A stretch of 32,756 bases of DNA from Bacillota bacterium (GTDB lineage: Bacteria; Sysuimicrobiota; Sysuimicrobiia; Sysuimicrobiales; Segetimicrobiaceae). The translations under genes were made by a program, and so were the position numbers. This document shows positions 1 to 32,756 of this stretch, piece after piece. Under the pieces are notes generated by a model that was given only the letters and a program-made list of their open reading frames with translations, did no database searches and was not told the DNA's origin. Every line of letters begins with the position of its first letter. Position 1 is the stretch's first letter. The DNA is taken from positions 1-32,756 of the forward strand of contig JAJPJL010000089.1 of NCBI GenBank assembly GCA_021324255.1, given 5' to 3'.

Positions 1-803
1 CCCAAGTCATAATCCATAAAGCTGACCAGCCAGATATCGTCGTGCACTTCTTTAATGCCGACGGCTTGTCCCGCAAAGACCTGGCTGAGATTGATCTTGA
101 TCGCGCCCAGACAGATGCGACCGCACCGGGTTACCACGATCGTTTTGTCATGCAGTGGATAATCGATATCCGGCAAGCCCGTGTAGGGGCGGGGGGACGG
201 CCGATAGACTTCGGCCGGACATTGCATGTTCAACGCTTCGTGCGGGCGCTCGTTGTTGAAGATGTCGACAAACTTGTCAAAGCGCGCCTGCTGCTGCAGG
301 AAGTTGGCCGCGGCGGGCTTGGTGGCTTCGCGCTTCAATGTGAGGTGCAAGCGTTCATGACGGCCATTCTGTTGGGGATGGCCGGGTTGGATGCGTTCGA
401 TGCCAATGCCGAGGCGTACCCACCAGACCGCGAGCCGGCTCAGCTGAAAGAGGGCGTGCGCGGACGCGAACGGGATGCCGTTATCGCTGCGGATGTGGGC
501 CGGGAGACCGCGCTCCTTAAAGAGTCGTTCAAACACCGTAAACGCATAGGTTTCTTTGGTCGACGAGAGGGCTTCGCAGGCCAGGAGAAAGCGGCTGGCG
601 TGGTCGGTGACGGTCAGCGGATAGCAGTAGTGGTGATTCCCCAGCAGGAACTCGCCTTTGTAATCGGTGCACCACACTTCGTTGGGCCGGTGTCCGAGCG
701 AGAGCGGGGTGCCCTGTGCTCGACGGCGCACCCGCCCGCGGCGCTGCACCAGGCCGTGGCGATCCAGCACCGCATGGATCGTGCTCTCCGCGGGGAGGGG
801 CAT
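1..803 (-). pseudogene. IS481-family transposase remnant, front part deleted, left-edge partial
   Basis: The minus strand is open from 851 to the left edge in one frame and encodes the DDE integrase core of an IS481-like transposase. Visible hallmarks in order are STIHAVLDRHGLVQRR (end of the second helix-turn-helix region), WCTDYKGEFLLGN (first Asp), IRSDNGIPFAS (second Asp), PGHPQQNGRHERLH (catalytic Glu), FNNERPHEALN, and a C-terminal ICLGAIKINLS...IWLVSFMDYDLG segment. Family members normally carry roughly 120-130 further residues at the front with a helix-turn-helix; here the frame begins in mid-protein. The only in-frame ATG is at 801-803 and a stop lies at 852-854. The element end (825-868) follows at once, so an internal deletion has removed the front. 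The protein is probably inactive, although the catalytic core frame is undamaged. The last part lies beyond the window. Confidence 0.85.
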
Positions 804-824
804 TCCCCCTTTCCGCGGAGGAAG

Positions 825-868
825 TGTTACCCATGTGTCCGGTACAGCCTCTTACCTATGTCTCAGGT
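825..868 (-). repeat. IS481-type element terminal sequence with two imperfect repeats
   Basis: On the plus strand, TGTTACCCATGTGTCCGG (825-842) is followed by CTTACCTATGTCTCAGG (851-867), two copies of a TTACC-y-ATGT-C-GG unit. Paired units of this kind are, from memory, typical of the ends of IS481-like elements on the transposase 5' side. This marks the probable outer boundary of the insertion. The partner end is outside the window, so neither the inverted-repeat match nor a target duplication can be confirmed. Confidence 0.55.
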
Positions 869-960
869 CGCTCATCTCTTTTACGATCGTCGCGCAGCCG
901 CGGGCGCAGCCCAGAAAATAGAAAACCTGGACTCGGGCATTCCGGTGAGAAAAATTGATC

Positions 961-988
961 GGCCCGGCGAGAGCAATCTCGCCGGGCC
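961..988 (-). terminator. Rho-independent terminator after the small secreted peptide gene
   Basis: A perfect 12-bp stem (961-972 with 977-988) closes a four-base GCAA loop. Read on the minus strand it is followed within a few bases by a run of five T (956-952). It lies 55 bp beyond the stop of the 1044-1271 gene and between that gene and the insertion element. Confidence 0.8.
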
Positions 989-1043
989 CGCGACTCCGCG
1001 ACTCTATGACGTTGCGTTACTTGTTGACGTCCGAGTGCCTTGC

Positions 1044-1271
1044 CTACGATCCGGCGTTATTCGTCCCGCCGCACATCGGGTTGGCGTCGAGGTACGGTCC
1101 CGTGTCCGGGCTCGGCAGCCCTGAGAGGGCCACGCTCGGAACGTCCACCCCGCCGCAATTGACCGTGTCATAGCTTGCCGTAATCGCAGACGCCGTGGTC
1201 CCGGCTCCCGCCATCCCGGTCACTGTCAATACCATCGCTCCGACTATCGCCGCTGCCGCAATACGACGCAT
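1044..1271 (-). CDS. Small secreted peptide, 75 aa, unknown function
   Basis: A 75-residue protein with a clear signal peptide: MRR, then a hydrophobic stretch (residues 4-22) and a likely cleavage site near the TASA at 26-29. The mature part is about 46 residues, rich in Gly, Pro, Ser and Asn, with only two cysteines (C39 and C67), which could form one disulfide. A ribosome site GGGAGG lies 10 bases before the ATG, and a strong terminator lies downstream at 961-988, so this is a plausible single-gene unit. I do not recognise the family. It sits beside a decayed insertion element in an accessory-looking stretch. It could be a lineage-specific envelope or secreted peptide; no function is assigned. 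Confidence 0.6.
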   Translation of the reverse strand: MRRIAAAAIVGAMVLTVTGMAGAGTTASAITASYDTVNCGGVDVPSVALSGLPSPDTGPYLDANPMCGGTNNAGS

Positions 1272-1478
1272 GGCCGTCTCGCCTCCCTGCCGACAGATTT
1301 ACTTTGGATTTACCCGGCGCGCGTAACCGCTCCGTAAAGAAATTTCGGGCTAGTGCGTTGGGCGTAGTGCTACCCGGCAACATCTTACGGCTCTTGATGG
1401 GCCGCCTCGAAGCGAGGGCCGCTAGCGCTCGACGATTGTGGGCATCATAGTGATGAATATCGACCGGGAGATGGTAGC

Positions 1479-2273
1479 GTGCGGATCGACGCTTCACTGC
1501 CCGAAGGCTATCGCATTCGTGAAGTCGAGGGCTACTTGTACCTCTTCGACGCGCAGGGAGTCCCGCTCGTCGGCCCGACCGACGCGGCCACGATCGAAGC
1601 GTACGCGTGGCACGATGTGTGGCGGCGCATCGATCGCGAGCTCAACGAGGAGCTCGCGGATCTCCGCGCGGGCGCCCGCCCGCTGCACCGGTTGCGGCGG
1701 CTCCAGCAGTATGCTCGTATGCTGGGGGCGGCGGCGGCTGCAGCGCAACAGCCCGAGCCGCGGCCCCTGCGCCCTGTCGCGGCGCGGTGGGGCCTCGCGG
1801 CCGCCGCGGCGGCCGCGGTGCTGATGATCGCGGCGGCCAGGCTGATCGGCGTCACCGAGCAGCACGCGCGGCCGGCGGCGCCGAGCGACGCGGCGACGGC
1901 CCTGCGGAAGCATCAAGCGGCGGCCGAATCGTCCAAGTCCCTGACGGAGGCTCCGGCAGCAGCCGAGGCGACGGCGTTGAAGCTCACCGCCCCGGCGCCC
2001 CACCGGTCGGCCGTCACCGCGCGCGCCGTGCGGCGGCCCGTCGTTCTCGGGTACGCGGTGAGCTTCGGCCGGTTCGCCGACCGCGCGGTCGCGAACAGCG
2101 CGATGCACGCGATCCGGCGCAAAGGGTATCTCGTGCACGTCGCGCCTGTCGGCAGGGAGGCCGCGGTGATCACGCGGCCGTACCGGACGCGCGTGCAGGC
2201 CGAGCGTTTGGTGCGTGCGCTGGCGGAGATCGGCCTTCCCGCCGAGGTGACGACGGCGCGCACCTTGCAGTAG
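1479..2273 (+). CDS. Membrane-anchored SPOR-domain protein
   Basis: A 264-residue protein starting at GTG, with GGGAG eight bases upstream. Residues 1-105 are a charged cytoplasmic region (the start, LPEGYRIREVEGYLYLFD, looks like a small folded unit). Residues 106-125 are an Ala-rich hydrophobic transmembrane segment, 126-185 an Ala/Pro-rich linker, and 188-262 a SPOR-like domain with the repeating pattern YAVSFGRFADRAVANSAMHAI...VHVAP...VITRPYRTRVQAERLVRAL. SPOR domains bind denuded glycan strands in septal peptidoglycan, so a role in cell-wall or division-site processes is likely but is inferred from the domain alone. The topology (N-in, SPOR outside) fits that family. A hairpin terminator follows at 2301-2326, so the gene appears monocistronic. 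Confidence 0.7.
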   Translation: MRIDASLPEGYRIREVEGYLYLFDAQGVPLVGPTDAATIEAYAWHDVWRRIDRELNEELADLRAGARPLHRLRRLQQYARMLGAAAAAAQQPEPRPLRPVAARWGLAAAAAAAVLMIAAARLIGVTEQHARPAAPSDAATALRKHQAAAESSKSLTEAPAAAEATALKLTAPAPHRSAVTARAVRRPVVLGYAVSFGRFADRAVANSAMHAIRRKGYLVHVAPVGREAAVITRPYRTRVQAERLVRALAEIGLPAEVTTARTLQ

Positions 2274-2300
2274 CCCACAACTCCGAGGAAGCCGGCCCTT

Positions 2301-2326
2301 GTCCGCGGCGGTCAGCCGCCGCGGAC
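2301..2326 (+). terminator. Hairpin terminator after the SPOR gene
   Basis: A perfect 11-bp GC stem (2301-2311 with 2316-2326) closes a TCAG loop and is followed by a T-rich tail (GTCGTGTCTCTT), 28 bp after the SPOR gene stop. The T-tract is interrupted, so termination strength is uncertain. Confidence 0.65.
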
Positions 2327-2459
2327 GTCGTGTCTCTTCGTATGGCGGCGCATAAGCGGCCCATGATGTCCCGGTCCGCGCGCGCGGAACCTTTCCCAAC
2401 GCGGCATCGCTTAGGAGGCACTCCTCACCGGAGGCACTCTCACGCAAAGGAGCGATGAC

Positions 2460-3146
2460 ATGAGATCTTCACGAGACGCATTTTTGTTGTTCGCCGCGGC
2501 GCTCGTGGCCGCCGGTGCCGCGGCCGGCGTGGTCTCAAGCGCGCGCCCGGCCGTTGGGCAATCCGCGCCGCAGGCGCCCGTGGTGCAACAGCCCGGCGCC
2601 CAGCCGGCGGCGCCTCAGGGCCGTGCGGTCCGGCGGCCGGTCGCGGGCGCCATCACGTCCGTGTCCGACGGGACGTTTGTCGTGGCCGGGCGGGCCGGGA
2701 CGCCTGTCACAGTCAAAACCACCCCATCGACGCGCATCGTCAGCCGCGCGCGAGGCACCCTGGCCAATGTCAGTACCGGCGACTTCGTTCGAGTCATCGC
2801 CACGAAGGCTCAGGACGGGTCGCTGACCGCGATGGTGGTGCAGGATGTTCCCGCGAATCTTGGGCTTCCGGCGCGCGGCAAGGGCAGCCCGGCTGAAACG
2901 CGCGCTGGGCGGACGGTCCTGGGCGGAACCGTGACCCAGGTCGGCGCCGCCGCGCTGTCCGTGAAGGCCGCGGACGGGAGCGTGGCGAGCGTTGCGGTAC
3001 CCTCGACCGCACGGATCTTTACCATGACGCCGCTGCCGGCGAGCGGGCTCGTCGCCGGCGCGCGCGTCGTCGTGCAGGGTACGCCGAACCCGGACGGTAG
3101 CGTGACGGCGGGGCTGATCGTGGTCGCCGGGCCGTCCCCGCACTGA
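2460..3146 (+). CDS. Secreted protein with two DUF5666-like repeats
   Basis: A 228-residue protein with a strong ribosome site (AAAGGAG, seven bases before the ATG). Residues 1-34 form a signal peptide (charged start, FLLFAAALVAAGAAAGVV core, cleavage near VGQSA). A Pro/Gln/Ala linker follows (35-60). Then come two similar beta-rich modules: about 62-128 (AGAITSVSDGTFVV...VKTTPSTRIV...GDFVRVI...DGSLTAMVVQDV) and 150-224 (GGTVTQVGAAALSVK...VPSTARIF...GARVVVQG...DGSVTAGLIVV). This pattern of G-x-V/I-x-x-V, then a value, then G-D-x-V-x-V, then D-G-S-x-T-A matches DUF5666-type extracytoplasmic OB-like repeats. The function of that family is not established. The second module probably arose by internal duplication. 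GGAGGCACTC occurs twice just upstream (2413-2422 and 2431-2440). Confidence 0.7.
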   Translation: MRSSRDAFLLFAAALVAAGAAAGVVSSARPAVGQSAPQAPVVQQPGAQPAAPQGRAVRRPVAGAITSVSDGTFVVAGRAGTPVTVKTTPSTRIVSRARGTLANVSTGDFVRVIATKAQDGSLTAMVVQDVPANLGLPARGKGSPAETRAGRTVLGGTVTQVGAAALSVKAADGSVASVAVPSTARIFTMTPLPASGLVAGARVVVQGTPNPDGSVTAGLIVVAGPSPH

Positions 3147-3187
3147 CCGGCGGTGACCGCGGGGGGGCAGCACGCCAGGAGCTTAAC

Positions 3188-3225
3188 GGGGCGGGGCGGC
3201 GAGCCGGGGCTCGCCGCCCCGCCCC
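3188..3225. terminator. Long GC hairpin between convergent genes
   Basis: A perfect 17-bp stem (3188-3204 with 3209-3225) has a four-base CGGG loop. It lies between the ends of two converging genes (3146 on plus, 3363 on minus), where a bidirectional terminator would be expected. No T-tract follows on either strand, so it may act as a transcript-end stabiliser or a Rho-assisted stop. Confidence 0.55.
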
Positions 3226-3362
3226 GCGATCGGCCGCCGGCGCGCGTCGACTCACCGCTGTCGGCGGGTCGCTCCGAATCCGGATTCCTTCCCGGCTCAC
3301 AGGGAGCCGCGTCGGGTCGAGACAGGGGATACCGCACGCAACCGCGTCGCGACCGGTTGCGG

Positions 3363-4139
3363 TCAGCGCTTCACGCCGAGGATCACAATCTCATCCCAGC
3401 CGAAGCTCACGTCGCCGTCGTCCTCGAGACGAACGCGAAAGGCGGCCTGCGCCGCGGGGGACGCGCCGAGCAGCCCAGCCCGGAGCGATGCCCGTTGCTC
3501 CGCCGGCACCCCGGCTCGACGGACCCAGTCGTTGAAGCGCAGCGGGACGTGGGTCATCACCACGTCGGTCACGCCGAGGCCGCACCGTTCGAACATCTCC
3601 CGCAGCCGCGCCGGCGAGTAGCTCGTAACGTGGGACGGGTCGCGGCGCCGCTCCCAGTCGTCCATCAGCGCGGCGAGCGCGCGGTCCTCGGGCGCGCAGG
3701 TGTCGTCCACGACGACGCGTCCCCCCGTCCGGACGACGCGCGCCATCTCCGAGAGGGCGGCCGGGAGGCGCGGAAAATGATGCGCGGCGTGCCGGCACGT
3801 CACGAGGTCCGCGCACGCGCTCCGCACCGGCAGTGATTCCGCGTCCGCGAGGCAGAACGCGACGGTGCCGAGCCCGCGCGCCTCCCGGAGCTTTCGCGCT
3901 TCTTCCAGCATTCCCGGGGTCATGTCGACGGCAAGGACGCGCGCGCCGCGCGCCGCGAGCGCGAACGCCGTGAATCCGGTCCCCGTCGCGACGTCGACGG
4001 CCCGGTCTGCCGGACCCGGCGCGGCGAGCCGTAGCAGCGCATCGAGGCCCGCGGAGTGCCGGTGCACCGCGCTGACCGTGTACCAGGCGGCCTGACGCGC
4101 GAATTGAGACCGTACCGACGCCTTCGCGTCGTCGACCAT
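3363..4139 (-). CDS. Class I SAM-dependent methyltransferase, UbiE-like
   Basis: A 258-residue protein with a Rossmann methyltransferase fold. Motif I is VDVATGTGFTAFALA (about 48-62), the acidic end of strand 2 is VLAVDMTPGMLEEA, motif II is FCLADAESLPV, and the post-motif region is VTCRHAAHHFPRLPAALSEMARVVRTGGRVVVDD. This layout is that of Methyltransf_11/UbiE-COQ5-type small-molecule methyltransferases. The C-terminal part (about 165-258), with FNDWVRRAGVP, is variable and would set the substrate, which cannot be read from the sequence. It is divergent from the membrane protein at 4189 (49 bp between starts) and convergent with the DUF5666-like gene. The general class is certain; a specific role in quinone or other biosynthesis is not supported. 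Confidence 0.85.
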   Translation of the reverse strand: MVDDAKASVRSQFARQAAWYTVSAVHRHSAGLDALLRLAAPGPADRAVDVATGTGFTAFALAARGARVLAVDMTPGMLEEARKLREARGLGTVAFCLADAESLPVRSACADLVTCRHAAHHFPRLPAALSEMARVVRTGGRVVVDDTCAPEDRALAALMDDWERRRDPSHVTSYSPARLREMFERCGLGVTDVVMTHVPLRFNDWVRRAGVPAEQRASLRAGLLGASPAAQAAFRVRLEDDGDVSFGWDEIVILGVKR

Positions 4140-4188
4140 CGAGCGCCTCCACGCAGGACCGGGTGCGACGCGACAGAATCCCAGGACG

Positions 4189-4602
4189 ATGACCTTGCCT
4201 CAGTGGCACGCCTGGCCGATTCTGCTGGTCGTGACGCTGGCCGGGGACGCGCTCTGCGTCGCGGCCGCCGTATTCGGCGACCTCACCGGCCGCTACCGCA
4301 TGCCGCATCTGTTCTGGTGGGTTCTCTGGCTCGCGCAGATTCCCCTTGGCATCCAACTCGTGCTGGGCCTCGCGCTGCTGGCGGCGGGGCGGCGGCCGAG
4401 CACCTCGCTGCATTTCCTGTACGGCGGCTTGATCGTGGCGACCCTTGCGGCGCTGGCTGCGCTGCGTCCAGGCACCCGGATGCGGCGCGTCATCGTCCGC
4501 GACGAGGCCAGATACCGCGAGTCGCGATGGCTCATGGTGCTCTGTCTCTTCCTGCTGGGCCTGGTCGGCCGCGCGTACATGACCGGGATGCTCGGTCGGT
4601 AA
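4189..4602 (+). CDS. Small four-helix membrane protein, unknown function
   Basis: A 137-residue protein with four predicted membrane segments: about 10-29 (PILLVVTLAGDALCVAAAVF), 40-68 (around LFWWVLWLAQIPLGIQLVLG), 75-92 (FLYGGLIVATLAALAAL) and 114-132 (WLMVLCLFLLGLVGRAYM). A basic loop (RPGTRMRRVIVRDEARYRESR) precedes the last helix. I recognise no catalytic motif and no family. Codon use matches the neighbours. It lies just upstream of the branched-chain operon promoter (stop at 4602, -35 at 4664) and is therefore probably a separate unit. Confidence 0.6.
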   Translation: MTLPQWHAWPILLVVTLAGDALCVAAAVFGDLTGRYRMPHLFWWVLWLAQIPLGIQLVLGLALLAAGRRPSTSLHFLYGGLIVATLAALAALRPGTRMRRVIVRDEARYRESRWLMVLCLFLLGLVGRAYMTGMLGR

Positions 4603-4663
4603 GATGTTCCGTGGCGCCACGATCGGCCCCACGGTAAGATTCTAGACGGCGCGATTCGGCCAT

Positions 4664-4693
4664 TTGACAAGGGCTCCGGTGGTCTGGTACAGT
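4664..4693 (+). promoter_or_regulatory. Sigma-70-type promoter for the ilv-leu operon
   Basis: TTGACA (4664-4669) and TACAGT (4688-4693) are separated by 18 bp, with TG just before the -10 box (extended -10). Transcription would begin near 4700, about 100 bases upstream of the recognisable T-box elements. The consensus -35 is conspicuous in such GC-rich DNA. Confidence 0.7.
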
Positions 4694-4794
4694 TACGGGA
4701 ACGTCCGGGGGTTTCGGATCGTGCTCGTTGCATCCCACCGCACGGCGGCGTAAACCCAGGGACAGCATCTCGGCCGCGCGCCGGCCGAATGTCA

Positions 4795-5051
4795 TATCGG
4801 CGATGACGAGACCGGGTCGCAGCCACCCCGGAGCGGAGAGAGCTGGATCAAGGTGCGAGCCAGCATCCGGCGCTGCGAACGCTCAACTCCGAGCCGCGGG
4901 AACCAAAGGCCGCCATCGGCCGAGTAGCACCCGCCGGAGCCCGCCGAGACCGGGATGAGAGCCGTCCGAGCCCAGACGCTCGGGCGGAACTAAGGTGGTA
5001 CCGCGGGGAGCCCCGTCCTTAGAAGGACGGCTCCGCGCGGTTTCTGTTTTT
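4795..5051 (+). promoter_or_regulatory. T-box leader (tRNA-sensing riboswitch), probably leucine-specific
   Basis: Several conserved T-box elements occur in the right order. The Stem I start has GATGACGAGACC (4802-4813). An AGAGAG bulge region (4837-4842) is followed by a distal hairpin GCTGG/CCAGC (4842-4846 with 4860-4864). The T-box sequence AAGGTGGTACCGCGG (4992-5006) contains the UGGN tract TGGT (4996-4999), which would pair with a tRNA end having discriminator A, as tRNA-Leu, -Ile and -Val have. An intrinsic terminator follows. In Stem I, GAACGCTCAACTCC (4877-4890) aligns with the usual specifier region; the best specifier reading is CTC (Leu) at 4882-4884, with a second CTC at 4887-4889. 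An uncharged tRNA would stabilise the antiterminator and switch on ilvB and the genes after it. The T-box call is strong; the amino-acid assignment is tentative. Confidence 0.88.
5001..5051 (+). terminator. T-box intrinsic terminator upstream of ilvB
   Basis: A GC-rich hairpin (core CCGTCCT 5013-5019 with AGGACGG 5024-5030, extended by GGAG/CTCC) is followed by TTTCTGTTTTT (5041-5051). Its 5' arm overlaps the end of the T-box sequence, so terminator and antiterminator are mutually exclusive. It lies 48 bp before the ilvB start. Confidence 0.85.
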
Positions 5052-5099
5052 CAGGCAGAGCTCCACGAAGACGGTGCGGCTGCGAAGGAGGACGCGAAG

Positions 5100-6842
5100 A
5101 TGGCACGCCAGACGACGCCCCTCGCGCGGGCGGGTTCCGCTGCCACGACGAAGCGCATGACGGGCGGACAGGCGCTCATCGAGTGCCTGTACCGCGCCGG
5201 CGTCGACACCATCTTCGGCCATCCCGGCGGCGCCGCGCTGCCGCTGTACGACTCGCTCTACGATGCGCGCGCCATCCGTCACGTTCTCGTGAGGCACGAA
5301 CAGGTCGCCGCGCATGCCGCAGTCGGCTACCACCGGGTCACCGGGAAGGTCGGCGTCTGCATGGCCACCTCGGGACCGGGGGCCACCAACCTCGTCACCG
5401 GCATCACGGACGCCATGATGGATTCCGCCGGCATCGTGGCGATCACCGGCCAGGTCAGCACGCATGCGATCGGCACGGACGCGTTCCAAGAGGCGGACGT
5501 CATGGGCATCACGACGCCCATCACCAAGCACAACGGCCAGGTCCAGCGGGCGGCGGAGTTGCCGCGCGTGGTACTGCAGGCGTTCCTGATCGCGGGCTCC
5601 GGCCGGCCGGGTCCGGTACTGGTGGACATTCCCCGCGACATCGCCACGGCCGAGACGGAGTTCGAGTTCCCGGAGCAGATCACCCTGCGCAGCGGCAAGA
5701 TCCCGCCCGCGGTGCCGAGCCCCAACCAGATCGCCGCGGCGGCCGCCCTCCTGCGCCAGGCCGCGCGGCCCGTCATCTACGCGGGCGGCGGCGTGATCAC
5801 CAGCAACGCCGCCCCGGAGCTGACCGCGCTGGCGCGGCGGACGCGGATTCCCGTAACGACGACCCTGATGGGCAAGGGCGGGTTCCCGGAGACCGATCCG
5901 CTCTCGCTGGGCATGCTCGGGATGCACGGCACCGCCTACGCCAACTACGCCATCAACGCGGCCGACGTCATCCTGGCCGTCGGCGTGCGCTTCGACGACC
6001 GCGTGACGGGTCGGCTCAGCGACTTCGCCACGGGCGCCCGGTTCATCCACATCGACATCGACCCCGCGGAGATCGGCAAGAACAAGCCCGCACACGTGCC
6101 GATCGTGGGGGACGCCAAAGAGGCGCTGCGCGCGCTGGACGCGCAGACGCCGCCCCCGGACTGCGAGCCCTGGCACCGGCAGATCGCCGAATGGAAGGCG
6201 CGCTACCCGCTTCGCTACCGGCAGACGGGCGACACCATCAAGCCCCAGTTCGCGATCGAGCAGGTCTATCGCCTGACGGACGGCCGGGCGATCGTGGTCA
6301 CGGATGTCGGTCAGCACCAGATGTGGGCCGCGCAGTTCTACCTCAGCACGGAGCCGCGGACGTGGCTCACCTCCGGCGGACTGGGCGCGATGGGCTTCGG
6401 CTTCCCGGCGGCCCTCGGCGCGCAGATCGGCCGGCCCGACGCCCTCGTGTGCGCGCTGCTCGGCGACGGCGGCTTTCAGATGACGTTGCAGGACCTCGGG
6501 ACCGCGGTGGAGTGGGGCCTTCCCCTCAAGCTCTACGTGCTCGACAACGGCTCGCTCGGAATGGTCCGCCAGTGGCAGCAACTGTTCTATCGCGAGCGCT
6601 ACTCGCACGTCTTTCTCAAGAATCCGGACTTTGCGAAGCTCGCCGAAGCGTACGGCGCCGTCGGGATCAACGTGCGCCGGGTGGACGAGCTCGAGCCGGC
6701 GGTGCGCCGGTCGTTGGAGGTGACGGACCGGCCGTGCGTCGTCGCGATCACGGTCGACCCGGAGGAGAACTGCTACCCCATGATCCCCTCCGGACAATCG
6801 GTCAAGGAGATGATCGTCGAAGATGACCGGATCCGCGATTGA
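5100..6842 (+). CDS. ilvB: Acetolactate synthase, large catalytic subunit
   Basis: A 580-residue thiamine-diphosphate enzyme that joins two pyruvates to 2-acetolactate (valine and leucine) or pyruvate with 2-oxobutyrate to 2-aceto-2-hydroxybutyrate (isoleucine). The order is N-terminal PYR domain, central FAD-type domain, C-terminal PP domain. Visible signatures are FGHPGGAALPLYD (39-51), the catalytic Glu in VRHEQ (E67), ATSGPGATNLVTG (89-101), and the ThDP/Mg motif GDGGFQMTLQDL...VLDN (455-483). The ATG at 5100 is chosen because AAGGAGG lies eight bases upstream; the frame is open further back, but that part is inside the T-box terminator. First gene of the operon, controlled by the T-box, and overlapping ilvN by 20 bp. 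Length is normal for the family. Confidence 0.97.
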   Translation: MARQTTPLARAGSAATTKRMTGGQALIECLYRAGVDTIFGHPGGAALPLYDSLYDARAIRHVLVRHEQVAAHAAVGYHRVTGKVGVCMATSGPGATNLVTGITDAMMDSAGIVAITGQVSTHAIGTDAFQEADVMGITTPITKHNGQVQRAAELPRVVLQAFLIAGSGRPGPVLVDIPRDIATAETEFEFPEQITLRSGKIPPAVPSPNQIAAAAALLRQAARPVIYAGGGVITSNAAPELTALARRTRIPVTTTLMGKGGFPETDPLSLGMLGMHGTAYANYAINAADVILAVGVRFDDRVTGRLSDFATGARFIHIDIDPAEIGKNKPAHVPIVGDAKEALRALDAQTPPPDCEPWHRQIAEWKARYPLRYRQTGDTIKPQFAIEQVYRLTDGRAIVVTDVGQHQMWAAQFYLSTEPRTWLTSGGLGAMGFGFPAALGAQIGRPDALVCALLGDGGFQMTLQDLGTAVEWGLPLKLYVLDNGSLGMVRQWQQLFYRERYSHVFLKNPDFAKLAEAYGAVGINVRRVDELEPAVRRSLEVTDRPCVVAITVDPEENCYPMIPSGQSVKEMIVEDDRIRD

Positions 6843-7365
6843 GCTGTCCCGGGACGCCCCGTCCGCCGCGCGGGCGCCGATGAAACACACCATCTCGGTG
6901 CTCGTGGAGAACACGCCCGGCATTCTGATGAAGGTCGCCGGGCTGTTTCGGCGCCGCGCCTACAACATCCACAGCCTGGCGGTCGGCGTGACCGAGCAAC
7001 CTTCGGTCTCACGCATGATCATCGTCGTGGAGGGCGCCCCCGAGATCCTGGAGCAGATCATCAAACAGCTCAACAAGCTCATCGAGGTCGTCAAGGTCAA
7101 CGACGTCACCGGTTTCAACACCGTGGACCGAGAGCTCGCGCTGATCAAGCTGAACGCGACGCCGGCCACGCGGATGGAGATCATGGAGATCAGCAACGTC
7201 TTCCGGGCCAGCGTCGTGGACCTCACCGAGAAGACGATGACGCTGGAGGTCACCGGCCGGTCGGACAAGATCGACGCCATCATGTCGTTGCTGCACAAGT
7301 ACGGCATCCGGGAGATGGTGCGTACGGGTCAGGTGACGCTGGTCCGCGGCACGCAGCCGACGTAG
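6823..7365 (+). CDS. ilvN: Acetolactate synthase, small regulatory subunit
   Basis: A 180-residue regulatory subunit. It starts with an ACT domain (about 20-95: HTISVLVENTPGILMKVAGLF, RRRAYNIHSLAVGVTE, SRMIIVVEG) that normally binds valine or another branched-chain amino acid for feedback inhibition. A second ACT-like C-terminal domain follows (about 98-175: ELALIKLNATPATRMEIMEI, FRASVVDLTEKTMTLEVTG, YGIREMVRTGQVTLVRG). It overlaps ilvB by 20 bp, suggesting translational coupling and equal subunit production. An alternative start is the ATG at 6880 (residue 20), which sits directly at the ACT domain; the first 19 residues are poorly conserved in character, so the true start could be there. 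Confidence 0.95.
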   Translation: MTGSAIELSRDAPSAARAPMKHTISVLVENTPGILMKVAGLFRRRAYNIHSLAVGVTEQPSVSRMIIVVEGAPEILEQIIKQLNKLIEVVKVNDVTGFNTVDRELALIKLNATPATRMEIMEISNVFRASVVDLTEKTMTLEVTGRSDKIDAIMSLLHKYGIREMVRTGQVTLVRGTQPT

Positions 7366-7380
7366 GTAGGAGGGGGACAG

Positions 7381-8436
7381 ATGCCGGCCAACGTGTACTA
7401 CGAGCAGGACGCCAACCTCAACGTGCTCCGGGGGAAGCGCGTCGCCGTCATCGGCTACGGCAGCCAGGGCCACGCGCAGGCCCAAAACCTGCGTGACAGC
7501 GGCGTATCCGTGATCGTCGGCCTGTACCGCGGCAGCCGCTCGTGGGAGCAGGCCGCCGCGGACGGCCTCGAGGTGGCGACGGTGGCCGAGGCCGCGCAGG
7601 GGGCGGACATCATCCAGGTGCTGATCCCGGACGAAATCCAGGCGCGCGTGTATCGCGAAGAGATGCAACCGCACCTGACCAAGGGCAAGGCGCTCGGCGT
7701 CTCGCACGGCTTCAGCATTCATTTCCATCAAATCGTGCCCCCGCCCGATGTCGACGTCTTCATGGTCGCGCCGAAGAGCCCGGGCCATCTGCTCCGCCGC
7801 ATGTACGTGGAGGGCAAGGGTGTCCCGTCCCTGCTGGCCATCCATCAGGACGCCACCGGCAAGGCGAAGGCCGTGGCCCTGGCCTACGCGCACGGCATCG
7901 GCAGCCTGCGGGCGGGGGTCATCGAGACGACGTTCCGCGAGGAGACGGAGAGCGACCTGTTCGGGGAGCAGACCGTCCTCTGCGGCGGCATCTCCGAGCT
8001 CATCAAGGCCGGCTTTGAGACGCTCGTGGAGGCCGGGTACGCGCCCGAGATCGCCTATTTCGAGTGTCTGCACGAGATGAAGCTCATCGTGGACCTGATC
8101 TACGAGGGCGGCCTGAGCCTGATGCGGTACTCGGTCAGCAACACCGCCAAATTCGGCGACTTCACCAGGGGCCGCCGGATCGTCACCGACGAGACCCGCC
8201 GGGAGATGCGGCGGATCCTCGCCGAGATCCAAAGCGGCGCGTTTGCCAAAGAATGGATTTTGGAAAATCAGGCCGGGCGGCCGGTCTTCGCCGCGCGCTA
8301 CCGGCAGGAGCGCCACCATCCCATCGAAGAGATCGGCGCGCAGCTGCGGGCGATGATGCCGTGGCTCAAGCGCGGCGACGCTCCGGGCGCCGCGGCGGCG
8401 CCCGCCGTCCGGAGCGCGGCGAAAGCGAAGCGCTGA
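7381..8436 (+). CDS. ilvC: Ketol-acid reductoisomerase, class I
   Basis: A 351-residue enzyme that isomerises and reduces acetolactate or acetohydroxybutyrate to the dihydroxy acid. The Rossmann motif is [14 protein letters not shown] (24-37). The cofactor loop [12 protein letters not shown] retains the two serines (S52, S54) that usually hold the NADPH 2'-phosphate, so NADPH preference is inferred. Mg-binding residues fall where expected: D192 and E196 in ESDLFGEQ, and E228 and E232 in [19 protein letters not shown]109 lies in GVSHGFSI. The length is that of the short class I form, plus an Ala-rich tail of about 20 residues ([20 protein letters not shown]) that looks unstructured. A strong ribosome site (GTAGGAGGGGG) precedes the ATG, 15 bp after ilvN. 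Confidence 0.97.
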
Positions 8437-8479
8437 GGACCGGCCCAGGCAATCGGCGACACGCGCGGAGGCGACGGCC

Positions 8480-10015
8480 ATGGCAACCAACGTCAGGATC
8501 TTCGACACCACGCTGCGGGACGGCGAACAATCGCCCGGGTTCACGATGAACACGGAGGAAAAGCTGGAGGTCGCGCGCGCGCTCGCGGCGATGCGGGTGG
8601 ACGTCATCGAAGCCGGCTTCCCGATCAGCAGCCCCGGGGACCTCGAAGGCGTGCAGCTCGTGGCGCGCGAGATCCGGGGACCGATCATCGCGGCCCTCGC
8701 GCGCGCCAACCGGCAGGACGTCGACGCGGCGGCGGAGGGGATCCGCCGCGCGGAGCGCGCGCGGATCCACGTGTTCATCGCCACCTCGCCCATCCACATG
8801 GAGCATAAGCTCCAGATGACGCCGGACCAGGTGTACGATGCCTCGGTCGACGCGGTGCGCTACGCGCGCACCTTCACCGACGACGTGGAGTTCTCCGCGG
8901 AGGACGGCAGCCGTTCCGATCCGGAGTTCCTGTGCCGGGTGTTCGACGGTGTGATCCGGGCCGGCGCCACGACGATCAACGTCCCGGACACCGTCGGCTA
9001 CGCCACCCCGGAAGAGTACGCCAATCTCCTGCGCCTCCTCAGGGAACGCGTCCCGGGGAGCGAGCGCGTGATCTGGAGCGCGCACTGTCACGACGACCTC
9101 GGCCTGGCGGTCGCCAACTCGCTCGCCGCGGTCCAGGCCGGCGTCCGGCAGATCGAGTGCACGATCAACGGGATCGGCGAGCGGGCCGGCAACGCCGCGC
9201 TCGAAGAGATCGTCATGGCGCTGCACACGCGCCGCAACCACTACGGGATCGAGACGGGGATCGACACGACGAAGATCTACCGCACGAGCCGGCTCATCAG
9301 CGCCATCTCGGGCGTTCCCGTGCAACCGAACAAGGCGGTCGTGGGGGACAACGCGTTCGCGCATGAGGCGGGCATCCACCAGCACGGCGTGCTGATGAAC
9401 CGCGCCACCTACGAGATCATGACCCCGGAAACGGTGGGCATTCCGAGCAACAAGCTGGTGCTCGGCAAGCACTCCGGCCGCCACGCGATCAAGAAGCATC
9501 TCGAGGACAACGGCGTGCGCCTGACCCAGGACGAGCTGCAGCGCGTGTTTCAGGAGTTCAAGGCGTTGTGCGACAAGAAGAAGCAGGTGACGATCGAGGA
9601 CGTGCTGTCGCTGGTGGAGGCGGAGCTCCGGACCGCGCCCCAGACCTTCGCGCTGCGCGCCTTCCACGTCTCCACGAGCAGCACCCTCCCGCCCATGGCC
9701 TCGGTGACGCTGGTGCGGGGACAGGAGCTGTTCACGCAGGAGGCGTCCGGCGACGGCCCGGTGGACGCGATCTACAACGCCATCAACGCGATCGTCGGGC
9801 TGACGCCGACGCTGGCCGACTACGCCATCAAGGCCATCACCGGGGGGACCGATGCCATGGGCGAGGCCACGGTCAAGGTGCGCGACGGAGACGGGCTGTT
9901 TGTCGGGCGGGGCACGAGCACCGACGTGCTGGAGGCCAGCGCGCGCGCCTACCTCGTCGCGGTCAACAAGATCATCTACGAGCGCCAGCACTGGATGAGC
10001 AACATCTACGGGTAG
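8480..10015 (+). CDS. leuA: 2-isopropylmalate synthase
   Basis: A 511-residue enzyme condensing acetyl-CoA with 2-ketoisovalerate, the first committed step to leucine. The N-terminal HMGL-like TIM barrel shows [16 protein letters not shown] (with the metal-binding Asp and catalytic Arg), the [11 protein letters not shown] strand, the metal HxH in [16 protein letters not shown], and [19 protein letters not shown] linker with [12 protein letters not shown] is followed by the C-terminal LeuA dimer/allosteric domain (about 380-511: ...[19 protein letters not shown]...[17 protein letters not shown]), where leucine normally feeds back. The EAGFP rather than EGGWP strand separates it from the neighbouring citramalate synthase. 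It starts at ATG with GGAGG upstream, 43 bp after ilvC. Confidence 0.96.
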
Positions 10016-10028
10016 CGGGGCCGCGCCG

Positions 10029-11645
10029 GTGGGTGAGACGCGCGTCGCCGTCTACGACACGACGCTCCGCGACGGGACCCAGGGGGCGGGGATCACCCTG
10101 TCGGCGGACGACAAGCTGCGGATCGCGGAGCGGCTCGACGACTTCGGTGTCGACTACATCGAAGGGGGATGGCCCGGCAGCAACCCCAAGGACCTGGAGT
10201 TCTTCGAGCGGGCGCGCGCCCGCCCGTGGCGCCACGCGCGGCTGGTCGCGTTCGGGAGCACGCGGCGCGCCGGGGTGGCGCCGGAGCAGGACGAGAACCT
10301 GCGGCTGATCGTCGCGGCCGGCACGCCCGCGGCCGCGATCTTCGGCAAGTCGTGGGATCTGCACGTGCGCGAGGCGCTGCGCACCACGCCGGACGAAAAC
10401 CTCCGCATGATCGAGGACTCGGTCCGCTACCTGCGCGGCCGCGGCCTCGAGGTCGTGTACGACGCGGAGCACTACTTCGACGGCTGGACGGCCGACCCGG
10501 CGTACGCGCTCGCCACGCTCGACGCGGCCCGCCGCGGCGGCGCGGCCGTGATCGTTCTCTGCGACACGAACGGCGGCAGCCTGCCGTTCGCGATCCGGGC
10601 CGGCGTGGAGGCGGCCCGCCGTGCGGTGGACACGCCGCTCGGCATTCACGCGCACAACGACGGCGAGCTCGGCGTGGCCAACACGCTCGTGGCCGTGCGG
10701 GCGGGCTGCGTGCACGTCCAGGGCACCGTCAACGGCATCGGCGAGCGGTGCGGCAACGCAAACCTCGTGTCCGTGATCCCGAACCTCCAGTTGAAGATGG
10801 GGTGCCGTTGCGTTCCCCACGGGTCGCTCGAGCGACTCGGCGAGTTGGCGCGCTATGTCGCGGAGCTCGCGAACATGGCGCCCGACGAGTACCAGCCCTT
10901 CGTCGGCCGCAATGCGTTCGCGCACAAGGGCGGCGTGCACGTCAGCGCGGTCATGGCCCGGCCGGCGACGTACGAGCATATCCCGCCGGAGCGCGTCGGC
11001 AACCGCCGTCGCGTCGTCGTGAGCGATCTCTCCGGCCGGGCCAGTGTCCTCTACAAGGCCGAGGAGATGGGCGTGGACCTCAGCAAGGACTGTCCCGAGA
11101 CGCGCGAGATCCTCACCGCGCTCAAGCGGCTGGAGCACCAGGGGTTTCAGTTCGAGGGCGCGGAGGCGTCGTTCGAGCTGCTGATGCGGCGCACGCTCGG
11201 GCAGCACCGCCCGGCGTTCCGGCTGCTGGGCTATCGTGTGCTGGCGGAGAAGCGGGGGGACGCCGCCGGGATCTCCGAGGCGAGCATCCGCGTCGCCGTG
11301 GACGGCCGGGAGGAGCACACCGCCGCGGAGGGCGACGGGCCGGTCCATGCGCTGGATCGGGCGCTCCGCAAGGCGCTGGAGCGATTCTACCCCGAGATCG
11401 CGGGTGTGCGCTTGGTGGACTACAAGGTTCGCGTCCTGAACGCCGACGCCGCGACCGCCGCCAGGGTACGGGTGCTGATTCAATCCACCGACGGCGACAA
11501 GGCGTGGGGGACGGTGGGCGTCTCGGAGAACGTGGTCGAGGCATCGTGGCAGGCCCTCGTCGACAGCCTGGAGTACGTGCTGCTTCCCCGCGAGCGCCGG
11601 GCCGAGCCGGCGGAGCCCGCGGCGGATCCGGGAGCGCTGACGTGA
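10029..11645 (+). CDS. cimA: Citramalate synthase
   Basis: A 538-residue member of the same HMGL-like superfamily as LeuA, but of the CimA branch. It shows [20 protein letters not shown], the [18 protein letters not shown] strand, [24 protein letters not shown], the metal HxH in [15 protein letters not shown] and [15 protein letters not shown], then a C-terminal LeuA-type regulatory domain. CimA condenses pyruvate and acetyl-CoA to (R)-citramalate, giving 2-oxobutyrate for isoleucine without threonine. LeuCD and LeuB can carry out the next steps, which explains its place between leuA and leuB. The GTG start is 13 bp after leuA. The C-terminal tail ([17 protein letters not shown]) is low-complexity. 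The [11 protein letters not shown] signature and downstream DTNGG argue against a second LeuA or a homocitrate synthase. Confidence 0.93.
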
Positions 11646-11685
11646 TCCGCGCGCCGGCGGGCGGGAAGCGCCGGGGGGTGCGCCC

Positions 11686-12768
11686 GTGAACGGTTCCCAG
11701 CCCTATCGCGTCGCGGTTATCGCGGGGGACGGGATCGGCGCCGAGGTCACCGCGGAGGCGGTTCGCGTGTTGTCCGAGGCGGGCCGCCGGTTCGGCATCG
11801 GCCTGGCCTTCGAGGAAGGGCTCGCCGGCGGCGCGGCGATCGATGCGGTCGGGCACCCTATCCCCGAGGACACCGTCGCGCTGTGCCGCCGCTCGGACGC
11901 CATCCTGCTCGGGGCGTGCGGGGGGCCGAAGTGGGACCGGGGTCCCGCGGCGTTGCGTCCCGAGCAGGCGCTGTTCGTGCTGCGCAAGACGTTTCAGCTC
12001 TACGCAAACCTGCGTCCCGCGCGCATGTCGCCGCCGCTCCTCGGGGCGTCTCCGCTCCGCCGCGAGGTCGTCGACGGCACCGATTTCCTGATCGTGCGGG
12101 AGCTGTGCGGCGGCCTCTACTACGGCGCCCAATCCCGCACCGGCGCGGGGGACGCGCGGTCGGCATCGGACACGCTCCCGTATTCGGCCGCCGAGATCCG
12201 GCGCGTGGTGCGCAAGGCCTGCGAGCTGGCGCGCCTCCGGCCGCGCCGGCAGGTGACGTCGGTGGACAAGGCCAACGTGCTGGAGACGTCCCGCCTGTGG
12301 CGCGAGGTCGCGACCGAGACCGCGCGCGAGTACCCCGACGTCCGCTTCGCGCACATGCTGGTGGACAACGCCGCCCTGCAGCTCGTGCGGGACCCCACGC
12401 AATTCGACGTGATCGTCACGGAAAACACGTTCGGCGACATCCTGAGCGATGAGGCGGCGGGGGTGCTGGGGTCGCTCGGGCTGATGCCGTCCGCGAGCCT
12501 CGGAGACCACCCGCCCGGCCTGTTCGAGCCGGTGCACGGCACCGCGCCGGACATCGCCGGCAAGGGCGTCGCCAATCCGCTCGCGGCCATCCTCACCGCG
12601 GCGCTGCTGCTGCGCTACGGGGCCGGGCACGAGGACGCCGCGGCGGCCATCGAGGCCGCGGCCACGCGGGCGCTGGCGGATGGGTGCCGCACCGCGGACA
12701 TGGCGGGGACGGCGCCGGCCCTCGGCACCCGTGCGATGACGGACGCGGTCCTGGCGCGCTTCGCGTAG
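11686..12768 (+). CDS. leuB: 3-isopropylmalate dehydrogenase
   Basis: A 360-residue NAD-dependent beta-decarboxylating dehydrogenase that oxidises 3-isopropylmalate, and beta-methylmalate when paired with CimA. Signatures are VIAGDGIGAEVTAEA at the front, GACGGPKWD, LRKTFQLYANLRPAR, the substrate-specificity stretch FLIVRELCGGLYYG, SVDKANVLETSRLWR, and the metal-binding VTENTFGDILSDEAAGVLGSLG. The cofactor region is EPVHGTAPDIAGKGVANPLA; the Asp of PDIAGKG, rather than KY, fits NAD rather than NADP use. The GTG start at 11686 is 40 bp after cimA. It is the last gene of the operon; a new promoter appears at 12813. leuC and leuD are not in the window. Confidence 0.96.
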   Translation: MNGSQPYRVAVIAGDGIGAEVTAEAVRVLSEAGRRFGIGLAFEEGLAGGAAIDAVGHPIPEDTVALCRRSDAILLGACGGPKWDRGPAALRPEQALFVLRKTFQLYANLRPARMSPPLLGASPLRREVVDGTDFLIVRELCGGLYYGAQSRTGAGDARSASDTLPYSAAEIRRVVRKACELARLRPRRQVTSVDKANVLETSRLWREVATETAREYPDVRFAHMLVDNAALQLVRDPTQFDVIVTENTFGDILSDEAAGVLGSLGLMPSASLGDHPPGLFEPVHGTAPDIAGKGVANPLAAILTAALLLRYGAGHEDAAAAIEAAATRALADGCRTADMAGTAPALGTRAMTDAVLARFA

Positions 12769-12812
12769 CGCCGCCGGCGCCTCCGGAGCGAACGCGCGGC
12801 CTGACGCCGCCC

Positions 12813-12841
12813 TTGCATTGCACCTCCCCGGAGCATACAAT
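12813..12841 (+). promoter_or_regulatory. Sigma-70-type promoter for the membrane protein gene and its neighbours
   Basis: TTGCAT (12813-12818) and TACAAT (12836-12841) lie exactly 17 bp apart in the 93-bp gap after leuB. The start site would be near 12848, leaving only about 14-23 bases before the next start codon, so the transcript would have a very short leader. Confidence 0.65.
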
Positions 12842-12861
12842 ACGCCTGTCGTGTTCACCGG

Positions 12862-13608
12862 TTGTTCTTTGTGAGCGCATTCGTTCATGCGGTTTCGCGC
12901 GCGATTCTCGCAGTCTCTCCCGTAGCCGTCGGCGTCGGTCTCCTCTACGGACTCGTGATCGCGGCGGCGGTGGGCCGCGGGTGCATGCGCCGGGCATGGT
13001 TCCTCGCCGCGCTCCTCGCGGGTGCGGTCGCGTTTTGGGTGGCGGCGCTGCTCGTGGACCCGATCCAGGCGCTCGTGGCGTATGTGTTTGGGTGGGAGAT
13101 CGACGCGTACAGCGTCAATGTCGGCATCGGCCTCGTCGGCGCGCTGATCGCGGCGGCGATCAACGAGATCTTCAAGCTCGCGGCTGCGCTCATGACCCTC
13201 GCTCGGGGCGGTACGGAGGCCGACGCAGCCGCGTTCGGCGCCGCGGCGGGAGCCGGCTTCGGCGCGTTCGGCGCGTATCAGGTGATCGCGCTGGCGCTGA
13301 TCGCGCGCACCCTGCCCATCGGCACGGGCAGCCTGGCCACCCCGCTCGTGCAACAGTTCGGGTTCGTGGCCGCGAACGCCGCGTCCACCGCGCTCGTGAC
13401 GTACGGGGCAACCCACCGCCGGCTCGGCATGTACCTGCTCGTCGCAGTGCTCTACGAAACGCTGTACGGCATTCTCACCGTGCTGTTCGGCCAGCAGCTG
13501 CTGACGCTCCAAACGTGGACGCTGCTCGGCGTCGTCATCGGCCTGGGACTGCTGGGCTACGCGGTCGCGCTGAGCCTCCGGCCGGCCGCCTCGCGCGCCA
13601 CCTCCTGA
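12862..13608 (+). CDS. Polytopic membrane protein, weakly YhfC/PrsW-like
   Basis: A 248-residue, mostly hydrophobic protein with about seven predicted membrane helices. It starts at TTG 12862 or, equally possible, at GTG 12871; neither has a good ribosome site. The segment NEIFKLAAAL (101-110) followed by GAAAGAGFGAFGAYQV (126-141) and later VTYGATHRRLGMYLLVAVLYETLYG recalls the helix pattern of YhfC/PrsW-type intramembrane metalloproteases, which use a Glu-x-x-Lys helix, a G-F-G-x-x-E helix and His residues. The second Glu is absent here, so it may be a non-catalytic relative or an unrelated membrane protein. The family assignment is tentative; membrane location is secure. One base separates it from the next gene. 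Confidence 0.55.
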   Translation: MFFVSAFVHAVSRAILAVSPVAVGVGLLYGLVIAAAVGRGCMRRAWFLAALLAGAVAFWVAALLVDPIQALVAYVFGWEIDAYSVNVGIGLVGALIAAAINEIFKLAAALMTLARGGTEADAAAFGAAAGAGFGAFGAYQVIALALIARTLPIGTGSLATPLVQQFGFVAANAASTALVTYGATHRRLGMYLLVAVLYETLYGILTVLFGQQLLTLQTWTLLGVVIGLGLLGYAVALSLRPAASRATS

Positions 13609-13609
13609 C

Positions 13610-14461
13610 ATGAGCGGCGGTTCCGACCCGCGGCCCGCCGAGGAACGGCTGGCGGCCGGGTGGCGGCATCTGGCCGCGTTCTTTCACGAGGGACGAACGC
13701 ACCTGGCCCCGGCCGTCGCCGCGTTCCGTGAGGCCGAGCGGCTGCAGCGGGGCGCGGGCGGCGGCGAGCCGCTCGTGAACACGCTCCTCGGCCTCTCGCT
13801 CGCGCTGCGCCTCCGGCGGGACGCCGACGAGGCGCGGCAGGCCGTGGTGCTCGCGCAGGAGCTGGTCAACATCGTGCGCCGCCATCGAAGCGCGGAGGAC
13901 ACGCTGTCCTATCGCCGCGAGCTGGACGGAGCGTACCGGGATCTCGCCGACGTGGAGCGCGGGGAGGAGGCCGCCGCCGCGGCGGAGGCGGGTATCGAGG
14001 CGTGCGACCGCACGCTCACGCTCGCGCGCCGGCTGCGGGCGACGGGCGCCGCCCCGCCCGCGCAGGCGACGAAGGCGGCGCTGCTCGTGCGCTTGGACGA
14101 GCTCCGGCCGGGGCAGGGGTCCCCGCGCCGCCGGGGCGACGCGCTGCGGCTGTTCGCGACGGCGCTCGACGCATGGCCCGAGCGGGATGTCCAGGGCCGC
14201 GCGGCGGCGGCGTGCGACTTCGCGGAGGCGCTGGCGGCAGGCCGGGAGGCGGAGCGGGCCGTGCGGATCGCCCGGGATGCGGCGCTGGTCCTGCACGACA
14301 CCGGCAATCGGTACCTCGAGGCCAGGGCCGCCCGCGCCGAGGCGCACGCGGCGCTGGCCGCCGGGCGACCCGACGCGGTGGACCTGGTGGTGGCCGCGGC
14401 GGCATCGTTTCGCGCGCTGGAGTGCGAGTGGGAAGCGCGGCAGGTCGAGGCGCTGGTATGA
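13610..14461 (+). CDS. Alanine-rich helical-repeat (TPR-like) protein, unknown function
   Basis: A 283-residue soluble protein made almost entirely of predicted alpha helices rich in Ala, Arg, Leu and Glu, with helix pairs of about 35-40 residues. Examples are HLAPAVAAFREAERLQ, PLVNTLLGLSLALRLRRDADEARQAVVLAQELV, RDALRLFATALDAWPE and RNRYLEARAARAEAHAALAAGR-type segments. This resembles degenerate tetratricopeptide repeats used for protein contacts. There is no signal peptide and no catalytic motif. It starts one base after the membrane protein stop, so the two are almost certainly co-transcribed and possibly partners. I cannot assign a function. Confidence 0.55.
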   Translation: MSGGSDPRPAEERLAAGWRHLAAFFHEGRTHLAPAVAAFREAERLQRGAGGGEPLVNTLLGLSLALRLRRDADEARQAVVLAQELVNIVRRHRSAEDTLSYRRELDGAYRDLADVERGEEAAAAAEAGIEACDRTLTLARRLRATGAAPPAQATKAALLVRLDELRPGQGSPRRRGDALRLFATALDAWPERDVQGRAAAACDFAEALAAGREAERAVRIARDAALVLHDTGNRYLEARAARAEAHAALAAGRPDAVDLVVAAAASFRALECEWEARQVEALV

Positions 14462-14517
14462 GCGAAGGCTGCGTTGCTTGCCGGTGACGCGTGCGCGCCG
14501 GGGACGGTGATCACGCC

Positions 14518-14877
14518 GTGGTCAATCCCAAGCTGCGAAGCCCGCTGACCGATGCGCTGTTTCGCGCCGTGCTGCGGCTGCGGACGGTCGACGAGTGCTA
14601 CCGCTTCTTCGAGGATCTCTGCACGGTCGGGGAGCTCAAGGCGCTCGCGCAGCGGTTTGCGGTCGCGCGAATGCTGGACGACGGCCGCACGTACCAAGAG
14701 ATCGAGGCCCGCACGGGCGCGTCGTCGGCGACGATCAGCCGGGTGCGGCGCTTCCTCGCGTACGGGGCGGACGGCTACGCGCTGGTCCTCGAGCGGCTCG
14801 GCCGGGGCGCCGATCAGGGGCGCCGGCGGCCCCAGCGCGCGCCGCGCCAGCGCCCGCCGCACCGCGATCATGCCTAG
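14518..14877 (+). CDS. YerC/TrpR-like helix-turn-helix regulator
   Basis: A 119-residue protein of the YerC/YecD family, relatives of the TrpR repressor. The diagnostic run is RTVDECYRFFEDLCTVGELKALAQRFAVARMLDDGRTYQEIEARTGASSATISRVRRFL; the last part (about 58-81) is the DNA-binding helix-turn-helix. The family averages about 95-105 residues; this one has an extra Arg/Pro-rich tail (about 97-119). The GTG at 14518 is preferred because GGGGACGG lies about ten bases upstream and the conserved part starts there. An upstream GTG at 14491 would add nine residues with a poor ribosome site. The ligand and target are unknown. It overlaps the next gene by eight bases. Confidence 0.85.
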   Translation: MVNPKLRSPLTDALFRAVLRLRTVDECYRFFEDLCTVGELKALAQRFAVARMLDDGRTYQEIEARTGASSATISRVRRFLAYGADGYALVLERLGRGADQGRRRPQRAPRQRPPHRDHA

Positions 14878-15343
14878 CGGGCCCGCGGCGGTCCGGATCT
14901 GCGCGCTGGCCGCGGGCGTGGTCCTGGCGGCGGCGGCGGCTGCGCCGGCGGCGACGCTCGACGACCGTGTCTACGCGGTGGCCCGTCAACTCCTGTGTCC
15001 CGTGTGTCGGGGACAGACGGTCGCGGAGAGCGACTCGACCGTGGCCCGGGAGATGCGGGCCGTCATCCGGCGGAAGCTCGCCGCCGGTGAGACGCCGGCC
15101 CAGGTGCTGCGCTACTTCGTCGGGCAGTTCGGCGACAGCGTGCTTGCGGAGCCGCCGCGCCGCGGCGTGTCCTGGATCCTGTACGCCGGCCCGTTCGCGG
15201 CGCTCGCCTGCGGGCTGGCGCTCGCGGCGTCGCGCATTCGCCGGTGGGCGCGCGCGTCGCCCCCCGCGCCCGAGACGCCGCCGGCCGTGGATCCGGCGGA
15301 TCTGGACCGGTTGGCCCGCGACCTCGACGCGCTCGAACGCTGA
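14870..15343 (+). CDS. ccmH: CcmH/CycL-type cytochrome c maturation protein
   Basis: A 157-residue protein. It has an N-terminal signal/anchor (residues 8-28), a short periplasmic helical domain with the redox motif LLCPVCRGQTVAESDS (C43 and C46, the CxxC that reduces apocytochrome cysteines), ...REMRAVIRRKLAAGETPAQVLRYFVGQFGDSVL, then a transmembrane helix (about 101-123) and a cytoplasmic tail. This matches CcmH of the System I (Ccm) pathway, acting in haem attachment to c-type cytochromes. It starts at ATG inside the end of the regulator gene (eight-base overlap). No other ccm gene is in the window, so the remaining machinery must lie elsewhere. The end, AVDPADLDRLARDLDALER, is a typical CcmH tail. 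Confidence 0.9.
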   Translation: MPSGPAAVRICALAAGVVLAAAAAAPAATLDDRVYAVARQLLCPVCRGQTVAESDSTVAREMRAVIRRKLAAGETPAQVLRYFVGQFGDSVLAEPPRRGVSWILYAGPFAALACGLALAASRIRRWARASPPAPETPPAVDPADLDRLARDLDALER

Positions 15344-15662
15344 CCGGCGAACCGGCGCGGGTCCGCGCGATGCCTCAACGCCGGGCGTCACCGGCGCGGG
15401 CGGACCGGCTCGCCTGTCACGCCGTCGATGCCCCTTGCCGGCGAAGGGTGTCGTCGTGTCATGCGAGGTCCGACCGCGACCGCGGCGGCGGTGAGCTCAC
15501 CCCCCGTGATCGGCGTCCACGCCGCGCCGGGGGACGGGCGGCGCGCGTGCGTTCGTTGACGGCGGGACCGCCGCGTGCTACGATACGGGGCGTTCTTTCG
15601 CGCTGTAGTACTTTAGCGTGATGAAGCGCCGCGCGCGCAGGCCGCGGCGCGGAGGCGGCAGG
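15344..15662 (+). other. Intergenic region upstream of the histidine operon
   Basis: A 319-bp gap between ccmH and hisZ. No convincing gene is present; the readable frames are Arg/Pro-rich and lack ribosome sites. The only clear element is the promoter at 15556-15584. I see no T-box, attenuator leader with a histidine run, or terminator hairpin here. Confidence 0.6.
15556..15584 (+). promoter_or_regulatory. Sigma-70-type promoter for the histidine operon
   Basis: TTGACG (15556-15561) and TACGAT (15579-15584) are separated by 17 bp, with TG upstream of the -10 (TGCTACGAT). The start site would be near 15591, about 70 bases before the hisZ start. Confidence 0.75.
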
Positions 15663-16925
15663 ATGCAGTTGGAACGCTGGCAACAGGTGCCGGCAGGCAC
15701 ACGCGATCTCCTGCCGCACGAGGCGGCTCGGGTGCGCGCGGTGATCGACCGCGTCCTCGACCGCATGCGGCGGTGGGGCTACCGCGAGGTGACGACGCCC
15801 ACGCTCGAATACCTCGACGTGCTCGTGCGCGGCGAAGGCGCCGCCGTGGGCGGGCGCCTGTTCAAGCTGGTGGACCGGGACGGCGAGCTCCTGGCGCTGC
15901 GGCCGGAGATGACGACGCCGGTGGCCCGCCTCGTCGCCACGCGGCTGCGCGCCGCGCCCCTGCCGCTCCGGCTCGCGTACGCGGGTCCGGTGTTCCGGTG
16001 GCGTGAAGCCGGGTCCGGCCGCCTTCGCGAGTTCCCGCAGGTCGGAGGCGAACTGGTGGGCGCCGGCACGCTGGAGGCGGACGCCGAGATCGTCACGCTG
16101 GCGGTGGAGGCGCTGCGGGCCACGGGCGTGGGGCAGTCCTCGGTCAGCCTCGGCCACGTCGGGTTCCTGCGTGGCCTCCTCGCCGGGCTCGGTCTTGCCG
16201 AACCGGCGCTCGACGGGATCCGCACGCTCCTCTACCAAAAGGACTTCGTCGGGCTGCGGCGCCTCCTCGAGGCCCACGGCGCGCCGCCGCCCCGTGTGCG
16301 CGCCGTGCTCGCGCTGCCGACGTTGCAGGGACCCCGGGCGCTCGAGGAGGCCCGCCGGCTCGCGGACACGCCGGAGCTTCTGGCGGTGGTCGAGGACCTC
16401 GCGGCGCTGGAGCGCATGCTACGGGCCTACGGCGTCTGGGACACCGTCACCCTGGACCTCGGCATCATCCGGGATTTCGACTACTATACGGGCATCGTCT
16501 TCGAAGGGCATACCACGGCGCTCGGTGTGCCGCTGCTGGGCGGCGGGCGGTACGACCGCCTGCTGGAGCGCTTCGGCGTGCCCCTTCCCGCGACAGGCTT
16601 CGCCGTCCGGGTTGAGCGCGTGCTGTCCGCCGGCGAGGAGCCGGCCGACGCCTGGGCGCCGGATGCCGTGGTGGCCTTCGACAACGGCAGCCGGGAGGCG
16701 GCGCTGGCCTGCGCGAAGCAGCTGCGCGAGCGCGGGCTCGTCGTGGCGGTCGAGGTGCAGGGCCGCTCGTGGGACGAGGTCGCCCGCGACGCGGAGGCGC
16801 GCGGCGCGGAGCGCGCGCTCCTGGTGCGCGGCGAGGCCGTCCTGGTCCGCGAGCGCGGCGGGCGCCAGCGCGTGATGCCGCTCGCTGCGCTGCGGGACGG
16901 GGAGGCCGGAGGGTGCCGGGAATGA
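15663..16925 (+). CDS. hisZ: ATP phosphoribosyltransferase regulatory subunit HisZ
   Basis: A 420-residue paralogue of histidyl-tRNA synthetase lacking aminoacylation, which forms the active, histidine-sensitive complex with short HisG. Visible are PAGTRDLLPHEA near the front (HisS-like motif 1 entry), EVTTPTLEYLDVLVRGEG, LALRPEMTTPVARLVATR (motif 2 region), GPVFRWREAGSGRLREFPQVGGELVG, DLGIIRDFDYYTGIVFEG and LLGGGRYDRLLERFG (motif 3 region), followed by an anticodon-binding-like C-terminal domain. The next gene is a short HisG, which supports HisZ over a true HisS. The ATG at 15663 is chosen because GGAGG lies seven bases upstream; a GTG at 15618 would add 15 Arg-rich residues. It overlaps hisG by four bases. 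Confidence 0.92.
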   Translation: MQLERWQQVPAGTRDLLPHEAARVRAVIDRVLDRMRRWGYREVTTPTLEYLDVLVRGEGAAVGGRLFKLVDRDGELLALRPEMTTPVARLVATRLRAAPLPLRLAYAGPVFRWREAGSGRLREFPQVGGELVGAGTLEADAEIVTLAVEALRATGVGQSSVSLGHVGFLRGLLAGLGLAEPALDGIRTLLYQKDFVGLRRLLEAHGAPPPRVRAVLALPTLQGPRALEEARRLADTPELLAVVEDLAALERMLRAYGVWDTVTLDLGIIRDFDYYTGIVFEGHTTALGVPLLGGGRYDRLLERFGVPLPATGFAVRVERVLSAGEEPADAWAPDAVVAFDNGSREAALACAKQLRERGLVVAVEVQGRSWDEVARDAEARGAERALLVRGEAVLVRERGGRQRVMPLAALRDGEAGGCRE

Positions 16926-17575
16926 GCTGCGTCACGATCGCCATTCCATCGGGACGGTTGCAGGAAGACGCGGTGCGCACGCTCGAAGCCGCGGGTTACC
17001 TGGCGCCCGGGGCGTGGCGCGAGACGCGTCGGCTGATCCTGCCGGGCGCCGGCGGCACGGTGCGCTGCCTGATTGCGAAGCCCGCGGACCTCCTGACGTA
17101 CGTCGAGTACGGCGCGGCGGACCTCGGGATCGCGGGCAAGGACGTGCTCCTCGAGCGGGCCGGCGACGTCTACGAACTCGTCGACCTCGGCTTTGGATTC
17201 TGCCGGGGCGTGCTCGCGTTTCCCGAGGATTCGGCCGGCGACTGGGAGCGCAAGCATGCGGTGAGGATTGCCACGAAATACCCGCGGGTGACGGAGCGCT
17301 ACTTCTGGAGCCGCGGCCGCGCGGTCGACGTCATCACGATGCATGGGACGGTCGAGTTGGCCCCGCTGGTCGGCCTGGCCGATGGGATCATGGACCTCGT
17401 GATGACGGGGCGCACGCTCGCGGACAATCATCTGGTCGAGGTGGCGGAACTGTTCCAGGCGACGGCCCGGCTGGTGGTCAACCGCGTCAGCCTCCGCAGC
17501 CGCGCGGACGCGGTGGCCGCCGCCGTCGACCGGCTGCGCGGCGCGGCCGGCCGGCGTGCGCCGGCGCCTCGATGA
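16922..17575 (+). CDS. hisG: ATP phosphoribosyltransferase, short-form catalytic subunit
   Basis: A 217-residue enzyme that joins ATP and PRPP in the first step of histidine synthesis. Signatures are IAIPSGRLQEDAVRTLEAAG, IAKPADLLTYVEYGAADLGIAGKDVL, RIATKYPRVTERYF and GTVELAPLVGLADGIMDLVMTGRTLADNHL. The C-terminal regulatory ACT-like domain of long HisG is absent, so it needs the adjacent HisZ. The ATG at 16922 overlaps the hisZ stop (ATGA arrangement), with GGAGG upstream. The open frame extends well upstream within hisZ, but that part has no HisG character. Confidence 0.96.
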   Translation: MSCVTIAIPSGRLQEDAVRTLEAAGYLAPGAWRETRRLILPGAGGTVRCLIAKPADLLTYVEYGAADLGIAGKDVLLERAGDVYELVDLGFGFCRGVLAFPEDSAGDWERKHAVRIATKYPRVTERYFWSRGRAVDVITMHGTVELAPLVGLADGIMDLVMTGRTLADNHLVEVAELFQATARLVVNRVSLRSRADAVAAAVDRLRGAAGRRAPAPR

Positions 17576-17609
17576 GGCCCGCGACGCCGCCGGACGGGGA
17601 GGAGCGCCC

Positions 17610-18920
17610 GTGGACGTCCTGAGGCTCGGCGAGGCATCGCCCGCGCGGTTGGAGCGCATGCTTCGCCGCGCCCGCGCCGAGGCGCTGACCCCGGAGCGGC
17701 TGGCGCACGTCCGTGACATCATCGACGACGTGCGGCGGCGGGGAGACGTCGCCGTGGTCGAGCATACCGAGCGCTACGACGGCGTCCGGCTCGCGCCGGA
17801 GCGCCTGCGCGTCGATCGCGCGGAGACCGTGCGCGCCTACGAGACCGTCGATGACGGTCTCCGCACGGCCCTGGAAACGAGCATCGCGCGGACCCGGCGG
17901 TACAGCGAGTGGCTGCGGCCGCCCCAGCTCGTCTTGGACGAAGTGGAGCCGGGCATGACCGTGGGCGTCAAGTGGACGCCGGTGGAGAGCGCCGGCATCT
18001 ACGTGCCGAGCGGCAAAGGGGCGTTCCCCTCCACGTTCGTGACGATGGCGGTGCCCGCGGTCGTGGCCGGCGTCGAGGAGATCGCGGCGGTGACGCCGCC
18101 CAGCCCGGACGGCGGCGCAGACCCGGCGCTCCTGGTTGCGGCGGACCTGCTCGGGATCACGCAGGTCTTTCGCGCAAACGGCGTGGCCGGCGTCGCCGCG
18201 CTCGCGTTCGGCACGGCGACGTTTCCGCGCGTCGGGCTCCTCGGCGGCCCGGGCAATCCCTACGTGCTCGCGGCTCAGCTGGCCCTCCAGAGCTACGGCA
18301 TCCGGCTGCTCGCGGCGCTCGGCCCGACGGAGTCCATGATCCTGGCCGACGGCACCGCGGATCCCCGGCGCCTCGCCCTGGATCTGTTGAACGAAGCCGA
18401 GCACGGCGCCGACTCCGCGGCGATTCTCGTGACCGACGACGCGGCGCTGGTGGACGACGTGCAGGACGTGCTGCCGCGCTACCTGGCCCAGTTGCCGGAG
18501 CGGCGCCGTGAGTTCGCGACCGCGGCGCTCCAGGACTGCGGGGGCGCCGTCGTGGCGCGCACCGTCGACGAGGCGATTGACTTCGTCAACGCCTACGCGC
18601 CGGAGCATCTGCAGATCGCGACACGGGATCCCGCCGCGACGCTCGGCCGGATCAGGCACGCGGGCGAGGTGCTCCTCGGTCAGGATACGCCGTTCTCCGC
18701 GGGAAACTACGCGATCGGCGTGCCCGCCGCGTTGCCCACGGGCGGATCGGCGCGGATCGGATCGGGCGTGACCGTCCTGAGCTACCTCAAGACCACCTCG
18801 GTGGCGCATCTGGATGCGCGCGGGCTCGCCGCCGTGCGGCCCGTTGTGGAGCGTCTCGGCCGATACGAGGACTTTCCGGCCCATGTCCTCGCGGTGACGG
18901 CGCGCGGCGGGCCGGCATGA
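17610..18920 (+). CDS. hisD: Histidinol dehydrogenase
   Basis: A 436-residue zinc enzyme that oxidises L-histidinol to histidine in two NAD-dependent steps, the last two reactions of the pathway. Features are GDVAVVEHTERYDG near the front, the VESAGIYVPSGKGAFPSTFVTM block, VAALAFGTATFPRVGLLGGPGNPYV (cofactor region), LGPTESMILADG, NEAEHGADSAAILVTD (zinc and catalytic Glu/His region), NAYAPEHLQI and FSAGNYAIGVPAALPTGGSAR. GTG at 17610 is preferred: GGGGAGGAG lies five bases upstream and the length matches the family. A start at 17556 inside hisG would add 18 poorly conserved residues. It overlaps hisB by four bases. Confidence 0.96.
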   Translation: MDVLRLGEASPARLERMLRRARAEALTPERLAHVRDIIDDVRRRGDVAVVEHTERYDGVRLAPERLRVDRAETVRAYETVDDGLRTALETSIARTRRYSEWLRPPQLVLDEVEPGMTVGVKWTPVESAGIYVPSGKGAFPSTFVTMAVPAVVAGVEEIAAVTPPSPDGGADPALLVAADLLGITQVFRANGVAGVAALAFGTATFPRVGLLGGPGNPYVLAAQLALQSYGIRLLAALGPTESMILADGTADPRRLALDLLNEAEHGADSAAILVTDDAALVDDVQDVLPRYLAQLPERRREFATAALQDCGGAVVARTVDEAIDFVNAYAPEHLQIATRDPAATLGRIRHAGEVLLGQDTPFSAGNYAIGVPAALPTGGSARIGSGVTVLSYLKTTSVAHLDARGLAAVRPVVERLGRYEDFPAHVLAVTARGGPA

Positions 18921-19507
18921 TCCGACGTGGACACGCCGCCCGCGCCACGGCGGAGACGCGCGTCGAGGCGGCGTGGACGCTCGACGGCACCGGCCGGTGC
19001 GAGGCCTCGACCGGCATCCCGTTCCTGGACCACATGCTGGCGCAGGTCGCGCGCCACGGGCGGTTCGACCTGGCGGTGACCGCCGCGGGGGACCTCGCCG
19101 TCGACGGGCACCACACGGTGGAAGACGTCGGCATCGCGCTGGGCCGCGCGCTGCGTGACGCGCTCGGTGCGGGCGCGGGCATCCGGCGGTACGCGTCCGC
19201 GCACGCGCCGCTGGACGAGGCGCTCGTGCTGGCCGTCGTGGATGTGAGCGGGCGGCCGTTTTTGCACTACGCCCTTCCCGTGGCGCGCCGCCGCCTCGGC
19301 GCCTATGACACCGACCTGACGGAGGAGTTTTTCCGCGCGCTCGCCATGAACGCGGCGATCACCGTGCACGTCATGCTCGTGCACGGTCGCAACGCGCACC
19401 ACATCGTGGAGGCCGCGTTCAAGGCTCTGGCCCTGGCGCTGGACCGCGCCACGGAGCGGGACCCGCGCGTGGCCGACGTCCCGTCGACCAAGGGGACGCT
19501 CACATGA
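18917..19507 (+). CDS. hisB: Imidazoleglycerol-phosphate dehydratase
   Basis: A 196-residue manganese enzyme that removes water from imidazoleglycerol phosphate to give imidazole-acetol phosphate. It is the single-function form; the fused phosphatase domain of enterobacterial HisB is absent. Signatures are STGIPFLDHMLAQVARHG, DLAVDGHHTVEDVGIALGRAL (metal-binding HHxxED), and the second half repeat EEFFRALAMNAAITVHV...GRNAHHIVEAAFKALALALDRA. The usual length is about 195-200 residues. It overlaps the stop of hisD and the start of hisH by four bases on each side, so translation is tightly coupled. Confidence 0.96.
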   Translation: MIRRGHAARATAETRVEAAWTLDGTGRCEASTGIPFLDHMLAQVARHGRFDLAVTAAGDLAVDGHHTVEDVGIALGRALRDALGAGAGIRRYASAHAPLDEALVLAVVDVSGRPFLHYALPVARRRLGAYDTDLTEEFFRALAMNAAITVHVMLVHGRNAHHIVEAAFKALALALDRATERDPRVADVPSTKGTLT

Positions 19508-20130
19508 TCGCCATCGTGGATTACGGCGCCGGCAATCTCCACAGCATCCGGCAGGCGCTCGCGCGTCTGGCGCTGGATGCGAGGATCGTCGAGGCGCCGG
19601 CCGCGCTGCGCGACGCCGCGGCGCTCGTCGTTCCCGGGGACGGCGCGTTCGGGCCCGCCGCCGCGCGGCTGCGCGCCCTCGGCTGGGACGAGCGGATCCG
19701 CGAACACGTGCGCGCGGGGCGGCCGTTTCTCGGCATCTGCCTCGGGATGCAGCTCCTCTTCGACGAGAGCGAGGAGGACGGGCGGCACGCCGGCCTCGGC
19801 ATTGTGCCCGGCCGCGTCGTGCGCTTGCCGGATACGGTCAAGGTGCCGCACATCGGCTGGAACCGGCTGCGCGTGGTGCGGCCGTCCCCGCTCCTCGCCG
19901 GCGTCGCCACGGGGGCGTACGTGTACTTCGTGCACTCCTACTACGCGGTCCCGGCCGATCCGGCCGTCGTCGCGGCGACCGCGCCCTACGGGGTCGAGGT
20001 CCCCGCCGTGGTGGGCCGGGGCAATCTCTGGACGACGCAGTTTCACCCCGAGAAGTCGGGCGCGGTGGGGGTTCGCATGCTGCAGAACATCGCGAGGTGG
20101 ATGGTCGGTGCTGGTGCTGCCGTCCGTTGA
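19504..20130 (+). CDS. hisH: Imidazole glycerol phosphate synthase, glutaminase subunit
   Basis: A 208-residue class I glutamine amidotransferase that feeds ammonia to HisF. It starts IAIVDYGAGNLHSIRQAL. The nucleophile is in FLGICLGMQLLFDESEE and the His-Glu pair in TTQFHPEKSG, so the catalytic triad is intact. The usual PGVG oxyanion-strand motif reads PGDG here (residues 44-47), a Val-to-Asp change. The end of the gene overlaps hisA by 23 bases. Confidence 0.95.
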   Translation: MIAIVDYGAGNLHSIRQALARLALDARIVEAPAALRDAAALVVPGDGAFGPAAARLRALGWDERIREHVRAGRPFLGICLGMQLLFDESEEDGRHAGLGIVPGRVVRLPDTVKVPHIGWNRLRVVRPSPLLAGVATGAYVYFVHSYYAVPADPAVVAATAPYGVEVPAVVGRGNLWTTQFHPEKSGAVGVRMLQNIARWMVGAGAAVR

Positions 20131-20830
20131 CATCCGGCAGGGGCGGTGCGTGCGGTTGATCCAGGGCGCCCGGGACCGCGAGCTCGTCTACGGTGACGAT
20201 CCGGTCGCGGCCGCGCAACGGTGGGAGGCCCAGGGCGCGCCGGCGTTGCACGTCGTCGATCTCGACGGCGCGTTCCAGGGGCGCCCCGTGAACGAGGACA
20301 CGATCGCGCGGTTGATCCGCGCGGTGCGCGTGCCGGTCCAGGTCGGTGGCGGCATCCGCGACGCGGCGGCGGTGGCGCGGTACCTGGCCGGAGGCGCGGC
20401 GCGGGTCGTCCTCGGGACCGCGGCCGCGACGTCGCCGGACCTCCTTCGAAGCGTCTGCGCGCAGTTCGGCGATCGCGTGGCCGTCGGCATCGACGCGCGC
20501 GGAGGGACCGTGGTGACGGACGGGTGGATCACGGCGACGGGTGAACGGGCGGTCGACGCCGCGGCGCGGGTGATCGAGGCCGGCGCCGGGCGTCTCGTCT
20601 ACACGGACACCGGCCGCGACGGGATGCTCGGGGGGCCAAACCTCCGCGAGCTCGAGGCGGTGCTCGAGGTCGCCGCCGTGCCGGTGATCGCGTCGGGCGG
20701 GGTGGCCTCCGCCGCCGATGTGCGCAGCCTCCGGACCCTCGAGGCGCGGGGGTTGGAGGGCGTGATCGTGGGCCGCGCCTTGTACGAGGGGCGCGCGCGC
20801 CTCGGGGACCTCCTCGCCGCGGCGGCGTAG
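20108..20830 (+). CDS. hisA: ProFAR isomerase (phosphoribosylformimino-AICAR isomerase)
   Basis: A 240-residue (beta-alpha)8 barrel that opens the ribose ring of ProFAR to PRFAR. The start [20 protein letters not shown] includes the catalytic base Asp (D8). [33 protein letters not shown] (first phosphate site), the second catalytic Asp in [15 protein letters not shown], and [16 protein letters not shown] (second phosphate site) follow. It starts at GTG 20108 within hisH (23-base overlap); a GTG at 20114 is also possible. The tryptophan-pathway variant PriA cannot be excluded from sequence alone, but no trp gene is nearby. Confidence 0.93.
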
Positions 20831-20831
20831 C

Positions 20832-21617
20832 GTGCTGATCCGGCGCGTCATCCCGTGTCTCGATGTGCGCGCGGGCCGCGTCGTCAAGGGGACGCGGTTT
20901 GTCGATCTGCGCGACGCCGGCGATCCGGTCGAGCTCGCGGCGCTGTACGATCGCGAGGGCGCCGACGAGGTGGTGTTTTTGGACATCGCCGCGAGCCACG
21001 AAGGGCGGGGCATTATGGAGGACGTTGTGCGCAAGACCGCCGAGGTGCTCACGATCCCGTTCATGGTGGGCGGCGGGCTGCGCAGCGCGGAGGACATGCG
21101 GCGGATGCTCCGTGCCGGCGCCGACAAGGTGGCGATCAACACGGCGGCCGTGCGGCGGCCGGAGCTCATCCACGAAGCGGCGCGCCTGTTCGGCAGCCAG
21201 TGCGTCGCCGTGGCCGTGGATGCGCGCCGGACCGGGCGCGGCCGGTGGGAGGTGTGCGTGCACGGCGGCCGCACGCCCACGGGCATGGATGCGGTCGCGT
21301 GGAGCGTCGAGGCCGCCGCGCTCGGTGCGGGCGAGCTCTTGGTGACGAGCATGGACGAGGACGGGCGCGAAGACGGCTACGATCTGCCGCTGCTGCGCGC
21401 CGTCACCCAGGCCGTGCGGATCCCCGTCATCGCGTCCGGCGGCGCCGGAACCCCTGAGCACCTCTGGGCCGCCATCGTCGAAGCGGACGCGGACGCCGTC
21501 CTGGCCGCTTCGATTTTCCACTATCGCAAGTACAGCATCGCCGCGGTCAAGGCATTCCTGGCGGAGCGCGGCGTGGCCGTGCGCCCGGTGGAGGGACAGC
21601 ATGCTGCAAGCCGATGA
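20832..21617 (+). CDS. hisF: Imidazole glycerol phosphate synthase, cyclase subunit
   Basis: A 261-residue (beta-alpha)8 barrel that uses HisH-derived ammonia to convert PRFAR into imidazoleglycerol phosphate and [25 protein letters not shown] contains catalytic Asp D11. [67 protein letters not shown] (second catalytic Asp), [16 protein letters not shown] and [14 protein letters not shown] follow the family order. The GTG start is one base after the hisA stop. It overlaps hisIE by 17 bases. Confidence 0.96.
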
Positions 21618-22287
21618 GGTCGCCTTCGACGCGGCGGGGCTCGTGACCGCCGTGGCCCAAGACGCCGCCACCGGCGGGGTGCTGATGGTGGCGTACATGA
21701 ACCGCGAGGCGCTTCAACGGACCCTCGCCACACAGGAGGCCTGGTATTGGAGCCGCTCGCGGCGGCGGCTGTGGCGCAAGGGAGAGACGTCGGGGCACAC
21801 GCAGCACGTGCGCGGCGTGCGGCTCGACTGCGACGGCGATGCCCTCGTCGTGACCGTGGACCAAACCGGCCCCGCCTGCCACACCGGCCGCGCCACGTGC
21901 TTTTATAGGAGGGTGACGCTCGACGGTGATCGGATCCGCGCGGATGCCCAGCCGGACGGCCACGAGGGATCGCCGGGCGCGGCCGCCTCGACGGAGCGCG
22001 GCGCGGGCGCCTCGGTGCTGGACGAGCTCATCGGCGTGCTCCAGGAGCGAGTCCGCGCGCCGCGGGCCGGGTCCTACACGTCGGCATTGCTGGCCGAAGG
22101 GCTCGCCCGGCTCAACGAGAAGGTGATGGAGGAGGCAGCCGAGGTCACCCGCGCGGCGAGGAAGGAGACGCCCTCGAGGCTCGTCGAGGAAACCGCGGAT
22201 CTGTGGTATCACACGCTGGTCCTGCTCGCGCACCAGGGCGTGGATCCGGCGCGCGTGTTCGACGAGCTGGCCAAGCGCAGGCGGTAA
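21601..22287 (+). CDS. hisIE: Bifunctional phosphoribosyl-AMP cyclohydrolase / phosphoribosyl-ATP pyrophosphatase
   Basis: A 228-residue fusion carrying out steps 2 and 3 of histidine synthesis. The HisI domain (about 1-120) has [35 protein letters not shown] and the zinc-binding cysteines in [29 protein letters not shown]. After a linker, the HisE domain (about 137-228) has [40 protein letters not shown] and [19 protein letters not shown] with metal-binding Glu/Asp residues. It is the last his gene of the run. No hisC or hisN-type gene follows directly; a phosphoesterase starts 60 bp downstream. Confidence 0.95.
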
Positions 22288-22347
22288 CGGCCGCCGCGTG
22301 CGCCGGCGTGGCGCGTCGCGCGGCCGCCGCCGGGCCGGGATAGCGCG

Positions 22348-23082
22348 ATGCGGTACGTCATCTTCTCCGATGTGCACGCGAACCTCGAGGCGCTCGAGCG
22401 GGTGCTCGCGCACGCCGCTCGGGCGCAGCCGGACGCCTACGTGTGTCTCGGCGATGTGGTGGGCTACGGTCCCAACCCAAACGAATGCGTCGCCCGCGTG
22501 CGCGATCTCGGCGCCGGGACCGTCGCCGGCAACCATGACCGGGCGGCCGTCGGCGCGGTGGACCTCGGGCGGTTCAGCCCCGTGGCGCGGGCCGCGATCG
22601 AATGGACCCAGGGCGCGCTGGACCCGGCGGCGCGCGCATGGCTCGCCGCCCTCCCGCTCCGCCGCGACGTCGGCGGTTGTCTCGCCGTCCACGGGAGCCC
22701 GCGCGACCCGATCGAGGAGTATCTCCTCGATCTTCCGGGCGCGCTCGCGAACTTCGCCGCGGAGCCGTTCGCGTGCTGCTTCGTCGGGCACACGCACGTG
22801 CCCGGCGCGTTCGCCCTGGAGCCCGACGGGCGGGTCGGCGCCACCGAGCTGCCTCCCGGCTCGGCGGTCCGCTTGCGGCCCGAGGTCCGCTATCTCATCA
22901 ACGTCGGAAGCGTCGGCCAGCCGCGCGACGGCGATCCCCGGGCATCGTACCTGGTCTTCGATGACCGGGCCGCCACGGTGACGCTGCGGCGGGTGCCGTA
23001 CGCGCTGGAGAAGACGCAGGCCAAGATCGCGGCGGTGGCGCTCCCGCCGCTGCTGGCGGAGCGTCTGGCGATCGGGCGCTAG
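22348..23082 (+). CDS. Calcineurin-like metallophosphoesterase
   Basis: A 244-residue protein of the YfcE/MJ0936-type metallophosphoesterase family. All metal motifs are present in order: FSDVHANLEAL (D8, H10), CLGDVVGYGPNPNECV, AGNHDRAAVG, AVHGSPRDP, FVGHTHVPG, then NVGSVGQPRDGDPRASYLVF. Such enzymes hydrolyse phosphomonoesters or phosphodiesters with two metal ions; the physiological substrate is not readable. The GDxxGYGPxPxEC-GNHD pattern is common in uncharacterised bacterial members. It starts 60 bp after hisIE with no obvious new promoter and may be the last gene of the his operon. Since no histidinol phosphatase is in the window, that role is a speculative possibility. Confidence 0.88.
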   Translation: MRYVIFSDVHANLEALERVLAHAARAQPDAYVCLGDVVGYGPNPNECVARVRDLGAGTVAGNHDRAAVGAVDLGRFSPVARAAIEWTQGALDPAARAWLAALPLRRDVGGCLAVHGSPRDPIEEYLLDLPGALANFAAEPFACCFVGHTHVPGAFALEPDGRVGATELPPGSAVRLRPEVRYLINVGSVGQPRDGDPRASYLVFDDRAATVTLRRVPYALEKTQAKIAAVALPPLLAERLAIGR

Positions 23083-23235
23083 CCGGGACGCGACGACGGC
23101 GATCCGCCGCCGCGTCCGCCCAACGGGAGGGAGCGCTTTTCGCACCGGCGAACGTGGACTCGCCGGATGCTCCGCGCGGACGTCGCCGTGCCGCAGCGTC
23201 CGGACCAGCCGCACCGAACGGAGGTGGACCCAGCT

Positions 23236-25287
23236 GTGGCGACGACCGAGGCACAGGCCAGCGCCGGACGCCGGCCGATCACGATCGAGGACCTCGTGGC
23301 GCTGCCGGTGCTCGGGGATCCGCAATACTCGCCCGACGGGTCCCTGATCGCCTACACGGTGACCCTTGCCGACCGCGGCGCGAACGCGTATCAGACCCAT
23401 ATCTGGCTCGTCCCATCCCGCGGCGGCGCGCCGCGCCAGTTGACGACGGCGAAGGCGCGGGATACCGCGCCCCGGTGGTCGCCCGACGGGTCTCGGCTGG
23501 CGTTTGTCTCCGACCGCGGCGGCGACAAGCAGATCTGGATCATCGCGGTGGGCGGCGGGGAGGCGCGGGCGATCACGCCCGGCAAGATGTCGCCCTCCGA
23601 CATCGCCTGGGCGCCGGATGGGCGCTCCATCGCGTTCGTCGGCAAGCCCCCGGCCCCGGCCGAGGCGCGCGAGGACAGCGACGTGCGCGTCATCTCGCGG
23701 CTGCGCTACAAGCAGGACGGTGAGGGCTTCTGGGACGGCCGCTGGAAGCAGATCTTCATCGTGCCGGCGGCGGGAGGCGAGCCGCGGCAGCTCACGCAGG
23801 AGAGCTGCGACCATCTCGCGCCGGCGTGGTCCCCGGACGGCGCCTGTCTCGCGTACACCGCCAATCCCGACCCGGGGGCCGACCTCACGACGGCGACCGA
23901 CCTGTGGGTCATCCCGGGGGCGGGACCCGCCGCCGGGCCGCGGCGGCTCACCCGCGGCACCGGCCCGGTCCAGGCGCCCGCGTGGTCGCCCGACGGCGCA
24001 CGCCTCGCCTACGTCGGCCACGACAACGAGTGCTGGGGCGCCACCAATTGGCGGGTCTGGGTCGTGGCCGCCGCCGGCGGCGAGCCCGTGTGCCTGACCG
24101 CAACGTTCGACCACAGCGTCGGGCACCACGTCGTGACCGATCTGCGCGCGCACCCGTCGTCGGGCGGGCTCTCCTGGTCCGGCGACGGCCGCCGGATCTT
24201 CTTCATGTTTGCCGACGGCGGGAGCACGCAGATTGGATCTGTGCCCGCGGCCGGCGGCCCGGTGCGCGTCGAGACCCGGGGGCACCACGAGTTGATCGGA
24301 TGCTCCCTGGACCGGGAACATCGGCGGATCGCGTGTATCGAGGGCGATCCGCTCAACCCCGGAGAGATTGCCGTCGCGGATTTGGGGGACGAGCCGGCGC
24401 CGCTCCGACGGTTGACCGATCACGCCGGCCCCGTGCTCCGCGGGCTCGAGCTCGCGATGCCGGAGCGGTTCGAGGTCGCCAGCGTCGATGGGTTGCGGCT
24501 CGAGGGCTGGGTGATGCGCCCCGCGGGCGCTCGGCGCGCGCCTGCGATCCTCGAGATCCACGGGGGGCCCCATGCCGCGTACGGCTACGCCTTCTTCCAT
24601 GAGTTCCAGCTCCTCGCGGCATCCGGATACGGGGTCGTCTACCTCAACCCGCGCGGCAGCCAGGGCTACGGCCAGACGTTTACCGCCGGGACGCGGCACG
24701 ATTGGGGCGGCAAGGATTACGAAGACTTGATGCGCGGCCTCGACCACGCGCTGGCCGAGCATCCCTGGATCGACGCCGACCGGCTCGGCGTGGCCGGCGG
24801 CAGCTACGGCGGCTTCATGACCAACTGGGTCATCGGGCACACCCAGCGGTTCCGCGCGGCGGTGACCATGCGCGGCATCAGCAACGCGGCGAGCCAGTGG
24901 GGGACATCCGACCTCGCCTACATGAAGGGATTCTGGGAGTATCCCGGGGAGCCGTGGGAGTCCCCGGACTTCTACCGTGAACGCTCGCCGATCACGTACG
25001 CCCCGAAGATGCGGACGCCGACGCTGATCCTGCACAGCGAGAACGACCACCGCTGCCCGATCGAGCAGGGCGAGCAGCTCTTTGTGGCGCTCCGCACGCA
25101 GGGCGTGCCCACACAGTTCGTGCGGTTCCCGAACGAGAGCCATGACCTCTCGCGCAACGGACAGCCCAAGCATCGCATCGAACGGCTGCGGCACATGCTC
25201 GCGTGGTTCGGGACGTACCTCGGGCAGGCCGGCGCCGGACCGGCCGCGGCGGCGGGCCGTCGCGAGACCGTCACGGCCGATGAGTGA
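23236..25287 (+). CDS. S9 family peptidase, prolyl-oligopeptidase / acylaminoacyl-peptidase type
   Basis: A 683-residue serine peptidase. Residues about 15-415 form a beta-propeller with repeated TolB/PD40-type blades (YSPDGSLIAYT, WSPDGSRLAFVSD, WAPDGRSIAFVG, WSPDGACLAYT, WSPDGARLAYVG, WSGDGRRIFFM). The rest is an alpha/beta-hydrolase domain with oxyanion-hole region LEIHGGPHAAYGYAF, nucleophile elbow GGSYGGFM (S523), Asp in SENDHRCPIEQ (D604) and His in NESHDLSRNG (H636), so the triad is complete. There is no signal peptide, so it is probably cytoplasmic, releasing residues from short peptides. GTG at 23236 is chosen because GGAGG lies 11 bases upstream; ATG 23167 would add 23 residues without a ribosome site. 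Confidence 0.92.
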   Translation: MATTEAQASAGRRPITIEDLVALPVLGDPQYSPDGSLIAYTVTLADRGANAYQTHIWLVPSRGGAPRQLTTAKARDTAPRWSPDGSRLAFVSDRGGDKQIWIIAVGGGEARAITPGKMSPSDIAWAPDGRSIAFVGKPPAPAEAREDSDVRVISRLRYKQDGEGFWDGRWKQIFIVPAAGGEPRQLTQESCDHLAPAWSPDGACLAYTANPDPGADLTTATDLWVIPGAGPAAGPRRLTRGTGPVQAPAWSPDGARLAYVGHDNECWGATNWRVWVVAAAGGEPVCLTATFDHSVGHHVVTDLRAHPSSGGLSWSGDGRRIFFMFADGGSTQIGSVPAAGGPVRVETRGHHELIGCSLDREHRRIACIEGDPLNPGEIAVADLGDEPAPLRRLTDHAGPVLRGLELAMPERFEVASVDGLRLEGWVMRPAGARRAPAILEIHGGPHAAYGYAFFHEFQLLAASGYGVVYLNPRGSQGYGQTFTAGTRHDWGGKDYEDLMRGLDHALAEHPWIDADRLGVAGGSYGGFMTNWVIGHTQRFRAAVTMRGISNAASQWGTSDLAYMKGFWEYPGEPWESPDFYRERSPITYAPKMRTPTLILHSENDHRCPIEQGEQLFVALRTQGVPTQFVRFPNESHDLSRNGQPKHRIERLRHMLAWFGTYLGQAGAGPAAAAGRRETVTADE

Positions 25288-25299
25288 GCGCCCCGCGGC

Positions 25300-25860
25300 G
25301 TGACCCGGATCTACACTCGCAGCGGCGACGGCGGGGACACCGGGCTCTTCGGCGGGCAGCGCGTCAGGAAGGACGACCTGCGCGTGCGCGCCTACGGCGC
25401 GGTGGACGAAGCCAACGCATCGATCGGCGCGGCGCGCGCCGCGGCGCCCGGTCCGGAGATCGACGCGGTGCTGGCGCGGGTGCAACACCACCTGTTCGAT
25501 CTCGGCGCGGAGCTCGCGACACCGCCCGCGGCGCCGCAGGCCGCGGCCGCCCATGTCCCCCGGGTCGCGCCCGAGTGGGTCGCCGCGCTGGAGCGGGACA
25601 TCGACCGCTTCGAGGACGCCCTGCCGCCGCTGCGCGCCTTTATCCTGCCCGGCGGCACGCCGGGAGCCGCGGCGCTGCACGTCGCCCGGACGGTCGTCCG
25701 CCGCGCCGAGCGCGACATCGTGACGCTGGCGGCGGCGTCGCCCGTCAATCCCGACCTGATCAAGTTCATCAACCGGCTCTCGGACCTGCTCTTCGTCCTG
25801 GCGCGCGCGGCGAACCACCGGACGGGCGCCGGCGACGTGACGTGGTCGCCGACGCGATAG
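25300..25860 (+). CDS. Cob(I)alamin adenosyltransferase, PduO type
   Basis: A 186-residue helical-bundle enzyme that transfers the adenosyl group of ATP to cob(I)alamin, producing coenzyme B12. The ATP-binding N-terminus TRIYTRSGDGGDTGLFGGQRV is diagnostic. It is followed by RVRAYGAVDEANASIGAAR, LFDLGAELATP, the helix with HVARTVVRRAERD and PDLIKFINRLSDLLFVLARAAN, all typical of PduO/CobA2-type (EutT-unrelated) transferases. It starts at GTG 12 bp after the peptidase stop and is probably co-transcribed with it. There is no cobalamin riboswitch upstream and no other B12 gene here, so the supplied enzyme (for example a mutase or class II reductase) is elsewhere. Confidence 0.92.
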   Translation: MTRIYTRSGDGGDTGLFGGQRVRKDDLRVRAYGAVDEANASIGAARAAAPGPEIDAVLARVQHHLFDLGAELATPPAAPQAAAAHVPRVAPEWVAALERDIDRFEDALPPLRAFILPGGTPGAAALHVARTVVRRAERDIVTLAAASPVNPDLIKFINRLSDLLFVLARAANHRTGAGDVTWSPTR

Positions 25861-26041
25861 CGCGCCGTCCCGGCGCGGATCGGCCGCGCGCGCTCCCCCG
25901 TCCGTCCCCGGCCACCATGTGCGCGCTGCGCCCGGCCGGAGCGCCGCGGCGGCCGGCCTCGGCGAGGGGAGGAGACGTCCAGCCGGTGCCCGAAGCAGCA
26001 TAAGAGCGTCGCACCGCAAGTCAGGCATCCGGACGGTTCCC

Positions 26042-26770
26042 ATGGCTGACCAGGCAGCCGCGCATTCGTACGCCCCGGAATATCCGTGGTGGCTCCAGCC
26101 CGTCGCAACGGTCGTCATCTTGAGCGCGTTCGCCCTGTATTCGATCTGGGTCGCACTCCAGGGGCGCGGCTACGCGGCGCCATACCTGTCGCCGTTCTAC
26201 TCGCCGCCCGTGCGCGTGGGCGGGATCCCGATCTCGCCGGCGTGGTGGGTCGTGTGGGTGCCGGCGGGCTTCCGGGCGACCTGTTACTACTACCGCAAGG
26301 CGTATTACCGATCGTTCTTCCGCGATCCGGTCTCGTGCATGATCGGCGAGTCACGGCGGCGCTACGCGGGCGAGACCGCGTTCCCGTTCATCCTCAACAA
26401 CCTGCACCGGTTTCTCCTGTATCTCGCCATCATCGTGCTCGCGTTTCTCTGGCGCGATACGGTCGCGGCGTTCTTCTTCGACGGCCGGTTCGGGGTCCAT
26501 CTCGGCTCGCTCTTGTTCCTCGTCAACGTCGTGCTCCTCACCGGTTACACGGTCGGGTGCCACGCATTCAGGCACATGGTCGGGGGCAATCTCGACTGCT
26601 ATTCGTGCGCCCGGGGCGGCCGCGTCCGCTACCGCCTCTGGCAGTGGGTCAATCCATTCAACCACCGGCACGCGCCGTGGGCGTGGGCGAGCCTGTTTTC
26701 GGTCGCGGCCGCCGACGTCTACGTACGCTTGCTCATGGCCGGGGTGATCTCGGATCCGAAGCTGTTCTAA
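26042..26770 (+). CDS. Succinate dehydrogenase membrane anchor, mycobacterial Sdh1-like
   Basis: A 242-residue integral membrane protein with about five hydrophobic segments (roughly 18-39, 65-78, 117-137, 153-172, 211-233). It precedes sdhA and sdhB. The C-terminal half, GCHAFRHMVGGNLDCYSC (172-189), RVRYRLWQWVNPFNHRHAPWAW and ADVYVRLLMAG, resembles the single large anchor of mycobacterial Sdh1-type complexes rather than the usual SdhC/SdhD pair. Conserved-looking cysteines and histidines are C81, C99, H122, C173, H174, H178, C186, C189, H208 and H210. Some Sdh1-type anchors have been reported to hold a membrane-embedded Rieske-type cluster, and these residues are candidate ligands here. Its likely job is quinone reduction and anchoring of SdhAB; the resemblance is from memory, not from a search. 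Confidence 0.72.
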   Translation: MADQAAAHSYAPEYPWWLQPVATVVILSAFALYSIWVALQGRGYAAPYLSPFYSPPVRVGGIPISPAWWVVWVPAGFRATCYYYRKAYYRSFFRDPVSCMIGESRRRYAGETAFPFILNNLHRFLLYLAIIVLAFLWRDTVAAFFFDGRFGVHLGSLLFLVNVVLLTGYTVGCHAFRHMVGGNLDCYSCARGGRVRYRLWQWVNPFNHRHAPWAWASLFSVAAADVYVRLLMAGVISDPKLF

Positions 26771-27114
26771 CGCGGCGTCGCTCATGTGCGACAAGAGGAG
26801 AAGGGGCCGAGCGGCCGGACGTCCCTGCTCACGCCGTAGAGAGCGGGCGTTGGTCTCGGCCCTCATGAAATCCAATCCAGCGAGGGCCTCGACCCCTCCG
26901 GCGGCTGTGGCCGCCTCCGGTCGACGCCGGCGATGGCTATATGTGGGTGGCCTCACCCTACATGCGCTGCTGACGAACCGAATAGACGGATGTGTGAGGC
27001 GTCGTGCGTGGAGCGGAGGTCAGGTCTGCCTGGCTCCAACGCTTGCGGAAATACCGCAACGGTGCACGAGCGCTGCGCGGCGGTGCCGCACCGCGAGGGG
27101 GAGGGTGCGTCCGG
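26771..27114 (+). other. Intergenic region between the Sdh anchor and sdhA
   Basis: A 344-bp gap with no convincing gene; the open frames are Arg-rich and lack ribosome sites or family features. It is noticeably less GC-rich in the middle (26930-27000). A small hairpin, TTGCGG/CCGCAA around an AAATA loop (27043-27059), sits about 37 bp before the sdhA ribosome site. A GGCGGC/GGCCGCC-type inverted repeat lies near 26898-26913. I cannot name a promoter with confidence. Confidence 0.5.
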
Positions 27115-28836
27115 GTGGCTGACTGGTACGAAGCCCGCCGGTACGATGTGCTGGTCGTCGGCGCGGGGGGCGCGGGCCTGCGCGCGGCAATCGCCGCCGC
27201 CGAGGCCGGCGTCAAGGTCGGCCTCGTCTGCAAGTCGCTGCTCGGCAAGGCGCACACGGTGATGGCCGAGGGGGGGATCGCCGCCGCCCTCGGCAACGTC
27301 GATGCCAAGGACAGCTGGGAAGTGCACTTTGCGGACACGATGCGCGGCGGGCAGCGAATCAACGACTACCGGATGGTCGAGATCTTCGCCAAGGAAGCGC
27401 CCGAGCGGGTCTACGAGCTGGAGCGCTGGGGCGGGCTGTTCGACCGGACGCCCGACGGCAAGATCTTGCAGCGGCCGTTCGGCGCGCACACCTACCGGCG
27501 GCTCTGCCACGTCGGCGATCGCACGGGGCTGGAGCTGATCCGGACGCTCCAGGATCGCGCGGTGCACAGCGGGGTCGAGGTCCTGATGGAGGTGACGCTC
27601 AGCCGGTTGCTCAAGGACGGCGACCGCGTCGCCGGCGCGTTCGGCTACCGCCGGGAGGACGGGCGGTTTATCGTGATCGGCGCCAAGGCCGTCATCCTCG
27701 CCACGGGCGGCTGGGGAAAGGTTTACAAGGTGACCAGCAACTCCTGGGAGTGCACCGGCGACGGCTGCGCCATGGCGTACGAGGCCGGCGCCGAGCTCAT
27801 GGACATGGAAATGGTGCAGTTCCACCCCACGGGCATGGTGTGGCCGCCCGGCGTGCGCGGCATCCTCGTGACCGAGGCGGTGCGGGGGGAGGGCGGCATT
27901 CTCCGCAACGCGAAGGGCGAGCGCTTCATGCAGGCGTACGATCCGAAGAAGCTCGAGCTCAGCAGCCGGGACGTGGTCTCCCGGTCCATCTATAAGGAAG
28001 TCGAGGCCGGGCGCGGAAGCCCGCACGGCGGCGCGTTCCTCGACATCTCGCACCGCGGAGCGGAGTACATCAAAAAGAAGCTCCCCAGCATGTACGAGCA
28101 GTTTCTCAAGCTCGCCGACGTGGACATTACGAAGGGACCGATGGAGGTCGCGCCCACGATTCACTACGTCATGGGCGGCGTGCGGGTCGCGCCGGGCGAG
28201 GGCGCCTCCACCGTTCCCGGACTGTTCGCGGCCGGCGAGGTGGCCGCGGGGTTGCACGGGGCCAACCGGCTCGGCGGCAACTCGCTCAGCGACCTCGTCG
28301 TGTTCGGCAAGCGGGCCGGCGAACACGCCGCGCGCTATGTCAAGGGCCTGGACCGCGCTCCCCGCATCGACGACGGCCAGGCGGACGAGGAGCGGCGGCT
28401 GCTGCTGCGGCCCTTCGACTCCGGCAACACCGAAAATCCCTACGAGCTGCACGCCGACCTGCAGGAGGTCATGGGCACCCACGCCGGCATCGCCCGGACC
28501 GGCGACGGGCTGCGCGCCGGCCTGGATAAGATCCTGAGCCTGCAGGAGCGGGCGGAGCGCATGCGCGCGGCCGGCTCGCCGCTGTACAATCCCGGCTGGC
28601 ACGCCTGCCGGGACGTGCGCTTCATGCTGACCCTGTGCGAGGCCATCCTGCGCTCCGCGATCGAGCGAACCGAGAGCCGCGGCGCGCACTGGCGCCTCGA
28701 CTTCCCTGATCAGGACGCGGGGTGGGGGCGCAAGAACCTGGTGGTGCGGCGCGGCGACGCCGGCATGACGGTCTCGACGCGTCCCGTGCCCGAGATGCCG
28801 TCCGGGCTCGCGCGGCTGCTCGAGGCAACGGCATGA
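27115..28836 (+). CDS. sdhA: Succinate dehydrogenase / fumarate reductase flavoprotein subunit
   Basis: A 573-residue FAD subunit that oxidises succinate to fumarate. The dinucleotide-binding motif is YDVLVVGAGGAGLRAAIAAAEAG (10-32, two segments); the covalent-FAD histidine is H47 in GKAHTVMAEGG. Further signatures are QRPFGAHTYRRLCHVGDRTG, AVILATGGWGKVY, the catalytic region MVQFHPTGMVWPPG with VTEAVRGEGGIL, APTIHYVMGGVRV, and LFAAGEVAAGLHGANRLGGNSLSD. GTG at 27115 is chosen because GGGGGAGGG ends nine bases upstream; the frame is open to 27004 but that part is Arg/Gly-rich. SdhA rather than fumarate reductase is inferred from the TCA neighbours. It is followed by sdhB after 13 bp. Confidence 0.95.
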   Translation: MADWYEARRYDVLVVGAGGAGLRAAIAAAEAGVKVGLVCKSLLGKAHTVMAEGGIAAALGNVDAKDSWEVHFADTMRGGQRINDYRMVEIFAKEAPERVYELERWGGLFDRTPDGKILQRPFGAHTYRRLCHVGDRTGLELIRTLQDRAVHSGVEVLMEVTLSRLLKDGDRVAGAFGYRREDGRFIVIGAKAVILATGGWGKVYKVTSNSWECTGDGCAMAYEAGAELMDMEMVQFHPTGMVWPPGVRGILVTEAVRGEGGILRNAKGERFMQAYDPKKLELSSRDVVSRSIYKEVEAGRGSPHGGAFLDISHRGAEYIKKKLPSMYEQFLKLADVDITKGPMEVAPTIHYVMGGVRVAPGEGASTVPGLFAAGEVAAGLHGANRLGGNSLSDLVVFGKRAGEHAARYVKGLDRAPRIDDGQADEERRLLLRPFDSGNTENPYELHADLQEVMGTHAGIARTGDGLRAGLDKILSLQERAERMRAAGSPLYNPGWHACRDVRFMLTLCEAILRSAIERTESRGAHWRLDFPDQDAGWGRKNLVVRRGDAGMTVSTRPVPEMPSGLARLLEATA

Positions 28837-28849
28837 GATGGGGGCGGCC

Positions 28850-29602
28850 ATGACCGAGGCGACGCTGCACGTCTTCCGGGGCGACAAGACGGGCGGTGAG
28901 CTGCGCCCGTATCAGGTGCCGCTCACCGAGGGCATGGTCGTGCTCGACGCCATCCATTACATCCAGCAGCACGAGGACGCCACGCTCGCGTGCCGGTGGA
29001 ACTGCAAGGCGGCGAAGTGCGGCTCCTGCGGCGCCGAGGTCAACGGCAAGCCCCGGTTGATGTGCAAGACGCGGCTCGACCAGTTCAAGGGGCACCCCGT
29101 GACGGTGCGGCCGCTCGCGGCGTTCCCCTTGATCAAAGACCTGGTCACCGATGTGTCGTGGAACTATCGGGTGAACCAGGAGATCCCGCCGTTCACGCCC
29201 GCCCGGGACGACACGGGCCCCTGGCGCATGTACCCGGAAGACGTGGACCGGATGTTCGAGTTTCGCAGGTGCATCGAGTGCTTCCTGTGCCAGGACGTGT
29301 GCCACGTGCTTCGCGAGCACGACGGCACGTCGCGGTATTACGGACCGCGCTTCATGGTCCGCATCGCCGGGCTGGAGATGCATCCCAAGGACACCGTGTC
29401 GCGCGCGCACCTGCTGCGGGGGCGCGGCGGCATCGGCTTCTGCAACATCACGAAGTGCTGCGAGGAGGTCTGCCCCGAGGAGATTCACATTACGGACAAC
29501 GCCATCATCCCCCTCAAGGAGCGCGTCGCGGACGAGTACTTCGACCCGTGGCGCGCGCTCCTGCGCGCGTTCGGCGGGCGCAGGGAGCCGCGGGGGACCT
29601 GA
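28850..29602 (+). CDS. sdhB: Succinate dehydrogenase / fumarate reductase iron-sulfur subunit
   Basis: A 250-residue electron-transfer subunit with three clusters. The 2Fe-2S ligands are C52, C57, C60 and C72 ([14 protein letters not shown]...LMC). The 4Fe-4S cluster uses C141, C144 and C147 of [11 protein letters not shown] plus C208. The 3Fe-4S cluster uses C151, C198 and C204. The spacings of the last six cysteines (47, 6 and 4 residues apart at the C-terminal side) are the same as in well-studied SdhB proteins, so all clusters should form. ATG at 28850 has GGGGGCGG just upstream; an in-frame ATG at 28838 would add four residues. Encoded 13 bp after sdhA, passing electrons from FAD to the anchor encoded at 26042. 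Confidence 0.95.
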
Positions 29603-29666
29603 TCCTGCGGGCGGCGGCCGGCGCTCCGCCGCGGCCGCCGCCCTACTCCGACCGAGGAGCCGCGAG

Positions 29667-30911
29667 ATGCCGACGTTCGACTCGCTGACCCCGCCCACGG
29701 ACGGCGCCGCGATCGAGATCCGCGACAATGCGCTGCACGTGCCCGCCACGCCGATCATCCCGTACATCGAGGGCGATGGGACCGGGCCGGACATCTGGAA
29801 GGCCACCGTGCGCGTGCTCGACGCGGCGGTGGCCAAGGCGTACGGGACCAAGCGCCGGATCGTGTGGTTCGAGGTCTTCGCCGGGGAGAAGGCGTTTCAC
29901 CGGTTCACCACGTGGCTGCCCGAGGACACGCTGCGGGCGTTTTCGCACTACGTCGTTGGGATCAAGGGGCCGCTCACGACACCGGTCGGCGGGGGCATCC
30001 GCAGCCTGAACGTCGCGCTACGGCAGCTCCTCGACCTCTACGCCTGCGTGCGGCCCGTGCGGCACTTCGTCAACGTGCCCAGCCCGGTGCGGCGTCCCGA
30101 GGACGTGGATCTCGTCATCTTCCGCGAAAACAGCGAGGACATCTACGTCGGGTACGAGTTCGCGAGCGGGACCCCCGAGGCGAAGCGGCTGATCGAGTTC
30201 GTGAATGCGGAATTCAAGTGGAGCGTCCGCCCCGACTCCGGCGTCGGGCTCAAGCCGATGAGCCCGTTTGGGAGCAAGCGCCTCGTGCGGAAGGCGATCC
30301 AGTACGCGATCGACCGCAAGCGCAAGAGCGTCACCCTGGTCCACAAGGGCAATATCATGAAGTACACGGAGGGGGCCTTCAAGGACTGGGGGTACGCGCT
30401 CGCGCGCGAGGAGTTTGGCGACGTCACGATCTCCTGGGACGAGGTCGAGCGCAAGCACGACGGCGTGGTCCCGCCCGGCAAGATTGTGATCCAAGACTAC
30501 ATCGCTGACGTGACGTTTCAGCACGTGCTCACGCGGCCGAAATCGTTCGACGTGATCGCGACCGGCAACCTCAACGGCGACTACCTGTCCGACGCCGTCG
30601 CGGCGCAGGTCGGCGGGATCGGCATGGCGCCGGGCGGCAACCTGAGCGACTTTCACGCGGTGTTCGAGGCCACACACGGGACCGCGCCGAAGTACGCGAA
30701 CCAGGACAAGGTCAACCCCGGCTCGCTCATTCTTTCGGGGGTCATGATGCTCGAGCACCTCGGATGGTCCGAGGCGGCGGAGACGGTCGTGCGCGGCCTC
30801 GAGGCGGCGTTCCGCAAGAAGATCGTCACGTACGATCTCGCGCGGTTGATGTCCGGCGCCCGCGAGGTGCGCACGAGCGAGTTTGCGACCGCGGTCATCG
30901 AGGAATTCTAG
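29667..30911 (+). CDS. icd: Isocitrate dehydrogenase, NADP-dependent
   Basis: A 414-residue enzyme oxidising and decarboxylating isocitrate to 2-oxoglutarate. [16 protein letters not shown] opens the Rossmann-like domain. [25 protein letters not shown] holds the substrate-binding Ser (S113, the residue phosphorylated in the E. coli enzyme) and Arg residues. [32 protein letters not shown] and [22 protein letters not shown] follow. The cofactor site [17 protein letters not shown] has the Lys-Tyr pair typical of NADP-specific enzymes. It starts at ATG with GAGGAG upstream, 64 bp after sdhB. Full length and apparently intact. Confidence 0.95.
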
Positions 30912-30974
30912 GCGGTCCCGGGCAGCCCGGGTCGAGAACGGCGGCACGCCGGGGGGCGCGCAAAGGAGACGTTC

Positions 30975-31919
30975 GTGGTCGTGAAACGGCCGAAGGTCAG
31001 CATCGTGGGAACCGGGAACGTCGGCCACTCGGCGGCCCAGTGGCTCGTGTCGCGGCGGGTCGCGGACGTGGTGCTCGTCGACGTGATCGAGGGCATGCCG
31101 CAGGGCAAGGCCCTCGATCTGGCGCAGGCGGGCCCCATCGAGGGGTTCGACCTCGCGGTCACCGGGACGAACGACTACGACGACACCGCGGGCTCCGACG
31201 TGGTCGTCATCGTGGCCGGCGTCGCCCGCAAGCCGGGCATGAGCCGCGAGGACCTGCTGCACACGAACGCCGGCATCGTCACCGCCGTCACGCGGGAGGT
31301 GGCCCGGCGGTCTCCCGCGGCGCGTCTCATCGTCGTGACCAATCCGCTCGACGTGATGGTCTACCTGGCGTACCAGGCCAGCGGGTTCCCCGCGGCGCGG
31401 GTCATGGGGCAGAGCGGGGCGCTCGACAGCACCCGCTTCCGGACGTTCATCGCGCGCGAGCTCGGCGTCTCGGTGCGCGACGTGGCCGCGCTGGTGATCG
31501 GCGCGCACAGCGACACGCACATGGTGCCCCTCCCGAGCCTCGCCACGGTGGGCGGGATCCCCCTGCGGCTGCTGCTGCCGCCGGAGCGGATCGCCGCGCT
31601 CGTCGAGCGGACGCGCCGGGGCGGAGCGGAGATCGTGGGGTTGCTCAAGACCGGCAGCGCGTTCTTCGCGCCCGGGGCGGCGATCTGCGAGATGGTCGAG
31701 GCGATCCTCCAGGACCGCAAGCGGGTGATCCCGGTGTCGGCGTACCTCACCGGACAGTACGGCGTCCGCGACCTGTACGTCGGGGTGCCGGCGCTCCTCG
31801 GCGCCGGCGGCGTGGAGCGCATCTTCGAGATCCCGCTCGAGGGTGCGGAGCGGGCCGCGTTTGACGCCGCGGTGGCCAGCATCCGGGAGAACGTCGCGCT
31901 CGCCGGCGTGAAAGGGTAG
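30975..31919 (+). CDS. mdh: Malate dehydrogenase, LDH-like NAD type
   Basis: A 314-residue enzyme oxidising malate to oxaloacetate. The NAD motif is VSIVGTGNVGHSAAQWL, with the acidic D36 in VVLVDVIEG. R85 and R91 in GVARKPGMSREDLL mark malate rather than lactate specificity. VVTNPLDVMVYLAYQASGF, GQSGALDSTRFRTFIA (D151, R154) and the catalytic H178 in VIGAHSDTHMVPLPS follow. The catalytic loop has one extra residue compared with the usual G-x-H-G-D-x-M-V-P pattern. AAAGGAG lies six bases before the GTG start. It is 63 bp after icd and four bp before sucC. Confidence 0.94.
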   Translation: MVVKRPKVSIVGTGNVGHSAAQWLVSRRVADVVLVDVIEGMPQGKALDLAQAGPIEGFDLAVTGTNDYDDTAGSDVVVIVAGVARKPGMSREDLLHTNAGIVTAVTREVARRSPAARLIVVTNPLDVMVYLAYQASGFPAARVMGQSGALDSTRFRTFIARELGVSVRDVAALVIGAHSDTHMVPLPSLATVGGIPLRLLLPPERIAALVERTRRGGAEIVGLLKTGSAFFAPGAAICEMVEAILQDRKRVIPVSAYLTGQYGVRDLYVGVPALLGAGGVERIFEIPLEGAERAAFDAAVASIRENVALAGVKG

Positions 31920-31923
31920 GCGG

Positions 31924-32756
31924 ATGAAGCTCCACGAGTACCAGGCCAAGGAGTACTTCGCCCGCTACGGCCTCCCGGTGCAGACGGGCGTGGTGATCGA
32001 CCGCGCGGAGCAGATCGCGGGACTGGCGCTGCGCTATCCGGTCGTGATCAAGGCGCAGGTGCTCGTCGGCGGGCGCGGCAAGGCGGGCGGCGTGCAACTG
32101 GCCGCGACGCCCGAGGACGCGCAGGAACGCGCCCGCGTGATCCTCGGGATGGACATCAAGGGCGAGCGCGTGGCGCGCGTGCTGGTGGCGGAGGCCGCCG
32201 ACATCGAGCGCGAATACTACCTGGCGTTCGTCACGGACCGCGCCGCGGGCCGGGTCGCCGCGATCGCGTCCGGGGAGGGCGGCGTGGAGATCGAGGCCGT
32301 GGCCCGCACGGCCCCGGACAAGCTCGTCCGCGCCGAGGCCGATCCCTTCCTCGGGTTTCCGGCGTATCAGGCGCGGGTCGTGGGGCGCCGCCTCGGCTTC
32401 GCCGGCAGTGTGCTCGAGGAGTTCGTGCGGATCGCCACCGCGCTGTATCGCCTGTACTGGACGGAGGACGAGGATCTCGCGGAGATCAACCCGCTCGCCC
32501 TCGTGGGCGGCCGCCTGCTGTGCGTCGACGCCAAGCTGGTGCTCGACGACAACGCGCTGTACCGGCACGCCGAGGCGCCGCCGAGCGAGGAGCTGACCCA
32601 GTTGGAAGCCGCGGCCCGGCGCGCCGGCCTCGCGTACGTCGAGCTGGACGGCGACATCGCCGTGATCGGCAACGGCGCGGGCCTCGTGATGAGCACTCTC
32701 GACCTGCTCGCGCACTTCGGCGGGCGGGCGGCCAACTTCCTCGACGTCGGCGGGGG
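31924..32756 (+). CDS. sucC: Succinyl-CoA synthetase beta subunit, right-edge partial
   Basis: The first 277 residues of a protein that normally has about 380-390; the gene continues past the window. MKLHEYQAKEYFARYGLPVQTG is the standard front of the ATP-grasp domain. VVIKAQVLVGGRGKAGGVQLA, the nucleotide-binding Glu region, EEFVRIATALYRLYWTEDEDLAEINPLAL (metal-binding Glu-Asn) and CVDAKLVLDDNALYRH are in order, ending in the start of the C-terminal domain (NFLDVGGG). It makes succinate and a nucleoside triphosphate from succinyl-CoA together with SucD, which would be expected just downstream. It starts four bp after the mdh stop, so the two are co-transcribed. Confidence 0.96.
   Translation, partial: MKLHEYQAKEYFARYGLPVQTGVVIDRAEQIAGLALRYPVVIKAQVLVGGRGKAGGVQLAATPEDAQERARVILGMDIKGERVARVLVAEAADIEREYYLAFVTDRAAGRVAAIASGEGGVEIEAVARTAPDKLVRAEADPFLGFPAYQARVVGRRLGFAGSVLEEFVRIATALYRLYWTEDEDLAEINPLALVGGRLLCVDAKLVLDDNALYRHAEAPPSEELTQLEAAARRAGLAYVELDGDIAVIGNGAGLVMSTLDLLAHFGGRAANFLDVGG

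Follow-up and report, generated by a model that had tools for sequence, protein, structure and literature searches.

The window analyzed here is the whole stretch of 32,756 nucleotides, and all of its features described below lie on the forward (+) strand. An open reading frame at positions 26042 to 26770, beginning with an ATG at 26042 and closing with a TAA stop codon at 26768-26770, encodes a product of 242 amino acids. This gene was assigned as sdhC of the class F type, a membrane anchor and candidate host of a membrane-embedded Rieske-type [2Fe-2S] cluster, using a phmmer search, the predicted fold, and conservation among 98 homologues. It is followed by sdhA (27115 to 28836), an Sdh1-type flavoprotein subunit gene with a GTG start whose open frame reaches upstream to 27004, and by sdhB (28838 to 29602), which encodes an Sdh1-type iron-sulfur subunit. 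Downstream lie icd (isocitrate dehydrogenase, 29667 to 30911; PF00180, 291.5 bits), mdh (malate dehydrogenase, 30975 to 31919; PF00056 and PF02866), and sucC (succinyl-CoA synthetase beta, 31924 to 32754; PF08442, 196.9 bits), the last an open frame truncated by the end of the window, such that anchor, sdhA, sdhB, icd, mdh, and sucC form a same-strand cluster of TCA-cycle genes. The first-pass annotation of this DNA had described one 242-residue membrane protein ahead of sdhA and sdhB, and the reading frame was indeed found at that place and on the same strand as its partners. No second small SdhD-like gene was observed in the anchor-sdhA-sdhB locus. The order of anchor followed by sdhA was recovered in 91 of the 98 homologous loci with the spacing cut of the script used; in four more the spacing was zero or slightly negative, and two others end at a contig edge.

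The gap between anchor and sdhA measures about 345 bp in the window, as against 100 bp or less in 94 other measured loci, and this extra length is accounted for by a dispersed repeat of approximately 300 bp (26767 to 27072, ends approximate). The nearest relative (L002), whose anchor is 96% identical, has a gap of 48 bp and an empty site. Twelve matches to the repeat were found in the window genome and 47 in a sister genome (G026). Copies start near CTAGTGC and finish near GCACTAG, ends which form a short inverted repeat at the termini and vary between copies, and the middle is missing from some of them; the insert looks like a MITE. Its left end overlaps the stop codon of the anchor gene (C-TAA-CGC). 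A search of the insert region against Rfam returned no match up to an E-value of 0.1, and RNA folding gave z-scores of -1.6 for one strand and -2.8 for the other, which is not compelling.

When the anchor was searched against Pfam and NCBIfam no family was matched, and its identification was therefore carried by the search of solved structures. With phmmer, residues 15-240 matched chain 7d6v_C, the anchor of Mycobacterium smegmatis Sdh1, with an E-value of 3e-42. An AlphaFold2 model built from 74 aligned homologues had a mean pLDDT of 86.5 and a pTM of 0.84, with lower values (mean pLDDT 62-67) in residues 91-120, the segment which includes C99; this model superseded an earlier run with 17 close relatives, in which pLDDT was 69 and the region 84-112 fell below 50. 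Foldseek with the anchor model gave 7d6v_C as the sole match under an E-value of 0.001 (E 1.7e-13, TM 0.82/0.76), and a second structural aligner placed 230 residues on the same chain with a Z-score of 24.8 and an rmsd of 3.6, the next row having a Z-score of 6.1. The helices predicted by the model (18-40, 67-79/82-92, 116-142, 154-171/174-180, 193-208, and 210-233) are compatible with a count of six. The resemblance to the mycobacterial Sdh1 anchor which had been suggested from the first reading is borne out by these matches; it had been placed in the C-terminal half of the protein, and that restriction falls away as similarity spans residues 15-240.

The partner subunits gave the same assignment. 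The best PDB chain for SdhA was 7d6v_A (1.7e-193), well ahead of the complex II ranked second (3e-109), and the protein scored 861.6 bits against the NCBIfam equivalog NF005866 (curated cut-off 819). For SdhB the best chain was 7d6v_B at 1.5e-92, with the next complex II at 2e-23, and the NCBIfam equivalog NF009052 was matched at 371.8 bits (curated cut-off 256); cysteine motifs for [2Fe-2S], [4Fe-4S], and [3Fe-4S] clusters are present in this subunit. From the homology of SdhA, SdhB, and the anchor to the Sdh1 chains it follows that all three belong to the Sdh1 type, which is class F. Class F complex II is defined by a single six-helix anchor together with an integral-membrane Rieske cluster, with 7D6V as the exemplar (PMC10238741).

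Two other types of complex II were considered for the anchor. In most complex II anchors haem is bound through histidines, and as H122, H174, H178, and H210 are conserved here, the protein might be an anchor of the haem type (class A-D complex II), with haem b bound by these histidines and no particular role for the cysteines. Against this, the anchor has no match to Sdh_cyt (PF01127) or to any other Pfam family, the Sdh_cyt matches of the genome are confined to another locus on contig C72, three cysteines are invariant in the 98 homologues, and a Rieske-type anchor is the sole significant fold match, all of which makes a haem-type anchor highly improbable. A class E complex II, with CCG-domain, amphipathic anchors, was rejected since there is no Pfam match and the model shows long hydrophobic helices packed in a bundle. 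On this evidence we conclude with high confidence that SdhC, SdhA, and SdhB of this locus make up a class F (Sdh1-type) succinate:quinone oxidoreductase, whose anchor is predicted to hold a Rieske-type [2Fe-2S] cluster.

Conservation of cysteine and histidine residues was assessed in the 98 homologues. C81, C99, H122, C173, and H210 are invariant (98/98), H174 and H178 are each found in 96 of the 98, and all seven have the identical residue in M. smegmatis SdhC. The homologue set was partly gathered with patterns around CYYxRKxY and CHxxRHxxG and so is biased towards both motifs; neither pattern covers C99, H122, or H210. The codons of C81 (26282-26284), C99 (26336-26338), H122 (26405-26407), and H210 (26669-26671) align with chain residues 114, 132, 155, and 240 of 7d6v_C, respectively, while the motif C173-H174-A-F-R-H178 (26558-26575) corresponds to CHSCRH in M. 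smegmatis. C81 lies at the break between model helices 67-79 and 82-92, and C173 and H210 are likewise at or beside helix breaks. The first-pass annotation had named C81, C99, C173, H174, H178, C186, C189, H208, and H210 as a possible cluster, and every one of these residues is present at the number given. Conservation upholds C81, C99, C173, H174, H178, and H210. It does not extend to C186 (59/98), C189 (53/98), or H208 (10/98), none of which is present in the solved structure 7d6v, and the invariant H122 had been left out of the list.

A Rieske cluster requires two cysteines and two histidines, and the four ligands should therefore be among C81, C99, H122, C173, H174, H178, and H210, a set which, as read from the alignment, offers enough of both (three cysteines and four histidines). 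Mean numbers of lysine plus arginine were 5.5 in loop 84-112 and 4.1 in loop 172-200, compared with 0.9 and 0.7 in the opposite loops. Given this positive charge, the loops which carry the conserved residues are expected to point towards the cytoplasm, the side on which SdhB docks, and such a placement would be consistent with electrons being relayed from the clusters of SdhB. Natural variants of the CH..RH histidines were also observed, with H174 replaced by asparagine in loci L035 and L041 and H178 by serine or tyrosine in L047 and L055. These variants could help to tell which histidines are ligands: with two homologues lacking H174 and two lacking H178, either these residues are non-ligands or some members of the class do without the cluster.

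At position 176 the window anchor has a phenylalanine where M. smegmatis has a cysteine, and this substitution might be taken to indicate that the fold has been kept in this lineage while the cofactor was lost, electrons passing from the [3Fe-4S] cluster of SdhB directly to quinone. The seven conserved cysteines and histidines are intact in the window anchor and in every aligned relative of its family, and position 176 is occupied by phenylalanine, leucine, or cysteine across the wider set, so that a cysteine is not required there. Loss of the cluster is accordingly judged very unlikely, and an anchor which holds a Rieske-type cluster is the reading retained below.

Members of the window's family read CHAFRH...LDC[FY]SC, with one member reading CHACRH; in mycobacteria and Streptomyces the motif is CHSCRH and the later cysteine pair is missing. 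In the window this pair is C186-Y-S-C189 (26597-26608), which in the homologue alignment lies outside the universal set. Many phyla contain class F anchors with the LDC[FY]SC motif, which together make up a large subgroup (among loci L020-L098). As an addition to, and not in place of, the class F reading, C186 and C189 might form an extra metal site or a redox-active disulfide, perhaps together with the CH..RH motif. In favour of such a site the motif is found in roughly half of the homologues gathered and in several phyla, but it is missing from the other half, M. smegmatis included. The mutual exclusion of C176 and C186/C189, which has a Fisher p of 4e-5 when treated as a table, was considered as evidence of a shared site and set aside, as only about four changes of C176 occur on the tree; the pattern follows the tree and is a subgroup marker, giving no independent support for a second site. 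An extra site of this kind is thus unlikely, and it is equally doubtful that the LDC[FY]SC subgroup has added a metal or redox site which is absent from the solved structure and which would reroute the electrons or act as a redox switch.

For the class F enzyme, the path of electrons may be proposed as follows. Succinate would be oxidised at the FAD of SdhA, and electrons would then cross the three iron-sulfur clusters of SdhB, in the order [2Fe-2S], [4Fe-4S], and [3Fe-4S]. From the [3Fe-4S] cluster they would move to the Rieske-type [2Fe-2S] cluster in the membrane anchor and from there to quinone in the membrane, the anchor taking the place of the customary SdhC/SdhD pair with its haem. As the genome has menA, with two matches over the cut-off, menaquinone is the most likely acceptor. 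In the M. smegmatis enzyme, Zhou et al. 2021 reportedly abolished quinone reduction by changing two histidine ligands to alanine. That the cluster is present, which four of the seven residues bind it, the catalytic direction, and the identity of the quinone are all inferred from homology.

The distribution of the class was examined by scanning a genome collection with a 17-sequence alignment, which confirmed at least 578 relatives. The best 80 of these represent roughly 15 phyla and include Actinomycetota, Acidobacteriota, Chloroflexota, Dormibacterota, Myxococcota, other deltaproteobacterial bins, Rokubacteria, Binatota, Gemmatimonadota, Planctomycetota, Deinococcota (Meiothermus), Melainabacteria, Bipolaricaulota, and Bacillota, as well as single bins labelled Chlamydiota and Oligoflexia. 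Many of these come from metagenome bins that may be mislabelled, but Meiothermus, Streptomyces, and Edaphobacter have been grown in culture. Within the window's own phylum a class F anchor was found in 17 of 43 genomes, including all 12 of its family, the 11 other family genomes carrying anchors at 70-96% identity. It had been proposed at the outset that this bacterium has an unusual class of succinate dehydrogenase outside mycobacteria; the class holds good, but with at least 578 relatives, the best 80 of them from roughly 15 phyla, the description as unusual does not, and class F succinate dehydrogenase outside mycobacteria is ordinary and already common in many bacterial phyla. Separate acquisition within the order was considered because the anchors there occupy two parts of the tree, but a single clade is not rejected by an AU test (p 0.41), and no transfer is claimed. 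One genome of the window's family (G033) has two class F anchors, L005 and L018, which are 77% and 74% identical to that of the window, and two distinct class F anchors (L037 and L039) likewise occur in one Bacillota-labelled bin (JAJZZI01).

Class F succinate dehydrogenase has one solved structure, and most discussion of it concerns its use as a drug target in mycobacteria. The present set of homologues puts the class in roughly 15 phyla and narrows the candidate ligands to seven, and it shows that CHSCRH, the mycobacterial motif, can do without its second cysteine. The ligand set is testable in cultured non-pathogens, for example Meiothermus, Streptomyces, or Edaphobacter.

With respect to known systems, the anchor-sdhAB set is a sound new member of an already known class, its cofactor and exact ligands being predicted by homology. 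M. smegmatis Sdh1 (7D6V, 7D6X; MSMEG_0417-0420) likewise has one anchor with SdhA and SdhB in the order anchor-sdhA-sdhB, and it shares with the window three subunits homologous over nearly their full length, the seven cysteines and histidines, and the predicted fold. It differs in that the window anchor has F176 in place of the second cysteine of CHSCRH and adds C186-x-x-C189, in that a repeat element splits the anchor from sdhA in the window, and in that the two organisms belong to different phyla, with an anchor identity of 36-39%. Closer are the LDC[FY]SC class F anchors of Acidobacteriota, Chloroflexota, Dormibacterota, Melainabacteria, Gemmatimonadota, and others, which at up to 58% identity are the nearest outside the window's own phylum, and which share the cysteine and histidine set, C186 and often C189, and the gene order; this group has no named family in Pfam or NCBIfam and no studied member in the literature examined. 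Class A complex II, as in M. smegmatis Sdh2 (6LUM), and other haem-type enzymes have SdhA and SdhB subunits homologous to those of the window, although SdhB matches 6LUM at only 4e-19 compared with 1.5e-92 for 7d6v_B, and their anchors are unrelated by sequence (no Sdh_cyt match). A haem-type enzyme is encoded elsewhere in the window genome, where contig C72 (L103:3482-6814) carries sdhA and sdhB together with one gene for a 287-aa protein in which two Sdh_cyt domains are joined, an apparent SdhD-SdhC fusion, adjoining fumarase-like genes. M. smegmatis has both Sdh1 and Sdh2 (PMC12713383), and the window genome resembles it in holding class F and haem-type complex II together, with menA also present.
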